The notes under the pieces were generated by a model that did no database searches, was not told the DNA's origin, and saw only the letters and a program-made list of their open reading frames with translations. 64,000 nt of DNA from an uncultured Bacillota bacterium (lineage in GTDB: Bacteria > Bacillota > Clostridia > Oscillospirales > Oscillospiraceae), in the NCBI GenBank assembly GCA_947426945.1, contig CANEFX010000009.1:1-64000 (forward strand), given 5' to 3'. The position numbers and the translations under genes are program-made. This document shows, one piece after another, positions 1-64,000 of the stretch (the first letter of the stretch is position 1; each line of letters opens with the position of its first letter).

Positions 1-13
1 GTGAGCAAGATGA

Positions 14-55
14 AAAACCCGTGGACAGGTTCTATACAACCTGTCCACGGGTTTT
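14..55. terminator. Bidirectional terminator hairpin
   Basis: A perfect 18-bp inverted repeat (14-31 with 38-55, loop CTATAC) has a core of CCCGTGGACAGGTT and an A run on one side and a T run on the other. It can terminate transcription in either direction, presumably for a gene lying left of the window. Confidence 0.75.
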
Positions 56-69
56 GTGCAAAAAATATG

Positions 70-105
70 AAAAGTGCTTGAATACGGCAGTTTTCAAGCA
101 CTTTT
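70..105. terminator. Second terminator-like hairpin
   Basis: AAAAGTGCTTGAA (70-82) pairs perfectly with 93-105 across a 10-nt loop and is followed by a T-rich stretch. It separates the upstream hairpin from the recombinase gene. Confidence 0.55.
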
Positions 106-194
106 TCCTCCCTTTTTTCATTCGGATCGCCCCTGTGGCGGCAATTTGCCTTTATAATACCCACATTCCAACAAAAAAGGAGGAAATTTTCGGA

Positions 195-851
195 ATGTCA
201 GGTATTATGTACGGCTACGCCCGGGTGTCCACCCGGAACCAGCGGGAGGACCGTCAGCTCGCCGCCCTCCGGGCCTTCGGCGTGCCGGCGGAGCGTATCA
301 CGGTGGAGAAGCAGTCCGGAAAGGACTTTGACCGCCCGCTCTACCAGCGTCTGACCCAGGCGCTGCTTCCGGGGGACGTGCTGGTGGTCAAGAGCATCGA
401 CCGCCTGGGCCGCAACTACACGGAAATTCTGGACCAGTGGGCCCGCATCACCAAGAAGCGGGGCGCGGCCATTGTGGTGCTGGACATGCCTCTGCTGGAC
501 ACCAGGGCGGGCCGGGACCTGACCGGCACTCTGGTGGCGGACATTGTGCTCCAGCTGCTCAGCTACGTGGCCCAGACCGAGCGGGAGTTCATCCGCCAGC
601 GCCAGGCGGAGGGCATCGCGGCAGCCCTGGAGAAAGGGGTCCGCTTCGGTCCCCCGCGTCTCCCCATGCCCGAGGGCTTCCCTCAGCTTGCAGAGGACTG
701 GTGGGCCGGCCGGCTCACCGCCGTTGATGCGGGCCGTCTGCTGGGTATTTCCCGCAAGACCTTCACCCGCCGGGCCTCCGAGTGGGTGGAGGCCGCCGGG
801 CTGACAGGGACGGCCCCGGCGCGGGCTGAACCGCGCCGGGGCCTCTCTTAA
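195..851 (+). CDS. Serine recombinase (resolvase/invertase family)
   Basis: A 218-residue small serine recombinase. The N-terminal catalytic domain opens with YGYARVST, whose serine is the expected nucleophile. It continues through the family arginine-rich segment (VKSIDRLGRNY), the long helix around LSYVAQTEREFIRQRQAEGI, and a C-terminal helix-turn-helix (DAGRLLGISRKTFTRRASEW). I start at ATG 195 because AGGAGG at 178-183 lies 11 nt upstream; the open frame further left runs through two hairpins and is unlikely to be translated. The gene stands alone without a transposase or recognisable res site, so it may be a relic of a mobile element or an inversion system. Its stop overlaps the stop of the convergent gene by 2 nt. 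Confidence 0.9.
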   Translation: MSGIMYGYARVSTRNQREDRQLAALRAFGVPAERITVEKQSGKDFDRPLYQRLTQALLPGDVLVVKSIDRLGRNYTEILDQWARITKKRGAAIVVLDMPLLDTRAGRDLTGTLVADIVLQLLSYVAQTEREFIRQRQAEGIAAALEKGVRFGPPRLPMPEGFPQLAEDWWAGRLTAVDAGRLLGISRKTFTRRASEWVEAAGLTGTAPARAEPRRGLS

Positions 852-1096
852 TCCTTCCAGTCCCACCAGTTCTGTTTGTCCGGCGGGCAGCTTCCATGCT
901 CGGCGTAGCAGACTGCCAGCCGGTAGACATACAGCACGCACCGGTCCACCTGACAGCCCTGGGCCAGGCAGTCCCGCCGGTAGAGCTCCTCCGGGTCCTG
1001 CCCCTGGAGAGATTCCAGCGTGGGACAGCCTATCCGCTCCAGGTGTTTGGCCATATTGGGCCCTACCCCGGGGATTTTCTCCAGTTCGGACTTCAT
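848..1096 (-). CDS. Small helix-hairpin-helix protein (Cdd1-like, pathogenicity-locus family)
   Basis: An 82-residue protein beginning [20 protein letters not shown], a helix-hairpin-helix of the kind that contacts DNA or RNA backbone. Four cysteines and a tryptophan-rich tail follow (KQNWWDWKD). Length and motif order match the family annotated as pathogenicity locus (Cdd1), whose function is not established. Its ATG shares one base with the asnS stop (TGATG), so it is probably translationally coupled to asnS. Family assignment rests on recall of the motif pattern. Confidence 0.75.
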   Translation of the reverse strand: MKSELEKIPGVGPNMAKHLERIGCPTLESLQGQDPEELYRRDCLAQGCQVDRCVLYVYRLAVCYAEHGSCPPDKQNWWDWKD

Positions 1097-2490
1097 CAGA
1101 ATTCTGCGTTGCCCACAGTGCGGGGGTGGGGCAGGGTATCCCGGATGTTGTTGATGCCGGTAAGGTACATCACCATCCGCTCGAAGCCCAGGCCGTAGCC
1201 GGCGTGGCGGCAGGAGCCGTACCGCCGCAGGTCGCAGTACCACCAGTAGTCCTTGGGGTCCATACCCAGCTCCTTGATGCGGCCCTCCAGCAGCTCCAGC
1301 CGCTCCTCGCGCTGGCTTCCGCCGATAATCTCCCCGATGCCGGGCACCAGGCAGTCGGCGGCGGCCACTGTTTTTCCATCGTCGTTGAGGCGCATATAAA
1401 AGGCCTTGATCTCCTTGGGGTAGTCGGTGACAAAGACGGGGCGCTTGAACACCTGCTCGGTGAGGTAGCGCTCGTGCTCGGTCTGGAGATCCACGCCCCA
1501 CTCCACCTTAAAGTCGAATTTGTCGTTGTTCTTCTTTAAAATTTCCACCGCCTCGGTGTAGCTCACCCGGCCGAAGTCAGAGGAGGCCACATGCTTCAGC
1601 CGCTCCCTCAGCCCCTTGTCCACAAAAGAGTTGAAGAAATCAATCTCGTCGGGGCAGCGCTCCAGCACGGTGGTAATGATATGCTTAATCATGGCCTCGG
1701 CGGTGTCCATATAGTCGTTCAGGTCGGCGAAGGCCATCTCGGGCTCGATCATCCAGAACTCGGCGGCATGGCGCTGGGTGTTGGAGTTCTCCGCCCGGAA
1801 TGTGGGGCCGAAGGTGTACACATTGCCGAAAGCCATGGCGAAGTTCTCGGCGTTGAGCTGGCCGGAGACGGTGAGGCTGGTCTGTTTGCCGAAGAAATCC
1901 CTGGAGTAGTCCACCTGCCCGTCGGAGGTGCGGGGAGGATTGTTCAGGTCCAGGGTGGTCACCTGGAACATCTCGCCGGCACCCTCGCAGTCAGAGCCGG
2001 TAATGATGGGGGTGTGGACATAGACGAAGCCCCGGTCCTGGAAGAAGCAGTGGATGGCGTGGGCGGCCACAGAGCGCACCCGGAAGGCGGCAGAAAACAG
2101 GTTCGTCCTGGGCCGCAGGTGCTGAATGGTGCGCAGATACTCCGCGCCGTGGCGCTTTTTCTGCAGGGGGTAATCGGGAGTGGAGGGTCCCTCCACCGCA
2201 ATGGAGGCGGCCTTCACCTCCAGGGGCTGCTTGGCCCCGGGGGTGAGCACCACCTCACCGTTGACAATGAGGGCGGCCCCCACGTTCTGACCGGCAATCT
2301 CCTTATAATTGTCCAGGACGTTGGCGTCCATGACCACTTGCAGGTTTTTAAAGCAGGAGCCGTCGTTGAGCTCGATAAACCCGAAGGTTTTCATATCCCG
2401 GATGGTCCTGGCCCAGCCCATAATGGTAACGGACCTTCCGCCCAGGCGCTCCTGGTCGGCAAAAATGGCGGCGATGGGGGTGCGTTCCAT
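1096..2490 (-). CDS. asnS: Asparaginyl-tRNA synthetase
   Basis: A 464-residue class II aminoacyl-tRNA synthetase that charges tRNA-Asn in the cytoplasm. The N-terminal OB-fold anticodon-binding domain (about residues 15-110) is followed by the catalytic core, with motif 2 ([21 protein letters not shown]) and motif 3 near the C-terminus ([20 protein letters not shown]). Length and the terminal [10 protein letters not shown] match bacterial AsnS rather than AspS. It has its own promoter and no T-box signature in the short leader. The downstream helix-hairpin-helix gene is coupled by a one-base overlap. Confidence 0.97.
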
Positions 2491-2562
2491 AAAATCCTCT
2501 CCATATCGTGCAAAATCGTTGGCCCCGCTTGAATATCGAATATATTCAGGCCGGACTTGCTT

Positions 2563-2591
2563 ATTATAAAACCTTTTCTCCCGCTTGACAA
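2563..2591 (-). promoter_or_regulatory. asnS promoter
   Basis: On the minus strand TTGTCA (2586-2591) and TATAAT (2563-2568) are separated by 17 nt. The leader to asnS is about 65 nt and contains a short palindrome at 2531-2547 (GAATAT/ATATTC type) of unknown role. Confidence 0.75.
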
Positions 2592-2635
2592 GTATTTCCC
2601 GTCAAGTTATTGCCGAAGAATCAAGCGTGAATATC

Positions 2636-2664
2636 TTTACAGCGGACTTGAAATATGCTATTAT
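2636..2664 (+). promoter_or_regulatory. Promoter of the phosphorelay operon
   Basis: TTTACA (2636-2641), a 17-nt spacer and TATTAT (2659-2664) precede the hybrid kinase gene. It is divergent from the asnS promoter, with about 45 bp between the two -35 elements. Confidence 0.65.
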
Positions 2665-2752
2665 ATATTTTGAGTAAATATCCGCGCTTTTTGCCGGAGT
2701 GCGGTTCTGCTGGCCGGTTTGACAGCCTGCCTTGCTTTTAGGAGTGAACTAC

Positions 2753-5302
2753 ATGCAGCATAATAAAAGGCGCAGCTTCATTACAAAGTGGAGCAGCTGG
2801 CGGCTCCTCTGGCTTCTGGGGCTGTTTGTGGCGATTGCAGCCGCCGGGATGCTGGTCAGTCAGCAGCTGCTGCTGGACAATGCCCGCACCATGGGAAAAA
2901 ATCTGGTGACCAGTTATTCCACCGATGAAAATCGGACTTTGCGTGAATACGAAAAGACCATCAATATGGGTATGGCCTATCTGGATGATTTTTTCAGCCT
3001 TGACGTCAATGCAGTGGACTTGGACTACTGGCTCATGGACTTTTTTGGCAAGAGCATCGGTTCGACCCCTTCCGGCAATTTAGACGCCTGCGCGGTGATA
3101 AACGGGAAGGTGGTCGCCACTGATCCGGCAATTTCGGCCCTCTCTCCTGAGGAGCTGTCCTGGTACTCCACCGCCCTGGCAGCTGAGGGTGAGGTCATCT
3201 TTACCAACGCGTATCTGTGCCCCGTCCATAACAAGATGACTGTCACCGCCGCCGCCGCCGACCCGTCCAGCGGCACGGCCATGGCCGTCGACCTGTCCCT
3301 GGAGTATCTTCGCAGCAGCCACGTTGAGGAGGACCTGCCCGCAGGCGGCGCCTACTACGTTCTGGACAGCCAGGGCAGTCTGCTGTACTACAAGATTCCC
3401 TTTGAGGCCGCTGAAGAGGACCTTCAGGCCTATACCAAAAATCTGTTCGACCGGGTAAACCAGGGAGAACTGGACGGCAAGAACAACGAAATTATCGGCA
3501 TGCAGCACCTCACCCGGGGCCTTTATTACCAGCGCGCCGAAAACGGCTGGCTGTGTATCCTGACGGTCCCTTACGAGACGCTTCTCCAGGGGGTCCAGAG
3601 CATCCTGGTGTGGTATGGCGCAGGGCTGATCTTTTTCCTGCTTATCGCCATGGGTATGTGGCTGCGGGACCGCAGGCTGAGCAAGGCGGCCCGAAGCAGC
3701 AACGAGACCCTCCAGGTCATGGGGAATATTTATTATGCCTTTTACCGAATCAACATGGTAACGGGCACCTATGAGCTGACAAAGCCCTCCGGCTATGTGC
3801 TGGAGCGGATTAAAAGCTATACAGGGGATTACAATCAGCTTCTGGAGGTAATCACCTCCGCCTTGGACGACTGGACCGGAGAGGACTTTTCCAAAAACTT
3901 TTCTCTGGAGAATATCAGACGGCTGGCCGAACAGCAGACCAGGGATTTCGGCGGCGAATTCCTGCGCCGCTTCGGCGATGAGGAGCGCTGGATCAGCGTA
4001 CGCCTGCTGATTGACCCGGAAATCATGCCCAATGAGGCGGTCATCTGCTTCCGGGACATCGAAAATGAGAAGGAGGAGCAGCAGCAGCAGGTCTATTTGA
4101 TGAAGGGCGCGCTGGCCGCCGCTGAACAAAGCGAACGCTCTCAAAAGCAGTTTTTCTCCGTGATGAGCCATGACATGCGCACGCCGCTGAATATCATCAT
4201 CGGCATGACCAATCTGGCCCTCCAGGCCGGCGGCGATCTGGAAAAGATTCAGGACTATTTAAACAAGATCGGCGGTGCCAGCCAGCAGTTGCTGGCCCTC
4301 ATCAACGACATTCTGGAGATATCCCGCCTGGAGCAGGGCAACATCTCCATGGAGATTAAGTCCTTTAACCTTTCAGAGGCCATGCAGACCTGGAGTTCCC
4401 CCTTCCAGGCCCAGGCCCAGGCCGCTGGAAAGACTTTCCGGCTCTCTATGGACATCAAGGACATCATGATTAAGGGCGATCCGGCGCGGCTGGGGCAGAT
4501 TATCAACAACCTGGTATCCAACGCTATGAAGTTCACCCATTCGGGGGACCAAATCTCCGTCGCCCTGCGGCAGATGGACGAGGGCCGGCGTAACAATTAC
4601 CTCTTTGTTGTGGAGGACACCGGCCCCGGCATGTCGGAGGAGTTTCTTCCCAAGCTCTTCGACCCCTACGAGCGGGAAATACGCTTTGGCGCCAAGGATG
4701 TTATGGGCACCGGTCTGGGGATGCCCATTGTAAAAAATCTTGTCACCCGCATGGGCGGTCAGATCACAGTAAACAGCACCCTGGGTAAGGGAACAGTTTT
4801 CTCCGTCACCCTGCCCTTTGATGTGGGGGACGCCCCCCAGGCTGTCCCGGAGGCGGATGCCACCCCTGCAACTCAGCTGGAAAACCGGCACATTCTGCTG
4901 GCTGAGGACAATTTCCTGAACATGGAGATTGCCACGGAGCTGCTCCAGATGCGGGGCGCCCAGGTGACCCCGGCGGAAAATGGACGGGAAGCACTGGAAG
5001 CGTTCCAGAACGCCCCCCCCTTTTTCTTCGACGCTATCCTGATGGATATGCAGATGCCGGAAATGGACGGCTGCCAGGCCTCTGAAGCCATCCGCGCTCT
5101 GGACCGCCCGGACGCCAAAATTGTCCCCATTGTAGCGCTGACCGCCAACGCCTTTGCCGAGGACATCAGCCGCACCGCCCAGGCCGGGATGGACGCCCAC
5201 CTGGCCAAGCCCATCAATATCGAGCAGCTGTGCGCCACGTTGCTCAAGCTGATATCCCAGCGCGGCCGGAAATCAGACTCAACACCAACGGAAGGTGAGT
5301 GA
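2753..5302 (+). CDS. Hybrid sensor histidine kinase / response regulator
   Basis: An 849-residue membrane kinase. It has a transmembrane helix at about residues 15-37, an extracytoplasmic Cache-like sensor of about 240 residues, a second helix near 285-305, and a PAS-like region. The HisKA box follows with phosphoacceptor H473 (SHDMRTPLN), then a HATPase domain (NNLVSNAMKFT; DTGPGM; GTGLGMPIVKN) and a C-terminal receiver with D765 (ILMDMQMPEMDG). ATG 2753 is chosen because GGAG at 2741-2744 sits 8 nt upstream; an in-frame TTG at 2732 is less likely. It overlaps the next gene by 4 nt (GTGA). The architecture predicts His-Asp-His-Asp phosphotransfer, and the Hpt protein is encoded two genes downstream. 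The ligand is unknown. Confidence 0.92.
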   Translation: MQHNKRRSFITKWSSWRLLWLLGLFVAIAAAGMLVSQQLLLDNARTMGKNLVTSYSTDENRTLREYEKTINMGMAYLDDFFSLDVNAVDLDYWLMDFFGKSIGSTPSGNLDACAVINGKVVATDPAISALSPEELSWYSTALAAEGEVIFTNAYLCPVHNKMTVTAAAADPSSGTAMAVDLSLEYLRSSHVEEDLPAGGAYYVLDSQGSLLYYKIPFEAAEEDLQAYTKNLFDRVNQGELDGKNNEIIGMQHLTRGLYYQRAENGWLCILTVPYETLLQGVQSILVWYGAGLIFFLLIAMGMWLRDRRLSKAARSSNETLQVMGNIYYAFYRINMVTGTYELTKPSGYVLERIKSYTGDYNQLLEVITSALDDWTGEDFSKNFSLENIRRLAEQQTRDFGGEFLRRFGDEERWISVRLLIDPEIMPNEAVICFRDIENEKEEQQQQVYLMKGALAAAEQSERSQKQFFSVMSHDMRTPLNIIIGMTNLALQAGGDLEKIQDYLNKIGGASQQLLALINDILEISRLEQGNISMEIKSFNLSEAMQTWSSPFQAQAQAAGKTFRLSMDIKDIMIKGDPARLGQIINNLVSNAMKFTHSGDQISVALRQMDEGRRNNYLFVVEDTGPGMSEEFLPKLFDPYEREIRFGAKDVMGTGLGMPIVKNLVTRMGGQITVNSTLGKGTVFSVTLPFDVGDAPQAVPEADATPATQLENRHILLAEDNFLNMEIATELLQMRGAQVTPAENGREALEAFQNAPPFFFDAILMDMQMPEMDGCQASEAIRALDRPDAKIVPIVALTANAFAEDISRTAQAGMDAHLAKPINIEQLCATLLKLISQRGRKSDSTPTEGE

Positions 5303-6849
5303 ACAAGTATATGGACCAAAAAAGAGGACAACGGTATACCATTCTGGTAGCCGACGACTCGGAAATGAATCGCTCCATCCTGCGCTCCATGCTGGAGGAA
5401 TCCTACGATATCATTGAGGCTGAGGACGGCCTCCAGGCAGTGGCCATTCTCCAGCAGATGGAGCAGGAGATTGCCCTGGTCCTGCTGGACATTGTTATGC
5501 CCAACATGAACGGCTTTGACGTGCTGTCCACTATGAACAAGTATAACTGGATCGACAGCGTACCCGTCATTATGATCTCCGCAGAGAGCACCCACGACTT
5601 CATAGAGCGGGCCTACGACATGGGCGTCACCGACTACATCAGCCGTCCCTTTGACATGATGGTGGTGCGCCGCCGTGTCATTAATACTATCATGCTCTAC
5701 GCCAAGCAGCGCCGCCTGGCCGGCATGGTGAACGAGCAGATCTATCAGCGGGAAAAGGTCAACAATCTGATGATTTCCATCCTCAGCCATATCGTGGAAT
5801 TCCGCAACGAGGAAAGCGGCCTGCATGTTCTGCACATCCAGACCATGACGGAGATCCTGCTGAAGAGCCTGACGCGCAAGACGGACAAGTACAAGCTGGA
5901 CCGTGAGACCATCAACCTGATCAGCAACGCCTCCACCCTGCACGACGTTGGCAAGATCGGCATTCCCACCGAGATACTTAACAAACCGGGCCGCTTTACG
6001 CCTGAGGAATTCGCCATCATGAAGCAGCACTCCCAGATGGGCGCCGAGATGATGAAGGGGGTTCCCGCCCAGGATGAGCCCCTGGTCAAGTACGCCTATG
6101 AGATCTGCCGCTGGCACCATGAGCGATACGACGGCCGGGGCTACCCGGACGGTCTGTCCGGAGAAGAAATCCCCATCTCTGCCCAGGTGGTCGCTCTGGC
6201 CGACGTATACGACGCACTGACCAGTGAACGGGTCTACAAGCCGGCCCATTCCCACGAAAAGGCCCTCTCCATGATCCTCAACGGGGAGTGCGGCACATTC
6301 CAGCCCCTTCTGCTGGAGTGCCTGGTGGAGAGCAGCGACCTGATCCAACAGGAGATGTCGGTGGATACCGTCACCAAGGGCGACCAGCGGATCATGGAAA
6401 ACACGGCGGCGGAGATGGTCCAGTATGAGGATCTGTCCACGGTGGACCGCGGCCTGCATATGCTGGAGTATGAGCGGGCCAAATACCGGTTCTTCATGTC
6501 CGTGACGCAGGCCATTCTCTTTGAGTACGTCAAGGACCCGCCCATGCTCACCCTCTCCTCCGCAGGCGTTCAGCGCCTGGATCTGGCGGAGAGCACCGTA
6601 GATCCCTACAGCAATGAAAAGGTACTGGAAACCATTGGGCCGGAGGCCTTGGACAAACTAGCGGGGCTTCTGCGCGGCAGCGCTCCAGACAGTCCTGTGG
6701 TGGAGTTTGACTGCCATATACGGCTGGATGGTCAGCTCAGGCCCGTTCATATTATCAGTCGCGCCATGTGGTCTGCGGACGAACCTCCCCAGTACATCGG
6801 GGCCGTCGGCAGAATCACGGAGCTTGACAAAGAGGAGGAAATCCGTTGA
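5299..6849 (+). CDS. Response regulator with HD-GYP domain and PAS-like C-terminus
   Basis: A 516-residue protein. The N-terminal receiver has acidic residues (VADDSEMNR) and phosphoacceptor D64 (VLLDIVMP). It is followed by a complete HD-GYP domain: HD at 215-216 in LHDVGKIGIP, then WHHERYDGRGYP around 270-283, and the ADVYDAL segment. HD-GYP proteins typically hydrolyse cyclic di-GMP. About 150 further residues end in a PAS-like fold (FDCHIRLDGQLRPVHI). The GTG start is used because the gene overlaps the kinase stop by 4 nt with GGAAGG upstream; ATG 5311 is an alternative. Output is probably cyclic-dinucleotide turnover rather than transcription, since no DNA-binding domain is present. Confidence 0.9.
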   Translation: MNKYMDQKRGQRYTILVADDSEMNRSILRSMLEESYDIIEAEDGLQAVAILQQMEQEIALVLLDIVMPNMNGFDVLSTMNKYNWIDSVPVIMISAESTHDFIERAYDMGVTDYISRPFDMMVVRRRVINTIMLYAKQRRLAGMVNEQIYQREKVNNLMISILSHIVEFRNEESGLHVLHIQTMTEILLKSLTRKTDKYKLDRETINLISNASTLHDVGKIGIPTEILNKPGRFTPEEFAIMKQHSQMGAEMMKGVPAQDEPLVKYAYEICRWHHERYDGRGYPDGLSGEEIPISAQVVALADVYDALTSERVYKPAHSHEKALSMILNGECGTFQPLLLECLVESSDLIQQEMSVDTVTKGDQRIMENTAAEMVQYEDLSTVDRGLHMLEYERAKYRFFMSVTQAILFEYVKDPPMLTLSSAGVQRLDLAESTVDPYSNEKVLETIGPEALDKLAGLLRGSAPDSPVVEFDCHIRLDGQLRPVHIISRAMWSADEPPQYIGAVGRITELDKEEEIR

Positions 6850-7199
6850 CGATTCAAGAATGTTACGCCGCCCTGGAGGGCGACTACGGGGAAGTGCTGG
6901 GTCGGCTGTACAGCGAGGCGCTGGTCAAAAAATTTGTGGGCAAATTCCCTCTCGATCAGTCCTTCCAGCTGCTGGAGAGCAGCCTGAACGCAGAGGACTA
7001 CGACGAAGCTTTCCGTGCCGCCCACACCCTGAAGGGCGTTGCCCAGAATCTCAGCTTTACCAGGTTGTACAAATCCGCCCATGAGATTACCGAAGCCCTG
7101 CGCACCAAGGACTATTCCCTGGCCGGGCAGCTGCTTCCCGGGGTAAGCCAGGATTATGAGCGCACCGTCGCCGCCATACAGGCTTACCTGGGCTCCTGA
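6846..7199 (+). CDS. Histidine phosphotransfer (Hpt) domain protein
   Basis: A 117-residue single-domain Hpt protein. The phosphorylatable histidine is H60 in AAHTLKGVAQNLS, the signature of the four-helix bundle that relays phosphate between receivers. It probably links the kinase receiver D765 to receiver D64 of the HD-GYP protein. Translation starts at TTG 6846, overlapping the upstream stop by 4 nt (TTGA), with AGGAGG at 6832-6837. A strong terminator follows at 7211-7249 and closes the three-gene unit. Confidence 0.9.
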   Translation: MTIQECYAALEGDYGEVLGRLYSEALVKKFVGKFPLDQSFQLLESSLNAEDYDEAFRAAHTLKGVAQNLSFTRLYKSAHEITEALRTKDYSLAGQLLPGVSQDYERTVAAIQAYLGS

Positions 7200-7210
7200 T
7201 CTATCTGAAC

Positions 7211-7249
7211 AAAAACCGGCGCGGTCCTTTTGAGACCGCGCCGGTTTTT
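7211..7249. terminator. Bidirectional terminator between hpt and pnp
   Basis: A 16-bp stem (7211-7226 with 7234-7249, ACCGGCGCGGTC core) is flanked by A and T runs. It serves the convergent phosphorelay operon and pnp. Confidence 0.9.
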
Positions 7250-7255
7250 TCAGCT

Positions 7256-9406
7256 CTACTTAATGGACTCGCCAGCCTCTTTTCTGGCCTTGATTTCCCG
7301 CAGGGCATCTTTGTAAGACAGGTTGACACGGCCCTTCTCGTCAATCTCGGTGACCTTAACCCAGATCATGTCGCCGATATTGACCACGTCCTCCACCTTC
7401 TCCACCCGGCGCTCGGCCAGCTTGGAGATGTGAACCATACCGTCCTTGCCGGGAGCCAACTCCACAAAGGCTCCGAACTGGAGGATACGCACTACCTTGC
7501 CGTAGTACAGCTCGCCCACCTGGGGAACGAACACAATGGTCTCAATCATCTTTTTGGCGGCATCGCAGGCCTCGGCGTTGGGAGAGGCGATGTGGATGGT
7601 GCCGTCATCCTCAATGTCCACCTGGGCGCCCGACTCGGCAGTAATCTTCTGGATGACCGAGCCGCCTTTTCCGATGACCTCCCGAATCTTGTCGGGATCA
7701 ATCTTCATAGAGACCATCTTGGGAGCCCAGCGGCTCACCTCAGGGCGGGGGGCGGAGATGCAGGGCAGCATCACCTCGTCCAGAATGGCAAACCGAGCGT
7801 CCCGGGTGATATCCAGAGCCTCTTTAATGATCTCGTGGGTCAGGCCGTCGTTCTTCAGGTCCATCTGAATGGCGGTGATGCCGGCCTTGGTGCCCGCCAC
7901 CTTGAAGTCCATCTCACCGTGGAAGTCCTCCACGCCCTGGATATCAATGAAGGTGGTAAAGCCGCCGTTGTCGTCCTGGATCAGACCGCAGGAGATGCCG
8001 GCCACCGGGGCCTTGATGGGCACGCCGGCATCCATCAGGGCCAGAGTAGAGCCGCAGATGGAGCCCTGAGAGGTGGAGCCGTTGGAGGACAGCACCTCAC
8101 TGACCACCCGGATGGCGTAGGGGAATTCATCCACGCTGGGCAGCACCGGAGCCAGGGCCCGCTCTGCCAGGAAGCCGTGGCCGTACTCCCGGCGGTTGGT
8201 GGACCGGGGGGCCCGGGCCTCGCCTACGGAGTAGGGCGGGAAGTTGTAGTGGTGCATATACCGCTTCTCGGTCTCCTCCCAGATAGTGTCCAGCTTCTGG
8301 GCGGCGGACAGGGTATTCAGGGTGCACACGGAGAGCACCTGGGTCTGGCCGCGGGTAAACAGGCCGGAGCCGTGGACCCGGGGCAGAACCCCCACCTCGG
8401 CGGCCAGGGGCCGGATCTCGTTCTGGGCCCGGCCGTCCACACGGTGGCCCTCCAGCAGCCAGGCCTTGACGATCTTCTTCTGGAACTTGTAGGTAAACTC
8501 CTCCAGATACTGGTCCATGTCGGGATACTGCTCCAGATACTTCTCGTGCCAATGCTCAATCATGGCGTTCCAGCGCTGCTCCCGGACGGTCTTGTCGTCG
8601 GTGTCCATGGCGGCCTTGGCCTCGTCCATAAAGCTGGCCACAATGTCGTCGAAGAGCTCCTGATTGAACTGGGCGTGGTCGTACTCCATCTTGGGCTTGC
8701 CGATCTCGGCTACAATCCGGTCGATGAGGTCGATCTGCTTACGGATCTCCTCATGGGCCTTGACGATGCCGGCATACATGATCTCGTCGGGAATCTCGTC
8801 GGCTCCGGCCTCAATCATAACCACCTTCTCACGGGTGGCGGCCACGGTCACGTCCATGCGGCTGGTCTTGCGCTGCTCCTGGTTGGGGTTGAGGACGATC
8901 TGCCCGTCGCAGAAGCCCACCTCCAGGCAGCCGATGGGGCCGGCGAAGGGAATCTCGGAGTAGCTCACGCAGGCGGAGGCGCCGATCATGGCGGCCACCT
9001 CGGGGGAGCAGTCGTAGTCCACGCTCATAACGGTGCACTGGATGCACACGTCATTGCGGAAATCGTAGGGGAACAGGGGGCGCATGGGCCGGTCAATAAG
9101 GCGGCTGGCCAGCACGGCGGGCAGGGAGGGCCGGCCCTCGCGGCGCATAAAGGAGCCGGGAATGCGGCCCACGGCGTACAGCTTCTCCTCAAACTCCACG
9201 GACAGGGGGAAGAAGTCGATGCCGTCCCGGGGCCGGGGGGAGACGGTGACCGCCACCATGACGGTGGTCTCGCCGTACTTCACCAGGGCAGAGGCGGAGG
9301 CCAGCTCGGCCACCTTGCCCACCTCGATGGTGAGGGGACGGCCGCACAGGTCCATGGTCCAGCTCCTGAATTTGGGAAACTGCTTGTGCTTGATGATAGT
9401 TGACAT
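7256..9406 (-). CDS. pnp: Polyribonucleotide nucleotidyltransferase (PNPase)
   Basis: A 716-residue phosphorolytic 3'-5' exoribonuclease of the RNA degradation machinery. It has two RNase PH-like core domains flanking the all-helical linker, then a KH domain (IREVIGKGGSVIQKITAESG) and an S1 domain (GKVVRILQFGAFVELAPGKDG). ATG 9406 follows AAAGGAG with 7-nt spacing; the frame extends six codons further but lacks a better site. It lies downstream of rpsO, the classical rpsO-pnp order, with an unusual 190-bp structured element between them. Confidence 0.97.
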   Translation of the reverse strand: MSTIIKHKQFPKFRSWTMDLCGRPLTIEVGKVAELASASALVKYGETTVMVAVTVSPRPRDGIDFFPLSVEFEEKLYAVGRIPGSFMRREGRPSLPAVLASRLIDRPMRPLFPYDFRNDVCIQCTVMSVDYDCSPEVAAMIGASACVSYSEIPFAGPIGCLEVGFCDGQIVLNPNQEQRKTSRMDVTVAATREKVVMIEAGADEIPDEIMYAGIVKAHEEIRKQIDLIDRIVAEIGKPKMEYDHAQFNQELFDDIVASFMDEAKAAMDTDDKTVREQRWNAMIEHWHEKYLEQYPDMDQYLEEFTYKFQKKIVKAWLLEGHRVDGRAQNEIRPLAAEVGVLPRVHGSGLFTRGQTQVLSVCTLNTLSAAQKLDTIWEETEKRYMHHYNFPPYSVGEARAPRSTNRREYGHGFLAERALAPVLPSVDEFPYAIRVVSEVLSSNGSTSQGSICGSTLALMDAGVPIKAPVAGISCGLIQDDNGGFTTFIDIQGVEDFHGEMDFKVAGTKAGITAIQMDLKNDGLTHEIIKEALDITRDARFAILDEVMLPCISAPRPEVSRWAPKMVSMKIDPDKIREVIGKGGSVIQKITAESGAQVDIEDDGTIHIASPNAEACDAAKKMIETIVFVPQVGELYYGKVVRILQFGAFVELAPGKDGMVHISKLAERRVEKVEDVVNIGDMIWVKVTEIDEKGRVNLSYKDALREIKARKEAGESIK

Positions 9407-9450
9407 GTGGATTCTCCTTTTCATTGGTATTCCCGGAGTCCTGACTGCCC

Positions 9451-9640
9451 TTTAGCACTTGAATACGGCGGCGATGATTCCATGTTGTCACGCCTCGCCT
9501 GTTCGCGACGCTCCCCTTCCCTCCGACTCGGGACACAAACAGCCGGGCCATTGGCCCTGCTTGGTTTGTATCCCTCGCTCCGGTCCAGGGTCGCTGCTCA
9601 CGACGGCTCGGACGCTTCGCTCCCATATTCAACTGCTAAA
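9451..9640. repeat. 190-bp inverted-repeat-bounded element between rpsO and pnp
   Basis: The ends TTTAGCACTTGAATACGG (9451-9468) and 9623-9640 are inverted repeats matching at 16 of 18 positions. The interior is also self-complementary: GGGACACAAACAGCC near 9530 pairs with GGTTTGTATCCC near 9570, giving a long hairpin. No credible reading frame is present. It may be a MITE-like insertion or a structured leader of pnp. It accounts for the 300-bp gap between the two genes, together with the rpsO terminator. Confidence 0.6.
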
Positions 9641-9671
9641 AAAACAGAAAAAACGCCGGGTATATATGCAA

Positions 9672-9706
9672 ACATAGGGCGGTGCGCAAAACGCGCCGCC
9701 CTATGT
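9672..9706 (-). terminator. rpsO terminator hairpin
   Basis: ACATAGGGCGGTGCG (9672-9686) pairs with 9692-9706. On the minus strand it follows the rpsO stop and is trailed by only a modest U tract, so read-through into pnp is plausible. Confidence 0.65.
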
Positions 9707-9714
9707 CAACAATC

Positions 9715-9981
9715 TTACTTACGGATGCCCAGCTTGGCGATAATGGCGCGGTAACGCTCGATATCCTTGGCCATCAGGTAATCCAGCAGCTTGCGGCGCT
9801 TACCGATCATCTTGTACAGGCCGCGGCGGCTGTGGTTGTCGTGGATGTGGACCTTCAGGTGCTCGGTCAGCTCGTTGATACGTGCGGTGAGGATAGCGAT
9901 CTGCACCTCAGGGGAGCCGGTATCGGTCTCATGGGTACGGTTGGCCTCAATCACGGCCGTTTTTTCATCCTTGCGGATCAT
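9715..9981 (-). CDS. rpsO: Ribosomal protein S15
   Basis: An 88-residue S15 that binds the central domain of 16S rRNA. It carries the family core [17 protein letters not shown] and the [20 protein letters not shown] segment. ATG 9981 is preceded by GGTGG with 8-nt spacing; an in-frame GTG four codons earlier is part of that ribosome binding site. The following gene is pnp. Confidence 0.97.
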
Positions 9982-9993
9982 TGGGATTTCCAC

Positions 9994-10098
9994 CTTTCAA
10001 AATGTTCTGTCCAAAGGCCGGGTATCGGGCGGGTGTGTCCCCGCGCACCCGCGCGGGCCATATCCCGAAACCAAGCGATGGATGGCGCATGCTTCATG
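9994..10098 (-). promoter_or_regulatory. rpsO leader with GC-rich hairpin (possible S15 autoregulatory site)
   Basis: The roughly 100-nt leader between the promoter and the start holds a GC-rich fold (CCCGCGCGGG and related segments near 10035-10065). S15 represses its own mRNA in several bacteria through such leaders. No specific published structure can be matched here by eye, so the regulatory role is an inference. Confidence 0.35.
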
Positions 10099-10105
10099 CC
10101 CGGAT

Positions 10106-10134
10106 AATATATCATAGTTTTTTCCTGATGTAAA
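10106..10134 (-). promoter_or_regulatory. rpsO promoter
   Basis: On the minus strand TTTACA (10129-10134) and TATATT (10106-10111) have a 17-nt spacer. Confidence 0.75.
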
Positions 10135-10163
10135 GGGAAAATCCCAGGTTTTTAAGAAAATTT

Positions 10164-10328
10164 TTATGTCCGCTCCAGATCGGGCGGGTCACCCATACTC
10201 AGCTGGAGCTCCTCCAGCTCCCGCATGGCCTGTTCTGTCTGGCGGGCAACATCCTCCAGACGGGAGAAAGCCCGCAGATACAGAGTATGGTACTGTTCTG
10301 TGGTAAGTACGTTTTCTTTGTTTTCCAT
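10164..10328 (-). CDS. Small helical protein of unknown function
   Basis: A 54-residue protein, mostly predicted helix (YLRAFSRLEDVARQTEQAMR followed by ELEELQ). ATG 10328 has AGGAGG 6 nt upstream, which makes translation very likely. The same pattern (YLK/RxF, two helices ending EELY/EELQ, then a GEP/GDP-type tail) recurs in the 50-residue product at 32517-32669, so the two appear paralogous. It is divergent from the ribbon-helix-helix genes that follow. I do not recognise a function. Confidence 0.65.
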   Translation of the reverse strand: MENKENVLTTEQYHTLYLRAFSRLEDVARQTEQAMRELEELQLSMGDPPDLERT

Positions 10329-10374
10329 GGTGGTTCCTCCTTTCTTTCTCTTGGTTATCATAGTCTACTAAAGA

Positions 10375-10402
10375 TAACGAATAATTGTCAGGCCTTTCGT
10401 TA
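10375..10402. promoter_or_regulatory. Inverted repeat in the divergent promoter region
   Basis: TAACGAA (10375-10381) and TTCGTTA (10396-10402) form a perfect inverted repeat with a 14-nt spacer. It lies between the divergent 54-aa gene and the first RHH gene, ahead of a -10-like TATACA at 10411. It could be an operator for the RHH protein. Confidence 0.4.
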
Positions 10403-10441
10403 GCCTATGGTATACAATGTCAAACAAAGGGAGGCGCTGTT

Positions 10442-10591
10442 ATGCCAAAAACTGAAACACAAATCGCGTTTCGGGTGACGAATGAGTTTAAAGCGCGATT
10501 GGAAGCGCAAGCCGAGAGGGAACGCCGCAGCGTCGCCAGTATGGTCCGAATTGTAATGGAAGATTATTTAAAGGAAAAAGAAGCGGAATAA
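10442..10591 (+). CDS. Ribbon-helix-helix (Arc-type) DNA-binding protein
   Basis: A 49-residue protein. The strand TQIAFRVTNEFKARLE is followed by two helices (AQAERERRSVASMVRIVMEDYLKE), the Arc/CopG layout in which a beta ribbon contacts DNA. ATG 10442 follows GGGAGG with 6-8 nt spacing. There is no toxin gene next to it, so an antitoxin role is unsupported; autoregulation through the upstream inverted repeat is possible. Confidence 0.8.
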   Translation: MPKTETQIAFRVTNEFKARLEAQAERERRSVASMVRIVMEDYLKEKEAE

Positions 10592-10592
10592 A

Positions 10593-10628
10593 TAGACAAG
10601 CGGGCGTTTCGGCACTATAATAGCCGAA
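10593..10628 (+). promoter_or_regulatory. Promoter and operator-like palindrome of the second RHH gene
   Basis: TAGACA (10593-10598), a 17-nt spacer and TATAAT (10616-10621). The -10 element is enclosed by an inverted repeat, TTCGGC (10608-10613) and GCCGAA (10623-10628), a good position for a repressor site. Confidence 0.6.
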
Positions 10629-10642
10629 GGGGAGGGAATATT

Positions 10643-10801
10643 ATGCCGAAAATTGACGCCCAGTTAGGAATTCGTTTGACAAAAGATTTAAAGGTCCGTC
10701 TGGAGCGGCAGGCCCGCAGCGAGATGAAAAGCGTCTCCGCCCTGGTGGTCCAGGTGATGGAGGAATATCTAACCTCCAAAGGCAATGGAAAAAAGGAATA
10801 A
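10643..10801 (+). CDS. Second ribbon-helix-helix (Arc-type) protein
   Basis: A 52-residue paralogue of the preceding gene. MPKIDAQLGIRLTKDLKVRL is the ribbon strand and first turn, then helices through EMKSVSALVVQVMEEYL. The start ATG 10643 follows GGGGAGGG. It has its own promoter with a palindrome over the -10 element, so the two tandem genes are probably controlled separately. A shared hairpin with convergent ileS follows directly. Confidence 0.75.
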   Translation: MPKIDAQLGIRLTKDLKVRLERQARSEMKSVSALVVQVMEEYLTSKGNGKKE

Positions 10802-10844
10802 AAACCCGCCCGGTGCAAAAACTGCGCCGGGCGGAGCTTGTTTT
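10801..10844. terminator. Bidirectional terminator between RHH gene and ileS
   Basis: CCGCCCGGTGC (10806-10816) pairs with 10824-10834. An A run lies upstream and a T-rich tract downstream, serving the two convergent genes. Confidence 0.7.
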
Positions 10845-13605
10845 ATTCAACTTCAATCGCCGGGACCACTCTGGCGCAGCGGGGGCACAGGGCGGGGTGC
10901 TTGCTGTCGGAGCCCACGGCGGGCAGCACCTTCCAGCAGCGCTCGCACTTCTGGCCGGCGGCGGGCTCCACCTCTACCTCTGTCACATCAGAAGAAATCT
11001 CCACCTGTGAGACGATGAGCAGGTCGGCCAGTTCGTCCATACTGACAAGCCGGCTTCCGGCAATCCTACCGGAGGAAATGGTCACCTTGGCCTCCAGGCT
11101 CTTGCCGATCTTCTTCTCATTCCGGGCCTGTTCCAGGGCGGCGTTGACCGCATTGCGCACATCGATCAGCCCGCCCCAGGCGGCCATGGCATCCTCGTCC
11201 AGGGCGTACTCCGTGAAGGGCTGGTTCATCTCATTGAGCAGAACATTTCGAGGATCGTCCCCGTCCCGGTGGGGCATGGCCAGCCAGATCTCGTCGCAGG
11301 TGAAGGCCAAAATGGGGGCGAACAGCTTGGTCATGGTGTCCAGGATGAGGAACAGGGCGGTCTGGGCGGAGCGGCGGAGAAGGCCGTCTTTCTCCTCGCA
11401 GTACAGCCTATCCTTGATGATATCCAGATAGAAGGAGGACAGCTCCACCACGCAGAAGTCGTTGATGGCGTGGGACACCACGTGGAACTCGTAGTTGTCA
11501 TAGGCGGCAAAGCACCTTTCGATCAGCCCGTTCAGCTTGGTGACGGCCCAGCGGTCCAGCTCCGGCATCTCCTCCGGCTTAACCAGGTCGTTGGGGTCGA
11601 AGCCGGCCAGGTTGCCCAGGCAGTACCGGGCGGTGTTGCGGAATTTGAGATAGTTCTGGCTCAGCTGCTTGAAGATGGCGTCGGAACAGCGCACATCCAC
11701 ATGGTAGTCGGCGGAGCCCGCCCACAGGCGGATCAGGTCCGCACCGTATTTTTTAAAGATGTCCGCGGGGTCAACCCCGTTGCCCAGGGACTTGTGCATA
11801 GCCTTGCCCTCGCCGTCCACCGTCCAGCCGTGGGTGACGCACTCCTTGAAGGGAGCTCCCTTGCCCAGCGCGCCCACGGCGGTGAGCAGGCTGGACTGGA
11901 ACCACCCGCGGTACTGGTCCAGGCCCTCCATATACACGGTGGCGGGCCAGAAGCCCTGGTCCTTCTGCATGGAGGCAAAGTGGGTAGATCCCGAGTCGAA
12001 CCAGCCGTCCAGGGTGTCCTCCTCCTTGGTGAAACCGGACTTGCTCCCGCAGTGGGGGCAGGCAAAGTCCTTTGGAAGGATGTCCGCCGCCTCGGTCTCA
12101 TACCAGGCGTTGGAGCCCTTCTCTCCGAAGAGCCTGGAGACGGCGGCAATGGTCTCGTCGGTGCAGATAGGCTTGCCGCAGTCTGCGCAGTAGAACACGG
12201 GGATGGGCAGGCCCCACCGGCGCTGCCGAGAGATGCACCAGTCGGTGCGCTCCTGGATCATGGACTTCATCCGGTCGATGCCCCAGCCGGGTACCCAGCG
12301 CACATCCTCGCAGGCGGCTACTGCCGCATCCTTGAAGGACTCCACCGAGCAGAACCACTGGGGGGTGGCCCGGAAGATGATGGGCTTCTTGCACCGCCAG
12401 CAGTGGGGGTAGGAGTGGACAATCTCCTCGCTGGCAAAGAGGGCCCCGCTCTCCTTCATATCGGCCAGGATGACGGGGTTGCTCTCCTCGGTCTTCATGC
12501 CGGCGTACTTGCCGGCATAGTCGGTGTGGCGGCCCCGGTCGTCCACAGGGACCACCATCTCGATCTTGTACCGCTTGCAGGTCTCGTAGTCGTCCGCGCC
12601 GAAGCCGGGGGCGGTGTGGACGCAGCCCGTGCCGCTGTCCATGGTGACGTACTCGGCGGTGCACAGCTGGCTGGTCTTGTCCAGGAAGGGGTGCTGTGCC
12701 AGCATATACTCAAAGTCGGAGCCGGCGAAGGTGGCCACGGTCTCGTAATTCTCGATGCCGCCCACCTTCATCACCTTGTCCCGCAGAGCCTCGGCCAGGA
12801 TATACATCTCTCCGTTGTCCGCTTTCACCAGTACATAGCTGTCCCGGGGGTGGACGGCGATGGCCAGATTGCCGGGCAGGGTCCAGATGGTGGTGGTCCA
12901 GATGAGGAAGTACATTTTGGAGATATCCCCGTACTGCCCCAGCTTGCCCTGGTCGTCCTTCACCTGGAACTTCACATAGACGGTGGTAACCGGGTCGTCC
13001 TGGTACTCGATCTCCGCCTCAGCCAGGGCGGTCTCGTCGTGGGGGCACCAGTACACCGGCTTCAGGCCCTTATAGATGTAGCCGTTCTTATACATGGCCC
13101 CAAAGATCTTCACCTCCTCGGCTTCAAAGCCGGGGGACATGGTGAGGTAGGGGTTCTCCCAGTCGCCGATGACGCCCATCCGCTTGAAGCCCTCCCGCTG
13201 CACGTCCACATAGTGCTGGGCAAACTCGTGGCAGGCGGTGCGGAACTCAGGGACGGACATAGCCTTGCGGTTGAGCTTGTTCTGCTTGATGATGGCGCTC
13301 TCGATGGGCATGCCGTGGTTGTCCCAGCCGGGGATGTAGGGGGTGAGATATCCCCGCATGGCGGCGGTGCGGGTCATGAAGTCCTTGATGGATTTGTTCA
13401 GGGCGTGGCCCATGTGCAGCGCGCCGTTGCTGAAGGGGGGGCCGTCGTGGAGGGAGTACAGGGGCTTGCCCTCGTTCTTCTTCAGCAGCTCGTGGTACAG
13501 GTCCATGTCCTCCCAGCGCTTGAGCATATCGGGCTCACGTGCGGGCAGCCCCGCCCGCATGGGGAAGTCGGTCTTGGGCAGATTGATGGTCTTGTTGTAG
13601 TCCAT
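10843..13605 (-). CDS. ileS: Isoleucyl-tRNA synthetase
   Basis: A 920-residue class I synthetase that charges tRNA-Ile and edits valine. The HIGH-type motif is GALHMGHALNKS near the N-terminus. The KMSKS-type loop reads GKAMHKSLGN. The C-terminal zinc site has CERCW and CPRCARV pairs. ATG 13605 follows AGGAGG with 9-nt spacing; the longer frame upstream overlaps another gene and is not real. It is transcribed with the preceding zinc-ribbon gene from a T-box-controlled promoter at 14376-14404. Confidence 0.97.
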   Translation of the reverse strand: MDYNKTINLPKTDFPMRAGLPAREPDMLKRWEDMDLYHELLKKNEGKPLYSLHDGPPFSNGALHMGHALNKSIKDFMTRTAAMRGYLTPYIPGWDNHGMPIESAIIKQNKLNRKAMSVPEFRTACHEFAQHYVDVQREGFKRMGVIGDWENPYLTMSPGFEAEEVKIFGAMYKNGYIYKGLKPVYWCPHDETALAEAEIEYQDDPVTTVYVKFQVKDDQGKLGQYGDISKMYFLIWTTTIWTLPGNLAIAVHPRDSYVLVKADNGEMYILAEALRDKVMKVGGIENYETVATFAGSDFEYMLAQHPFLDKTSQLCTAEYVTMDSGTGCVHTAPGFGADDYETCKRYKIEMVVPVDDRGRHTDYAGKYAGMKTEESNPVILADMKESGALFASEEIVHSYPHCWRCKKPIIFRATPQWFCSVESFKDAAVAACEDVRWVPGWGIDRMKSMIQERTDWCISRQRRWGLPIPVFYCADCGKPICTDETIAAVSRLFGEKGSNAWYETEAADILPKDFACPHCGSKSGFTKEEDTLDGWFDSGSTHFASMQKDQGFWPATVYMEGLDQYRGWFQSSLLTAVGALGKGAPFKECVTHGWTVDGEGKAMHKSLGNGVDPADIFKKYGADLIRLWAGSADYHVDVRCSDAIFKQLSQNYLKFRNTARYCLGNLAGFDPNDLVKPEEMPELDRWAVTKLNGLIERCFAAYDNYEFHVVSHAINDFCVVELSSFYLDIIKDRLYCEEKDGLLRRSAQTALFLILDTMTKLFAPILAFTCDEIWLAMPHRDGDDPRNVLLNEMNQPFTEYALDEDAMAAWGGLIDVRNAVNAALEQARNEKKIGKSLEAKVTISSGRIAGSRLVSMDELADLLIVSQVEISSDVTEVEVEPAAGQKCERCWKVLPAVGSDSKHPALCPRCARVVPAIEVE

Positions 13606-13637
13606 GTTTGTGTTCCTCCTGGTATTATTAATGTTGT

Positions 13638-13859
13638 TTATTGATATTGAAACAGAACGGTCTTGCAGCTCTGGCAGATCAGGGCGGGGTACTCGGGTAA
13701 ATCGAAAACGGTATCCCTGGGTTCGGTAGAGCGCAGCTTCATCCGGCCCTTTCTGGGGAAAGGAAATTGCCAGCGGCCGGGCGCCCACTCTAGGTCACAG
13801 TTCTTCCCTGGCATCATCAACCCGGTCTCCATCTCTTTTCCGCAGTTTGGGCAGTTCAT
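13638..13859 (-). CDS. Zinc-ribbon protein (DUF6487/PF20097-like)
   Basis: A 73-residue protein with two CxxC pairs (MNCPNCGKEMETG and ICQSCKTVLFQY) bracketing a basic central segment, consistent with one zinc ribbon. GGAGGT sits upstream of ATG 13859. It lies between the T-box leader and ileS, 32 nt ahead of ileS, so isoleucine-tRNA charging probably controls it too. The family label is from recall of the cysteine pattern; function is unknown. Confidence 0.7.
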   Translation of the reverse strand: MNCPNCGKEMETGLMMPGKNCDLEWAPGRWQFPFPRKGRMKLRSTEPRDTVFDLPEYPALICQSCKTVLFQYQ

Positions 13860-13902
13860 ACAGTGTACCTCCTTTGTTTTCTCGTCCCGCTCGCAGGCGG
13901 CA

Positions 13903-14084
13903 AGCCTCCTTTGGCAAAGGAGGTGTCACGGCAAAGCCGTGACGGAGGATTGTATTTCGCCGTAGGCGAAATGTGCGAAGCAATTCAGTTCTTGGAAAAC
14001 TAATTTACTCCGTATGTTTCGCTTTGCGAAACGCAATCCTCAGTCAGCCTGCGGCTGACTGCTCCTTTCCAAAGGAGCCTTTTG
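13903..14084. repeat. Hairpin-rich dispersed repeat, copy A
   Basis: The left end has CCTCCTTTGGCAAAGGAGG and the right end CTCCTTTCCAAAGGAGCC. Between them are GTCACGGC/GCCGTGAC, a core GGATTGTATTTCGCC..GGCGAAAT, its inverted counterpart GTTTCGC..GCGAAAC, and CAGTCAGCC/GGCTGACTG. The whole is a roughly symmetric array of hairpins without coding capacity. Related copies lie at 19656, 21343 and 51730. This copy sits inside the ileS leader, between the T-box terminator and the zinc-ribbon gene. Confidence 0.8.
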
Positions 14085-14110
14085 GGCGCGGATCTTTCTG
14101 TCTCCCGCAA

Positions 14111-14369
14111 AATAAAAACGCCCCTGTCCCGTCAAAGAGACAAAGGCGCAAACCTCTGCGGTACCACTCTTCTTGCCGGACAGAGTCCGGCCACTCAAAA
14201 GCTGCCCGGTAACGGGGGCGTCCGGAGGGGCCTATTTCCCAACGGGGTTCAGCCCTTCTGCTCCAAGGTGATTTTCGCCGCTCCCTCCCGGCCGCCTCTC
14301 ACCAAACGGCGGCTCTCTTTGCGTCTCGGAGGCGGGTACTCGTCCTTTTCCGTGCATTTCGCGTATGTG
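14111..14369 (-). ncRNA. T-box leader (isoleucine-responsive)
   Basis: The minus strand carries the T-box sequence AGAGTGGTACCGCAGAGG (14153-14170), the element that pairs with the acceptor end of uncharged tRNA. It is followed by a terminator stem (14119-14130 with 14137-14148) and a U tract. A specifier candidate ATC, an isoleucine codon, lies at 14270-14272 in the context GAAAATCACC. A promoter lies just upstream. It should raise transcription of the zinc-ribbon gene and ileS when tRNA-Ile is uncharged. Confidence 0.92.
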
Positions 14370-14375
14370 TTCCGT

Positions 14376-14404
14376 ATTTTATCCGGTTTTTACGGGGTTG
14401 TCAA
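14376..14404 (-). promoter_or_regulatory. T-box/ileS promoter
   Basis: On the minus strand a consensus TTGACA (14399-14404), a 17-nt spacer and TAAAAT (14376-14381). Confidence 0.85.
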
Positions 14405-14420
14405 GGGAATTTTTCGCCAA

Positions 14421-15329
14421 TTACCGGTCAATTTTCCGCAATATTTCCTGGAACCACTCCGGCAGGGGGCACTCCAGCTCCACGGTCTCCCCGGAGGCGG
14501 GGTGGACAAACCGCAGCCGCCGGGCGTGGAGGCACTGGCCCGCCAGGCCGGGGACGGGCTTCTTGGCCCCATAGACGGTATCCCCCAGCAGGGGGTGGCC
14601 GATGGAGGCCAGGTGGACCCGGATCTGGTGAGTGCGGCCCGTCTCCAGGCGGCACTCCACATGGGTGTATCCCGGATACCGGGCCAGAACGGACCAGTGG
14701 GTCACCGCCTCCCGGCCGTTTTTCCGGTCGACAGCCATTCTCTTCCGGTCCACCGGATGGCGCCCGATGGGGGCGTCCACCGTACCGCTGTCCTCCTTGA
14801 GGCCTCCCACCACCACCGCCTCATAGGTCCGGGCCAGGGAGTGATCCTGGAGCTGGGCGGCCAGGGCCAGATGGGCCCGGTCATTTTTGGCGGCGATAAT
14901 CAGCCCGGAGGTATCCCGGTCGATGCGGTGGACGATACCGGGGCGCAGCTGGCCGTTGATTCCGGACAGCGAATTTCCGCAGTGATATAACAATGCGTTG
15001 ACCAAAGTGCCGTCCGGGTGGCCGGGCGCCGGGTGTACCACCAGCCCCGCCGGCTTGTTGACCACGATCACGTCAGCGTCCTCATAAACCACGTCCAGCG
15101 GGATATTCTGAGGGATCACGTCAATGGGCTCCGGCTGGGGGAGGGCCACCGTCAGCACCTGTCCCGGGGCGGGGCGGTCGTTTTTCCGCACCGGCCGGCC
15201 CTCCAGGGTAACGCTCCCCCGCTCCAGCAGCTTCTGGGCCCCGGAGCGGGTCATGTCCGGGATCAGGCGGGCCAGCAGGGCGTCCGCCCGCTCTTCCTCC
15301 CGGTCAGCGGTCAGCGTCAGCTTTGTCAT
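14421..15329 (-). CDS. rluD: RluA/RluD-family 23S rRNA pseudouridine synthase
   Basis: A 302-residue enzyme that isomerises uridine to pseudouridine in structured RNA. An N-terminal S4-like RNA-binding segment (RADALLARLIPDMTRSGAQK) precedes the catalytic domain. The catalytic aspartate is in HRIDRDTSGL; VNKPAGLVVHPAPGH and RTHQIRVHLASIGHPLLGD are family motifs. Its start overlaps the lspA end by 26 nt. The RluD label is the closest subfamily guess; RluC- or YlyB-type specificity is possible. Confidence 0.88.
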   Translation of the reverse strand: MTKLTLTADREEERADALLARLIPDMTRSGAQKLLERGSVTLEGRPVRKNDRPAPGQVLTVALPQPEPIDVIPQNIPLDVVYEDADVIVVNKPAGLVVHPAPGHPDGTLVNALLYHCGNSLSGINGQLRPGIVHRIDRDTSGLIIAAKNDRAHLALAAQLQDHSLARTYEAVVVGGLKEDSGTVDAPIGRHPVDRKRMAVDRKNGREAVTHWSVLARYPGYTHVECRLETGRTHQIRVHLASIGHPLLGDTVYGAKKPVPGLAGQCLHARRLRFVHPASGETVELECPLPEWFQEILRKIDR

Positions 15330-15795
15330 CTGCGCACTCCTCCCGGGGCTCCAGCTTGTCCATCAGGAACAGGTAGTATATCCCGGCCGCGATTCCTCCC
15401 ACGACAACGCAGATATCCGCCACATTGAACACGGCGAAGCGCATGAACAGCACGTTGAACATATCCACCACAAAGCCCCGGAAGGCCCGGTCAATGAGGT
15501 TGCCCACCGCCCCCGCCAGCAACAGGGTGAGGGCCAGCTTGCCGAAAGGATGCCTGAACAATCCCTTCCACAGGGCCAGGGCCAGCACAACGGACATGAC
15601 CAGAGAGACCAGGGCCAAGGCCCAGGTGTGCTCCGAGAAGATGGAGAAGGCCGCCCCGGTGTTCTCCACATAGGTCAGCTCCAGAATGCAGGGAATAAAG
15701 GGGACGTGCTCCCCAAAGGCGATGTTGGCCATCACCAGATATTTTACGATCTGGTCTACAGCTACCAGAATTGCAGCAATCAGCGCGTAAATCAT
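15304..15795 (-). CDS. lspA: Lipoprotein signal peptidase (signal peptidase II)
   Basis: A 163-residue membrane aspartyl protease that cleaves prolipoproteins ahead of the modified cysteine. The two catalytic aspartates are in GNLIDRAFRG and FNVADICV. Four membrane segments are visible, and VENTGAAFSI is the family's conserved loop. lspA followed by an RluD-like gene is a common Firmicute pair (lspA-rluD). The gene begins 21 nt after the dnaC-like gene ends. Confidence 0.95.
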   Translation of the reverse strand: MIYALIAAILVAVDQIVKYLVMANIAFGEHVPFIPCILELTYVENTGAAFSIFSEHTWALALVSLVMSVVLALALWKGLFRHPFGKLALTLLLAGAVGNLIDRAFRGFVVDMFNVLFMRFAVFNVADICVVVGGIAAGIYYLFLMDKLEPREECADDKADADR

Positions 15796-15816
15796 GGAAA
15801 GTACTCCTTTTATGGG

Positions 15817-16821
15817 TTACAGCCGGTCTTTCCTCAGCAGGCGAACATCATCGCCGAAGAAGTGGAGGACATGGTACTCTCCCTCCAATCGGGATGCGAT
15901 CTGGGGAGCGTAACGCTGGGCCGCCTCTCCCATGGTCAGGTTGGAGGAGATAACGGTATGTTTTTCCCCCACCAGGCGGGCGTTCACCAGCTCATAGAGG
16001 GCGGACTGGGTAAACTGGGTGGTCAACTCGCTTCCCAGGTCGTCCAGAATCAGCAGGTCGCAGCTGAGATACCGCCGGGTCTCGTCCCGGGCATCCAGGC
16101 CGTCCCGGCTGTCTCGCAGAAACTTACGGGCCTCAAACTGGGCAAAGATATTCCCGGCGGTATCGTAGACCACGGAGAACCCGTTTTCCGACACAGTGCG
16201 GGCAATACAGGCGGACAAAAAGGTTTTTCCCAGCCCCGGCGGGCCGGAAAGAAAGAGGTTTTTCAGGGCAAAGCGGCCAAATTTGGTGGCGTAGCTGAGG
16301 CACACGTCATAGACCAGCTCCATGTTGCCCCTGGGGGAGGTCCCGTGGGCGGACCAGGGAGTCTGGCTGTAATAGTCCATACGGAAAGAGTCAAAGGACT
16401 GCTCCCCCAGGTCCAGCAGCTTGGACAGCTCTTTAATCTGCTCCTGGGCACACAGCTCCTTCAGGCAGCGGCACATCTTCGCCCCCTGCCAACCTGTGTC
16501 CCTGCACAGGGGACAGGCCGGCTTGTCATCCAGCGCATCCTCAGGCAGGCCCATGGCCCCCAGCAGGACGGCCCGCTCCCGCTGAAGGTCCTGATTTTCC
16601 TCCCGAACCGCCTGGACGGCGGCCACCGGGTCGCTCCCCCGGCGCAGGGCGGCGGCCACCAGGCCGGCCATGGTACCCTGAATCCGGCGGTCCAGCTGTT
16701 CCAGCCTGGGCTCTTTTTCATAAGCCTCCAGCCGCAGCCGCTCCGTCCGCTCCTGGCGGCGGCGGCGCTCCTGCTCCAGCCGGTCCGCCGCCCGGCGCTG
16801 TACGTTGGCGTCGTATGCCAT
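15817..16821 (-). CDS. DnaC/DnaI-like helicase-loader ATPase
   Basis: A 334-residue AAA+ ATPase. A charged, coiled-coil-prone N-terminus is followed by a CxxC..CxC zinc-type segment (CPLCRDTGWQGAKMCRCL). The P-loop is SGPPGLGKTFLSA and the Walker B is LLILDDLGSE. The combination resembles DnaI/DnaC loaders that place the replicative helicase, and IstB-type ATPases share the fold. The adjacent DnaD-domain gene, whose stop abuts this ATG directly (TGAATG), supports the replication assignment. Confidence 0.85.
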   Translation of the reverse strand: MAYDANVQRRAADRLEQERRRRQERTERLRLEAYEKEPRLEQLDRRIQGTMAGLVAAALRRGSDPVAAVQAVREENQDLQRERAVLLGAMGLPEDALDDKPACPLCRDTGWQGAKMCRCLKELCAQEQIKELSKLLDLGEQSFDSFRMDYYSQTPWSAHGTSPRGNMELVYDVCLSYATKFGRFALKNLFLSGPPGLGKTFLSACIARTVSENGFSVVYDTAGNIFAQFEARKFLRDSRDGLDARDETRRYLSCDLLILDDLGSELTTQFTQSALYELVNARLVGEKHTVISSNLTMGEAAQRYAPQIASRLEGEYHVLHFFGDDVRLLRKDRL

Positions 16822-17775
16822 TCAGCTTCCCTCCCGCTTCATCTGTTCCATCAGGCGGCGCAGGCGCTCCATGTCCTCCCTGGCCCGGCGCTCCTGTCCT
16901 GCGTCCGGGGGCGGCGGTGTCTTGGAGGTCCCGCCCGCCCGGATGGGCCGGGGGTCCCGGTCCCCCGTCTGGACGGCGGCGGCGGTGTGCAGCCCCTTCT
17001 CGTGCCAGCGTCGGAGGATGCCGTTCATATAGCCCCAGTCCATGGACTGCTTTTTCAATACGGTGCGCTCATAGGCCATGCGGATGGCCTCGTCCTCAAA
17101 CCCCATGTCGTCCCAGGCGGCGATGTAGGTCTTTTCCCGCTCCACCAGGGGGCGGGGAGAAATATCCAGCAGACGGAGCACCTCGGCCTCCCGGGAGCGC
17201 AGGCGAGTGAGCTTTGCGATATGCTCCTCTGCCCGCTCTATGGTATCTATCCCCCGGCGGGCCCAGACAAATCCCTCCTTCCGGATCTGGGACAAAAAGG
17301 GCTTTCGGCCGGAGCCGTATTTCCGCTCCACCTCTTCAATGCACCAGCCCACCAGCATGAGAATCACCTCGGTGGGCAGAGCCAGGTGGTCGAATAGGGT
17401 ATACAGGTTTCTCAGGTCGGCGGCGGACATCCGCTTGCCCAGCCGTCGCTCCACCTCCTCCACCAGGGCGGGGAAGGTGGAATTCCGGTCGGCCAGTGCC
17501 TGGGTGATATCCTCGGTGGAGTACTCCGGAGGCGGGGCCTCCTGCACCGGGGGCTCGGGAGCTGTGACAGCCTCGCCGGGGGCCAGTCCTTGGGCCCGCA
17601 GCTGCTCCAGCGCCCCTTGAAGGCGGGCCTCCGGCCAGCTCAGGCCGTCCAGACTTCCCCGGCGCAGCAGCCGGAGATACAGCAGGGCGGCGTCGCCGCT
17701 GTCCAGCTTCAGCAGCCGGTCCGCCGCCTGGGCCGTCATGGCCAGCGCCTGCCCGGGAAAAAACGTCTCGGCCAC
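16822..17775 (-). CDS. dnaD: DnaD-domain primosome protein
   Basis: A 317-residue protein with two DnaD/DnaB2-type helical domains (about 120-195 and 205-275). The second carries the hallmark YMNGILRRWHEKGLHT. Such proteins help assemble the primosome at origins or restart sites. The C-terminus is charged and possibly disordered. I prefer GTG 17775, 10 nt after AAAGGGGG, over the in-frame TTG at 17796, which lacks a ribosome binding site. It forms an operon with the ATPase, lspA and rluD. Confidence 0.85.
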   Translation of the reverse strand: MAETFFPGQALAMTAQAADRLLKLDSGDAALLYLRLLRRGSLDGLSWPEARLQGALEQLRAQGLAPGEAVTAPEPPVQEAPPPEYSTEDITQALADRNSTFPALVEEVERRLGKRMSAADLRNLYTLFDHLALPTEVILMLVGWCIEEVERKYGSGRKPFLSQIRKEGFVWARRGIDTIERAEEHIAKLTRLRSREAEVLRLLDISPRPLVEREKTYIAAWDDMGFEDEAIRMAYERTVLKKQSMDWGYMNGILRRWHEKGLHTAAAVQTGDRDPRPIRAGGTSKTPPPPDAGQERRAREDMERLRRLMEQMKREGS

Positions 17776-17810
17776 CCGAATGCCGCCCCCTTTCAAAAGT
17801 CTGTTTCCCT

Positions 17811-17839
17811 ATTCTACAACAAAATTGCCTTCGCGTCTA
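17811..17839 (-). promoter_or_regulatory. Promoter of dnaD-dnaC/I-lspA-rluD
   Basis: On the minus strand TAGACG (17834-17839), a 17-nt spacer and TAGAAT (17811-17816), about 36 nt before the chosen start. Confidence 0.55.
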
Positions 17840-17881
17840 TCTTTTTTACACAGCCTGAACCGGTAAAAAAACAAAAAAATC

Positions 17882-17909
17882 TTGACATCTGAAATGATTC
17901 GGATATAAT
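17882..17909 (+). promoter_or_regulatory. rpsF operon promoter
   Basis: Consensus TTGACA (17882-17887) and TATAAT (17904-17909) with a 16-nt spacer. Confidence 0.9.
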
Positions 17910-17912
17910 AAT

Positions 17913-17985
17913 GAAGCCTGTCTTTTTCGAGAGGCGGGCTTAATCCTTGCTCCCGGACCGGTTCCGGGGGCCATATGTCCATAAG
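17913..17985 (+). promoter_or_regulatory. rpsF leader, possible S6:S18 binding RNA
   Basis: The leader begins with a stem (AAGCCTGTCT with the AGGCGGGCTT segment, 17914-17941). It continues into CCGGACCGGTTCCGG near 17953-17967. S6:S18 leader RNAs upstream of rpsF use a CCG-containing bulge. The position and CCG motifs fit, but the fold was not computed. Confidence 0.4.
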
Positions 17986-17998
17986 GAGGTGCAAAAAC

Positions 17999-18295
17999 AT
18001 GGCAAAAATCAATGCGAACTACGAGGCGGTCTACATCCTGAAGCCCGACCTGAGCGAGGAGCAGATCGCCGCTCTGGTAGAGCGGTTCAAGGGCGTGGTC
18101 GAGGCAAACGGTACCGTGTCCGAGGTTGACGAGTGGGGCAAGCGCCGGCTGGCCTATCCCATCCAGGACCTGATGGAGGGCTACTATGTGCTGATGACCT
18201 TTACCGCCGCCGCCGCCGTCCCCGCCGAGCTGGACCGTATTTTCCGGATCACCGACGGCGTGATGCGCTCCATGATCGTCTGCAAGGACGAGTAA
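17999..18295 (+). CDS. rpsF: Ribosomal protein S6
   Basis: A 98-residue S6, which pairs with S18 on the small-subunit platform. It has the family opening NYEAVYILKPDLSEEQI and the DEWGKRRLAYPIQD segment. ATG 17999 follows AAGGAGG; the eight codons upstream in frame are leader. The operon order rpsF-ssb-rpsR is the standard Firmicute arrangement. Confidence 0.97.
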   Translation: MAKINANYEAVYILKPDLSEEQIAALVERFKGVVEANGTVSEVDEWGKRRLAYPIQDLMEGYYVLMTFTAAAAVPAELDRIFRITDGVMRSMIVCKDE

Positions 18296-18307
18296 GGAGG
18301 CGCGGCA

Positions 18308-18790
18308 ATGCTGAACAAAATCTTTATTATGGGCCGCCTCACCCGGGACCCGGAGCTGCGGCGCACCCAGACCGGCACTCCGGTGGCTTCCTTCTCTCTG
18401 GCAGTCGACCGCGACTTCCGGGACAAGACCACCGGCGAGCGGGCCACCGACTTTATCGACGTGGTGGCCTGGCGTCAGACCGCCGAGTTTGTCAGCCGCT
18501 ACTTTGCCAAGGGCCGCATGGCCGTGGTGGAGGGCCGGCTCCAGATCCGGGACTGGACTGACAAGGAGGGCAACAAGCGCCGCTCCGCCGAGGTGGTGGC
18601 CGACCAGATCTATTTCGGCGACTCCAAGCGGGAGGGCGACGGCGGCAGCTACTCCGGCGGCTACCACCAGGGCGGGAGCTACTCCGCCCCGGCCGCTCCC
18701 TCCGACCCCTTCGGCGGCTACGGTGCCCCCCCCGCGGACGGCGACCAGTTCGCCGAGCTCTCTACAGACGACGGCAACCTGCCGTTTTGA
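18308..18790 (+). CDS. ssb: Single-stranded DNA-binding protein
   Basis: A 160-residue SSB. The OB fold occupies about residues 1-105 (LNKIFIMGRLTRDPELR; DFIDVVAWRQTAEFV; VVEGRLQIRDW). It is followed by a Gly/Ser/Tyr-rich flexible linker and the acidic partner-binding tip DDGNLPF. It coats single-stranded DNA in replication and repair. AAGGAGG precedes ATG 18308, and it is cotranscribed with rpsF and rpsR. Confidence 0.97.
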   Translation: MLNKIFIMGRLTRDPELRRTQTGTPVASFSLAVDRDFRDKTTGERATDFIDVVAWRQTAEFVSRYFAKGRMAVVEGRLQIRDWTDKEGNKRRSAEVVADQIYFGDSKREGDGGSYSGGYHQGGSYSAPAAPSDPFGGYGAPPADGDQFAELSTDDGNLPF

Positions 18791-18828
18791 CTTTGACCGT
18801 ATAAGGTCGTAAAAAGGAGGTTCATTCC

Positions 18829-19074
18829 ATGGCTATGGAACGCGACAACAAGCCCGTGCGGGGCCGCAAGCGCCGCAAGGTCTGTGCTTTCTGCGCCGAC
18901 AAGGTGGAGCAGATCGACTATAAGGACGCCGCCAAGCTGCGCCGGTTCACGTCCGAGCGGGCCAAGATCCTGCCCCGCCGCACCACCGGCACCTGCGCCA
19001 TGCATCAGCGCCAGCTGACTGAGGCCATCAAGCGGGCCCGTCAGATCGCCCTGCTGCCCTACGTCACCGACTGA
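18829..19074 (+). CDS. rpsR: Ribosomal protein S18 (zinc-type)
   Basis: An 81-residue S18. The N-terminal KVCAFCADK together with [10 protein letters not shown] gives a Cys/His set typical of the zinc-binding form of S18. Bacteria often carry a second, zinc-free form expressed under zinc limitation; none is in this window. The gene ends the rpsF operon ahead of a strong terminator. Confidence 0.96.
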
Positions 19075-19087
19075 TAAAATCGCAAAC

Positions 19088-19115
19088 GCCCCCGCCAACC
19101 GGCGGGGGCATTCCT
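19088..19115 (+). terminator. rpsR terminator
   Basis: GCCCCCGCC (19088-19096) pairs with GGCGGGGGC (19101-19109), followed by a T-rich tail. Confidence 0.85.
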
Positions 19116-19119
19116 GTTT

Positions 19120-19338
19120 TTACGCCCTGGGATAGGGCTCCCGGACATTGGTCAGGCCCAGCAGATAGTCGATACTGGTATTGTGAATTTTTGCAAGGGC
19201 GATTAAAATTTCAGAAGGAATTGTGCGCTGGCCTAATTCGTAGTTGCTGTACGTCTGCTGAGAACACTTCAGCATACTGGCCATCTCGGTTTGGTTTTTG
19301 TCGGAATCTTCCCGCAAATCCCGTATTCTCTGATACAT
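19120..19338 (-). CDS. Small XRE-type transcriptional regulator
   Basis: A 72-residue helix-turn-helix protein (MYQRIRDLREDSDKNQTEMA then CSQQTYSNYELGQRTIPSEI). It contains little beyond the DNA-binding domain. GAGGTG lies 6 nt before ATG 19338. It is divergent from a small RHH gene across a long inverted repeat, suggesting autoregulation or joint control. Confidence 0.85.
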   Translation of the reverse strand: MYQRIRDLREDSDKNQTEMASMLKCSQQTYSNYELGQRTIPSEILIALAKIHNTSIDYLLGLTNVREPYPRA

Positions 19339-19361
19339 CAGGCTCACCTCAAAAGAAGTAT

Positions 19362-19411
19362 AGTTTACTACAAATTGTTGTATTAACTTTTACAACAAAA
19401 TGCAGTAAACT
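19362..19411. promoter_or_regulatory. Long divergent operator between XRE and RHH genes
   Basis: Two 21-nt arms (19362-19382 and 19391-19411) match as an inverted repeat at 18 of 21 positions around an 8-nt centre. The outer ends are AGTTTACT/AGTAAACT and the inner ones TTGTTGTA/TACAACAA. A promoter fits in each direction: TTAACT with TAAACT for the plus strand, and TATACT on the minus strand. Occupancy would affect both genes. Confidence 0.7.
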
Positions 19412-19429
19412 GTCCTTGAGGTGATTCAT

Positions 19430-19615
19430 ATGATAAGTAGTCCCAAGAAAGCGGTAAGCGTTCTGATGCCCTTGGAGCTGTACGAGCAGATAAAAGAGCA
19501 GGCGGAGCAGACGAACAGAACTGTACCGGGGTGCATCAGGCAGGTGTTGAAGCGCTATCTGTGGCATGTGGAAAACGCCCCGGAGGCCTTGACGGATGAA
19601 TGGAGCATCGTATAA
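19430..19615 (+). CDS. Small ribbon-helix-helix protein
   Basis: A 61-residue protein. The segment KKAVSVLMPLELYEQIKEQA and then NRTVPGCIRQVLKRYL matches the RHH pattern (strand, helix, helix). GAGGTG sits 6 nt before ATG 19430. It is divergent from the XRE gene. No toxin gene is adjacent. A GC-rich hairpin without a U tract follows at 19622-19651. Confidence 0.75.
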   Translation: MISSPKKAVSVLMPLELYEQIKEQAEQTNRTVPGCIRQVLKRYLWHVENAPEALTDEWSIV

Positions 19616-19655
19616 GCAGAAAGCGCGTCCCGGCAATCCGGGGCGCGCTTCCAAC

Positions 19656-19815
19656 TGTCAAAACCCCTCGTTCCCCGCAGGGCAAGGCTCCTTTTGAAAG
19701 GAGCTGTCAGCCGTGAGGCTGACTGAGGATTGTATTTTGCCGCAGGCAAAATGTACGAAGTAATCAATTTTTTATCTTCTTCACACCCTACCGGTGCGCC
19801 CCCGCTTTTAAGGGG
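19656..19815. repeat. Hairpin-rich dispersed repeat, copy B
   Basis: It shares CTGTCAAAACCCC, GCTCCTTTTGAAAGGAGC, CAGCCGTGAGGCTG and GGATTGTATTTTGCCGC with copy C. The right half is diverged or shortened and ends CCCCGCTTTTAAGGGG. That right end overlaps the last codons of the MATE gene. Confidence 0.7.
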
Positions 19816-21194
19816 ACGGGCTGTGCTTCGGGAACCTCCTCCGGCTGGTTGGGGTAGAGCCGGCGCAGGCGTGCGATGCACAGGGCGCTGGCGGGCACCA
19901 GGAACAGATCGGCGCACACCCAGGCGGCGGGGGAGGCGAAGCAGGCGGCGGTATAGCCGAAGGCGGGCACCAGGAACAGGCCCACCCCGGTGCGGGCGGC
20001 CATCTCCAGCACCCCAGCCAGAATGGCGAAGGGACTGAAGCCCATCCCCTGGATGGAGAAACGGACGATATTCACCAGGGCCAGGGGGAAGAAAAAGGCA
20101 GACTGGATCAGAATATACCGGACGGTCAGCTCTGTCAGCACCGCCGCGTCCAGCTCCCTGGGGTCTAGGAAGAGCAGCGCGCACTGGGGTGCAAAGCGGA
20201 GCATGGCTCCCAGGGCAATCACCGAGTAACCCAGTCCCAGCAGAGAACAGGCCCGGATACCTCGGCCCAGCCGGTCCAGCCGGCAGGCTCCCACATTTTG
20301 GCCGCAGTAGGTGGCCATGGTGGCTCCCATAGCGTCAAAGGGGCAGGCCAGCAGCTGGTACACCTTGGACCCCACCGCCACGGCGGTCACGTAGAGGCTG
20401 CCCAGGGCGTTCACCGAGGATTGGAGGACAATGGAGCCGACGGCGGTGATGGAATACTGCAGTCCCATAGGGATACCCATGGCGCACAGCACCCCGCAGG
20501 CGTGGAGGTCAAATCGCCGCTCCTCCTTTGTCATGCGCAGAATGGGGTATTTTTTCCGCATATAGAGCAGACAGGCTATCCCGGACACCCCCTGGGAGGC
20601 CACGGTGGCGACGGCCGCCCCGGCCACCCCGGCCTGAAAACCCAGTATCAGGGCAAAGTCCAGGGCGATGTTCAGCGCCGAGGACAGGGCCAGGAAATAC
20701 ACCGGTGTTTTGCTGTCTCCCAGGGAGCGGATCACCCCGGCCAGCAGGTTATAGAGGAAGGTGGCGGGTATGCCCATAAAGATGACAAAAATATAGGCGT
20801 AAGCGTCGCCGAAAATGTCCACCGGGGTACGCATCACGGTGAGGATCTGCCGGCACAGCAGGCCGGTGGCCACGGTGAGCACGGCGGCAAAAAGGATGGA
20901 CAGCCAGGCGGCGTTGGCCACATAACGGCGCATCTTGGAGGGCTCGTTGGCCCCCATCCGCTGGGCTACGGGGATGGCGAAGCCGTTGCACACCCCCATG
21001 CAGAAGCCGATGACAAAAAAGTTGATGGAGCCGGTGGAGCCCACCCCTCCTAGGGCGGCAGCGCCCAGCAGCTTGCCCACAATCATGGTGTCCACCAGGT
21101 TATAGAACTGCTGGAACAGCATCCCGAACAGGGTGGGCAGGGCAAAGCCCAGAATCAGCCGCATGGGGCTGCCAGTGGTCAGGTCCTTGGTCAT
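19788..21194 (-). CDS. MATE-family multidrug/metabolite efflux transporter
   Basis: A 468-residue, twelve-helix cation-antiport exporter. MATE features include the N-terminal LPTLFGMLFQQFYNLVDTMIVGKLLG and the second-repeat SSVNALGSLYVTAVAVGSKV. ATG 21194 has AAGGAAGG upstream; the extra frame of 15 codons has no site. The final eight or so codons run into repeat copy B, which supplies the stop codon. Substrate is unknown. Confidence 0.93.
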   Translation of the reverse strand: MTKDLTTGSPMRLILGFALPTLFGMLFQQFYNLVDTMIVGKLLGAAALGGVGSTGSINFFVIGFCMGVCNGFAIPVAQRMGANEPSKMRRYVANAAWLSILFAAVLTVATGLLCRQILTVMRTPVDIFGDAYAYIFVIFMGIPATFLYNLLAGVIRSLGDSKTPVYFLALSSALNIALDFALILGFQAGVAGAAVATVASQGVSGIACLLYMRKKYPILRMTKEERRFDLHACGVLCAMGIPMGLQYSITAVGSIVLQSSVNALGSLYVTAVAVGSKVYQLLACPFDAMGATMATYCGQNVGACRLDRLGRGIRACSLLGLGYSVIALGAMLRFAPQCALLFLDPRELDAAVLTELTVRYILIQSAFFFPLALVNIVRFSIQGMGFSPFAILAGVLEMAARTGVGLFLVPAFGYTAACFASPAAWVCADLFLVPASALCIARLRRLYPNQPEEVPEAQPVPLKAGAHR

Positions 21195-21342
21195 AAGCGG
21201 TTCCTTCCTTCTGGAAAATCTCCGCCCTATTATAGTCATCCGTTCCCCGACTGGCTAGCGGCTTTTTGACGGTTTTTTCTCTCGTCCCTTGAATTTTTTC
21301 ATCAAAATACAAAAGGAATCGCTCAACAATTCCCTTTGCAGT

Positions 21343-21540
21343 CTGTCAAAACCCCCGTCTCCCGCAGGGCAGGGCTCCTTTGGCAAAGGAGCTGTCAGCC
21401 GCAGGCTGACTGAGGATTGTATTTTGCCGCAGGCAAAATGTATGAAATAATCCTTATTTGTTTACTTCGTATGTTTTGCTGCGCAAAACACAATCCTCCG
21501 CCCCCTTCGGGGGCACCTCCTTTGCCAAAGGAGGCTTTTT
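21343..21540. repeat. Hairpin-rich dispersed repeat, copy C
   Basis: The left end has CTCCTTTGGCAAAGGAG and CAGCCGCAGGCTG. The core is GGATTGTATTTTGCCGC with its inverted partner TTTTGCTGCGCAAAACACAA. The right end is CCTCCTTTGCCAAAGGAGG followed by CTTTTT, which ends at the stop codon of the ABC permease gene. It fills the gap between the permease and the MATE gene. Confidence 0.8.
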
Positions 21541-23388
21541 CTATGCGTTCTTCGCCATTCTCCGGCAGGCCAGGGCGGTGGCCAGGAAGTAACCCCCGTA
21601 GACCACCAGGATTACTCCGGCGGTAACGGCGCTGCTGGCCGCGCTGTCCACCTTGCCCACGGTGAAGATGATATCGTTGGCCGCCTTCATGCCCACGGCG
21701 GAGTGGACCAGAGCCAGGGCCAGGGGCAGGAGGAAGGCCAGGGCCACCTGCTGGGTGGCGGACCGCTTCATCTGCTCCTCCTCCGCCCCCAGCCGCCGCA
21801 GGACGGCGTACCGCCCGGTGTTGTCCGCCCCCTGGCTCAGCTGCTGGAGGGCCAGCACCGCCGCCGCGGCCAGCAGGAAGGTGAAGCCCAGGTACAGTCC
21901 CAGGAACAGGGCCAGAATCTTGCTGCCCACCATGTCGCCGTAGATGGACAGCCGGGTCTCCGCTCGGACGGACAGCCGCTCCCGCAGGGGAAGCACCAGA
22001 TCCAGAAGCTGTGACTCTGTCTCTGCCTTGCTGTCCCCGGCGTAATCGGCGGACCACACCTGCCGGCGGACTTCCAGCTGACCGGCCATCTCGTCCGGAA
22101 CGACCACGCACCGCAGGCTCAAATTTCCGGTGGTAAGCTGGTCCTCCAGCGTCTCCAGCAGGGCGGGGAGGGGCCCGGAATAGGCGGGCCTGCCCTGGCG
22201 GGTCAGCAGGGCGTCCAGATCCGACACCTTAATCGCGCCGCTGGCGTCCTCAATGCCGGTGATCTCTTTTTCATTATAGTAGAACAGCGTATCATGGCTC
22301 CAGGCCAGTTTTTCGTCGGGGTTGAAGCCCCCCTCCCGGAGGAGCGCGTCAAAATCCACCGTCTCGGTGTCCCCCGACTGGTTCTGCACCGTGATATCGA
22401 AGGGGGCCTCCCCCTTGGTCATAGCGGTAAGAGTGGAGTTGAGCCCCAGGGAGCTGGCGGTAATGCCAACGGCCAGCAACAGAAGAATGCACACCACCGT
22501 CTGGGCCAGGTAGGTGGTGTGGACCTTGCTGATCCACTGCCGCAGGGTGAACACGTTCAGGTTTTTAAAGTACAGCCCCGGGCGGCCCTGGACGAACTTC
22601 ATCACGAACCCGGACAGGGATCGAAAAACCAGCAAAGTGCCCACTGTCCCCAGCCCCAGCATGGGGAAGCACAGGAAGGGGACGGCGATGGACAGCGCCA
22701 TGCCGAAGATGAGCAGAATGGCGTAGGCGGCGGCCAGGCAGACCACCCCCAGCACAAACTGAAACACCGCCACCCCCAGAGGCCGGGGCTTGAGCACCTC
22801 GTTTTTTCGCTCCCCGTGAATCAGGTCGATGAGCTTCGCCCGGGACACCTGTACCCCGCTGAGGGCCATGACCAACAGGAAGATTATGCCGAAGTACACC
22901 GCTGTTTTGACCGCCGCCCGGGGGGAGAAGTTGACGGCCAGCATGGCGGACAGATCCATCTCAAACATGGACAGGGTGAGGGCGGACATGCCGAAGCTGG
23001 CCAGCACCCCCAGGGCCAGCCCGGCGATGAGGGAAATGAGCCCGATGAGACCCGTCTCCAGAAACAGCAGCCGGGACACCTGCCCCTGGCTCAGCCCCAG
23101 CAGCAGATAGGTGCCCAGCTCCCGCTTGCGGCGCCGGAGGAGGAAGCGGTTGGCGTAGAGGATCAAACAGGCCAGCACCACCGCCACCACCGTGGAAAAG
23201 ATATCCATAAAGATCATAATGGAGTCCACAATGGGGTTGCCGTTTTGGGCCAGGTAAACCATGGCCCCCTGACCGTCCAGGGAGTTGAAGGTGTAGAACA
23301 GGCACACGCCGAAGGTGAGGGTGAGCAGATACACCCCGTAGTCCTGGAAGGACCGGCGCACGTTGCGCAGGGCCAGCTTAGAGAACAT
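21541..23388 (-). CDS. BceB-like ABC transporter permease (FtsX fold)
   Basis: A 615-residue permease with about ten membrane helices. An extracytoplasmic domain of roughly 190 residues lies between helices near residues 315 and 505, the layout of BceB/VraG peptide-detoxification permeases. FtsX-type segments are visible at both ends (RRRKRELGTYLLLGLSQGQV; YAVLRRLGAEEEQMKRS). It overlaps the ATPase gene by 11 nt. No two-component system lies next to it, although BceAB modules are usually sensed by one. Confidence 0.88.
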   Translation of the reverse strand: MFSKLALRNVRRSFQDYGVYLLTLTFGVCLFYTFNSLDGQGAMVYLAQNGNPIVDSIMIFMDIFSTVVAVVLACLILYANRFLLRRRKRELGTYLLLGLSQGQVSRLLFLETGLIGLISLIAGLALGVLASFGMSALTLSMFEMDLSAMLAVNFSPRAAVKTAVYFGIIFLLVMALSGVQVSRAKLIDLIHGERKNEVLKPRPLGVAVFQFVLGVVCLAAAYAILLIFGMALSIAVPFLCFPMLGLGTVGTLLVFRSLSGFVMKFVQGRPGLYFKNLNVFTLRQWISKVHTTYLAQTVVCILLLLAVGITASSLGLNSTLTAMTKGEAPFDITVQNQSGDTETVDFDALLREGGFNPDEKLAWSHDTLFYYNEKEITGIEDASGAIKVSDLDALLTRQGRPAYSGPLPALLETLEDQLTTGNLSLRCVVVPDEMAGQLEVRRQVWSADYAGDSKAETESQLLDLVLPLRERLSVRAETRLSIYGDMVGSKILALFLGLYLGFTFLLAAAAVLALQQLSQGADNTGRYAVLRRLGAEEEQMKRSATQQVALAFLLPLALALVHSAVGMKAANDIIFTVGKVDSAASSAVTAGVILVVYGGYFLATALACRRMAKNA

Positions 23389-24145
23389 CGGCCATCCCTC
23401 CCCCCATCTCGGTGACCACCCGGATGATCTTCTGGAAAAAGGCCCTCCGGCTGTCCTGACCCCGGTGGAGCTCCAGAAAGAGCTTTCCGTCCCGGAGGAA
23501 TACCACCCGGCGGCAGCAGCTTGCGGTAAAGGCGTCGTGGGTGACCATGAGGATGGTGGCCCCCAGGTCCCGGTTCAGCTCGTCCAGCCGGTCCAGCAGC
23601 AGCTGGGAGGACTTGGAGTCCAGCGCCCCGGTGGGCTCGTCGGCCAGCACCAGAGCCGGGTGGGTCACCATGGCCCGGGCGGCGGCGCACCGCTGCTGCT
23701 GGCCCCCGGACATCTGGTAGGGGTACTTGTCCAGGCAGTCGGCGATGCCCAGAAAGTCTGCCATCTCCCGCACCCGCTTGTCGATCTTCTGGGCGGGGGC
23801 CCGGATGATGGACAGGGACAGGGCGATGTTCTCATAAGCGGTGAGCGTATCCAGCAGGTTGCAGTCCTGGAAGATGAACCCCAGCCGCTCCCGGCGGAAT
23901 TTGGCCAGCTCCTTGCCCTTCAGCCGGGTCAGCTCCTTCCCGTCGATGACGATAGAACCGGCGGAGGGCCGGTCGATGGTGGACACACAGTTTAACAGGG
24001 TGGTCTTGCCCGAACCCGAGGGGCCCATCACCCCCACGAACTCCCCCGCCTCCAGGGACAGAGACACGCCGTCCAGGGCCCGAGTCAGCGACCCGCCCTT
24101 TCCGTAGACCTTTTTCAGGTCGGTAACCGTTAAAATCTCAGACAT
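23378..24145 (-). CDS. BceA-like ABC transporter ATPase
   Basis: A 255-residue ATPase of the LolD/BceA type. Walker A is GPSGSGKTTLLN, the signature MSGGQQQRCAAARAM and Walker B LVLADEPTGALD. GGAG lies 8 nt before ATG 24145; the longer frame is not supported. With the permease it forms a likely antimicrobial-peptide resistance or lipid-flipping module. Confidence 0.93.
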   Translation of the reverse strand: MSEILTVTDLKKVYGKGGSLTRALDGVSLSLEAGEFVGVMGPSGSGKTTLLNCVSTIDRPSAGSIVIDGKELTRLKGKELAKFRRERLGFIFQDCNLLDTLTAYENIALSLSIIRAPAQKIDKRVREMADFLGIADCLDKYPYQMSGGQQQRCAAARAMVTHPALVLADEPTGALDSKSSQLLLDRLDELNRDLGATILMVTHDAFTASCCRRVVFLRDGKLFLELHRGQDSRRAFFQKIIRVVTEMGGGMADVL

Positions 24146-24175
24146 AATGATTTCTCCTTTCCTTTTGGGCTGAAG

Positions 24176-24198
24176 TTCCCCGCCCTCCGGGCGGGGAA
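24176..24198. terminator. Hairpin between the small upstream ORF and bceA-like gene
   Basis: TTCCCCGCCC (24176-24185) pairs with GGGCGGGGAA (24189-24198) across a 3-nt loop. Without a U tract it is more likely an attenuating or stabilising stem in the operon leader than a full terminator. Confidence 0.4.
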
Positions 24199-24204
24199 TC
24201 TGTT

Positions 24205-24354
24205 CTATTTGATCTGCACCGCGGCAAAGGGGACGGGCTGCACCGCTGTCCCGCCGGCCGCCCGGTCCCTGTCTCGCATTTCCTGGGTGTAGGCCGCCAT
24301 CAGGGCCAGCAGCAGGGCAAAAATGCACAGTCCGGTTTTGATTTTTTCCGTCAC
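24205..24354 (-). CDS. Possible 49-residue small membrane protein
   Basis: GTG 24354 follows GAGGAG with about 10-nt spacing. The predicted product starts VTEKIKTGLCIFALLLALMA, a short basic end plus one hydrophobic helix. A polar tail ends in VQPVPFAAVQIK. It lies directly upstream of the BceAB-like genes in the same orientation and could be an accessory or leader peptide. No family is recognised. Confidence 0.45.
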   Translation of the reverse strand: MTEKIKTGLCIFALLLALMAAYTQEMRDRDRAAGGTAVQPVPFAAVQIK

Positions 24355-24377
24355 AGGTCATCCGCTCCTCTCGTTTA

Positions 24378-24402
24378 ACTGTACTAAAGCATACCATACA
24401 GT
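24378..24402. promoter_or_regulatory. Operator-like palindrome upstream of the BceAB-like operon
   Basis: ACTGTA (24378-24383) and TACAGT (24397-24402) are inverted with a 13-nt spacer and overlap a weak -10 candidate (TATGGT/TATGCT on the minus strand). It may bind a response regulator encoded elsewhere. The next 150 bp to the right contain a hairpin at 24488-24518 and no gene. Confidence 0.4.
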
Positions 24403-24562
24403 TTTGAAAAATGCTCTAAAGGAAATATGAGGATTTCATTAAGGTTTCCTTAAATTGGGGCATGTCCCAAATACAGCAGTTTTATCTGTGATTCTCCCGC
24501 TTTCGGCGGAGGAATCACGTCACTTAATCTTCTTTTCAGACACTCCATTCAATTGGTTCCTC

Positions 24563-24591
24563 TTGATTTTCGCCTTCAAATATGCCATACT
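24563..24591 (+). promoter_or_regulatory. Promoter of the zinc-ribbon ABC exporter operon
   Basis: TTGATT (24563-24568), a 17-nt spacer and CATACT (24586-24591) precede the ATPase gene. Confidence 0.55.
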
Positions 24592-24618
24592 GATAAAAAA
24601 GAGAAAAGGGGCGGGAGG

Positions 24619-25248
24619 ATGCTGGAAGTACGCGGGCTGTGCAAGAGCTATGGAGGCTGTCAAGTACTGTCACCGGTCAGCTTTGTCCTGCCCCCGGGGC
24701 AGTGCCTGGGGCTGGCGGGGCACAACGGCTCGGGCAAATCCACCTTGCTGCGCCTCATCGCCCAGATTGAGAGGCCGGATGACGGTGATATCCTCTGCGG
24801 CGGGAAAAGCGTTCTGGGAGATCGGCATTTCCTGCGGAACAGCTTGGGCTACGTCCCCCAGCGCGCGGAGCTGGCCCCGGAGCTGACGGTAAAACAGCAG
24901 CTGCGGCTGTGGCTGGCGGCCTGCGGGCAATCAGGTCCCCTGCCGGAGGACGTTCTGGATCTGCTGGGGCTGGAGCCTCTTTTGAAAAAGCCTATTCGCA
25001 CCCTGTCCGGGGGAATGGCCCAGCGGGTCAGCATTGCCATGGCTCTGCTGCCCCGGCCCCGGATTCTGCTGATGGACGAGGCCGCCTCTGGCCTGGATAG
25101 CGGTTACGTCCCCGGGCTGCTGGACTGGCTGGAATCGGTTCACCTGCCCGGCGGCGGGAGCCTGATCTGGTGCAGCCACCACACTGAGGAGCTGGAACGA
25201 CTGTGCGGCGCAGTGCTCCGGCTGGAAAAGGGCAAGCTGGTTTTATAA
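24619..25248 (+). CDS. ABC transporter ATPase (exporter type)
   Basis: A 209-residue ATPase. Walker A is GHNGSGKSTLLR, the signature LSGGMAQRVSIAM and Walker B ILLMDEAASGLD. GGGAGG immediately precedes ATG 24619. It is short for an ABC-2 ATPase but complete. It heads a four-gene unit with a zinc-ribbon membrane protein and two permeases, all on the plus strand. Confidence 0.9.
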   Translation: MLEVRGLCKSYGGCQVLSPVSFVLPPGQCLGLAGHNGSGKSTLLRLIAQIERPDDGDILCGGKSVLGDRHFLRNSLGYVPQRAELAPELTVKQQLRLWLAACGQSGPLPEDVLDLLGLEPLLKKPIRTLSGGMAQRVSIAMALLPRPRILLMDEAASGLDSGYVPGLLDWLESVHLPGGGSLIWCSHHTEELERLCGAVLRLEKGKLVL

Positions 25249-25278
25249 AGATCCACAGGATAAAGAGGAGGAATGGAC

Positions 25279-26964
25279 ATGATTTGCAGACACTGCGGAA
25301 ACGAGATTCGGGACGACGCCCGGTTTTGTCCCCACTGCGGCGCGGCGGCCGGCCCGGAGGGCGTACCGCCCCAAGGCACGGCTTCCTACAGCGCCGCTCC
25401 GGCCTGGGAGGGCCCCGAGGGCGGTGGGAAAAAGAAAAAAACCGGCCTCATCATTGGCATTGCCGTGGCTGCGGTGGCAGTCGCCGCCGTGCTGTCGGTA
25501 GTGCTGGGCGGACTGTTCTCCAACCCCAAGAAGCAGGTGGAGGCGGCCTTTGTCAAAACCGCCGCCGCCTACGCCCAAGCAGAGCAGGCCCTGAACATGC
25601 CCGATGTCAGCCAGTGGCAGAAGGAGCAGCTGATTGCCCAGAGTATGTCCCTGGCCCTGGAGAACACCAACAGCGACCTGATCGGCTACGACCTGTCCGC
25701 CCTCAACGGTCTGGCCCTGGGAGTGGACACCTCCTACAACGGCCCGGACCGATATATGGGCTTTGAACTGTTCGCCCACTGGGGTGAGGACGAGCTCTTT
25801 GCTCTCCGGATGACTGCAGACGACGATAAATTTTACTTCAACTCCCCTCAGCTCACCGGCGAGACCTATTACGGCGTGAACACCGAGACCTTTGGATCCG
25901 ACATTGCCCAAATGACCGGGGACGACTCCGTGAAGGACGTCAGCTTCAACCTCTTCGACCTGGTGGACAAGGTGATGGAGCGGATGGACCCCCAGGCTAT
26001 GGAGGATCGCATAAAAGAGGCCAACAAGGCTCTCTGGGCGGCCGCCCAGATCAAAAAGGAGGGCTCCAAAACCCTGGACCTGAACGGAACCGAGACCAAG
26101 ACCGCCGCCTACCGGGTGACCGTCCCCCAGGAGGCGCTGGAGGACTATGCGGACGCTCTGGTGGAGGTCATGTCCGCCATGAGCTACTACGACCTCTATG
26201 AGGAGATCTACCGCTCCATGGGCATGCCCCAGGAGCAGATCGACGAAATTCTGGATATGCTGGAGGAATTTGACGCCTACGGCGCGCTGTCCGACGACCT
26301 CAAGGACGCAATCGGCGAGATTGGTGACCTGGAGCTGGAGGTCTGCCTCAGTGGCGGCTACGTGTCCGCCCTGCTGTATGAGGATCGGGTCAGCGGCAGC
26401 GACGTGTCGGTATCCGTCTATCTGGGCGGCGGCGAGGCATATGTGGACGACCTGAGCCTGGAGCTGGAGGTGGACGGCGTAAAGCTGGCAGTGACCTCCA
26501 CCGGCGACCACGGCGGCAAAAGCGGCGTATTCACCGACAAGACCACCATCAAGGGCGACCCCTTAAAGGCCGCCTCCCTGAACTCCATCACCTCCGAATT
26601 CCGCTACGAGCCCAAAAAATCCGGCGACAATTTCAGCTGGAAGCTGGCCATCCCCGGCGCAGGCTCTCTGGACATGTCGGGCAGTCTCATTACCCAGCCC
26701 AGCTCCATCGCCCTGGACCTGGATGATATCTCCCTCAAGGTGATCGGCATGGACGTATGTACCCTGTCCCTCTCCTACCGTGTGGAGAATCGGGCTTCAA
26801 GCGGGCTTCCGGTAAACGTCCAGATCATCACCCAGATGAATGAGCAGGAGCTGATGACCATGGTGCTGGACACCCAGCAGCGGGCCCTGCAGTGGGCCTC
26901 CGACATGGAGGCGCTGTTCGTCTCCCGTCTGCCCGACGAACTGCTCTACGGTATGATGTACTGA
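25279..26964 (+). CDS. Zinc-ribbon, single-pass membrane protein of an ABC operon
   Basis: A 561-residue protein. The N-terminus has a zinc ribbon (MICRHCGNEI then ARFCPHCGAA). A linker of about 25 residues and a lysine patch follow, then one membrane helix at about 52-75 (LIIGIAVAAVAVAAVL). The remaining 480 residues are probably outside the cell. ATG 25279 is favoured because GGAGG lies 7 nt upstream. The stop overlaps the permease start (TGATG). A large extracytoplasmic domain encoded between ATPase and permeases suggests a substrate-binding or sensing partner. No family is recognised for that domain. Confidence 0.75.
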   Translation: MICRHCGNEIRDDARFCPHCGAAAGPEGVPPQGTASYSAAPAWEGPEGGGKKKKTGLIIGIAVAAVAVAAVLSVVLGGLFSNPKKQVEAAFVKTAAAYAQAEQALNMPDVSQWQKEQLIAQSMSLALENTNSDLIGYDLSALNGLALGVDTSYNGPDRYMGFELFAHWGEDELFALRMTADDDKFYFNSPQLTGETYYGVNTETFGSDIAQMTGDDSVKDVSFNLFDLVDKVMERMDPQAMEDRIKEANKALWAAAQIKKEGSKTLDLNGTETKTAAYRVTVPQEALEDYADALVEVMSAMSYYDLYEEIYRSMGMPQEQIDEILDMLEEFDAYGALSDDLKDAIGEIGDLELEVCLSGGYVSALLYEDRVSGSDVSVSVYLGGGEAYVDDLSLELEVDGVKLAVTSTGDHGGKSGVFTDKTTIKGDPLKAASLNSITSEFRYEPKKSGDNFSWKLAIPGAGSLDMSGSLITQPSSIALDLDDISLKVIGMDVCTLSLSYRVENRASSGLPVNVQIITQMNEQELMTMVLDTQQRALQWASDMEALFVSRLPDELLYGMMY

Positions 26965-28172
26965 TGGAATCCGTCCGCTTTTTCACAATTTACTGGAAGC
27001 TGACCCTGGGCAGGCTCTGCCGGCAGCGCTGGCTGCTGGCAGGGCTGGCCCTTTTATGCCTGCTTCTCCCCCTGGGGGCGGGCCGGGCGGCGGAGGCCCT
27101 TTTGTCCCAGGGGGTGGATTTTTCCGGTGTGACTCTGGCCGTCGCCGCCCCTGAGGGGGACGAGGTCCCCCGCCAGCTGGAGCGGTTTATGGGGGATATG
27201 GAGGATATCGCCCAATACTGCCGCATCGTCTCCATGGAGGAGGGGGCTGCCCTGGCCGCTCTGGCTCGGGGGGAGGTCACCGCCGTGCTGGACCTCCCGG
27301 AGAACTTTATCCGGGGGGTGATGTGGGGAGAAAACCCGGACCTGCGGCTTATCGTGGCCGGTGACCGGCCCCTGGAGTCTCTGCTGCTGCTGTGGGTGGG
27401 CCAGAGCGCCTGCGACATCCTCTCTGCCTTTCAGAGCGGGGTATACGCCGTGCTGGACCTCTATGAAGAGGCCCCGCCCTCCGGCCTCACCCGGGACCAG
27501 GTGGTCTTTGATATAAACCTGCGCTATATTACCCTGGCCGTGGACCGAACCGGCATGTTCCGAACCCAAGAGATCTCCGCCACCCAGGTCCTGCCCGTCC
27601 CTCTGCACTATGCTCTGGCCCTGATCTCCTACTTTGCCCTGTCCGCCGCCCCTCTGCTCGTTCCAATCTACAGCACGGATTGGCTGGGCCCCCAGCGGCG
27701 GCTGCGGGCCGCCGGCCGGAGCGTCTGGGCCGGCTATTTCAGCGGAGTGGCCGCCGGGGCGGCTCTTCTGCTCCCCCTGCTTATTCCCGCCCTGCTGCTC
27801 TCAGGAGAGGGCCGGCCCCTGCTTCTGATAGGGACGGCCCTGGGGATGGCCCTGTTCTGCTCGATATTTGCCTCAGTGTGCTGCCTGCTCTCCCGCAGCG
27901 CCGCCGGCTGCGGCCTTCTGGCCTTCACGGTCTCCCTGCTGTCCCTGGCCCTGGCCGGAGGAATTCTGCCCCCGGTCCTGCTGCCCGGGCCGGTGCGGAA
28001 GCTGAGCTGGCTGTCTCCTGTCTCCTGGCTGCAGCGGTTGGCTGCCTGGCCCGGAGGTTATAACCTCCCTCTCTCCGCCCGGCTCTGCCCAGCCCTCTCT
28101 GCCGCGGCCATGACGGCCCTGGCCCTGGTTCTGTACCGCCGCCGGAGTAACAGCGGGGAGGTGGAACTGTGA
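26964..28172 (+). CDS. ABC-2-type exporter permease, first subunit
   Basis: A 402-residue permease. One helix lies at about 16-34, then an extracytoplasmic segment of roughly 170 residues, then about five helices from residue 212 onward. This is the ABC-2 (YhgE/CcmB-like) layout. ATG 26964 shares a base with the upstream stop, and the gene overlaps the next by 4 nt (GTGA). It probably pairs with the following permease. Confidence 0.82.
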   Translation: MESVRFFTIYWKLTLGRLCRQRWLLAGLALLCLLLPLGAGRAAEALLSQGVDFSGVTLAVAAPEGDEVPRQLERFMGDMEDIAQYCRIVSMEEGAALAALARGEVTAVLDLPENFIRGVMWGENPDLRLIVAGDRPLESLLLLWVGQSACDILSAFQSGVYAVLDLYEEAPPSGLTRDQVVFDINLRYITLAVDRTGMFRTQEISATQVLPVPLHYALALISYFALSAAPLLVPIYSTDWLGPQRRLRAAGRSVWAGYFSGVAAGAALLLPLLIPALLLSGEGRPLLLIGTALGMALFCSIFASVCCLLSRSAAGCGLLAFTVSLLSLALAGGILPPVLLPGPVRKLSWLSPVSWLQRLAAWPGGYNLPLSARLCPALSAAAMTALALVLYRRRSNSGEVEL

Positions 28173-29296
28173 GCTTTTTTCTCTCCCTGTTCAAGTCCTC
28201 CCTCGCCTCCCGGCTTACCGGCTGGCGGGCCTGGATTCTGCTCCTGCTCCTGCCTCTGACAGCCTTTGGGGCCAGAGCCCTCCTCCCCGCCCGGGAGGTA
28301 TCCACTCCCGTCCAGGTGGGGGTGGTGCTCCCGGAGGAAGGCGGCCTGGATTTCTGGACCCGGCTGGAGGCCCGCTCCGGTCTGGCAGTCACCTTCCACC
28401 GCGCCGGCCGGACTCAGGCGGAGGGCCAGGTGGCGGCCGGCCGGTGGGACTGCGCCCTGGTCCTCCCTTCCGACTTCGAGGACCGGCTGGCCCGGCTGGA
28501 GCTGGAGGAGCTGTTCACCCTGCTCACCGGTCCCGGCTCCACCGTCTACCCCATGGTGCGGGAGACGGTATCCGCCTGCATAGCTGAGCTAGTCTCCCCC
28601 GGCATAGCGGAAAAATACCTGCTGGACAGCGGCGTCTCGGGGGAGGACGGGCTGGAGCAGATACGTCCCCGCCTCCATGAGGTGCTTCTGGACCGGGACC
28701 GGGTGCGCATCTCCATGGAGGGACTGGACGGCCGTCCTCTGGACCCCCTTTCCCTGGCAGACAGCGGTGTGTCCAACCTTCTGTCCGGGCTGACCGCCAT
28801 TCTGCTGCTCATCTGGGCCCTGCTCACCGCCATGGACCTGGGCCGGTGGCTGGAGACCCCCCTGGCCCGGCGGCTGGCCCCTCTCCGGGGCCGGACCGCC
28901 CTGCTGCTGCCCCGGCTGGGGGCGGCCCTGCTGCCCGCCCTCTGCGCCGGCGCGCTGGCCCTGCTGGCGGCGGAGCGCCCCCTCCCCTGCATTCTGGCCC
29001 TCATCCCCTATCTGCTGTTCTGGGGGGCGGCTGCCCTGGCGCTGGCCTGCCTGCCTCCGGCCTGGAGGGCCCTGCCCGCCTTGCTCCCCTTCGTTCCGGC
29101 CGCGGGCCTGCTCCTGTCCCCGGTACTGCTGGACCTGTCCCTACTCTTTCCAGCCCTGGAGCCCGTCGTCCGCTGGATGCCCGTCACACTTTATCTCCGG
29201 GCCTGCGGCGGCTCTCTGACCGACGGCCTGATTCTGGCGGCGGGCGGGTGCGCCATTCTGACCCTGTCGGCCGCCTCCGGCCGAAACAAGGCGTAA
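28169..29296 (+). CDS. ABC-2-type exporter permease, second subunit
   Basis: A 375-residue protein with the same design as its neighbour: an N-terminal helix (about 15-36), an external domain with alternating acidic and aromatic residues, then helices from about 208 to the end. It starts at GTG 28169, overlapping the upstream stop. Leucine, alanine and proline content is very high. No terminator is seen directly after it; a MITE-like element begins 16 nt downstream. Confidence 0.8.
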   Translation: MSFFLSLFKSSLASRLTGWRAWILLLLLPLTAFGARALLPAREVSTPVQVGVVLPEEGGLDFWTRLEARSGLAVTFHRAGRTQAEGQVAAGRWDCALVLPSDFEDRLARLELEELFTLLTGPGSTVYPMVRETVSACIAELVSPGIAEKYLLDSGVSGEDGLEQIRPRLHEVLLDRDRVRISMEGLDGRPLDPLSLADSGVSNLLSGLTAILLLIWALLTAMDLGRWLETPLARRLAPLRGRTALLLPRLGAALLPALCAGALALLAAERPLPCILALIPYLLFWGAAALALACLPPAWRALPALLPFVPAAGLLLSPVLLDLSLLFPALEPVVRWMPVTLYLRACGGSLTDGLILAAGGCAILTLSAASGRNKA

Positions 29297-29312
29297 TCCT
29301 GAGTCACCAGTC

Positions 29313-29439
29313 TTAAGGAACCACTGAATAAATCGCCGCACACATCTTCACACCATAAATTCCCGCTGAACTGCGTCAGAAAAAGCGGAAAATTTCTGGT
29401 GCAAATCTGCACACGTTGATTTAATCAGCGCCTCCTTAA
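29313..29439. repeat. 127-bp MITE-like inverted repeat
   Basis: The 22-nt ends (29313-29334 and 29418-29439) match as inverted repeats at 18 positions, beginning TTAAGGAACCACTGAATAAA. The interior also pairs (CACCATAAATTCCCGCT with AGCGGAAAATTTCTGGTG). There is no reading frame. It is unrelated in sequence to the four-copy repeat family. Confidence 0.65.
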
Positions 29440-29485
29440 ATTTTCCCCTTCCTGGGCGGGGGAACAGGCAAAACCCCATTACAAA

Positions 29486-29514
29486 GCGGCCCGGTGGGGA
29501 ATCCACCGGGCCGC
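29486..29514 (-). terminator. Terminator for the minus-strand small gene
   Basis: GCGGCCCGGTGG (29486-29497) pairs with 29503-29514. On the minus strand it is followed by TTTGTAATGGGGTTTT. The 130 bp between it and the gene at 29643 hold GC-rich repeats but no supported gene. Confidence 0.65.
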
Positions 29515-29642
29515 CAGCTGTTTCAGGAGGAAAAGAAGAAAACCTTTTATCCTTGGTATATCAAAAGCCAAGGCCGCCAATGCGGCGGGAGCGGCGGCGC
29601 CGGCCGCCCCTCGCTCTATACTATGCGCCGGCCGCCGGAGGG

Positions 29643-29918
29643 TCACAGTAAAAACAGCCACACCGCCCAGCCCGCTGAGGCCAGCGCCGCCCCCAGGGCC
29701 CCCCAGGCAGGGGCCGGGATGCGCTCCAGCCGCCGGTTCCAGACCCTGCCCTGTTTGATATAGCCGTCGGCGGCCTGCCGGGCTTCCCGCAGCACCTTGT
29801 CGGCGCTCACTCCCTCCCTGGCCAGGGCCTCCTCCTTGACAATGAAGATTGCTTCCTCAAACAGGCGCGGGTCAGGGGACTTGACCAGAATCACCTGCCG
29901 AGTGATTCCCTTGACCAT
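29643..29918 (-). CDS. Small tail-anchored protein of unknown function
   Basis: A 91-residue protein. A conserved-looking N-terminus (MVKGITRQVILVKSPDPRLF) is followed by a helical middle and a C-terminal membrane helix (about 72-91). ATG 29918 has AAAGGA about 10 nt upstream; ATG 29939, seven codons earlier, is possible. It lies between gpr and the ABC exporter. I know of no function. Confidence 0.65.
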   Translation of the reverse strand: MVKGITRQVILVKSPDPRLFEEAIFIVKEEALAREGVSADKVLREARQAADGYIKQGRVWNRRLERIPAPAWGALGAALASAGWAVWLFLL

Positions 29919-30132
29919 GGTAACCACATCCTTTCCCATTCTTTTCCTTTAGTCTGCCCCGGTTCCCTCCGGAATATCCCAAAATGTCCGAACCCTGCAG
30001 ACGGCATAAAAGCGCTCCCTTCCGGTCCCCTTTTAACCCTGTTTCTATTCCAAAAAATCCGATTCCGAGGGAAACATCGTATTATTTCAATATAATATTA
30101 CAATTTGTATATTATCTGTCGCTGGCGGACAG

Positions 30133-31023
30133 TCAGGCCAGCAGCAGCTCCAGCTCCTCCACCGAAATTCCGGGCTGGAGGGCCATGCTGATCCCGTAGC
30201 CGATAACCTTGGACAGATCGCTTACCTGGCTGTCAATATCCTTGGGGGTAACCAGCAGGTCCCGACCCTCGTTTAGGTCGGGCAGCTCGTCGGCACCCAG
30301 CAGGTCGGCGGCCAGGGTAGCCCCGTCCACCACCGTGGGAACCCCCACGGCCACAACGGGTACGCCCAGGGTATCCCGGGTCAGACCCATGCGGTGGTTG
30401 CCTACTCCGGAGCCGGGGATAACGCCCGTGTCAGCCAGCTGCACCGTCCGGCACAGCCGCTTCAGCGACCGGGAGGCCAGGGCATCCACCGCCACTACGC
30501 AGGCGGGCCGGAGCTTTTCGCACACCGCCCGCACCAGCTCGCCGCTCTCCACCCCGGTGGTGCCCATTACCTCGGCGGCCAGGGAGGCCACCGGCCGCAA
30601 GTGCCCAAAATGTTCCGGCATTTTTCTTACCAAATGGCGGGTAACCAGCACATTTTCGTGAACCTTCGGGCCTATGGCGTCAGGGGTGATGGCCCGGTTG
30701 CCCAGTCCCGCTACCAGCACCAGACCGTCCTCCGGAATCTCCCGCAGCAGGCCGGCCAGCTCCCCCGCCACCGCCCGGACCGACCGCTGAAAGATTCCCT
30801 CCTCCCGACTGGCCAGTCCCTCCAGGGTGAGGGTGATATAGCCGCCCCGGGGCTTGCCCAGGGCTTCCTCTCCCCTCTGGTCCAGTATCCTGACCGTGTT
30901 CACCGGGACTCCCTCCCGGACGCTGTCCCGGGCCTCCACTCCCGGCAGGACGGTAAGCGCCCCTGCCCCCTCCTGCCACAGCTCCCTGGCCTCCAGGGCC
31001 AGGTCGGTCCGCCTGATCCGCAT
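30133..31023 (-). CDS. gpr: Spore germination protease GPR
   Basis: A 296-residue aspartic-type endopeptidase that degrades small acid-soluble spore proteins during germination. It has the family segments RTDLALEARE near the N-terminus, GLGNRAITPDAIGPKV, VDALASRSLKRLCRTVQLADTGV and GSGVGNHR. The short N-terminal propeptide fits a zymogen. It is divergent from rpsT, as in Bacillus and many Clostridia. Its presence is the main sign that this organism sporulates. Confidence 0.96.
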   Translation of the reverse strand: MRIRRTDLALEARELWQEGAGALTVLPGVEARDSVREGVPVNTVRILDQRGEEALGKPRGGYITLTLEGLASREEGIFQRSVRAVAGELAGLLREIPEDGLVLVAGLGNRAITPDAIGPKVHENVLVTRHLVRKMPEHFGHLRPVASLAAEVMGTTGVESGELVRAVCEKLRPACVVAVDALASRSLKRLCRTVQLADTGVIPGSGVGNHRMGLTRDTLGVPVVAVGVPTVVDGATLAADLLGADELPDLNEGRDLLVTPKDIDSQVSDLSKVIGYGISMALQPGISVEELELLLA

Positions 31024-31133
31024 CCGCCGCGCTCCCTTCTATACAAAATGCAGTGGAATATTTTTCATGCGCACCTAGCTTTTGCGGCTTTTGGAAAACT
31101 ATCCGGAGAAAATAAAAAAAATCCAAAAAACAG

Positions 31134-31162
31134 TTGATTTTTTCGGGAAGCAATGGTACAAT
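31134..31162 (+). promoter_or_regulatory. rpsT promoter
   Basis: TTGATT (31134-31139), a 17-nt spacer and TACAAT (31157-31162). Confidence 0.75.
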
Positions 31163-31224
31163 ACAAATCTGCGTGGGCGCACTGCCGCCCAAATCAAGGA
31201 TGAAAATCGGAGGAGGTGTTTGGT

Positions 31225-31488
31225 TTGCCGAATATTAAGTCTGCCAAGAAGCGCGTACTGGTGTCTCAGGCCAAGGCCGCGCAGAATAAGGCCGCGAAAT
31301 CCGCGCTGAAGACCGACATTAAGAAGTTTGAGGCCGCGGTGGCGGAAGGCAACCGCAGCGAGGCCGATGCCGCTTACAAGGTGGCCGTCAAGGCGGTGGA
31401 CAAGGCCGCTGCCAAGGGTCTGCTGCACCGCAACAATGCCGCCAACAAGAAGAGCAAGATGACCGTCAAGCTGAGCAAGCTGGCTTGA
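31225..31488 (+). CDS. rpsT: Ribosomal protein S20 with TTG start
   Basis: An 87-residue S20 that binds 16S rRNA early in 30S assembly. It is lysine/alanine-rich with the family start PNIKSAKKRVLVSQ and the terminal NKKSKMTVKLSKLA. The start is TTG 31225: AGGAGG (31211-31216) lies 8 nt upstream and the mature sequence begins right after. An in-frame GTG at 31216 overlaps the ribosome binding site. A weak start codon on rpsT is known in E. coli, where it contributes to autocontrol. Confidence 0.95.
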   Translation: MPNIKSAKKRVLVSQAKAAQNKAAKSALKTDIKKFEAAVAEGNRSEADAAYKVAVKAVDKAAAKGLLHRNNAANKKSKMTVKLSKLA

Positions 31489-31503
31489 TCGTAACGCGCG
31501 TGG

Positions 31504-31532
31504 AAAGCCGTCTGAACACAGACGGCTTTTTT
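31504..31532 (+). terminator. rpsT terminator
   Basis: AAAGCCGTCTG (31504-31514), loop AACA, CAGACGGCTTT (31519-31529), then further T residues. Confidence 0.92.
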
Positions 31533-31626
31533 CGTATTTGTTCTCACAGAGATATGTGCTAATATCATCATTGTCTCCCGCCTCTTCTGCCAAAGGGGCC
31601 TTTGAAATACGAAAGGAGGCCCGTCC

Positions 31627-32481
31627 ATGAAAAAAATTCTCTCCCTCCCCCCGGTCTCTTTCGTAATGGAAGCGGCGGAGCTCTATATGTCCATCGGGGC
31701 TCCCCGGGCGGCGGCAGCCCTGTCCTACTTTTTGATCCTGACCCTCTTCCCCCTGCTGGTCTGCGTCAACTACTTCATCGGCCTGTTCCACTTGGATCTG
31801 GAAAACCTGCTCCGCTCCCTGGACCAGTTCCTGCCCGCCGGCGCGCTGGCGGTGATGGAGGACTATCTGGGCTACGTGGCGGGCAGTCAGTCCGACGCGC
31901 TGCTGCTGGCCAGCGTCGTCACCATTCTTATCTCCGCCTCGGCAGGGCTGCGCACCCTGCTGGCCACACTGGACAGCCTCCACGGGACGCAAAACGTCCC
32001 CATTGTCCGCCGGGTGACGCTCAGCGTGCTGCTGTCCGCCCTGTTTCTGCTCACCATCTATCTGTCGGTGGTGGTCATCTTCACCGGAGAATGGTTTTTC
32101 TGGCTGCTGGAGGACCGGCTGCCCCGGAACATCGCCGAGCTGATCCCTCTGGAGGCCCTTTCAGGGCTGTGGCGATGGATGCGCTATCTTCTGCTGTTCT
32201 GCTTTGTGCTGCTGCTGGTGCTTGTGGTATACCGGGCGGGCACCCCGCGAAGGGCCATGCGCAGCCGAATGGTGGTGCTCTCCTCCCTGCTGGCCGCTTT
32301 GTCCATCGCCGGGGCCTCGGCGGTGTTCTCCTGGTTTATCGGCATGTCCTCCCGCTACGCACTGGTCTATGGCTCCCTGGCCTCCCTTATCATCCTGCTG
32401 GTGTGGCTCTACCTGTGCGGCTGCATTCTGCTGCTGGGGGCGGTGGTGGGCCGGGTGATAGAGAATCGGCAAAAGGATTGA
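31627..32481 (+). CDS. YihY-family inner membrane protein
   Basis: A 284-residue polytopic protein with about six helices. RAAAALSYFLILTLFPLLV and the C-terminal YGSLASLIILLVWLYLCGCILLLGA are YihY/UPF0761 hallmarks. The family was once called ribonuclease BN; that activity belongs to another protein, and the true role is unclear. AAAGGAGG precedes ATG 31627. A strong hairpin follows its stop. Confidence 0.88.
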   Translation: MKKILSLPPVSFVMEAAELYMSIGAPRAAAALSYFLILTLFPLLVCVNYFIGLFHLDLENLLRSLDQFLPAGALAVMEDYLGYVAGSQSDALLLASVVTILISASAGLRTLLATLDSLHGTQNVPIVRRVTLSVLLSALFLLTIYLSVVVIFTGEWFFWLLEDRLPRNIAELIPLEALSGLWRWMRYLLLFCFVLLLVLVVYRAGTPRRAMRSRMVVLSSLLAALSIAGASAVFSWFIGMSSRYALVYGSLASLIILLVWLYLCGCILLLGAVVGRVIENRQKD

Positions 32482-32512
32482 ACGGGCAGCGCCGGCTTCG
32501 GCGCTGCCCGTT
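32481..32512. terminator. Terminator hairpin after the yihY-like gene
   Basis: AACGGGCAGCGCCG (32481-32494) pairs with 32499-32512 across GCTT and serves the convergent genes on both sides. Confidence 0.75.
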
Positions 32513-32516
32513 CGCT

Positions 32517-32669
32517 TTACTGTTCATCTTTGGATCGTTCCGGTCCTGATTTCGGCTCACCGGAGGAAATATACAACTCCTCACATTCCCGCTGGGCTTC
32601 AATCAGGAGATTCACGGCAGCTTCATTGGCCCGGAACATCTTCAGATACATTTCCTTACAGTCCGGCAT
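32517..32669 (-). CDS. Small helical protein, paralogue of the 10164-10328 product
   Basis: A 50-residue product (MPDCKEMYLKMFRANEAAVN then LLIEAQRECEELYISSG). It aligns by eye with the 54-residue protein at 10164-10328 over the YLxxF helix and the EELY/EELQ turn. The ribosome binding site before ATG 32669 is weak, so the start is uncertain. The frame is open for 60 codons further upstream without recognisable similarity. Function is unknown. Confidence 0.5.
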   Translation of the reverse strand: MPDCKEMYLKMFRANEAAVNLLIEAQRECEELYISSGEPKSGPERSKDEQ

Positions 32670-32800
32670 ACAAACACGACCATTCCAAGAGACAGCCCCG
32701 AACGACTGTCTCTCTGTTTTCTCAACGGTTCTGCCCGCGGAGGGAGTGTACAGGAGGGTGAGGAGTTGGCCTCCCCCCGCAGGGTTTCCCGCCGAGACAA

Positions 32801-32836
32801 ACAAAAGCGGTGCGGAACTCAATAACCCCACACCGC
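32801..32836 (-). terminator. Minus-strand terminator of the antisense transcript
   Basis: On the minus strand GCGGTGTGG pairs with CCGCACCGC (32828-32836 with 32807-32815), followed by TTTTGTTTGT. Confidence 0.65.
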
Positions 32837-32867
32837 ATATTTCAGACACAAACTCTCAAACGGGGAC

Positions 32868-32896
32868 TTGAAAAGAGGGAAGGTTTCCGTTATAAT
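32868..32896 (+). promoter_or_regulatory. Promoter of a short plus-strand RNA
   Basis: TTGAAA (32868-32873), a 17-nt spacer and a consensus TATAAT (32891-32896). Confidence 0.75.
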
Positions 32897-32902
32897 GAGA
32901 GT

Positions 32903-32985
32903 TGGTGCAGCAATGCTGTTGTGTGGGTGCCGTTTTCACCCGTACAGGGACGCGGGGGGGCTTAGACCCCGCGTCCTGCCCTTTT
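32903..32985 (+). ncRNA. Candidate small RNA (about 83 nt)
   Basis: The start is predicted from the promoter at 32868-32896. The end is a GC-rich terminator (GGACGCGGGG 32948-32957 with CCCCGCGTCC 32967-32976, then CTTTT). An internal stem GGGTG/CACCC lies at 32924-32940. The only ATG-led frame begins inside the -10 element and so cannot be translated from this transcript. No Rfam family is recognised. A minus-strand promoter faces it. Confidence 0.6.
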
Positions 32986-33002
32986 ATTTGCCTCTTGCCG
33001 GT

Positions 33003-33031
33003 AGTATAGCATATTTTGTCGAATAACACAA
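33003..33031 (-). promoter_or_regulatory. Promoter of the opposing minus-strand transcript
   Basis: On the minus strand TTGTGT (33026-33031), a 17-nt spacer and TATACT (33003-33008). Transcription would run through the complement of the small RNA to the terminator at 32801-32836, giving an RNA of about 195 nt. It contains at most a 27-codon frame (32856-32939, GTG start, no clear ribosome binding site). Confidence 0.6.
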
Positions 33032-33160
33032 GGAATATTTTCAGGTGCGGGCCGATTTTCGGGCCGCGTTTTCTCTTTCCAAATCCCGTCGATTGTGCTA
33101 CAATTATTATGAGAAAATTTTGCCGCTGCGCAGTGGCGGGGCGGCTGATGGGGTGACGGT

Positions 33161-36100
33161 ATGAATAAAATGATCCGCCAGCTGAACCGCGACATTCTGG
33201 AGGCGTTGGCCGCCCGACATCCGGGGGGCGGGCTGACCAGCCGCCGGACTCTCCAGGACCTGATGAAAGCCCCCGCCTGGACCGACGGTCTGTCCGCCCT
33301 GTTTCCCATCCGGGAGCGGCTGAGCTGCGCCCATATTCTGGAGCTGTGCACTCCTATTCTGTACACGCTGTGCCCCGCCCCTCCGGAGCAAGGCTGGGGG
33401 GCCTTTACCTACCAATACGTCTGCCATCTCATGTTCCCGGAAAACGGCTTTGCCCCCGAGGCAGGCCGCTGCGGGGCCGGGGCGGAGTTCTACCTCACCG
33501 TGCTCCAGATCCTGCTGGACCACGAGCGGTCCGCCCTGCCCTTTGACCCTATGATGGACTTCCGGTTCCTCACCGAGGAGGAGTACGAGGCCTGCGACAA
33601 GGCCCGGGAGTACCGCCGCTTCCTGGCCGCCTGGCGGGGGGAGTTCATCTATGAGTTGATGCGCCTGGGGCTGGAGTTCACCCCCTTCAAGACCCTGAGC
33701 CACATCTCCGGCGTCCACTACATTGCCATGACCGCCGCCCGGGGGCTGGCGGAGGCCGGGGTGGAGGTGGATCTGGCCCTCATCTCCGCCGCCGCCGCCA
33801 CCCACGACGTGGGCAAGTTCGGCTGCCGCCCCGGGGAACGGGTGCCCTATCTCCACTATTACTACACCGACCAGTGGCTGCTGGACCGGAAGATGGAGGA
33901 CATCAGCCACATCGCCTCCAACCACTCCACCTGGGACCTGGAGCTGGAGTCCCTGTCGGTGGAGTCTCTGCTGCTCATCTACGCCGACTTCCGCTCCAAA
34001 TCGGAGCGGGACAGCGAGGGCCGGGAGGTGGTGGTCCTCTATCCCCTGGACCAGTCCTTCCAGGTAATCTTGTCCAAGCTGGACAACGTGGACCGGAAGA
34101 AGCGCCGCCGGTATGAGTTTGTATACGGCAAGCTCCACGACTTTGAGGACTACATGCGCCGCCTGGGGGTGGACGTGGACCTCACCGGCCAGCGGCAGGA
34201 ACCCGTCCCTGTAAAGGACCCCGCCCTCATGGGCCAGGAGGAGACCCTGGACGGGCTGATCCTCCTGTCGGTGGAGCACAACCTGCAGCTGATGCACATG
34301 CTGTCCAACGAGCAGCGCTTCGGCAACATTATTGAGGCCGCCCGCTCCACCAAGAGCTGGCAGCAGCTGCGGGCCTACCTTAACGTCTTTGAGGAGTACT
34401 TTACCTATCTGTCTGTGCGCCAGAAAACCCAGGCTCTGTCCTTCCTTTATGAGCTGCTGATGCACCGTGAGGGCGACATCCGCCGTCAGGCCGGCGCCCT
34501 GATCGGCCAGATCATCGCCCGGTTTCACCTGGTCTACCGCAAGGAGGTGCCCGCCGACGCCCAGAACGACCCGGCAGAGGAGGTCCCTTTCACCCTGTGG
34601 GGCCAGTACCTGGATATGATCATCTTCCCCGACCACAAGACCACCCCCCAGCAGCGCTCCCACATCAGCTACACCCTGAAGCTGGTGGTGGAGTCCATGC
34701 TGAACCACGCCCGGCCGGGGGATATCCCCCGCTTCCTGGACGCCCTGCTGAGCTATTACGACGACCCACAGCACACCGACGACGACACCGCCTTCACCCT
34801 GCTGGACGCCGCCCGCTACCTCCCCCCCAAGCACTACGGGGAGCAGACGAGGGAGAAGCTGGTGAACTTCGCCGCCCACTTTGCGGTGGACCACGAGCTC
34901 CGGCTGACCACCGCCGCCCTCCAGTTTCTGCGGGAGACAGTGCGCAACATCCCCCGCAGCCACCCCCAGATGGCCCGCATCGCCGACCTGACCGAGGGGG
35001 TCCCCTCCAGCCAGCTGACCACTGTCTTTCTCAAGTGCCGCATTCTGCGCCGGGCGGGCCGGGATGTGTCCGCCCTGGAGCGCACCCTCTACCACACCGA
35101 CATCACCAGCGAGGTCTTTCTGGACAACCTGAAGATCGCCACTCCCTGGGTGGTGAAGGTTGCGGGGGTGGAGCTGCTCCGGGACCAGGTGGAGCACGGG
35201 CTGGACGCCCACATCCTCCACATCGCCACCCACTTCTCCAACCTGGTCAAGGTGTCTGAGCGGGTGGTGGTCCGGCACACCGCCGGCTCCGCCCTGGTGC
35301 ACACTCTGTCCCTCCTGCGCAGGGAACAGCGCAACGAGGTGGTGGTAGAGCTGGGCAAGGGGCTGGAGATGGGCCAGTACGAGATCTCCAAATACATCCC
35401 CCAGTATCTGGGAGAGGCCGCCCTCTACCTCCACCCCAGCGAGCTGGACGAGCAGGTGCTGTGGCTTAAGACCCTTCTCGGCTCCCCCAACGACTCCGCC
35501 GTGGCCGGGGCGCTGAACACCATCGCCGTGCTGCTTCAGCATTACCCCGCCTATCAGCAGCGCTTCCCCGAGCGGCGGGAACACTATGAGGACCGCCGGC
35601 AGGAGCTTCTGGGTCTGCTCCTTCAGGGCCTGGCTCACTACCGGGAGACGGTGCGGCAGGAGGCCCTGCTGGTCACCGGCAAGCTGTTGTTTGAAAGCCC
35701 CCTGCTGGGCATGGAGGAGAAAGCCCGTCTGTTCTCTCTCAGCTACCGGAAGCTGCTCTTCCTCACACAGGAGTCCTCCTCCCGGCAGGACGGCCTCACC
35801 TTTTTCTACCGGGCGGCCGCCCTGGCCCACATCAACCGCTTTATCGCTCTGCGGCGGCTGGACCACGGCCCCTTTACCTTTGAAAAGCCCCGGAAGGTAG
35901 CTTTCTTCCCCGGCACCTTCGACCCCTTTACCCTGTCCCACAAGGGCATCGTCCACGCTATCCGGGATCTGGGCTTTGAGGTGTATCTGGCGGTGGACGA
36001 GTTCTCCTGGTCCAAAAAGGCCCAGCCTCACCTGATCCGCCGGCAGATTGTCAACCTGTCCGTCGCCGGGGACTTCCACGTCCACCTCTTCCCCGACGAT

Positions 36101-37957
36101 ATCCCGGTGAACATCGCCAACCCCGCTGACCTGCGGCGGCTCACCGAGCTGTTCCCCCACCAGCAGGTGTATATCGTGGCGGGCAGCGACGTGGTGGCCA
36201 ACGCCTCCTCCTATAAGGCCCAGCCTCAGCCCTTCTCCATCCACCAGATGAACCACGTCATCTTCCGCCGGGCGGGGGAGGCTGAGCTGCCCGCTCCCCT
36301 GCCCATCACCGGGGAGGTTATTCAGCTCCAGCTTCCCCCCCACCTGGAGGATATCAGTTCCACCCGCATCCGGGAAAATGTGGATTTGAACCGGGATATC
36401 TCCAACTTCATCGACCCGGTGATTCAAGACTTTATCTATCAGAACGGCCTGTATCTCCGGGACAGCCAGACCAAACCCATGCTGGGGGCGGGGGATCTGG
36501 AGTTCCGGTGGGTGGGGGAACCCGACCCCCTGCTGCTGGACAGCGTCACTGCCGGCCAGCCCGACCGGGAGGCCGTGCGCTCTGCCATCTCCGATCAGGG
36601 GGACCGGCTGCTGCTGCTGTGCCGGGCGGGCCGGGGGGACATTCTGGGTTACATCGCCTACCGCTCCCTGACCACCTCTCAGCTGTTCACTGCCCTGGGG
36701 GACACCGAGCTGGCCAACCGCATCCGCCTGCGGGCGGCAGGCAAGGCTCTGCTCATCACCGCCCTGGCCGCCGACAGCACAGAGCGTTTTAAGGACTACC
36801 ATCAGCTGCTTCTGTGCGAGCTGCTGGCCCGGGCTCTGGAGGAGGGCTGCGTCTACGGCGTGTTTTGTCCCCACGACGGGAGGCTGGACGACCGGCTGGA
36901 GGACGTCCTTCTCCGCACCGGGTTTCTGGCACGGGAGACGGGCCGCCCCCTCTGGGAAACCGACATGCACGCCCCCGCCACCCTTATTCAGAACCTGGAG
37001 ACCACGATTCAGGAGCCTCTGTCCCAGAATCCCCGAGTGCTGGCCGCCATCCGCCGCAGCCACCAAAGCCTCCAGCGGGCCCTGGCCCGGCTTTACCCCG
37101 GCTCCCTGCTGCTCACCCTGTCCGCCGATATCATCCACCAGCGTCTGCTGGAAAAGATTACCGCCTATAACAGCGTTCCCGCTGTCCCCACCGTCCCGCG
37201 GGTACTGGGTGAAAACATGTGCGTCCCCTACGGCAAGCTTCTCCGGGGCAAAACGGTGCCCAACACCGTAACCAAGACCATCCACACCGACCGGGTCTAC
37301 TCTCCCGACCTGTCGGAGAGCGTGATGGAGCCCTTCCCCTATTACGCCCCCATCTCCAGCCAGATTCGTACCATCAAGTCCTTTGACCGGCCGGTGATCC
37401 TGGTGGACGATCTGATGCACCCGGGCTTCCGCTTCAAGGCCCTGGACCCCATCCTCCGGCAGGAAGGAGTGCCCATCCGCATGGTGCTGGTGGGGGTGCT
37501 GTCGGGCTACGGCAAGGACCTGATGGATGCCTGGGAGCGGCCGGTGGACTCGGTATACTATCTGCCCACCCTGCGCCAGTGGTTCATTGAGGCCACTCTG
37601 TACCCCTTCATCGGAGGCAACACCGTGCGGCGGCCCAGCTCCCCGGTGCCCGGCCTGCTGCCCGGCATCAACCACATCCTGCCCTACGCCAGCCCGGTCT
37701 ATCAGGAGCCCTGCGCCCGAGAGGCGGTGTTCCAGCTGTCCAGGGCCTGCCTGGAGGGGGCGCTGGACGTGATCCGCACCCTGGAGCAGGAGTACCGCAT
37801 CCTCTACGGCCGGAACCTCACCCTGTCCCGCCTGCCCGAGGCGGTCATCCTCCCCCTGTGCCCCGACAAGGGCACCTGCCTGCACTACGACCCCAGCCTG
37901 TCCGCCTCTGTCTATCTGGAGAACGACCTGGAGCAGCTGCTGAGACAGAATCAGTGA
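33161..37957 (+). CDS. Giant fusion: HD, helical repeats, NadD-like, GNAT-like, phosphoribosyltransferase-like
   Basis: A 1598-residue protein, apparently soluble. An HD-type site lies at H186, H215-D216 (ATHDVGKFG), H255 and D276. A long alpha-helical, HEAT-like region spans about 430-880. A nucleotidyltransferase resembling NadD/CoaD starts with FFPGTFDPFTLSH at 916-927 and ends with ISSTRIR at 1065-1071. The usual first histidine of the HxGH motif is T924, and the glycine is S926. A GNAT-like segment lies at about 1110-1270. A terminal domain has the PRPP-loop-like VILVDDLMHPG (1412-1422). ATG 33161 follows GGGGTG. The domains suggest nucleotide or NAD-type chemistry; the reaction is unknown. 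Three genes follow on the same strand. Confidence 0.85.
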   Translation: MNKMIRQLNRDILEALAARHPGGGLTSRRTLQDLMKAPAWTDGLSALFPIRERLSCAHILELCTPILYTLCPAPPEQGWGAFTYQYVCHLMFPENGFAPEAGRCGAGAEFYLTVLQILLDHERSALPFDPMMDFRFLTEEEYEACDKAREYRRFLAAWRGEFIYELMRLGLEFTPFKTLSHISGVHYIAMTAARGLAEAGVEVDLALISAAAATHDVGKFGCRPGERVPYLHYYYTDQWLLDRKMEDISHIASNHSTWDLELESLSVESLLLIYADFRSKSERDSEGREVVVLYPLDQSFQVILSKLDNVDRKKRRRYEFVYGKLHDFEDYMRRLGVDVDLTGQRQEPVPVKDPALMGQEETLDGLILLSVEHNLQLMHMLSNEQRFGNIIEAARSTKSWQQLRAYLNVFEEYFTYLSVRQKTQALSFLYELLMHREGDIRRQAGALIGQIIARFHLVYRKEVPADAQNDPAEEVPFTLWGQYLDMIIFPDHKTTPQQRSHISYTLKLVVESMLNHARPGDIPRFLDALLSYYDDPQHTDDDTAFTLLDAARYLPPKHYGEQTREKLVNFAAHFAVDHELRLTTAALQFLRETVRNIPRSHPQMARIADLTEGVPSSQLTTVFLKCRILRRAGRDVSALERTLYHTDITSEVFLDNLKIATPWVVKVAGVELLRDQVEHGLDAHILHIATHFSNLVKVSERVVVRHTAGSALVHTLSLLRREQRNEVVVELGKGLEMGQYEISKYIPQYLGEAALYLHPSELDEQVLWLKTLLGSPNDSAVAGALNTIAVLLQHYPAYQQRFPERREHYEDRRQELLGLLLQGLAHYRETVRQEALLVTGKLLFESPLLGMEEKARLFSLSYRKLLFLTQESSSRQDGLTFFYRAAALAHINRFIALRRLDHGPFTFEKPRKVAFFPGTFDPFTLSHKGIVHAIRDLGFEVYLAVDEFSWSKKAQPHLIRRQIVNLSVAGDFHVHLFPDDIPVNIANPADLRRLTELFPHQQVYIVAGSDVVANASSYKAQPQPFSIHQMNHVIFRRAGEAELPAPLPITGEVIQLQLPPHLEDISSTRIRENVDLNRDISNFIDPVIQDFIYQNGLYLRDSQTKPMLGAGDLEFRWVGEPDPLLLDSVTAGQPDREAVRSAISDQGDRLLLLCRAGRGDILGYIAYRSLTTSQLFTALGDTELANRIRLRAAGKALLITALAADSTERFKDYHQLLLCELLARALEEGCVYGVFCPHDGRLDDRLEDVLLRTGFLARETGRPLWETDMHAPATLIQNLETTIQEPLSQNPRVLAAIRRSHQSLQRALARLYPGSLLLTLSADIIHQRLLEKITAYNSVPAVPTVPRVLGENMCVPYGKLLRGKTVPNTVTKTIHTDRVYSPDLSESVMEPFPYYAPISSQIRTIKSFDRPVILVDDLMHPGFRFKALDPILRQEGVPIRMVLVGVLSGYGKDLMDAWERPVDSVYYLPTLRQWFIEATLYPFIGGNTVRRPSSPVPGLLPGINHILPYASPVYQEPCAREAVFQLSRACLEGALDVIRTLEQEYRILYGRNLTLSRLPEAVILPLCPDKGTCLHYDPSLSASVYLENDLEQLLRQNQ

Positions 37958-37994
37958 AAGAAAGACAAATTACACAACAGGATGTGATATCATC

Positions 37995-39281
37995 ATGTAT
38001 TATTACAATATCAACGGCGCAACGCTGGTTTCCCTCATTCCGTTGGAGGGCTTCGGGCCCCAGACCGAGCCCGCCAACAGCTGGCGGATGTTCGCCAACC
38101 TTCCCGGGGACCTGGTTCTGGGCCGGGGGTCCTTCAAGGTGACCCACCCCGGCCAGCTGCTGGCCGGACACGGACTGGAGGCCCTGGACGCCTCTCGTCT
38201 GCCCGATTTTGACGACGGCCCCACCAGCGCCATGGTCAACGGAGAGACCGTCCCGCTGGAGCTGGACGAGAATGTGCGGCAGGCTATAGAGGACGGGCGG
38301 CTCACCGCCGTCAACACCGCCCGCCCCGGCTGGGAGGCGCTTCTGCACCGGGCCTGCCACTCAGACAAAAAGCGGGTGAACATCCTGGCCATCGGCGACG
38401 TGGGCTCCACCCTCCTCACCGGGCTGAAGCTGCTGGGCGGGGGCGTGATCTCCTCCATCGGCATCTGCGACCTCAGCGACCAGATCACCGCCCGGTGGGA
38501 ATTTGAGATGGGGCAGATCAGCCTGCCCTGGAGCTACGGCGCCTTCCCCGAGGTGGAGGTGGTCTCTCCGGAGCACCTCTTTGACTGCGACATGTTCGTC
38601 TTTGTGGCCTCCAGAGGCATCCCTCCGGTGGGCTCCCAGGTGAAGGACGTGCGCATGGCTCAGTTCGAGGCCAACGCCGGCATCGTGAAGCATTACGCCA
38701 AAATGGCTCGGGAGAAAGGGTTCCAGGGGCTGTGGTGCGCCGTGTCCGACCCGGTGGACCCCCTGGCCAAGACCGCCTATCTGGAGAGCAACAAGGACGA
38801 GAACGGAAACTGGGACGGAAAGGGCCTACGGCCCGAACAGGTCCAGGGCTTCGGTCTGGGTGTGATGAATGCCCGGGCGGCCTACTTCGCCAAGCGGGAC
38901 CCCAGGCTGGCCTCCTTCCTGACGGAGGGGCGGTCCTACGGCCCCCACGGTACAGGGCTGTTTATCGCCAACTCCATCGACCACTACGACGAGGAGTTGT
39001 CTCAGGAGCTGACCCGGCTCACTGTCACCGCCAACCTGAAAATGCGGGAGATCGGCTTTAAGCCCTACGTGGCCCCCGCTCTGTCCTCCGGGGCCCTGTC
39101 CCTGCTGCTCACCCTCCGGGGGGAGTGGCACTGCGGCTCTGTGTTCCTGGACGGGGTCTATATGGGTGTGAAAAACCGCTATACCCCCGCTGGGATCGAG
39201 ACCGAGCTGCTGCCCCGTATCCCCGACCAGCTCTTCGACCACATCCGGGAGGCGGCGGAGCACCTTAAGAGTATTATTTAA
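37995..39281 (+). CDS. Rossmann-fold protein, lactate/malate dehydrogenase-like
   Basis: A 428-residue protein. An N-terminal region of about 120 residues is unassigned. It is followed by a dinucleotide-binding start (NILAIGDVGSTLLTGLKLLG) and the acidic strand end ICDLSD. Segments MFVFVASRGIPP and CAVSDPVDPLAK sit where lactate/malate dehydrogenases and family-4 glycosidases have substrate loops. It begins 37 nt after the fusion gene and is probably cotranscribed. Specific activity cannot be assigned. Confidence 0.65.
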   Translation: MYYYNINGATLVSLIPLEGFGPQTEPANSWRMFANLPGDLVLGRGSFKVTHPGQLLAGHGLEALDASRLPDFDDGPTSAMVNGETVPLELDENVRQAIEDGRLTAVNTARPGWEALLHRACHSDKKRVNILAIGDVGSTLLTGLKLLGGGVISSIGICDLSDQITARWEFEMGQISLPWSYGAFPEVEVVSPEHLFDCDMFVFVASRGIPPVGSQVKDVRMAQFEANAGIVKHYAKMAREKGFQGLWCAVSDPVDPLAKTAYLESNKDENGNWDGKGLRPEQVQGFGLGVMNARAAYFAKRDPRLASFLTEGRSYGPHGTGLFIANSIDHYDEELSQELTRLTVTANLKMREIGFKPYVAPALSSGALSLLLTLRGEWHCGSVFLDGVYMGVKNRYTPAGIETELLPRIPDQLFDHIREAAEHLKSII

Positions 39282-39293
39282 GAAGGTGGAACC

Positions 39294-40352
39294 ATGTCCA
39301 TTACCCTGATCCATCCTGCCCCCGACTCTGGCTGGGCGGGGCAGCGGCTGGACGGCGTGCTGCGGCAGGCCCTGGCCGGCCGGGAGGTGCACACGGTACG
39401 GACGGCGCAGGAGCTGTCCGGCCTGGAAAACCGGCGTATTCTGCTGGCCCTGCCCCTGGGAGACACGGGGGTCAGCCTGGAGCACATGCGCATGCTGGCC
39501 CGGCTGCGGAAGGAGCCCGAGCTGCTCTCCGGCTGCACCGGCGGGCTCATTGTAGACGGGGCGGGGGAGCTGTATACCAAATCCTCCGCCGCCGAAGCCG
39601 CTCTGGCCCTGAATATGGCCGGGTGCGCCCTGGTGGGCCGGCCCCTGGTGGAGGGCACCGGGTCGCTGGCCAACTTTGCCGTCCAGGCCAAAAACCTGGG
39701 CGGCAGCCTGATGGAGGCCTACCGCCACGCCGCCCGGGAGCTGGCGGACCAAGTGGAGGGCTTCTCATTTCCCAGGAAGGCACGGCCGGAGATTCTGGTC
39801 CTCCACGCCTCCAGCCACCACACCTCCAATACCATGGATCTGTGGGCCGGGGCGCGGGAGAAGCTGGAGGGGCGGTGCTCTATCCATGAGATCGGCCTGC
39901 GCAACGGCACCCTGTCCGACTGCTCCGGCTGTCCCTACACCATGTGCCTCCACTTCGGGGAACAGGGGGGGTGCTTCTACGGCGGCGTGATGCAGGATGA
40001 GGTTTACCCCGCTGTCCGGGCGGCAGACGCCCTGGTGCTGCTGTGTCCAAACTATAACGACGCCCTGTCCGCCAACCTCACAGCCTTTATCAACCGTCTC
40101 ACCGCCCTCTTCCGTCAGACCCGGTTCTACGACAAGGCAGTGTTTTCCATTGTGGTCTCGGGCTACTCCGGAGGGGACATGGTGGCCCGGCAGGCGGTGG
40201 CCGCCATGAATATGAACAAGTCCTTCTACCTTCCCCCCCGCTTCGCTCTCATCGAGACGGCCAACTCCCCCGGACAGGCTCTGGCCCTCCCCGGCATTCA
40301 GGCGCGGCTGGAGGGATTCGCCCGAAATATCCTGGATACCCTGTGTCTCTGA
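39294..40352 (+). CDS. Flavodoxin-fold NAD(P)H-dependent FMN reductase-like protein
   Basis: A 352-residue protein. The C-terminal half (about 165-350) matches iron-sulfur flavoprotein/FMN reductases: a phosphate loop near LHASSHHTSNT, a cysteine cluster DCSGCPYTMCLHFGEQGGC, and PNYNDALSANLTAFINRL. The N-terminal half includes a Rossmann-like stretch ending in VEGTGSLANF. ATG 39294 follows AGAAGGTGG. It lies 12 nt after the dehydrogenase-like gene and overlaps the beginning of the next frame, indicating an operon and perhaps an electron-transfer partner. Confidence 0.75.
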   Translation: MSITLIHPAPDSGWAGQRLDGVLRQALAGREVHTVRTAQELSGLENRRILLALPLGDTGVSLEHMRMLARLRKEPELLSGCTGGLIVDGAGELYTKSSAAEAALALNMAGCALVGRPLVEGTGSLANFAVQAKNLGGSLMEAYRHAARELADQVEGFSFPRKARPEILVLHASSHHTSNTMDLWAGAREKLEGRCSIHEIGLRNGTLSDCSGCPYTMCLHFGEQGGCFYGGVMQDEVYPAVRAADALVLLCPNYNDALSANLTAFINRLTALFRQTRFYDKAVFSIVVSGYSGGDMVARQAVAAMNMNKSFYLPPRFALIETANSPGQALALPGIQARLEGFARNILDTLCL

Positions 40353-40378
40353 ACGACCCGGAAAGGCGGATGATAACG

Positions 40379-41587
40379 ATGCGCGACTCTTTCACCATAT
40401 TGATTTATCCCCACCAGCGGCTCCGGCATCTCCAGCCCACGGTGGACGGACTGTCCGACGCCGTTATGCGGCTGTATGGGCTGGATATGTCCGCCCTGCG
40501 CTGGACGGAGTGCCGGGAGGGGTCGCTCGCCCTCTTTGAGGGGGGCGTCTGTCCCGAGATGGCCGCCCGTATTCCCTCCGCCAAGCTGGACTGCGCCGCC
40601 CTGCTGCTCTACCTCCGGGAGGGAGGCAGCTGGGGCTACCAGCTGTGCTTCCGGGGCTCAGTGGAGGACTCCTTCGAGGCGGCGCCCGGGGCAGCGCCCG
40701 ACCCTGTACCGCCGGAGCAGCACGCCGCCCGGCTGGTCCGGCGGTTCAAGGCCGGCCGGGAACAGCTTCTGCCCTGGCTGACGGGGGAGGAGGCCGCTCA
40801 AACGGAGCTTCCGGATGGCTTTCTCGGCGAGCTCGCCCCCTGGGCCCGGGAGGCCCTCTCCGCCGGTAAGCTGACTCCCGCCCCCGCCGTGCCCGTCCCG
40901 GATGTCTCGTCCCCGGAGGAAAACGCCCCCGACCTGGAGCGGGGACAGCGCCCGCCGGAGCAAGAGCCGGGCCCGGAGGCCTGCCTTTCCTTCCTGTGTG
41001 AGGCCAGGGTCCTTCGCAGGAGCTGGCCCTTTCCCCTGTCCCTGCTGTATTCGTTCTTCCCCCAGAAGCGCCCCGCTCCGGAGGCGGTCCCCTTCCAGGG
41101 CTGGACCGCCCGGGAGCTGGAGAAGGCTCTGAATGGGTTTTACACCAGAAAGCTGGAGCGGCTGGAGCTGAAGTTCACCCTGAATGGGGCGGGGACCTAT
41201 GTGCGCCGCCTGAAAAAGACGGTGTATCACCCCTTCCGGCTCACGCTGGAGCTGATTTGGGATCGGGGGCGGTGCGTGTGCCTGCTTCTGGACGACCAGC
41301 AGCCCACCGTCTACCGGCTGGTCGCCGACCGAAAGACCTATATGAACGTGGATATCAAGGATTTGAAAAAGACCGTATTTTGCGGCCAGACTGTGGACGA
41401 ATATACGGTTTTCTCCAAAAGGGACCTCCAGCCCCTCCGCAGGGAGCTTCCCCTCCTCCTGTCCCGTCTGGACCGGCGGGACGGGGTGCTCAGCGCCACC
41501 GCCCGGATGGGGGTTTGGAGCTGCGCCGGCCTCAATTTCAGCCGGGAGCAGTATCAGCAATTTCTGGACGCCTGGACTCTGCCTTAA
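40379..41587 (+). CDS. Hypothetical protein, last gene of the fusion cluster
   Basis: A 402-residue protein of no recognised family. The middle (about 170-215) is rich in Pro, Glu and Ala and probably disordered. The C-terminal 180 residues alternate strands with basic and aromatic positions (LNGAGTYVRRLKKTVYHPFR), which looks globular. ATG 40379 is favoured (AAAGG 12 nt upstream); ATG 40370 and GTG 40343 are in frame. It ends at a strong terminator. Confidence 0.65.
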   Translation: MRDSFTILIYPHQRLRHLQPTVDGLSDAVMRLYGLDMSALRWTECREGSLALFEGGVCPEMAARIPSAKLDCAALLLYLREGGSWGYQLCFRGSVEDSFEAAPGAAPDPVPPEQHAARLVRRFKAGREQLLPWLTGEEAAQTELPDGFLGELAPWAREALSAGKLTPAPAVPVPDVSSPEENAPDLERGQRPPEQEPGPEACLSFLCEARVLRRSWPFPLSLLYSFFPQKRPAPEAVPFQGWTARELEKALNGFYTRKLERLELKFTLNGAGTYVRRLKKTVYHPFRLTLELIWDRGRCVCLLLDDQQPTVYRLVADRKTYMNVDIKDLKKTVFCGQTVDEYTVFSKRDLQPLRRELPLLLSRLDRRDGVLSATARMGVWSCAGLNFSREQYQQFLDAWTLP

Positions 41588-41625
41588 AAAAACTGCCTGA
41601 AGCCGGCGGCCTCAGGCAGTTTCTT
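41588..41625. terminator. Bidirectional terminator after the fusion cluster
   Basis: AAACTGCCTGA (41590-41600) pairs with TCAGGCAGTTT (41612-41622). Flanking A and T runs serve the cluster and the convergent ABC permease. Confidence 0.85.
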
Positions 41626-42398
41626 TACTCCAAATTCAGCTTGTTCTCCAGAATCCAGCTGGTCAAAGCCAGGAATATCAGGGCGGGGATGACCATGGCG
41701 GCAGAGACGCTGAGCATAGCGCCGTGGACATTGCCGCTGACCCAATCTATAAACTGTTCAACGGGATTCCACAAAAATATCCTGGCATAGAAGTTGGCCA
41801 GCAGGATATACAGTCCAATAAAAGCGGCCACGCTGACCAGCTTCCGGTGGTGGGAAAACAGATGCCCGATGGACATGGCCAGGTACATCAGCGAGATAGA
41901 TATAACAATAGCTGAGACGATCATCAGGCATATCTCCGAAAACACCAGGATCACGTCCGGATGCTTTATCAACCCCCGAATCACGTTCAGCCAGGGGAGG
42001 TATATCATCTCGGACCAGTCCACAGGCGCCATGATAAGAGGACACAGGACGGCCACCATGCCGCAGCCTATCCAGGTAACCGTGCCGCAGATCAGCCTGG
42101 CGGCCACCAGCTGCCAGGAACGGACGGGCAGAGTATGCATCAGGTATCCCTCGCTGCCCAGCAGGCCTCTGGCAAACCGCTGGATGACAAAGATAACCGC
42201 AATTACGAACATGGCCGCAAGGACCACTGAAAAAGCTATCGCCAGCAGACTGGAGGCGTTTTCTCCCATCACAGGGATGCGGCGGCCTGTGTTCAGTGTA
42301 AATCGGTTGACCAGGGCCAGCACCAGAGCTGCACCCCAGATCAGGGAAAACTGCTTCCACATGGCCCGGAAATCGTATTTCAGCAATTTTAAGAGCAT
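41625..42398 (-). CDS. ABC-2 permease of a YtrA-type operon
   Basis: A 257-residue protein with about six membrane helices (LIWGAALVLALVNRF; FVIAVIFVIQRFARGLLG; final ILLANFYARIFLW and MVIPALIFLALTSWIL). Its ATG shares a base with the ATPase stop (TGATG). It works with the ATPase and GntR regulator as a cell-envelope stress or antibiotic-export module. Confidence 0.85.
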   Translation of the reverse strand: MLLKLLKYDFRAMWKQFSLIWGAALVLALVNRFTLNTGRRIPVMGENASSLLAIAFSVVLAAMFVIAVIFVIQRFARGLLGSEGYLMHTLPVRSWQLVAARLICGTVTWIGCGMVAVLCPLIMAPVDWSEMIYLPWLNVIRGLIKHPDVILVFSEICLMIVSAIVISISLMYLAMSIGHLFSHHRKLVSVAAFIGLYILLANFYARIFLWNPVEQFIDWVSGNVHGAMLSVSAAMVIPALIFLALTSWILENKLNLE

Positions 42399-43126
42399 CA
42401 GAGCTCCCCTCCTTCCCACATGGGCTCCGCCCGAAAGATTTCCCGGAAGAGGGCGTCCACGCTCTTGCCCTCCTTCTCACGGATGTCATCCACTGTGGCA
42501 TGGAGCATGATTCTTCCCTCCTTGAGGAAAACGGCCTCGTCCAGCACCTTCTCAATGTCGGAAATCAGGTGGGTGGACAGCAAAACGGTGCCCTCCTCGT
42601 TGTAATTGGTCAGGATGGTGCGCAGAATAAAATCCCGGGCCGCCGGGTCCACCCCGGCAATGGGCTCATCCAGCAGGTACAGCTTTGCCGCCCGGGACAT
42701 GGCCAGCACCAGCTGCACCTTCTCCTTGGTGCCCTTGGACATGGACTTCAGCCGGTCCCCCGGTTCCACCCCCAGCGAGCGGCACATGGCCATGGCCTTC
42801 TCATACTCAAAATCGGCGTAAAAGTCCCGGAACAGATCGAAGAGGTCCACGGCTTTCATCCAGTCGGCGAAGTACATCCGGTCGGGCAGATAGCTGATCA
42901 CCGACTTGGTATAGGGGCCGATGGCCGAACCGTCCACCGTCAGCTCTCCCCGGGTGGGCTGGAGCAGGCCGCAAAGCAGCTTAATCAGGGTGGTCTTGCC
43001 GCTGCCGTTGGGACCCAGCAGGCCCACGATCCGCCCCGGGCCCACCGCCAGGTCTACCCCGCTCAGAGCGGGGCGCAGGCCGTAGGACTTGTACAGCCCC
43101 CGGCACTCGATCAAAAAGTCGCTCAC
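42398..43126 (-). CDS. ABC transporter ATPase of a YtrA-type operon
   Basis: A 242-residue ATPase. Walker A is GPNGSGKTTLIK; the signature region has a variant (SMSKGTKEKVQLVLAMSRA), common in YtrB-like ATPases; Walker B is LYLLDEPIAGVD. The start overlaps the GntR gene end by 4 nt. It powers the downstream permease. Confidence 0.93.
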   Translation of the reverse strand: MSDFLIECRGLYKSYGLRPALSGVDLAVGPGRIVGLLGPNGSGKTTLIKLLCGLLQPTRGELTVDGSAIGPYTKSVISYLPDRMYFADWMKAVDLFDLFRDFYADFEYEKAMAMCRSLGVEPGDRLKSMSKGTKEKVQLVLAMSRAAKLYLLDEPIAGVDPAARDFILRTILTNYNEEGTVLLSTHLISDIEKVLDEAVFLKEGRIMLHATVDDIREKEGKSVDALFREIFRAEPMWEGGEL

Positions 43127-43482
43127 CGAAATTCCTCCTTTAACAGCTCCACCGCCCGCTCCCGGCTGTAACCCAGGGCGGACATGGCCTCGAAATAGGT
43201 CCTGATGACGTCCTGCGCCTCCCGCAGGCGGGCGGCATCCAAGACGGCAGCGTCCTGGGTGACCAGACGGCCCGCAGTCCGGTCGGCCCTGGCCAGCCCC
43301 TCCTGCTCCAGCTGAGCCAGAGCCCGCTGCATGGTGTTAGGATTTACCCCCGCCTCCGCCGCCAGCTCCCGCACCGGGGGGAGGCGGCTCCCCGGGGGGT
43401 AGACCCCGGCGATGATCCGCCGGGCCAGCTGCTGGCTGAGCTGGGGCCAGATGGGCCGGCCGTCGTCCAGCTTCCAATCCAT
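43123..43482 (-). CDS. GntR-family regulator (YtrA subfamily)
   Basis: A 119-residue regulator with a winged helix (RLPPVRELAAEAGVNPNTMQRALAQLEQEG) and a short helical dimerisation tail, the YtrA layout. It precedes the ABC genes it probably represses. Its promoter contains a perfect palindrome over the -10 element, the expected place for autorepression. GGAGGTCACGCC lies just upstream of ATG 43482. Confidence 0.92.
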   Translation of the reverse strand: MDWKLDDGRPIWPQLSQQLARRIIAGVYPPGSRLPPVRELAAEAGVNPNTMQRALAQLEQEGLARADRTAGRLVTQDAAVLDAARLREAQDVIRTYFEAMSALGYSRERAVELLKEEFR

Positions 43483-43502
43483 GGCGTGACCTCCTGCCTC
43501 TA

Positions 43503-43549
43503 TTGTATTATATGCTTAATACAATAATACATTTAGGCTGGTTTGTCAA
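43503..43549 (-). promoter_or_regulatory. Promoter and palindromic operator of the GntR-ABC operon
   Basis: On the minus strand TTGACA (43544-43549), a 17-nt spacer and TATTGT (43521-43526). A perfect palindrome, TTGTATTA/TAATACAA with a 6-nt centre (43503-43524), overlaps the -10 element and start site. Confidence 0.75.
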
Positions 43550-43565
43550 CCCCCTCCTAAAAAAA

Positions 43566-43606
43566 TTTTCCGCCCCGCCGGAGCGGTGTGCTCCAGCGGG
43601 GCGTTT
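43566..43606. terminator. mnmE terminator
   Basis: CGCCCCGC..GGAG (43571-43584) pairs with CTCCAGCGGGGCG (43591-43603). On the minus strand the stem is followed by AAAATTTTTTT. Confidence 0.85.
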
Positions 43607-43609
43607 TCT

Positions 43610-45004
43610 CTATTTTCCCACGCAGAATTTGGAAAAGATTCGGTCGGTCACGTCCTCCCGGACGCTTTGGCCTGTGAGCTCTCCCAAGGCGGTCAGCGCC
43701 TCCTCCACGTCGGTGAGCAGGGCGTCGGGTGTGACACCCGCCTCCATGGCCTCCCGGGCCCGGCGGACCGCCTCTCTGGCCCGCCCGGCCGCCTCCTCCT
43801 GCCGGGCGTTGGTGAGGAGCTGGCCGTAGGGGACGGCCTCCTCCTTGGGGAACAGCTCGGCTACTGCTTCCCCCAGCCTATCCAAGCCCTCGCCGGTGAG
43901 GGCGGAGACCTCCACGGAGGGGACGGCCGTCTTTCCTCCTGAGCCGATCAGCCCCATACTGCGGCTGTCCTTCACCAAGTCCTTTTTGGAGGCCACAAAA
44001 ATCCAGGGCTTACCCATCTCCGACACAGCGCGAAGCATCTCCCGGTCCTCTGCCGTCAGCTCCTCCGACATGTCCACCACCGTAAAAATCAGCTCCGCCT
44101 CCTCCATAGCCTTTCGAGAACGCTCCACCCCCAGCTTTTCCACCGGGTCGTCGGTATCCCGCAGGCCGGCGGTGTCGATAAGCCGCAGAGGCACCCCTCC
44201 CAGCTCGCACCGCTCCTCCACCGTGTCCCGGGTAGTACCGGGAACATCGGTGACGATGGCCCGGTCCCAGCCCAGCATGGCGTTGAGGAGGGAGGATTTG
44301 CCCGCGTTGGGCCGGCCCACAATGGCGCAAGGCACTCCCTCCCGTAGCAGCTTCCCCCGGCCGCAGGAGGCCAGCAGGGCGCTCAATGCCCTCTCCTGAG
44401 CGGCCAGGGCCTCGTCCAACTGTTCCAGGCGGAATGGATCGATATCCTCGTCCGGATAGTCCAGCACAGCGTGGAAGTGGGCCATCACGTCCACCAAGGC
44501 GGAGTAGATATCCCCGATCTTTTTGGACAGCGCCCCGGCCAACTGGCCCGCCGCGTGGCGGGCCCCCTCCCGGCTTTGGGCGGAGAGGAGGTCCCCCACC
44601 GCCTCTGCCTGGGCCAGGTCCAGCCGGCCGTTGAGAAAGGCCCTTCGGGTGAATTCCCCGGCTTTCGCCTGCCTCGCCCCGGCGGCAAAGAGGGCTTCCA
44701 GCCCCAGCGTGAGGACCATGGGGGAGCCGTGGCACTGAAATTCCGCCGTGTCCTCTCCGGTGTAGCTGGAGGGGCCCACGCTGTAGGTGCACAGCACCCG
44801 GTCGATGGGCGCCCCTTCGCTGTCCATCAGATCGCCGTAGGCCAGCTCCCGGGGGCCGTGATCCCGCAAGCCCTTGCGGCCCAATGGCTTAAAGCATTTC
44901 TCGGCAATAGAGACAGCCTCCGGCCCGGACAGGCGCAGGATGCCGATGGCCCCCGGCCCGGGCGGCGTGGAGACAGCGGCAATGGTGTCGCTCTGGAAGG
45001 ACAC
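43610..45004 (-). CDS. mnmE: tRNA modification GTPase MnmE
   Basis: A 464-residue GTPase that, with MnmG, modifies the wobble uridine of certain tRNAs. It has an N-terminal folate-binding domain (TIAAVSTPPGPGAIGILRLSG), a helical domain, an inserted G domain (GRPNAGKSSLLN; DTAGLRD; ASKKD) and the terminal CVGK motif. GTG 45004 has AAAGGAG 8 nt upstream; a GTG three codons earlier overlaps that site. The usual partners jag and mnmG are not adjacent, and a cluster of DnaA-box-like 9-mers lies upstream. Confidence 0.96.
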   Translation of the reverse strand: MSFQSDTIAAVSTPPGPGAIGILRLSGPEAVSIAEKCFKPLGRKGLRDHGPRELAYGDLMDSEGAPIDRVLCTYSVGPSSYTGEDTAEFQCHGSPMVLTLGLEALFAAGARQAKAGEFTRRAFLNGRLDLAQAEAVGDLLSAQSREGARHAAGQLAGALSKKIGDIYSALVDVMAHFHAVLDYPDEDIDPFRLEQLDEALAAQERALSALLASCGRGKLLREGVPCAIVGRPNAGKSSLLNAMLGWDRAIVTDVPGTTRDTVEERCELGGVPLRLIDTAGLRDTDDPVEKLGVERSRKAMEEAELIFTVVDMSEELTAEDREMLRAVSEMGKPWIFVASKKDLVKDSRSMGLIGSGGKTAVPSVEVSALTGEGLDRLGEAVAELFPKEEAVPYGQLLTNARQEEAAGRAREAVRRAREAMEAGVTPDALLTDVEEALTALGELTGQSVREDVTDRIFSKFCVGK

Positions 45005-45152
45005 AGGGAACACTCCTTTCGCAATACGGCAAAGAATTCATTTTCTCCTGCAAAAAACACCGTCGGAAAAAGTTTGTGTAAAATTCACTCTTGACAGATA
45101 TTATGGAAACCCGAAAACGAATATTTACCGTTTGAAGAGTTGACATAACGGG

Positions 45153-45236
45153 TGTGGACAAACCTGTGGACAATGTGGAAAATCCCTCTGTCTCAGGGAA
45201 AACAGCTGTGGAAAACCCGGTGCAGAAAGTGGATAA
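45153..45236. other. Cluster of five DnaA-box-like 9-mers
   Basis: TGTGGACAA (45153-45161 and 45165-45173), TGTGGAAAA (45174-45182 and 45207-45215) and AGTGGATAA (45228-45236) each differ at one base from TGTGGATAA. All have the same orientation. An AT-rich tract follows at 45233-45275. The 300-bp gap between mnmE and the FAD gene holds nothing else that I can identify. It could be a replication origin, an origin part, or a DnaA-binding regulatory site. Confidence 0.5.
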
Positions 45237-45282
45237 AAAACTGCATAGAGGGTAACAAAATAATTTTATGTCTTATTCAGAG

Positions 45283-45315
45283 GCCGGGCGGGCTTCAGCA
45301 GCCCGCCCGGCGTTT
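45283..45315. terminator. GC-rich terminator beside the FAD oxidoreductase
   Basis: GCCGGGCGGGC (45283-45293) pairs with 45301-45311 and is followed by GTTTTCT on the plus strand. It lies 4 nt beyond the minus-strand stop at 45317. Confidence 0.7.
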
Positions 45316-45316
45316 T

Positions 45317-46705
45317 CTAAAGTCTCCTGCAAATCGCCCGGGCAGCCTGAACGCCGGAGGCCCCGGCCTGGGCCAGGCCCCGGGTAACACCTGCGCCGTC
45401 GCCGGCGGCAAAAAAGTTGGGCAGGGCGGTCTCCAGCTCAGGGGTAAGCTGGAGACGGGCGGAGTAGAACTTCACCTCCGCGCCGTAAAGCAGGGTGTCG
45501 TAGTTGGCGGTGCCGGGGGCGATCTTGTCCAGCTGCTGGATCATCTCAATAATGTCGTCCAGCTGCCGCTTGGGCAGGGTGAGAGACAGATCCCCGGGGA
45601 CGGCGGCGGTGAGGGTGGGCCGGACGGTGGACTTGCCCATGCGGTGCTCGTTGGTGCGCCGGCCCCCCACCAGATCGCCGAATCGCTGGACCAGCACCCC
45701 GCCTGCCAGCATGTTGGACAGGGAGGCCACGTGCTTGCCGTAGCGGTAGGGCTCGTTAAAGGGCTTGGTAAAGCGGTTGGAGACCAGCAGAGCGAAGTTG
45801 GTGTTTTCCGAGCGCAGGGCGGGGTCGGCGTAGGAGTGGCCGTTCACCGTGTTGATGCCCTCCACGTTCTCCGCCACCACGTGGCCGTAGGGGTTCATGC
45901 AGAAGGTGCGCACCTGGTCGCCGTACTGCTTGGTGCGGTAGACCAGCTTGGACTCATACACCACGTCGGTGATGTGCTCAAAGACCACGGCGGGCAGCTC
46001 CACCCGCACGCCGATGTCCACCTGATTGTTCAGCAGCTCCAGCCCCAGATCCTTGCACTGGTTGGAGAACCACTCCGCCCCGGACCGGCCGGGCGCGGCG
46101 ATGAGGTACTTGCAGGAGACCTCCCCGCCCTTTGCCAGAATCAGCCGGTAGCCGTCCTCCGTTTTCTCAATGGAGGCCGCCTCGGTGTTGAAGGAAAACT
46201 CCAGCTTGTCCGCCAATCCCTCGTAGATGTTGGTGAGGATGCGCAGGTTGTTTTCGGTGCCCAAGTGCTTGCACCGGGCCTGGAGGAGGTGGAGGTCGTA
46301 GGCCAGAGCCTCCCGGGCCAGCTTCCGGGCCGCGTCGCTCTCGGTGGAAAAAACCTCGGTGGTGGCCCCGTGGGCCACATTGATGGAGTCCACATAGTCG
46401 ATCAGCTCCATCACATGGGCGGGTTCCATAAAGTCGGTGAGCCAGCCGCCGAACTGGGTGGTGAAGTTAAACTTCCCGTCAGAGAAAGCGCCCGCGCCGC
46501 CGAAGCCGCACATGGTATGGCACACGGGGCAGTGGATGCATTCCTTCACCCTGCCCGCCACAATGGGGCAGCTGCGGTGATAGATGTCCGCGCCCTGGTC
46601 CAGGGCCAGCACCTTCAGTTCGGGATGGAGATGGGCCAGCTCATAGGCGGCAAAGATGCCCGCCTCTCCGCAGCCCAGGATGACGACGTCGTATCTGGCG
46701 TTCAT
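45317..46705 (-). CDS. NAD(P)/FAD-dependent oxidoreductase (COG2509-like)
   Basis: A 462-residue flavoprotein. The N-terminal dinucleotide motif is VVILGCGEAGIFAAYELA and the FAD C-terminal segment NFFAAGDGAGVTRGLAQAGASG. A cysteine cluster (CIHCPVCHTMCGFGGAGAFS) is characteristic of this uncharacterised dehydrogenase family, though family membership is from recall. ATG 46705 is preceded by GAGAGGAG. The leader contains a GGCCGCCGCC-type hairpin close to the start, which could limit translation. Confidence 0.85.
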   Translation of the reverse strand: MNARYDVVILGCGEAGIFAAYELAHLHPELKVLALDQGADIYHRSCPIVAGRVKECIHCPVCHTMCGFGGAGAFSDGKFNFTTQFGGWLTDFMEPAHVMELIDYVDSINVAHGATTEVFSTESDAARKLAREALAYDLHLLQARCKHLGTENNLRILTNIYEGLADKLEFSFNTEAASIEKTEDGYRLILAKGGEVSCKYLIAAPGRSGAEWFSNQCKDLGLELLNNQVDIGVRVELPAVVFEHITDVVYESKLVYRTKQYGDQVRTFCMNPYGHVVAENVEGINTVNGHSYADPALRSENTNFALLVSNRFTKPFNEPYRYGKHVASLSNMLAGGVLVQRFGDLVGGRRTNEHRMGKSTVRPTLTAAVPGDLSLTLPKRQLDDIIEMIQQLDKIAPGTANYDTLLYGAEVKFYSARLQLTPELETALPNFFAAGDGAGVTRGLAQAGASGVQAARAICRRL

Positions 46706-46807
46706 GGCAAAACTCCTCTCAAACAGCAGGCCGCCGCCTTCGGCGGCCCGCTTTTTAAAGAAACAACGGGACAGCGGGGGCGCCGCCCCCTGCTGGAAAA
46801 CACAGTC

Positions 46808-46836
46808 AGTATATCATATTCCCGTAAAAAACACAA
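46808..46836 (-). promoter_or_regulatory. Promoter of the FAD oxidoreductase gene
   Basis: On the minus strand TTGTGT (46831-46836), a 17-nt spacer and TATACT (46808-46813). The -35 element overlaps the tail of the upstream terminator. Confidence 0.6.
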
Positions 46837-46860
46837 CGGCCCGCCGGAAACCGGCAGGCC
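46826..46860 (-). terminator. Terminator of the zinc-ribbon membrane protein gene
   Basis: GGCCCGCCGG (46838-46847) pairs with CCGGCAGGCC (46851-46860). On the minus strand a GTTGTGTTTTTT tail follows. Confidence 0.8.
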
Positions 46861-46875
46861 GCACTTGAAATCAAT

Positions 46876-47271
46876 CTAGCTTTTTTCCTCAAAGCTGGCC
46901 CCGCAGCCCCGGCAGGTGACGGTAATCCTGCCCTTTCCCCTGGGGACACGCAGCTGCTGGCCGCAGCTGGGGCACTTGAAGTAGACATGCTCCTTGTCCC
47001 GGTGGATGGTGCGCCGCAGATGCAGCCAGCTCAGGATAGGGCCGGCCGCCCTCATAAACCTGGCGTTCTCCATCCGCCGCCGCTCCATATTGCGGGAGAG
47101 CAGCCGGAACAGGGCCGCCAGCAGCAGGGCAAAGCTGACCCAGTACAGCGGCTCCACCCGGGCGAAGAGAAACACCAGATAGAGCAGCAGATACAGGCCC
47201 AGCAGGAACAGGTTCAACTGGTCGTTCCCGTAGCGGCCATACATAAACCGCTGAATCGCGTTGCGGATCAT
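46876..47271 (-). CDS. Membrane protein with C-terminal zinc ribbon
   Basis: A 131-residue protein. Two adjacent membrane helices (LFLLGLYLLLYLVFLFA and LYWVSFALLLAALFRLL) are followed by a basic region. A C-terminal zinc ribbon ends it (FKCPSCGQQLRVPRGKG, VTCRGCGASFEEK). ATG 47271 has GGAGG 7 nt upstream; the longer frame is unsupported. The ribbon probably faces the cytoplasm. Role unknown. Confidence 0.8.
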   Translation of the reverse strand: MIRNAIQRFMYGRYGNDQLNLFLLGLYLLLYLVFLFARVEPLYWVSFALLLAALFRLLSRNMERRRMENARFMRAAGPILSWLHLRRTIHRDKEHVYFKCPSCGQQLRVPRGKGRITVTCRGCGASFEEKS

Positions 47272-47335
47272 CAGAGCGCCTCCTTGGCTGAACGGACACG
47301 GCAGGCGATGTCCGCCTGTCGGAAACACATTGTAT

Positions 47336-47364
47336 ATGATACCTCTTCCCACCGGGTCCGTCAA
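47336..47364 (-). promoter_or_regulatory. Promoter of the zinc-ribbon membrane protein gene
   Basis: On the minus strand TTGACG (47359-47364), a 17-nt spacer and TATCAT (47336-47341). Confidence 0.6.
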
Positions 47365-47454
47365 GGAGAAATTCGTAAACAATATGTGAATTTAAGCGAC
47401 TTTTCCCCCTTTTCCGGCCATCTGTCCCGATTTTTATGCAGGAATACAGGTCCC

Positions 47455-48708
47455 TTAAAGCACAATGCGCTCCGGAAAAGCCTCCTGGCGCATAATCCCC
47501 CACATCTTGTCGATGTAGGACAGGGTATAAAAGCTCTCGTAATAGTGGTAGAGGAAGGCCCCTTTCAGCGTCATCTGCCAGACGCCGTCCTTCCGGGCCG
47601 CAAGGCCCAGCAGCCTGGCCGCGTTCAGCTCCAGACCATACATCTTCTTCAGCGGGACGCCAAAAAATCGTTCAAACTCCCTCTCGTCCACCCGGGTGCT
47701 GTAGGCCGTCCAGAACAGATAATACACCATGCGCTGGCGAAGAGTAAAGCGCAGGGTCAGGGAAGTGGGCAGCTGCCCGGATTCAATGCGGCGGCAGTAC
47801 TCCTCTGCGGAAAAGGTGTTGATCTTGAACTGCTCCCGCAGCAGAGTGGCGGCAGAACAGCCGAAGCCCAGGAAGTTATCCCGGGTCATGGAGGAGTATC
47901 CGGCCCCCGCCCGGCTGGAGAAGGTCCAGATGGAGGTGCGGGCACAGCCCCGCTCCAGACAGTAACTGGTGATCCGGTCCAGCAGCCTGCGCTTCTCCCG
48001 TTTGGACATGGGCCGGAGAGGGCTGGCTGTAAAGGTGAAGTCGATAAAGGGATAGATGGCCACGTGGTTGGCCCCGCTGGCAAAGGCCAGGTCAATATCC
48101 GACCGCAGGTCATCGAAGGTCTGCCCCGGCAGAGCGAAAATGAAGTCCATGGACACCGTTTCAAAGGGGACCTCCCGCAGGGCGGCGGACAGGGCGGACG
48201 GGGCTACCGCCCCGCGCCCCAGAAGGGTCTGATACTTCTCCTGGAAAGACTGCACCCCGATGCTGATTTTCGTCACCCCGGCCGCCTTCAGCGTCCGCAG
48301 GAGAGGGACGGTCACATCGTCTGGGTGGAGCTCCACCCCTATCCCCTGGGTGACGGCGAAATGATCGTCCACCGCCGCAATGATCTCGGCCAGCCGCCCG
48401 GCGGCCAGGGCCGGGGTCCCTCCTCCGAAGTACAGGCTGGTGACCTCCTTCCTGCCGCCCGACTGCGCCCCTGCCATGCGGATCTCCCGGATCAGCGCGT
48501 CGATGTACCGGCCGCACAGCTCCGCGTCGTAGACCGTCTTGCAGTAGGGGCAGAAATTGCAAATACTTCGGCAGAAGGGGATGTGGATATACAGCCCCAG
48601 CCCCCCGCAGTCCGCAAAGGGGAGGATCTGGTCAAATTCGCCGGTAAACAGAAACGGCTTTGGGGACCGGGTGAGCCACATCCGCGTCAAGCTTGTAATT
48701 ATTCCCAT
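47455..48708 (-). CDS. HemN-like radical SAM protein
   Basis: A 417-residue enzyme of the coproporphyrinogen-oxidase-like radical SAM superfamily. The iron-sulfur/SAM motif is IPFCRSICNFCPYCKT, where C, x3, C, x2, C binds the cluster. LYFGGGTPALAAGRL and ELHPDDVT follow as in HemN/HemW. The C-terminal 130 residues differ from HemW. It begins 10 nt after another radical SAM gene, so the two probably act together. True coproporphyrinogen oxidase activity is doubtful because no haem genes are near. Confidence 0.8.
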   Translation of the reverse strand: MGIITSLTRMWLTRSPKPFLFTGEFDQILPFADCGGLGLYIHIPFCRSICNFCPYCKTVYDAELCGRYIDALIREIRMAGAQSGGRKEVTSLYFGGGTPALAAGRLAEIIAAVDDHFAVTQGIGVELHPDDVTVPLLRTLKAAGVTKISIGVQSFQEKYQTLLGRGAVAPSALSAALREVPFETVSMDFIFALPGQTFDDLRSDIDLAFASGANHVAIYPFIDFTFTASPLRPMSKREKRRLLDRITSYCLERGCARTSIWTFSSRAGAGYSSMTRDNFLGFGCSAATLLREQFKINTFSAEEYCRRIESGQLPTSLTLRFTLRQRMVYYLFWTAYSTRVDEREFERFFGVPLKKMYGLELNAARLLGLAARKDGVWQMTLKGAFLYHYYESFYTLSYIDKMWGIMRQEAFPERIVL

Positions 48709-48718
48709 CGTCCCGCTC

Positions 48719-49621
48719 CTAAATGTATTTCAGATAAGTCCGCAGCATCTCCCAGATAACTTTTACATTCCCTCCAAACAGCAGGGTATATTCGGCCACG
48801 AAGAAATAGCCGCACCGCTCGCACAGGCCCGGTACGTGAACGCACCGCCCGCAGACGCTGAGCTGCCCGTCCTCCATCACCACGCACTGGCGGCAGGGAG
48901 TGGGAAAGCGGTTGTCGATCAGGTATGGAAAGGCGCTTTTCAAATTAAATACCGGCGCGCCCTCCTCTATCATCCGGGTAATGACGGCGCAGCAGCCGGC
49001 CTTCTCCTCCCGGGTCAGGGCCAGCTCCTCCGTGTCCGGGTAGGGGGTATGGAAGTTGAAGGAGACCGCCCGGACGCTGGGCTCGTTTCGGGCTGTCAGG
49101 CACACATCCCGGATGGCGTCCTTGTTGATTTGATTGATGGCCATATAGAGACAGATATTGCCGGAGGGGGCGTGCCGGATGTTCTCCATGATCAGGTCGT
49201 AGGTGTCTCCCCGGACGGCGTTGTGGCGCGCCCGGTCCCCGTCCAGGCTGAGGAGGATCAGGTCGGCCTCCGGCAGGTTCAGGGAATAGGTGCCGTTGGT
49301 AACCACGTTGACGATAAAAAAGCCCATCTTTTTCGCCTCAATGACCAGATCCCGCAGGCCTTTCTCCCCGTCCCGCCACAGGAAGGTCTCGCCGCCGCAG
49401 AAAAACAGAATACGCACTCCCATCCCATACAGCTGCTCCATTTCTCGGATAATCTGCCGGTACGGGTGGACGGTACCGGTAATATTATTCACCGAGCAGT
49501 GCCTGCAATGCAGGTTGCACTTGTCCGTTAAAATAATGGTGCCCAGAATGGGCTCCTGCTTCCGGAAGAGAATGGTTTTCACCCCGAACCCGGCAAGCCG
49601 CGCAAAAGCCGAAAGCTTCAT
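48719..49621 (-). CDS. Radical SAM protein with C-terminal cysteine cluster
   Basis: A 300-residue radical SAM enzyme. The cluster motif is LTDKCNLHCRHCSVNN, with a GGE-type motif in FFCGGETFLW. The C-terminal end has many cysteines (CRQCVVMEDG then CGRCVHVPGLCERCGYFF), consistent with an auxiliary iron-sulfur or SPASM-like site. GGAGGAG precedes ATG 49621. No precursor peptide or other substrate gene is adjacent, so the substrate is open. Confidence 0.8.
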   Translation of the reverse strand: MKLSAFARLAGFGVKTILFRKQEPILGTIILTDKCNLHCRHCSVNNITGTVHPYRQIIREMEQLYGMGVRILFFCGGETFLWRDGEKGLRDLVIEAKKMGFFIVNVVTNGTYSLNLPEADLILLSLDGDRARHNAVRGDTYDLIMENIRHAPSGNICLYMAINQINKDAIRDVCLTARNEPSVRAVSFNFHTPYPDTEELALTREEKAGCCAVITRMIEEGAPVFNLKSAFPYLIDNRFPTPCRQCVVMEDGQLSVCGRCVHVPGLCERCGYFFVAEYTLLFGGNVKVIWEMLRTYLKYI

Positions 49622-49713
49622 AACTTCTCCTCCTCTCCGGACCTCAGTATAGCCCCCCGCCCCCCATCTGTCTACACTCCGGGGACAGTCGGTCGTTTTC
49701 GGGGGATGATCGG

Positions 49714-49745
49714 TTAAAAAAGGAGCGCTCCGAAGAGCGCTCCTT
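49714..49745 (-). terminator. pta terminator
   Basis: AGGAGCGCTC (49721-49730), loop CGAA, GAGCGCTCCT (49735-49744). On the minus strand a T6 run follows. Confidence 0.9.
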
Positions 49746-49761
49746 CTAAAATCATATTTAA

Positions 49762-50736
49762 TCAGGCCAGGGCTGCGGTGATGATAGCCATGGAGTAGAC
49801 CTCCTGGGCGTTGCAGCCGCGGCTGAGGTCGTTGATGGGGGCGTTCAGACCCAGCAGAATGGGGCCGTAGGCCTCAAAAGAACCCAGGCGCTGGGCAATC
49901 TTGTAGCCGATGTTGCCCGCACTGATGTCGGGGAAGATAAAGGTGTTGGCGTAGCCGGCCACCTTGGACTCGGGGCACTTGGTCTCGGCCACCCGGGGAG
50001 AAACGGCGGCGTCGAACTGCAGCTCGCCCTCGATGGGTATCTCGGGCATGGCGACCTTGGCCTTCTCGGCGGCGTTGCGCATCTTGTCCACTGCGGGGCC
50101 CTTGCCGGAGCCGAAGGTGGAGTAGCTGAGGAAAGCCACCTTGGGATCCACACCGAAGATCTGGGCGCATTTGACGGTCTCGGAGGCGATCTCCACCAGC
50201 TCGTCCTCGCTGGGGTCAATGTTGATGGCGCAGTCGGCCATGGCCAGCACCATGTTGCCGCCGGTGGCGTAGGGCCGCACCAGAATGAAGCAGGAGGAGA
50301 CGATGGAGTTACCCGGCTTGGTCTTGACCAGCTGGAGGGCGGGGCGCACGGTGTCGGCGGTGGAGTAGGTCGCGCCGCCCAGCAGGGCGTCGGCAATGCC
50401 CATGGCCACCAGCATGGTGCCGAAGTAGTTGCCCTTGCGGAGCATGGCCCGGCACTCGTCGGCGGTCATCTTGCCCTTGCGCAGCTCCACCATCTTTTCT
50501 ACCATGGCATCCATCTTCTCATAGGTCTCTGGGTCGTAGATCTCGGCGCCCCGGATATTGAAGCCGGCGTCCTCGGCGGCAGCGCGAATCTCCTCCTCCT
50601 TGCCGATAAGAATGGGGGTCAGAAACGTACCGGACAGCAGGCGGGCGGAGGCCTCCAGAATGCGGGGGTCGGTGCCCTCGGTAAAGACAATCTTTCGGGG
50701 ATGGGCTTTCAGAATTTCAATCAGCTTCTTAAACAT
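49762..50736 (-). CDS. pta: Phosphate acetyltransferase
   Basis: A 324-residue enzyme interconverting acetyl-CoA and acetyl phosphate in acetate fermentation. The length matches the short catalytic form without the regulatory N-terminus. LLGGATYSTADTVRPALQLV and FGSGKGPAVDKMRNA are family segments. ATG 50736 has GGAAG 7 nt upstream. No acetate kinase gene follows, and phosphate butyryltransferase is a less likely alternative. Confidence 0.93.
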   Translation of the reverse strand: MFKKLIEILKAHPRKIVFTEGTDPRILEASARLLSGTFLTPILIGKEEEIRAAAEDAGFNIRGAEIYDPETYEKMDAMVEKMVELRKGKMTADECRAMLRKGNYFGTMLVAMGIADALLGGATYSTADTVRPALQLVKTKPGNSIVSSCFILVRPYATGGNMVLAMADCAINIDPSEDELVEIASETVKCAQIFGVDPKVAFLSYSTFGSGKGPAVDKMRNAAEKAKVAMPEIPIEGELQFDAAVSPRVAETKCPESKVAGYANTFIFPDISAGNIGYKIAQRLGSFEAYGPILLGLNAPINDLSRGCNAQEVYSMAIITAALA

Positions 50737-50792
50737 GTGACAACTTCCTTCCAACTCAAGATAGGTGTGGCGGCACACCGATTCACAAAATT

Positions 50793-50821
50793 ATGGTAGC
50801 ATTTCCCGGCGGAAAATGCAA
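50793..50821 (-). promoter_or_regulatory. pta promoter
   Basis: On the minus strand TTGCAT (50816-50821), a 17-nt spacer and TACCAT (50793-50798). Confidence 0.55.
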
Positions 50822-50886
50822 GGGCCGTATGATAGTTTTCTGTCCCGGACCTATGAAAAATTCCAAAGAATTTTTTCATTTTCCTC

Positions 50887-50921
50887 TTTACGTCAAGTAT
50901 TGCTTTCAGGTATACTATACC
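50887..50921 (+). promoter_or_regulatory. Promoter with operator-like palindrome of the XRE regulator
   Basis: TTTACG (50887-50892), an 18-nt spacer and TATACT (50911-50916). The palindrome GGTATACTATACC (50909-50921) covers the -10 element, suggesting autoregulation. Confidence 0.55.
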
Positions 50922-50995
50922 ATGCGTATTTCAACGCCTCCGGGCAGGGCGGCCGCCGGCCGCTGCCCCGGCATTCCAAGTTGAGGTGAGAGATC

Positions 50996-51712
50996 ATGAA
51001 GGCAGAAAACGCGGAATTTTCCCGCACCCTGTCCCTGCTGCGGCAGGAGAAGAAAGTGAGTCAGCGCACCGCCGCCGCCGCCTTGGGCATTTCCCAGGCC
51101 CTGCTCAGCCACTATGAAAACGGCGTTCGAGAACCTGGGCTGGCTTTTGTGGTAAAGGCCTGCGACTACTACGGCGTGTCCGCGGACTTTCTGCTGGGCC
51201 GGACTCTGACCCGGGACGGCACCACTATCGCCGCCGACGAGCTCTACGACATTAGTGACGAGAAAAACACCTCCATCAAGGGGGGCGTGCTGGCCCTGCT
51301 GAGCAAGAAGCTGCTGGTCAACTCTATCGGCGTGCTCTTCGGTCTGCTGGGCAAGACGGGCAGCCGGGAGGCCATTCAGGCCGCCTCCGGCTATCTGTCC
51401 ACCGCTGTATACACCGTATACCGCCGGCTTTACGACGCCAACCCCGACAACAATCCCGACTTCTTCTCCGTCCCGCCCCGCCACTTCCAGGCCGGGCTCC
51501 ACGAGGCCGACATGAAATGCTGCGAGGCAGAGCTGGCCGACGCTCTGGCCGCCCATGTGAAGGCCAGGGGTCCCATGCCCGAGATGACCAACGACGCTCT
51601 GGCCCGGGACTACCCTGTTCTCTATCAGTCCATCCTTCAGGTGGTCCACAGCACTGGCGAGCGGGTCACCGCCATCAGCGCCGGGCGCAAGGCGAAACAG
51701 GAGAAAAAATAG
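50996..51712 (+). CDS. XRE-family regulator with C-terminal helical domain
   Basis: A 238-residue protein with an N-terminal helix-turn-helix ([27 protein letters not shown]). A C-terminal domain of about 160 residues is mostly helical and ends in a basic tail. GAGGTGAG lies about 6 nt before ATG 50996. It is divergent from pta; the promoter palindrome suggests self-control. The signal it senses is unknown. Confidence 0.88.
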
Positions 51713-51729
51713 CGTCTAGAGGAGCGAAA

Positions 51730-51924
51730 AAAGCCTCCTTAGGCAAAGGAGGTGTCCCGGTGCGCACACCGGGGCGAAGGATTGTTTTCGCCCCAGGCGA
51801 AATGTTCGGAGCATACGAGGCCCCTTACACACTGATTGCAAACCTCGTTTGCTCCGTATATTCGCTTCGCGAACACAATCCCCACCGCCCTGCGGGCGGA
51901 GCCCCTTTGCCAAAGGGGCCTTAT
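51730..51924. repeat. Hairpin-rich dispersed repeat, copy D
   Basis: The left end is CCTCCTTAGGCAAAGGAGG, then a CCCGGTGC/GCACACCGGG stem and GGATTGTTTTCGCC. The inverted half has TTCGCTTCGCGAACACAATC. The right end is GCCCCTTTGCCAAAGGGGCC. On the minus strand the left hairpin is followed by CTTTTTT. It fills the gap between the XRE gene and lepA. Confidence 0.8.
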
Positions 51925-51948
51925 CCCACACCTCAAGGAGGCAAACAT

Positions 51949-53757
51949 ATGACCGACCAAAGTAAAATCCGTAATTTTTCCATCATTGCCCACATCGACC
52001 ACGGCAAGTCCACCCTGTCCGACCGTTTGATCGAGCTGTGCGGGGCGGTGGAACAGCGGCAGATGGAGAGTCAGCTGCTGGACAACATGGACCTGGAGAG
52101 AGAGCGGGGCATCACCATCAAGGCCCGGGCGGTACGGCTGGACTACAAGGCGGAGGACGGTGAAATATACCACCTGAACCTCATCGACACCCCGGGGCAT
52201 GTGGACTTCAACTACGAGGTCTCCCGCTCTCTGGCCGCCTGCGAGGGGGCGGTTCTCATCGTGGACGCTTCCCAGGGCATTGAGGCCCAGACTTTGGCCA
52301 ACACCTACCTGGCCATGGAGCACGACCTGGAGATCCTCCCGGTGGTGAACAAGATCGACCTGCCCGCCGCCGACCCGGCACGGGTAAAGGAGGAGATTGA
52401 GAACGTCCTGGCCCTGCCCGCCATGGACGCCCCGGAGATTTCCGCCAAGCAGGGCCTCAACATCCCCGCCGTGCTGGAGGACATCGTAAAGAACATCCCC
52501 GCCCCGGAGGGGGACTCCAGCGCTCCCCTGAGGGCTCTGATCTTTGACAGCCAGTATGATCCCTATGTGGGAGTGATCGTCTACTTTCGCATTATGGAGG
52601 GCTCCCTGAAAAAGGGGATGAACGTTAAAATGATGGCCTCCGGGAGTCAGTACCAGGTGCTGGACTGCGGCTATCTCAAGCCCCTGGGGATGGAGTCCGC
52701 CCCCGAGCTGTCCGCCGGGGAGGTGGGCTGGTTCACTGCTTCCATCAAGAACGTGAAAGACACCAGCGTGGGCGACACCATTACCGGCGCGGAGAATCCC
52801 GCATCTGAGGCCTTGCCAGGCTACCGCCCCGCCCAGGCCATGGTCTACTGCGGCATTTACACCGAGGACGGCTCCAAATATCCCGACCTGCGGGACGCGC
52901 TGGAGAAGCTCCAGCTCAACGACGCTTCCCTGTCCTTTGAGCCTGAGTCCTCCGTGGCCTTGGGCTTTGGTTTCCGCTGCGGCTTTTTGGGCATGCTCCA
53001 CATGGAGATTATCCAGGAGCGGCTGGAGCGGGAATTTGATCTGGACCTGGTTACCACATTACCTTCGGTAATATATGAAGTCACAAAAACAGATGGTATG
53101 ATTGTCCGGGTGGACAACCCCCACAACTACCCAGACCCAGGCGCCATCTCCGAGGCCCGGGAGCCCTACGCCAAGGTGTCCATTATCTCCCCGCCCGACT
53201 ACGTGGGCAACATCATGCCCATGTGCCAGGACCGTCGGGGCATCTTTAAGGACATGCAGTACCTGGACACCAACCTGGTGGAGCTGCACTACTCCATGCC
53301 CATCGGCGAAATCATTTACGACTTCTTCGACGCCCTCAAGGCCCGGACCAAGGGGTACGCCTCCCTGGACTATGAGCTGGAGGGCTATGAGAAGAGCGAC
53401 CTGGTAAAAGTAGACCTGCTTCTCAACGGCGACCAAGTGGATGCCCTCAGCTTTATTGTCCACCGGGAGAAGGCTTACGGCCGGGCCCGGCGCATTTGTG
53501 AGAAGCTGAAGGAGAATATACCCCGCCAGCTCTTTGAGGTGCCCGTCCAGGCGGCCATCGGAGGCAAAATCATCGCCCGGGAGACGGTGAAAGCCATGCG
53601 GAAGGACGTGCTGGCCAAGTGCTACGGCGGTGATATCACCCGGAAGAAGAAATTGCTGGAGAAGCAAAAAGAGGGCAAGAAGAAAATGCGCACCCTGGGC
53701 ACCGTTCAGCTGCCCACCGAGGCGTTTATGGCAGTGCTTAAGCTGGATGAGGAGTAA
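51949..53757 (+). CDS. lepA: Elongation factor 4 (LepA)
   Basis: A 602-residue translational GTPase that acts on stalled or back-translocated ribosomes. G-domain motifs are [22 protein letters not shown] and NKIDLP; the C-terminal LepA domain ends [27 protein letters not shown] precedes ATG 51949; the much longer open frame runs through repeat D and is not coding. The upstream repeat may insulate it from the regulator gene. Confidence 0.97.
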
Positions 53758-53812
53758 ACCCGCCGCCGCAGACAGCGCTCCCGGCCCAGCCCGGCGCGGC
53801 GGAACATAAAAA

Positions 53813-53866
53813 ATTTTACCGGGGCGCAGTTTTCACCACAAGGCGGAAACTGCACCCCGGAATTTT
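53813..53866. terminator. Bidirectional terminator between lepA and kduD
   Basis: CCGGGGCGCAGTTTTC (53819-53834) pairs with GAAACTGCACCCCGG (53846-53860). A TTTT tract lies on one side and an A-rich run on the other. Confidence 0.85.
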
Positions 53867-53898
53867 CTCTCCAGGACACGGTCTTTTCTGACCCCGGG

Positions 53899-54699
53899 TC
53901 AGGGCTGCCTGCCAATATAGGCCAGGATGCCCCCGTCCACATAGAGAATTTGGCCGTTGACAAAGTCGGAGGCGTCGGAGGCCAGGAATACCGCCGGACC
54001 CATCAGGTCCTCCGGGTCTCCCCAGCGGCCTGCCGGGGTTTTGGAGACAATAAACTGGTCGAAAGGGTGGCGGCTTCCATCGGCCTGCCGCTCCCGGAGG
54101 GGGGCGGTCTGGGGGGTGGCGATATAGCCCGGACCGATGCCGTTGCACTGGATGTTGGCCCCGCCGTACTCCGAGCAGATGTTCCGGGTGAGCATCTTCA
54201 GCCCGCCCTTGGCGGCGGCATAGGCTGAAACGGTCTCCCGGCCCAGCTCACTCATCATGGAACAGATGTTGATGATCTTCCCGTGGCCCTTCTTGATCAT
54301 GCCGGGGATGACCGCCTTGGCGCAGATAAAGGGACCTATCAGGTCAATATCCACCACCTGGCGGAAGTCCTCTACCGGCATCTCAATCATAGGGACCCGC
54401 TTGATAACGCCGGCGTTATTCACCAGAATGTCCACATCCCCCAAGTCGGCCGCAATTTTACCGACCAGCCCGGCAACCTGCGCCTCGTCGGTGACGTCGG
54501 CGATGTAGCCGTGGGCCTCGATGCCCTTGGCAGCGTAATCGGCCAGGGCCTTGTCCAGATTGACTTGAGAACGGCAGTTAAAGGCAATCCTGGCCCCCGC
54601 AGAGGCCAGGGCCTCTGCGATGGCAAAGCCGATACCGTAGGCCCCTCCGGTGACCAAAGCCGTCCTGCCCTCCAGGGAAAACAGCTTCTGCATATCCAT
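53899..54699 (-). CDS. kduD: KduD-like 3-dehydrogenase (short-chain dehydrogenase)
   Basis: A 266-residue SDR. The cofactor motif is VTGGAYGIGFAIAEAL, followed by NNAG. The catalytic residues are in the YAAAKGG segment (SAYAAAKGGLKML). Adjacent to kduI, the best role is reduction of 3-deoxy-D-glycero-2,5-hexodiulosonate to 2-keto-3-deoxygluconate (KDG). Gluconate 5-dehydrogenase is a close alternative by sequence. GGAG precedes ATG 54699. Confidence 0.85.
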   Translation of the reverse strand: MDMQKLFSLEGRTALVTGGAYGIGFAIAEALASAGARIAFNCRSQVNLDKALADYAAKGIEAHGYIADVTDEAQVAGLVGKIAADLGDVDILVNNAGVIKRVPMIEMPVEDFRQVVDIDLIGPFICAKAVIPGMIKKGHGKIINICSMMSELGRETVSAYAAAKGGLKMLTRNICSEYGGANIQCNGIGPGYIATPQTAPLRERQADGSRHPFDQFIVSKTPAGRWGDPEDLMGPAVFLASDASDFVNGQILYVDGGILAYIGRQP

Positions 54700-54720
54700 T
54701 TGACTGACTCCTTTCGGAAG

Positions 54721-54741
54721 AGGGCCGCCTTCGGCGGCCCT
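54721..54741. other. Intercistronic hairpin between kduI and kduD
   Basis: AGGGCCGCC (54721-54729) and GGCGGCCCT (54733-54741) form a tight stem with loop TTC and no U tract, perhaps an mRNA-stability element in the operon. Confidence 0.5.
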
Positions 54742-54749
54742 CCGGCATT

Positions 54750-55592
54750 TTATTTCAGCTCGGCGGTGGGGATAACGTCCATGTCGTCAAAAGCCTGGTT
54801 CTCTCCGCCCATGGCCCAGATAAAGGTGTAGCTGGCGGTGCCCGCTCCGGCGTGGATAGACCAGGAGGGGGAGATAACGGCCTGTTCATTTTTCATGACA
54901 ATGTGCCTTGTCTCCTGGCCCTGGCCCATCATGTGAAAGACCACCTGATCCTCCGGGACCTCAAAATACATGTAGACCTCCATCCGCCGCTCGTGGGTGT
55001 GGGCGGGCATGGTGTTCCATACACTGCCGCTCTCCAACACTGTCATCCCCATAGACAGCTGGCATGTTTTCAGCACATCGGGGTGGATGAACTGGTTGAT
55101 AACCCGCTTGTTGGAGGTGGCGGCGTCCCCGCAGGGCTTCTTGGCGGCGTCGGCCAGCTTGAGGAGCTTGGTCTCATAGCTGCGATGGGCGGGGGCGGAC
55201 ACCATGTAGAACTTGGCGGGCTTGGCGCTGTCCGCGCTGGCAAAGTGGACCTCCTTCGCCCCCATGGTGATATACAGGCAGTCCTTGTAGCCCAGCTCAT
55301 AGACTGTGCCGTCTACGGTGACGGCGCCGGCTCCGCCAATGTTGAACATGCCGATTTCCCGGCGCTCCAGGAAAAAACGGGTACCGAAGCTGGCCCACAC
55401 GTCGATGCCTTTATCGATGGAGACCGTCTCGCTGACGGGCATGCAGCCCAAGGTGACCATTCGGTCCACATGGCTGTACACCGCCGTCACCTGGTCGGGC
55501 TGGTACAGATTTTCAATAAGAAACTCCTCCCGCAGTTCCTGGGTCGTATAGCGCTTTACATCCCCGGGATGGGCGGAATAACGAATATCCAT
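54750..55592 (-). CDS. kduI: 5-dehydro-4-deoxy-D-glucuronate isomerase
   Basis: A 280-residue cupin isomerase converting 5-keto-4-deoxyuronate to 3-deoxy-D-glycero-2,5-hexodiulosonate, part of unsaturated uronate breakdown. It has the KduI opening (MDIRYSAHPGDVKRYTTQEL) and the C-terminal cupin metal site (MPAHTHERRMEVYMYFEV). It lies between the KdgF-like gene and kduD, 12 and 50 nt apart. Confidence 0.95.
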   Translation of the reverse strand: MDIRYSAHPGDVKRYTTQELREEFLIENLYQPDQVTAVYSHVDRMVTLGCMPVSETVSIDKGIDVWASFGTRFFLERREIGMFNIGGAGAVTVDGTVYELGYKDCLYITMGAKEVHFASADSAKPAKFYMVSAPAHRSYETKLLKLADAAKKPCGDAATSNKRVINQFIHPDVLKTCQLSMGMTVLESGSVWNTMPAHTHERRMEVYMYFEVPEDQVVFHMMGQGQETRHIVMKNEQAVISPSWSIHAGAGTASYTFIWAMGGENQAFDDMDVIPTAELK

Positions 55593-55603
55593 AATAATAC
55601 CTC

Positions 55604-55954
55604 CTAGTTGTTGGGGAGAAAATCCTCCCGCATGGGATTGAAAATATCCAGCAGCACCCCCGCCTCCAGGCAGGTGCAGCCGTGGGGCACACCGTCCTTT
55701 TTGAGGAGGGTGTCCCCTGCCGCCACCTCCCGCTTCTCCCCATCAATGGTAAAAGCAAACCGGCCGCTGGCCACATAGGTAATCTGGGTGTGAGGGTGGC
55801 TGTGGAGGGTGCCCACCGCCCCGGCTTGGAAGGTGTTCTCCACGCACATCAGCGCGTCGGTGTAGGCCAGCACCCGGCGGGTAACCCCCTCTCCGGCGCT
55901 CTGGGGCAGGGTGTCGGCGTGAAAGACCCAGCGGGCGTCTTTTTCGGTAAACAT
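55604..55954 (-). CDS. kdgF: Cupin, probably KdgF-type uronate-opening enzyme
   Basis: A 116-residue single-domain cupin. The metal-binding segment is GTLHSHPHTQITYVASGRFAF, with a second histidine in DGVPHGCTCLEAG. KdgF proteins of this size turn 4,5-unsaturated monouronates into the linear keto form used by KduI, and the position before kduI fits. GGAGG lies 7 nt before ATG 55954. Assignment depends on context, since small cupins are diverse. Confidence 0.75.
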   Translation of the reverse strand: MFTEKDARWVFHADTLPQSAGEGVTRRVLAYTDALMCVENTFQAGAVGTLHSHPHTQITYVASGRFAFTIDGEKREVAAGDTLLKKDGVPHGCTCLEAGVLLDIFNPMREDFLPNN

Positions 55955-56016
55955 AACATTTCCTCCTGTGAAAAGGCAGGGCGCGGACAGCTGATGCCTC
56001 CGCGTCCCTGCCGCAT

Positions 56017-56691
56017 TCATTTAAAATATTGGGGATAGGCCGCTCGGATATCAGCCGCGTCAATCTTATACCGGCTGAGGTGAATTTCCATCAATTCCCG
56101 GGCGGCTTTGGGGTCCTTACGTCCGATGGCCTGAAGAATATCCTCGTGGTCCTGCACAATCTTGGTGTTCTTCACTGTGGACAGCGCCATGCTGCGCACC
56201 CGGTCGAAGTGAATGGCAATATTCTGCATCAGGGCAAAAATCTGGCTTTTCTTCGCAATTTCAAACAAAATTCCGTGGAACTGATTGTCCAGTGTCATCA
56301 GCTCGTTGGTGTAGTAGTTGTCCAGATAGAAATTCTGCAGCCGGACATTGGCGCTCAGCCGTTCCAGGTCCACCGGACCGGCCATTTGGCAGTCCAGCTC
56401 CACCACTGCGCACTCCAGAAGGTTGCGCATGAAACGGGACTCCTCCACCAGCTCATAGTCGATGAGGGGCACGGTACTCCGCTTCTGGGGATGAATCTCA
56501 ATAATTTTTACCCTGGACAGCTCGATCAGCGCCTCCCGCACCGGCGTGCGGGACAGTCCCATCTCGGCGGCCAGCTCATTTTCGCTGATCTGACTGCCCG
56601 GAGCCAGTTCCAGATTGACGATATTCTCCTTGATGTTTCGCAGGGCATAGTCCCGGCCGGTCTCACGGGGAAGACGTTCCAGAAGTTTCAT
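56017..56691 (-). CDS. FadR-type GntR regulator of uronate genes
   Basis: A 224-residue regulator. The winged helix (ISENELAAEMGLSRTPVREALIELSR) is followed by a C-terminal all-helical FCD effector domain with likely metal-binding histidines. GGAGG lies 7 nt before ATG 56691. It is first in the kdgF-kduI-kduD operon. The palindrome TAGTATACTA, shared by its promoter and those of dctP and the aldolase gene, is its likely binding site. Confidence 0.9.
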   Translation of the reverse strand: MKLLERLPRETGRDYALRNIKENIVNLELAPGSQISENELAAEMGLSRTPVREALIELSRVKIIEIHPQKRSTVPLIDYELVEESRFMRNLLECAVVELDCQMAGPVDLERLSANVRLQNFYLDNYYTNELMTLDNQFHGILFEIAKKSQIFALMQNIAIHFDRVRSMALSTVKNTKIVQDHEDILQAIGRKDPKAARELMEIHLSRYKIDAADIRAAYPQYFK

Positions 56692-56715
56692 AGCGTCGCC
56701 TCCATACATATTACC

Positions 56716-56744
56716 AGCATACAGGAATATCTCCCATGCGTCAA
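56716..56744 (-). promoter_or_regulatory. Promoter of the gntR-kdgF-kduI-kduD operon
   Basis: On the minus strand TTGACG (56739-56744), a 17-nt spacer and TATGCT (56716-56721). Confidence 0.65.
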
Positions 56745-56748
56745 GAAA

Positions 56749-56760
56749 TTGTATACTAGT
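56749..56760. promoter_or_regulatory. Uronate operator site 1
   Basis: TTGTATACTAGT is a near-complete copy of the TAGTATACTA palindrome, 4 nt upstream of the -35 element of the gntR promoter and overlapping the uxuB stop. Confidence 0.6.
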
Positions 56761-58375
56761 TTTTCAGATATTTTGCCAAAGTCTGTCGAACCGCACCCGG
56801 GCCGGCCAGCTCTTCCCGGAGCATTTTGCCCACTTTTTCGGCCACACCGGCCTGGCACAGGTCCACCCCGAAGAGGGATGCATTGGACAGGATTGGGGTC
56901 AGAACCGCGTCAGGGGCGGAATCCGGCCGGCCCAGCTTCACTTCGGCCAACTGCTCCTGGAGGATAGAGAGCATGGGGTCGGCGCTGCATTCCATGGCCT
57001 CTCCCTTATCGTCCACAGCCAGCAGGTAGCGCAGCCACCCGGCGATAGCCAGGGGAATATAGACCAGACAGGCGGGGTCCAGGTCCTCCCTGGCGATATA
57101 GCTCTTGATGGTCTCGCCAAAGCGGATGGCCACTTTCTGGCTCGTGTCGGTGGCGATGCGCTGGGGGGTGTCGGGCATGAAGGGGTTGGGAAGCCGCCTG
57201 TCGATGACCTCATGGATGAAGTCCATAGGGCTGAGAATCTTGGGATCGACAACCACGGGGATGCCCTCCTGATAGCCGATCTTCTCCACCAGGGCTTTCA
57301 GCTCGGGGTCCTTCATCTCAGCGGCAATGGAATCGTAGCCCAACAGACAGCCGTAGACGGCCAGGGCGGTGTGCAGGGGGTTGAGGCAGGTGGTGACCTT
57401 CATCTTTTCCGTGTTGTTCACCGTGTCCCGGTCGGTCATATACACTCCGGCCTTTTCCAGAGGGGGCCGGCCGTTGGGGAATCGATCCTCCACCACCAGG
57501 TATTGGGGCTGCTCAGCGTTGACGAAGGGAGCGATAAAGGTGTTTTTGCTGGTGACGATGGGAGCCATGTCCTCCACCCCGGCGGCGGCCAGCGCCTCCT
57601 CCACCACCTTGGCGGGGCGGGGGGTGATCTTGTCGATCATGGACCAGGGGAAGGAGACCTTCTCCTCGTCCCGCACCCAGGCGGCAAACTCGGGGGACAC
57701 GTGGCCCTTCTCCAGCCACTGGTCCACCACGGTCATAACGCTGGCGCGCAGCTTCTCCCCGTTGTGGGAGCAGTTGTCCATGCTGACGATGGCAATGGGG
57801 ACGCCTCCGGCATTGAACCGCTCCAGCAGCAGGGCGGCGGTCATGCTCATGGCGTGGGAACAGTTGGCGGGGCCATTGTCAAAGTCGGCCTGAACAAAGG
57901 GGAAGAACTCCCCGTGGATATTCTGCAAGGCGTAGCCCTTCTCTGTGATGGTGTAGCTCACCATCTGAAGGGAGGGGCTGCGGAAGATGGCCTTCAGCTG
58001 TTCCATATCCTGGGGGAAAGCGCTCCCCGCCCGCAGGCCCCTGGCGATGGAAGCCACCACGTCCTTCTCCAGAGAGCCGTCGGGCAGCAGAGAGACCATC
58101 AGGGTCATGTTGTCGAAGGGAGTGTAAATCTTGTCGATGATGTCGAAGTCGAAGGTGTCGGCGGCGATAATGCCGCCCTTTACCAGCCCCTGGTCCAGCA
58201 GGCGGTGCTGGAGCCGGGCGATAAAGCCCCGGAAGATGTTGCCCGCGCCGAAGTGGACCCAGGTGGGGTTTTTCTCCGTCTCGGCCCGCATGGCCTTCCA
58301 GTCGAATTTGGGCAGGGCAACGCCTGCCTTCTCCCAGGCGGCCCTGTCCTGAATGCCCTGATAAGATAATTTCAT
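56756..58375 (-). CDS. uxuB: Fructuronate reductase (mannitol dehydrogenase family)
   Basis: A 539-residue polyol dehydrogenase. An N-terminal Rossmann domain (WVHFGAGNIFRGFIARL) is followed by the long C-terminal helical domain (SKNTFIAPFVNAE; TCLNPLHTALAVYGCLLGYDSI). UxuB reduces D-fructuronate to D-mannonate with NADH. It begins 5 nt after uxuA ends, which supports the substrate. ATG 58375 has AAAGGG upstream. UxaB-type tagaturonate reductase is the main alternative. Confidence 0.9.
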   Translation of the reverse strand: MKLSYQGIQDRAAWEKAGVALPKFDWKAMRAETEKNPTWVHFGAGNIFRGFIARLQHRLLDQGLVKGGIIAADTFDFDIIDKIYTPFDNMTLMVSLLPDGSLEKDVVASIARGLRAGSAFPQDMEQLKAIFRSPSLQMVSYTITEKGYALQNIHGEFFPFVQADFDNGPANCSHAMSMTAALLLERFNAGGVPIAIVSMDNCSHNGEKLRASVMTVVDQWLEKGHVSPEFAAWVRDEEKVSFPWSMIDKITPRPAKVVEEALAAAGVEDMAPIVTSKNTFIAPFVNAEQPQYLVVEDRFPNGRPPLEKAGVYMTDRDTVNNTEKMKVTTCLNPLHTALAVYGCLLGYDSIAAEMKDPELKALVEKIGYQEGIPVVVDPKILSPMDFIHEVIDRRLPNPFMPDTPQRIATDTSQKVAIRFGETIKSYIAREDLDPACLVYIPLAIAGWLRYLLAVDDKGEAMECSADPMLSILQEQLAEVKLGRPDSAPDAVLTPILSNASLFGVDLCQAGVAEKVGKMLREELAGPGAVRQTLAKYLKN

Positions 58376-58380
58376 TGTTC

Positions 58381-59469
58381 TCAACCCTTTCCGCTTTCCC
58401 GCTCCAACATATCCCAGCAGCCCCACATATACATGATGCCCAAGGCCCGGTCATACAGACCGTAGCCGGGGCGAACCGTGCCGGGGGCCTCGCCCCACAG
58501 GTGCCGACCGTGGTCGGGGCGGATATAGCCGTCAAAGCCGCAGTCGTGGTAGGCCCGCATAATCTCCAGAATGCCGGTATCGCCGTCGCAGTCCCGGTGG
58601 CTGGCCTCGGAGAAGTCGCCGTTGGGCATGTGCTTCACGTTGCGGATGTGGGCAAAGGCGATGCGGTCGCAGCAGGAACGGATAATATCGGGCACATCGT
58701 TGGCCTTATTGGCCCCCAGGGAGCCCGAGCACAGGCACAGGCAGTTGCAGGGGTCGTCCACCATCTTCAGGAAACGGAGGATAGACTCCTTGTCCACCAG
58801 CAGGCGGGGAATGCCGAAGATATCCCAGGGGGGATCGTCCATATGGATGGCCATTTTGATGCCGGTCTCCCGGCAGGTGGGCATAAGGGCCTCCAGGAAG
58901 TATTTCAGATTCTCCCAAAGCTTTTCCTTGGTGACGGGGGCATACTTTTCAAACAGCTCATCCAGCTTGGCCATACGCTCCGGCTCCCAGCCGGGGAAGG
59001 TCATGTGGTACTTCTCGGTAAAGGACATCACATAGTCGGCCATGGCCTTGTAGTCCTGCTGAATCTTTTCCTTCTCATAGTACAGGGCGGTGGAGCCGTC
59101 CCCCACGGGGTGGAAGAGATCGGTGCGGGTCCAGTCGAAGATGGGCATGAAGTTATAGGTGACTACCTTCACTCCGAAAGGTGCCAAATTGCGCAGGGTC
59201 TGCTTGTAGTTTTCAATATACTGGTCCCGGGTGGGCAGGCCGATCTTGATGTCGTCGTGGACGTTCACCGACTCCACCACGTCCATGTTGAAGCCGTACT
59301 CGTCCAGCTGCTTCTTCACGGCGGCGATCTCCTCGGGCTGCCAGATCTCGCCGGGCATTTTGTCGTGAAGGGCCCAGACAATGCCCGTCACCCCGGGGAT
59401 CTGTTTGATGTCGGACAGGCTGATCTGGTCGTTGCCTTCGCCGTACCAGCGGAATGTCATCTGCATCAT
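58381..59469 (-). CDS. uxuA: Mannonate dehydratase
   Basis: A 362-residue TIM-barrel enzyme that dehydrates D-mannonate to KDG. The start TFRWYGEGNDQISLSDIKQI and the metal-site segments KMAIHMDDPPWDIFG and CDGDTGILE with YIRPDHGRHLWGE are typical. GGAGG lies 6 nt before ATG 59469. It lies 12 nt after the TRAP large permease gene. Confidence 0.95.
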   Translation of the reverse strand: MMQMTFRWYGEGNDQISLSDIKQIPGVTGIVWALHDKMPGEIWQPEEIAAVKKQLDEYGFNMDVVESVNVHDDIKIGLPTRDQYIENYKQTLRNLAPFGVKVVTYNFMPIFDWTRTDLFHPVGDGSTALYYEKEKIQQDYKAMADYVMSFTEKYHMTFPGWEPERMAKLDELFEKYAPVTKEKLWENLKYFLEALMPTCRETGIKMAIHMDDPPWDIFGIPRLLVDKESILRFLKMVDDPCNCLCLCSGSLGANKANDVPDIIRSCCDRIAFAHIRNVKHMPNGDFSEASHRDCDGDTGILEIMRAYHDCGFDGYIRPDHGRHLWGEAPGTVRPGYGLYDRALGIMYMWGCWDMLERESGKG

Positions 59470-59481
59470 AAAAGTCCTCCC

Positions 59482-60813
59482 TTATTTCAAGAACAGCAGC
59501 GGAACAGTGGGCTCATAATTGCCGATCAGCTTGGGGATACACAGGCTGATGTCGGGGATGAAGGAGATCAGCAGCAGAGCGATGATCATGCACAGGTAGA
59601 AGGGCAGGGTGGCCTTGACCACCTTCTCCATGGGCCGCTTGGCCACAGCGGAACCGATGAACAGTACCGCGCCTACGGGGGGCGTCAGCAGGCCGATGCC
59701 GCAGTTGAGGACTACCATAATACCAAACTGGATGGGGTCCAGACCGCAGTACTGGGTGGCCACAGGCAGCAGGATGGGGGTAGCGATGAGGATGATGGGG
59801 GCCATATCCATAATCATGCCCAGAATCAGCAGGATCACGTTGAGCAGGAGAATCAGGATGATCCGATTGTCGGTGAGGCCAACGATGGCCTTGGCGGCCA
59901 GGTCGGGCACGTGGAGCTTGGTGAGGCAGTCGCCGAACACGGCGGAGGTGGCGATGAGAATCATCACGATGGCCAGGGTGTTGACGCACTCGTCCAGCGC
60001 CCTCCACACGCCCTTCCAGTCCACGCCCTTATACACAAAGACGGAGACCACCAGGGAGTACAGTACGGCGATAGCGGCAGACTCGGTGGCGGTAAAAGCG
60101 CCGCCCACAACGCCCACCACCACGACCACGATGGCCAGCAGAGCCCAGATGGAGACGCTGAATTGCTTGATAAAGGTGCCGAAGCGGAACTTATCCCCCT
60201 TGGGGTAGTTGCGCTTGACGGAGATGATGTAGGAGCCAACCATCAGGGCGATAGCCAGGATGGCGCCGGGCAGGTAGCCCGCCAGGAACAGGGAGCCCAC
60301 AGAGATGCCGCCGGCGGTGGTGGCAAAGATGACCATGTTGTGGCTGGGAGGCACCAGAAGGCCCTCGCAGGAGGAGGTAATGGTGACGGCGGTGGAGAAG
60401 TCGGCGTCGTAGCCCTGGTCCACCATCATGGGGATCATAATGGAGCCGATGGAGGCGGTGTCGGCGGAGGCGGAGCCCGAGATGCCGCCGAAGAAGTAGG
60501 AGGCCACGATGTTCACCATGGCCAGGCCGCCCCGCATCCAGCCCACGCAGGCGTTGGCCAGGGCAATCAGCTTATCCGAGATGCCCCCCTTGCCCATAAG
60601 CACGCCCATGGTGATGAAGAAGGGCACGGCCATCAGGGAGAAGGAGGAGATACCCTTCACCATCAGGCGGCACACGGCGTTGAGGCTGTTGCCCATGGTC
60701 AGCAGGCAGAACACGGAGGACAGGCCCACGGCGTAGGCGATGGGAAACCGCAGGAAGATCATCACCGCGAAGGAACCCAGCAGAACAGCAATTGCGACAG
60801 CGTTTACATCCAT
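59482..60813 (-). CDS. dctM: TRAP transporter large permease (DctM)
   Basis: A 443-residue permease with about twelve helices, the ion-coupled channel of a tripartite transporter. It has the DctM segments RFPIAYAVGLSSV, GGISGSASADTASIGSIMIPMM and GLLTPPVGAVLFIGSAVA. Its ATG overlaps the dctQ stop (TAATG). Locus context suggests hexuronate or unsaturated uronate import. Confidence 0.95.
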   Translation of the reverse strand: MDVNAVAIAVLLGSFAVMIFLRFPIAYAVGLSSVFCLLTMGNSLNAVCRLMVKGISSFSLMAVPFFITMGVLMGKGGISDKLIALANACVGWMRGGLAMVNIVASYFFGGISGSASADTASIGSIMIPMMVDQGYDADFSTAVTITSSCEGLLVPPSHNMVIFATTAGGISVGSLFLAGYLPGAILAIALMVGSYIISVKRNYPKGDKFRFGTFIKQFSVSIWALLAIVVVVVGVVGGAFTATESAAIAVLYSLVVSVFVYKGVDWKGVWRALDECVNTLAIVMILIATSAVFGDCLTKLHVPDLAAKAIVGLTDNRIILILLLNVILLILGMIMDMAPIILIATPILLPVATQYCGLDPIQFGIMVVLNCGIGLLTPPVGAVLFIGSAVAKRPMEKVVKATLPFYLCMIIALLLISFIPDISLCIPKLIGNYEPTVPLLFLK

Positions 60814-61382
60814 TATTTCCGCACCTCCTCGTCCTCAATGAAGAAAGACTTAATGTTGTTGTAGAGCGATTCCAGCTCAAAGACGATCATGGCCACACCC
60901 GCCAGGGGCACCGGGAAATACATCCAGAACCGGCTCAGCCAGGGGATGGACTCGTAAAAGCCCTTGCTGCCCAGAGTGGTGGTGTATTTCCAGCCCTCCA
61001 CCACCATGATCAGGCCAAGCACCATCACGGCCACGTCAGCCAGGACATTCAGCACCTTGATCACCTTTTTGGGCAGGTAGACGTCAAAAGCGGTCATGCG
61101 GATGTGGGCGCCGGTGCGGATGGCCAGAGCGGCGGACAGCACCGCCATGTAACTCATACAGGTGAGCACGATCTGCTCCGTCCAGGGCGGATCCTTGATG
61201 ATCAGCAGGAACTGGAGGAAGTCGTATTTGTGGCCCCATTCCTGGCAGTAGCGGCCCAGTACGGCATAGCTGGTAATGGCGATGTCGGCGATCAGCAGCA
61301 GCTTACACAAAATCATAACGATTTTATAGGTCACGTTGTAGGCTGGCCGGACCTTATCCAAAGTCGTAAAGATCTTCGGCAT
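60813..61382 (-). CDS. dctQ: TRAP transporter small permease (DctQ)
   Basis: A 189-residue membrane protein with four helices. It has RTGAHIRMTAFDVYLPKKVIK, the conserved DctQ loop, and a final helix ending in YNNIKSFF. GAGGG precedes ATG 61382. It pairs with DctM as the membrane complex. Confidence 0.93.
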   Translation of the reverse strand: MPKIFTTLDKVRPAYNVTYKIVMILCKLLLIADIAITSYAVLGRYCQEWGHKYDFLQFLLIIKDPPWTEQIVLTCMSYMAVLSAALAIRTGAHIRMTAFDVYLPKKVIKVLNVLADVAVMVLGLIMVVEGWKYTTTLGSKGFYESIPWLSRFWMYFPVPLAGVAMIVFELESLYNNIKSFFIEDEEVRK

Positions 61383-61423
61383 TGGATTCCCTCACTTTCA
61401 CGAAAATTTAACACGAAACACTG

Positions 61424-61456
61424 CGGGGGACGCGGGACAGTTTCCCGCGTCCCCCG
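61424..61456. other. Intercistronic hairpin between dctP and dctQ
   Basis: CGGGGGACGCGGGA (61424-61437) pairs perfectly with 61443-61456 around a 5-nt loop. There is no U tract. Such stems often protect the upstream binding-protein message and lower permease expression. Confidence 0.6.
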
Positions 61457-61481
61457 TATGACGGATGAATTGGACGATAGT

Positions 61482-62573
61482 TTACTTCATGCCCAGAATC
61501 TGCTGATACAGGTCGGCCTGCTTGTCAATGGCCTCCTTGATAGCGGGGGCGCTGGAGCAGGCCTCCTGCCAGGGACCCTTGTCGGCCACGTCCACCACGT
61601 TGCAGCCCTCGTCCTTCAGTTGCTGGAGGACCTCGTCCTCAGCGGACTGGGACAGGTTCTGGTTGAACTTCTGGACCTCCTTGCCGGCCTCCATGATGAC
61701 GGCCTGCTGGGCGGGGGTCAGCTTGGCCCAGGCGGTATCGGTGATGACGCACTGGATAGCGCCCAGGGTGTGGCCGTCCAGGATCAGGTTGTTGGCCACC
61801 TCGGGGAAGGCGTTGGACTTGTAGTTGGCGATGGGCTGCTCAGCGGCGGCGCACACACCGGTGTTCAGGGCGGAGTACAGCTCGCCGAAGGAGACCACCG
61901 TGGGGGAGCCGCCCAGGCTCTCCACCATGCCGTTCATGATGGGGTCGTTAGACACGCGGACCTTCAGGCCCTTCATGCTGTCAATGCTGGTGAGGGGCAC
62001 GTTGGCAAAGAAGTGGCGGAAGCCCTCCTCGCCGTAGAAGATGCCCCGCAGGGGCAGGCCGATCTCCTGGGGCTCGTTGAGGAACTCGGCGGCCAGATCG
62101 CTGTTGGCGAAGTTCCACCAGTGATCGCGGCTCTCAAAGGTGAAGGGCAGGGAGAGCAGCACGGACTTCTCCGCGCCGTAGCTGGTCAGGGCGAAAGCGG
62201 AGATACGGCTCATGTCGATGGAGTCGTCGCCGCCGATGATGGCGTCCAGAACGTCGTTCTCAGAACCCAGCACGCCGCTGTCCCGCACGTCGATGGTGAT
62301 GGAGCCGCCGGACTTCTCCTCCACCAGGCGCTTGAACTCGGAAGCGGTCTGGCCCACGATGGTGTCCAGGGGGTTGACCTCGGCATACACCAAGGTAACC
62401 TTGGGGTCGTTGGCGACATCGCCAACGTCGCCGCCGGAGACGGGGTTGGACTGGCCGGCGTTGGAACCGGGGTTGTTGGCGGAGCCGTTGTTGCCGGGTT
62501 TCTCGCCGCCGCCGCAGGCGGCCAGGCTGAAGAGCATAGCCGTGGCGAGCAGAGCAGATACAAGTTTCTTCAT
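61482..62573 (-). CDS. dctP: TRAP transporter substrate-binding lipoprotein (DctP)
   Basis: A 363-residue extracytoplasmic solute-binding protein. The lipoprotein signal ends in LFSLAACGGG with the lipid-modified cysteine at residue 20, and a Gly/Asn/Ser linker follows. The DctP fold includes the arginine that binds a carboxylate in KGLKVRVSNDPIMNGMVESL. AGGAGG precedes ATG 62573. Carboxylate binding fits hexuronates. Its promoter carries a perfect uronate operator. Confidence 0.95.
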   Translation of the reverse strand: MKKLVSALLATAMLFSLAACGGGEKPGNNGSANNPGSNAGQSNPVSGGDVGDVANDPKVTLVYAEVNPLDTIVGQTASEFKRLVEEKSGGSITIDVRDSGVLGSENDVLDAIIGGDDSIDMSRISAFALTSYGAEKSVLLSLPFTFESRDHWWNFANSDLAAEFLNEPQEIGLPLRGIFYGEEGFRHFFANVPLTSIDSMKGLKVRVSNDPIMNGMVESLGGSPTVVSFGELYSALNTGVCAAAEQPIANYKSNAFPEVANNLILDGHTLGAIQCVITDTAWAKLTPAQQAVIMEAGKEVQKFNQNLSQSAEDEVLQQLKDEGCNVVDVADKGPWQEACSSAPAIKEAIDKQADLYQQILGMK

Positions 62574-62651
62574 TGATGAAATCCTCCTCTTATTTCTGAA
62601 ATAAATGATTTTGCTGCGCGCAGGGGTTGGATTTGCTCTTAACGCAAAAAC

Positions 62652-62680
62652 ACTTTACCACAGACATCTCGTTTTGTCCA
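62652..62680 (-). promoter_or_regulatory. Promoter of the dctPQM-uxuAB operon
   Basis: On the minus strand TGGACA (62675-62680), a 17-nt spacer and TAAAGT (62652-62657). Confidence 0.65.
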
Positions 62681-62693
62681 CTAGTATACTAGT
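62680..62693. promoter_or_regulatory. Uronate operator site 2
   Basis: ACTAGTATACTAGT is a perfect 14-bp palindrome abutting the -35 element of the dctP promoter. Confidence 0.75.
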
Positions 62694-62820
62694 AAAAAAT
62701 CTGCGGCCATTTTTGTGTAATATGGCAAAAATAGCCTGTCGGACTTGCCAAAAGCCGCCGCATCTGTTAAAAAAGTATAAAGATATCTCCGCCGCCCGGA
62801 AATACAAAGGAGGTCCCCCC

Positions 62821-63345
62821 ATGAATCGAACCGTTTACGCCCGGATCACACCGGAAATTTTTCAGGAATTCGCCTGGTTTGACCTGCTTCGCCAGCAGAA
62901 GCGCTGGCGCGCCCCGCTGCTGTTTACCCTTATTATGGCCGCCTTCTCCGGAATCTGCTTTCTGGCGGCGGGGCGGGTGCGTGGAGCCGGTCTGCTGGGC
63001 GGCGTTCTGCTGGGGATCGGAATCGTTTTGCCTCTGGGATGGCTGCTCTCCTTCTATCTGTCCGTCCGGACGGAGGCAAAGCGGCTCAGGCTGGCCCAGG
63101 CTCCGGCCGCCTACACCCTGCACCTCACCGATCAGGGGCTGGGGGTATCCAACGAAAAGGAAAAGGCCGACTTTTCCTGGAGCCAGCTCCACCTGGCCTG
63201 CCGCCTGCGCCGCTGCATCTGTCTGTATGCCGCCCCCCGCCGAGCCTTTCTCCTCCCCACTGAGACAGAAGAAGCAGGGGAGCGCCTCTGGCAGGAGATC
63301 TGCCGGCAGCTGCCCGGAGAAAAAGCCAGGGATTACAGGCATTAG
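62821..63345 (+). CDS. YcxB-like membrane protein
   Basis: A 174-residue protein with two membrane helices (about 33-53 and 58-80) and a C-terminal cytoplasmic domain. The C-terminal half (YTLHLTDQGLGVSNEKEKADFSW then a short YAAPRRAFLLP) has the YcxB/PH-like pattern. AAAGGAGG precedes ATG 62821. It sits between the two divergent uronate transcription units with no obvious link to them. Confidence 0.7.
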   Translation: MNRTVYARITPEIFQEFAWFDLLRQQKRWRAPLLFTLIMAAFSGICFLAAGRVRGAGLLGGVLLGIGIVLPLGWLLSFYLSVRTEAKRLRLAQAPAAYTLHLTDQGLGVSNEKEKADFSWSQLHLACRLRRCICLYAAPRRAFLLPTETEEAGERLWQEICRQLPGEKARDYRH

Positions 63346-63403
63346 ATCAGTCGACTCTGTAAACTGCACAAAAATTTATCTAAAAATTTTACTTTTTCTC
63401 CAA

Positions 63404-63431
63404 TTGTATTCTAGTATACTAGGTATATAAT
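63404..63431 (+). promoter_or_regulatory. Promoter of the KDPG aldolase gene with uronate operator site 3
   Basis: TTGTAT (63404-63409) and TATAAT (63426-63431) have a 16-nt spacer. The palindrome CTAGTATACTAG (63411-63422) lies between them, a position where bound protein should block RNA polymerase. Confidence 0.75.
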
Positions 63432-63503
63432 GAAACTGCAAAGCTCTTAACGCGGGTTATTTGCAAGCACAGACTATATTTATCTATCTGGAGGAATGCA
63501 GTG

Positions 63504-64000
63504 ATGAACCAAATTCTGCAAACCATATCAAATATCGGCATCATTCCCGTTATCGCCATTGACGACGCCGCCAAGGCCATCCCTCTGGCCAAAGCCCTGG
63601 CTGACGGCGGCCTCCCCGCCGCCGAGGTCACCTTCCGCACCGCCGCCGCCGAGGACGCTATCCGGGCCATAGCCAGGGAGGTTCCTGAGATGCTGCTGGG
63701 CGCCGGCACCGTTCTTACCACCGACCAGGCTGACCGGGCCATGGCCGCCGGAGCCTCCTTTATCGTGGCTCCCGGCTACGATCCCAAGGTCACCCAACAC
63801 GTCATCGACAGGGGCGGTCTGATGGTGCCCGGCACCGCCACTGCCGGCGAGATGCAACAGGCCATGAACCAGGGCTGCGAGGTGCTGAAGTACTTCCCTG
63901 CAGAGGCCAACGGCGGCGTGGCCATGCTGAAGAACATCGGCGCGGCTCTGAAGAGCGCAAGGTGGATGTGCACCGGCGGCGTCAACGCCAAAAATGTGAA
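63504..64000 (+). CDS. kdgA: KDPG/KHG aldolase (cut by window edge)
   Basis: The first 165 codons of a class I aldolase that splits 2-keto-3-deoxy-6-phosphogluconate into pyruvate and glyceraldehyde 3-phosphate. Visible motifs are IIPVIAIDDAAKAIPLAKAL, EVTFRTAAAEDAI (catalytic Glu), GAGTVLT, the Schiff-base lysine in EVLKYFPAEA, and CTGGVN. GGAGG lies 8 nt before ATG 63504. The gene runs off the right end. It completes the route from KDG once KDG kinase, probably next door, is added. Confidence 0.93.
   Translation, partial: MNQILQTISNIGIIPVIAIDDAAKAIPLAKALADGGLPAAEVTFRTAAAEDAIRAIAREVPEMLLGAGTVLTTDQADRAMAAGASFIVAPGYDPKVTQHVIDRGGLMVPGTATAGEMQQAMNQGCEVLKYFPAEANGGVAMLKNIGAALKSARWMCTGGVNAKNV

Follow-up and report, generated by a model that had tools for sequence, protein, structure and literature searches.

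The DNA analyzed here is a stretch of 64,000 nucleotides (the window) from an uncultured bacterium of the Oscillospiraceae, whose genome comprises 2.4 Mb in 52 contigs. On the forward strand, positions 33161..37957 hold an open reading frame that translates into 1598 residues, exactly where an earlier sequence-only reading had placed it, and homologues of this fusion protein were found in the genus, family, class and phylum of the host. The fusion gene heads an operon of three genes. It is followed on the same strand, after a gap of 37 bases, by a gene for a 428-residue dehydrogenase-like protein of the lactate dehydrogenase (LDH) family (37995..39281), as judged by an Ldh_1_N match below the cut-off and by PDB matches, and, after another 12 bases, by a gene for a 352-residue flavodoxin-family protein resembling FMN reductases (39294..40352, forward strand), which matches PF03358 with an E-value of 1.3e-17 and contains a set of four Cys residues.

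Downstream of the operon lies a 414-residue reading frame (40343-41587) for which neither Pfam nor NCBIfam gave a match. It was considered as a cassette member and left out, because it was found in four close loci only (L002, L003, L004 and L027). On the reverse strand, a frame of 1592 codons (33107-37885) spans nearly the whole fusion gene; a Pfam search with it gave no match at E ≤ 1, and since only 11 of 59 relatives have an open antisense frame longer than 1000 codons, we regard it as a side effect of codons rich in G+C. Riboswitch control of the operon was likewise rejected, since an Rfam search of window positions 32300-42000 gave no match at E ≤ 0.5. Rfam searches of seven of the 28 regions that we extracted from distant genomes yielded four tRNAs and one fluoride riboswitch, the latter at the far end of L131.

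The distribution of the fusion was assessed in tool-drawn samples of genomes. At E ≤ 1e-30, 59 of the 61 genus members sampled gave a match (31 of 31 among the good genomes), as did 15 of 150 genomes in the family, 32 of 391 in the class and 8 of 398 in the phylum. In the sample of the taxonomic order, 16 of 295 matched at E ≤ 1e-3, but only three of these matches are long, the other 13 falling in the NadD region. Among 108 loci with a strong match, 89 contain an open frame of at least 1560 residues, while the shorter frames mostly run into contig or locus ends and two (L069 and L046) look broken. From these 89 loci we chose 60 representatives with less than 85% identity, and 111 positions are invariant across them. 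This number of invariant positions excludes a chance origin, and the frame is a real, deeply conserved protein. The counts given below for Pfam families refer to a loose limit of E ≤ 1 and either to 31 of the 60 representatives (for the phosphoribosyltransferase (PRTase)-like, GNAT-like and C-terminal stretches) or to a set of 32 rows made up solely of the window protein and related loci.

Named carriers of the fusion include Flintibacter muris, Pseudoflavonifractor, Clostridium sporosphaeroides, Faecalispora jeddahensis, [Clostridium] symbiosum, Clostridium fessum and Acetoanaerobium noterae. In a quick tree, with long branches that leave its deep part unsure, the rows of C. fessum and of Lachnospiraceae are nested with high support among those of Oscillospiraceae, which suggests that the gene was transferred between families. 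Beyond the phylum, our searches comprised plasmid and phage collections and six short peptide patterns. A phage origin was rejected, as the phage collection gave one match, covering 12% and located in the NadD part, and none to the whole protein. A plasmid origin was rejected as well, given that the single match in the plasmid collection is a 2.63-Mb record of A. noterae. This record (NZ_CP154629.1, L190) is circular and labelled as a plasmid, is chromosome-like in size and has the same three genes.

The sequence-only reading had described five parts in a single chain, namely an HD domain, helical repeats and NadD-like, GNAT-like and PRTase-like domains. The long chain and its HD and NadD-like parts stand, while neither the GNAT domain nor PRTase activity is established. 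It had also named no described protein with such a domain order, and we found no description in the open-licence literature that was searched on this architecture, as judged by titles and the beginnings of abstracts.

The HD phosphohydrolase-like module covers residues 179-276 (33695..33988). In the window protein, Pfam HD (PF01966) scores 19.5 bits over these residues, under the cut-off of 22, and the family matches 21 of the 32 aligned members. The pattern of H...HD...H...D is nonetheless complete: H181, H215, D216, H255 and D276 are identical in all 60 representatives, as is H232. The earlier choice of H215-D216, H255 and D276 as parts of the metal site is thus retained. H186, which had been named with them, is conserved in 53 of 60 and is not a fixed ligand, so that the first predicted metal ligand is H181, and not H186. 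A search of the PDB with the family profile revealed only YfbR-like (E 0.038) and HD-GYP (E 0.062) structures. Between this module and the transferase lies a region of helical HEAT-like repeats, with inferred limits at about residues 340-900 (34178..35860). Here, PF02985 matches 12 and PF13646 matches 9 of the 32 aligned members, which supports the repeats proposed earlier, although HEAT models gave no match to the window protein itself. A PDB profile search with residues 1-912 also returned no match.

The second firmly identified module is the NadD/CoaD-like nucleotidyltransferase at residues 911-1099 (35891..36457), which contains the motifs GTFDPFTLSH, DEFSWSKK and ISSTRIR. PF01467 exceeds its cut-off in the window protein (residues 915-1072, 22.6 bits vs 21), and hhalign aligns the module end to end with ordinary NadD over 177 columns (98.4% probability, E 5.8e-15, with a small NadD profile built from five proteins), leaving no need to revise the earlier assignment. 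PDB matches of the profile begin at E 5.5e-5 and are of the NMNAT and CoaD types. Position 924, the first His of the HxGH motif, is Thr in 36 and Ser in 24 of the 60 representatives, while GTFDP is kept and H927, as well as S1066, S1067, I1070 and R1071 of the SSxxIR motif, are found in all 60. The site had previously been called altered at HxGH. The first His is indeed absent, but the term overstates the change, as CoaD enzymes carry Thr at this place and the genome's own CoaD reads GSFDPVTLGH. Judged from these residues, the transferase site looks competent and is nearer to CoaD at position 924 alone. The module further presents invariants of its own (D946, W950, K952, R960, N984, R1078 and D1079), and the stretch aligned with the SYT substrate motif of NadD reads differently.

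The remaining C-terminal stretches were assigned from sequence alone. The GNAT-like linker module (about residues 1105-1272, limits inferred, 36473..36976) is weak: PF00583 matches 3 of 31 members with a best E of 0.026, the pattern [QR]xxGx[GA] occurs in 11 of 60 representatives, and a PDB profile search with the region returned no match. hhalign sets it in the correct place without significance, using a small profile built from 13 of 16 GNAT loci. The PRTase-like stretch (about residues 1340-1470, 37178..37570), with NTVTK at 1368-1372 and VDDLMHPG at 1415-1422, is better supported. PF00156 matches 16 of the 31 members, the best at 6.5e-5, with all four of the scores inspected below the cut-off and with matches that, in the four members whose limits were inspected, fall in the latter half of the domain, while the window protein itself gave no PF00156 match. 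In hhalign, the stretch reached 55.6% with a score of 37.1, compared with at most 20.5 for 11 controls, using small profiles for which three or four of the eight PRTase loci of the own genome were usable. D1416 and G1422 are conserved in 59 of 60 representatives and D1417 in 56, and NTxT(K/R) at 1368-1372 is nearly invariant. However, none of the 60 has the classical PRPP motif with its final [TS]-G-x-[TS], and a PDB search found nothing significant, with HPRT at an E of only 0.67. The PRTase likeness noted earlier is kept as a partly supported resemblance that lacks this motif. A conserved tail, recognized in the alignment of 31 members, closes the chain at residues 1500-1595 (37658..37945).

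The earlier reading had linked the fusion to NAD biosynthesis, and a bifunctional or backup salvage enzyme could be envisaged, in which NMN or NaMN would come from the PRTase-like part and be converted to NAD or NaAD by the NadD-like part. The best NCBIfam families for the fusion are indeed NadD equivalogs (from E 4.1e-9), NadD is the best profile match, and the partner genes belong to dehydrogenase and flavin reductase families. These equivalog scores nevertheless fall far short of the cut-offs (36.2 vs 150 and 28.1 vs 112.45), and the fusion is under every NCBIfam cut-off for NadD and CoaD. The host genome, moreover, has an ordinary NadD-YqeK, RibF and CoaD, each over its NCBIfam cut-off, so the fusion is to be regarded as an extra enzyme. 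The differing SYT stretch speaks against NAD salvage as well, as does the likeness of the PRTase-like part to PF00156 without a PRPP motif; PF00156 differs in fold class from the PRTases that serve NAD synthesis. Taken together, this weakens the link to NAD biosynthesis, and we regard a salvage enzyme as rather improbable. As the cell has an ordinary NadD-YqeK, the substrate is probably not NaMN, and the fusion is probably not the NAD enzyme of this genome.

The strongest functional evidence for the fusion is provided by its neighbour genes. In a survey of 68 loci, 56 had room for the dehydrogenase gene, and 55 of these have it no more than 2.5 kb downstream and in the same orientation; for the flavoprotein gene, with a limit of 4.5 kb downstream, the count is 49 of 54. 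In the single locus that lacks the dehydrogenase at this place (L038), both partner genes are located upstream in the opposite direction, while the flavoprotein gene lies further off in L013 and was not found within the locus in L016, L033 and L037. Of the 28 distant regions, 25 have a called flavoprotein gene and 24 a called dehydrogenase gene, with an overlap of 4 bases between the two genes in 11 of the 24 regions that have both; in L148, the dehydrogenase was missed by the gene caller, and tblastn puts it at the same place in L070. The three distant regions without both partners are two second copies of the fusion (L134 and L150) and L146, in the genome of which (G983) the two genes are found together on another contig. 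The fusion and the dehydrogenase are separated in L126 and L127 by a gene resembling ammonium transporters and a glutamate-synthase-like set, whose later genes were named from their starting letters. Of the 391 sampled genomes of the class, 31 yielded the dehydrogenase, and each of these is among the 32 fusion carriers; the only carrier without it (G467) is a genome that is 84% complete.

Both partners were aligned after dropping L153 and L133 as oddly cut, leaving 22 of 23 references for the dehydrogenase and 25 of 26 for the flavoprotein. A PDB search with the dehydrogenase profile found L-lactate and malate dehydrogenases (70 distinct sequences at E ≤ 0.1, the best at 6.5e-9), with matches that mostly cover the NAD-binding half. 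Invariant in the 22 sequences are GDVG, R220 and N227 (spaced as R-x6-N), M291, R294 and H318. We take R220, R294 and H318 to be the catalytic Arg, Arg and His of LDH, with M291 presumably occupying the place of the catalytic Asp. In the flavoprotein, C210, C213, C218 and C227 are invariant in all 25 sequences, and its family profile gave nothing in the PDB at E ≤ 1e-3.

The strict tie to two redox proteins would also suit a sensor or scaffold. In such a reading, the fusion would resemble NadR in sensing nucleotides, which its modules would bind, and the helical repeats would control how active the dehydrogenase and the flavoprotein are. The long helical repeat region and the degenerate state of the PRTase-like and GNAT-like parts are in line with this. 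A pure sensor, however, would have no need of HD ligands and a transferase core that are invariant in 60 of 60 sequences, and the Pfam search found no DNA-binding domain. We thus consider a sensor unlikely, while giving it some weight.

Several observations concern the wider gene context. The second copies in L134 (G445) and L150 (G487), which have no redox partners and form one clade, adjoin a gene for an APH-family small-molecule kinase. Among the 40 loci longer than 17 kb, seven (L040, L045, L047, L060, L062, L065 and L069) have a glutamate dehydrogenase gene no more than several kb from the cassette, and so do 5 of the 28 distant regions (L130, L133, L147, L148 and L151), which amounts to about five separate branches of the tree, when two loci absent from the tree are counted with their relatives; the window itself has no such gene. 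From genome size, we would roughly expect well under one such neighbourhood. These neighbours brought hydroxyglutarate fermentation to mind, which we mention only as an aside, with the flanking genes giving no evidence of a dehydratase.

In L146 (3282-9701), the fusion homologue stands beside three TerD genes, TelA, YceG and a divergent C-C_Bond_Lyase gene. Such a neighbourhood would suit membership of the fusion in a Ter-type stress or anti-phage defence system. Yet Ter genes adjoin the fusion in only 1 of the 28 distant regions, and in a set of 80 hand-picked genomes, TerD is not commoner with the cassette (5 of 37) than without it (7 of 43), and we rejected the link. The PADLOC models matched none of the three operon proteins at E ≤ 0.1, whole-protein likeness is missing from the phage collection, and carriage by nearly every genome of the genus also argues against defence. 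We hold a role of this kind to be very improbable.

We tentatively propose, at somewhat less than an even chance, that the fusion is a single-chain enzyme that both makes and hydrolyses a nucleotide-linked, dinucleotide-like metabolite. It is read as an enzyme that makes and unmakes its product because the HD and transferase sites are both intact. From the modules, their invariant sites, the operon and the co-occurrence of its genes, we infer the following reactions. The NadD-like module would use an NTP to attach AMP, or a different nucleotidyl group, to a phosphorylated substrate. This substrate, ribose-phosphate-like in kind, would most likely be bound by the PRTase-like region, for which PRPP may have ceased to be a substrate, and the helical repeats would hold the modules together. 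The HD module, by analogy with the YqeK domain for NadD, would remove wrong or used product, and the dehydrogenase and flavoprotein would oxidise, reduce or use the product of the fusion. The APH-family kinase beside the second copies is a fitting neighbour for an enzyme of a phosphorylated substrate. Several points speak against making and hydrolysing: nothing but their fusion suggests that the HD and transferase modules act on one molecule; the PRPP motif is absent throughout, the GNAT-like part is weak and the dehydrogenase has Met for Asp; and the flavoprotein profile found no PDB match at E ≤ 1e-3 and the second copies lack the partners.

A rival explanation is that the operon serves to mend pyridine or flavin nucleotides that have been damaged, with the HD module cleaving wrong dinucleotides, the transferase remaking them and the partners reoxidising abnormal reduced forms. 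The redox partner genes accord with repair, and a precedent for proofreading is given by NadD-YqeK (PMC9426524). Such damage would, however, be universal, while the fusion is patchy outside the genus, in the family and the class alike, and the genome retains its own NadD-YqeK. Repair therefore appears distinctly improbable. A bolder version of the making and hydrolysing enzyme, which we likewise see as a long shot, is that the three genes make up an entire pathway, hitherto undescribed, around a dinucleotide redox cofactor that is itself new. Starting from an NTP and a phosphate that bears a base or an acid, the fusion would build and proofread the cofactor; the flavoprotein would charge it, and the LDH-like enzyme would be its dedicated user. 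This would explain why the dehydrogenase is seen in no sampled genome of the class that lacks the fusion.

If the making and hydrolysing enzyme is the correct reading, a nucleotide pathway of their own is maintained by a whole anaerobe genus and by scattered relatives, one that is named by no curated model used here and was not found in the open-licence literature searched. The strict link of the fusion to its partners turns an orphan protein of 1600 residues into a testable three-gene pathway, and the principle of making and proofreading in NadD-YqeK would be extended to another substrate.

Each protein of the operon can be set beside known systems. The flavoprotein shares the PF03358 domain and a Cys cluster with NADPH-dependent FMN reductases and iron-sulfur flavoproteins, but differs in an extra N-terminal domain of about 160 residues and in the Cys spacing of its own putative cluster. 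The dehydrogenase resembles L-lactate and malate dehydrogenases in the NAD-binding half, the Arg-x6-Asn, the second Arg and the GPHG histidine, and departs from them in about 100 extra N-terminal residues, in the Met replacing the catalytic Asp and in scores under the family cut-offs. For the fusion, the likeness to type I PRTases (PF00156) comprises the strand-loop-helix around VDD and the next strand, whereas the T/S-G-x-T of the PRPP loop is absent in all 60 and the N-terminal half of the fold is not detected. Citrate lyase ligase CitC, to our understanding, likewise joins GNAT-type and NadD-type modules in one chain, but in another order and with all other modules different, and the GNAT-like part of the fusion is weak. 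With NadD and CoaD (PF01467), the fusion shares the fold family, GTFDP, the invariant His, SSxxIR and an alignment from end to end, while the first His gives way to Thr or Ser, much as in CoaD, and the invariant DEFSWSK and N984 are its own. NadD-YqeK (NF005519; L087 in the own genome) likewise combines an HD hydrolase and a NadD-type adenylyltransferase in one chain, and YqeK fused to NadD is reported to proofread NadD products in NAD synthesis (PMC9426524). There, however, NadD is N-terminal and HD follows directly in a chain of 406 residues in this genome (about 340-410 in the family), whereas in the fusion, the HD module (179-276) is N-terminal, repeats separate it from the NadD-like module (911-1099), more modules follow up to 1598 residues and, unlike NadD-YqeK, the gene is accompanied by two redox partners.
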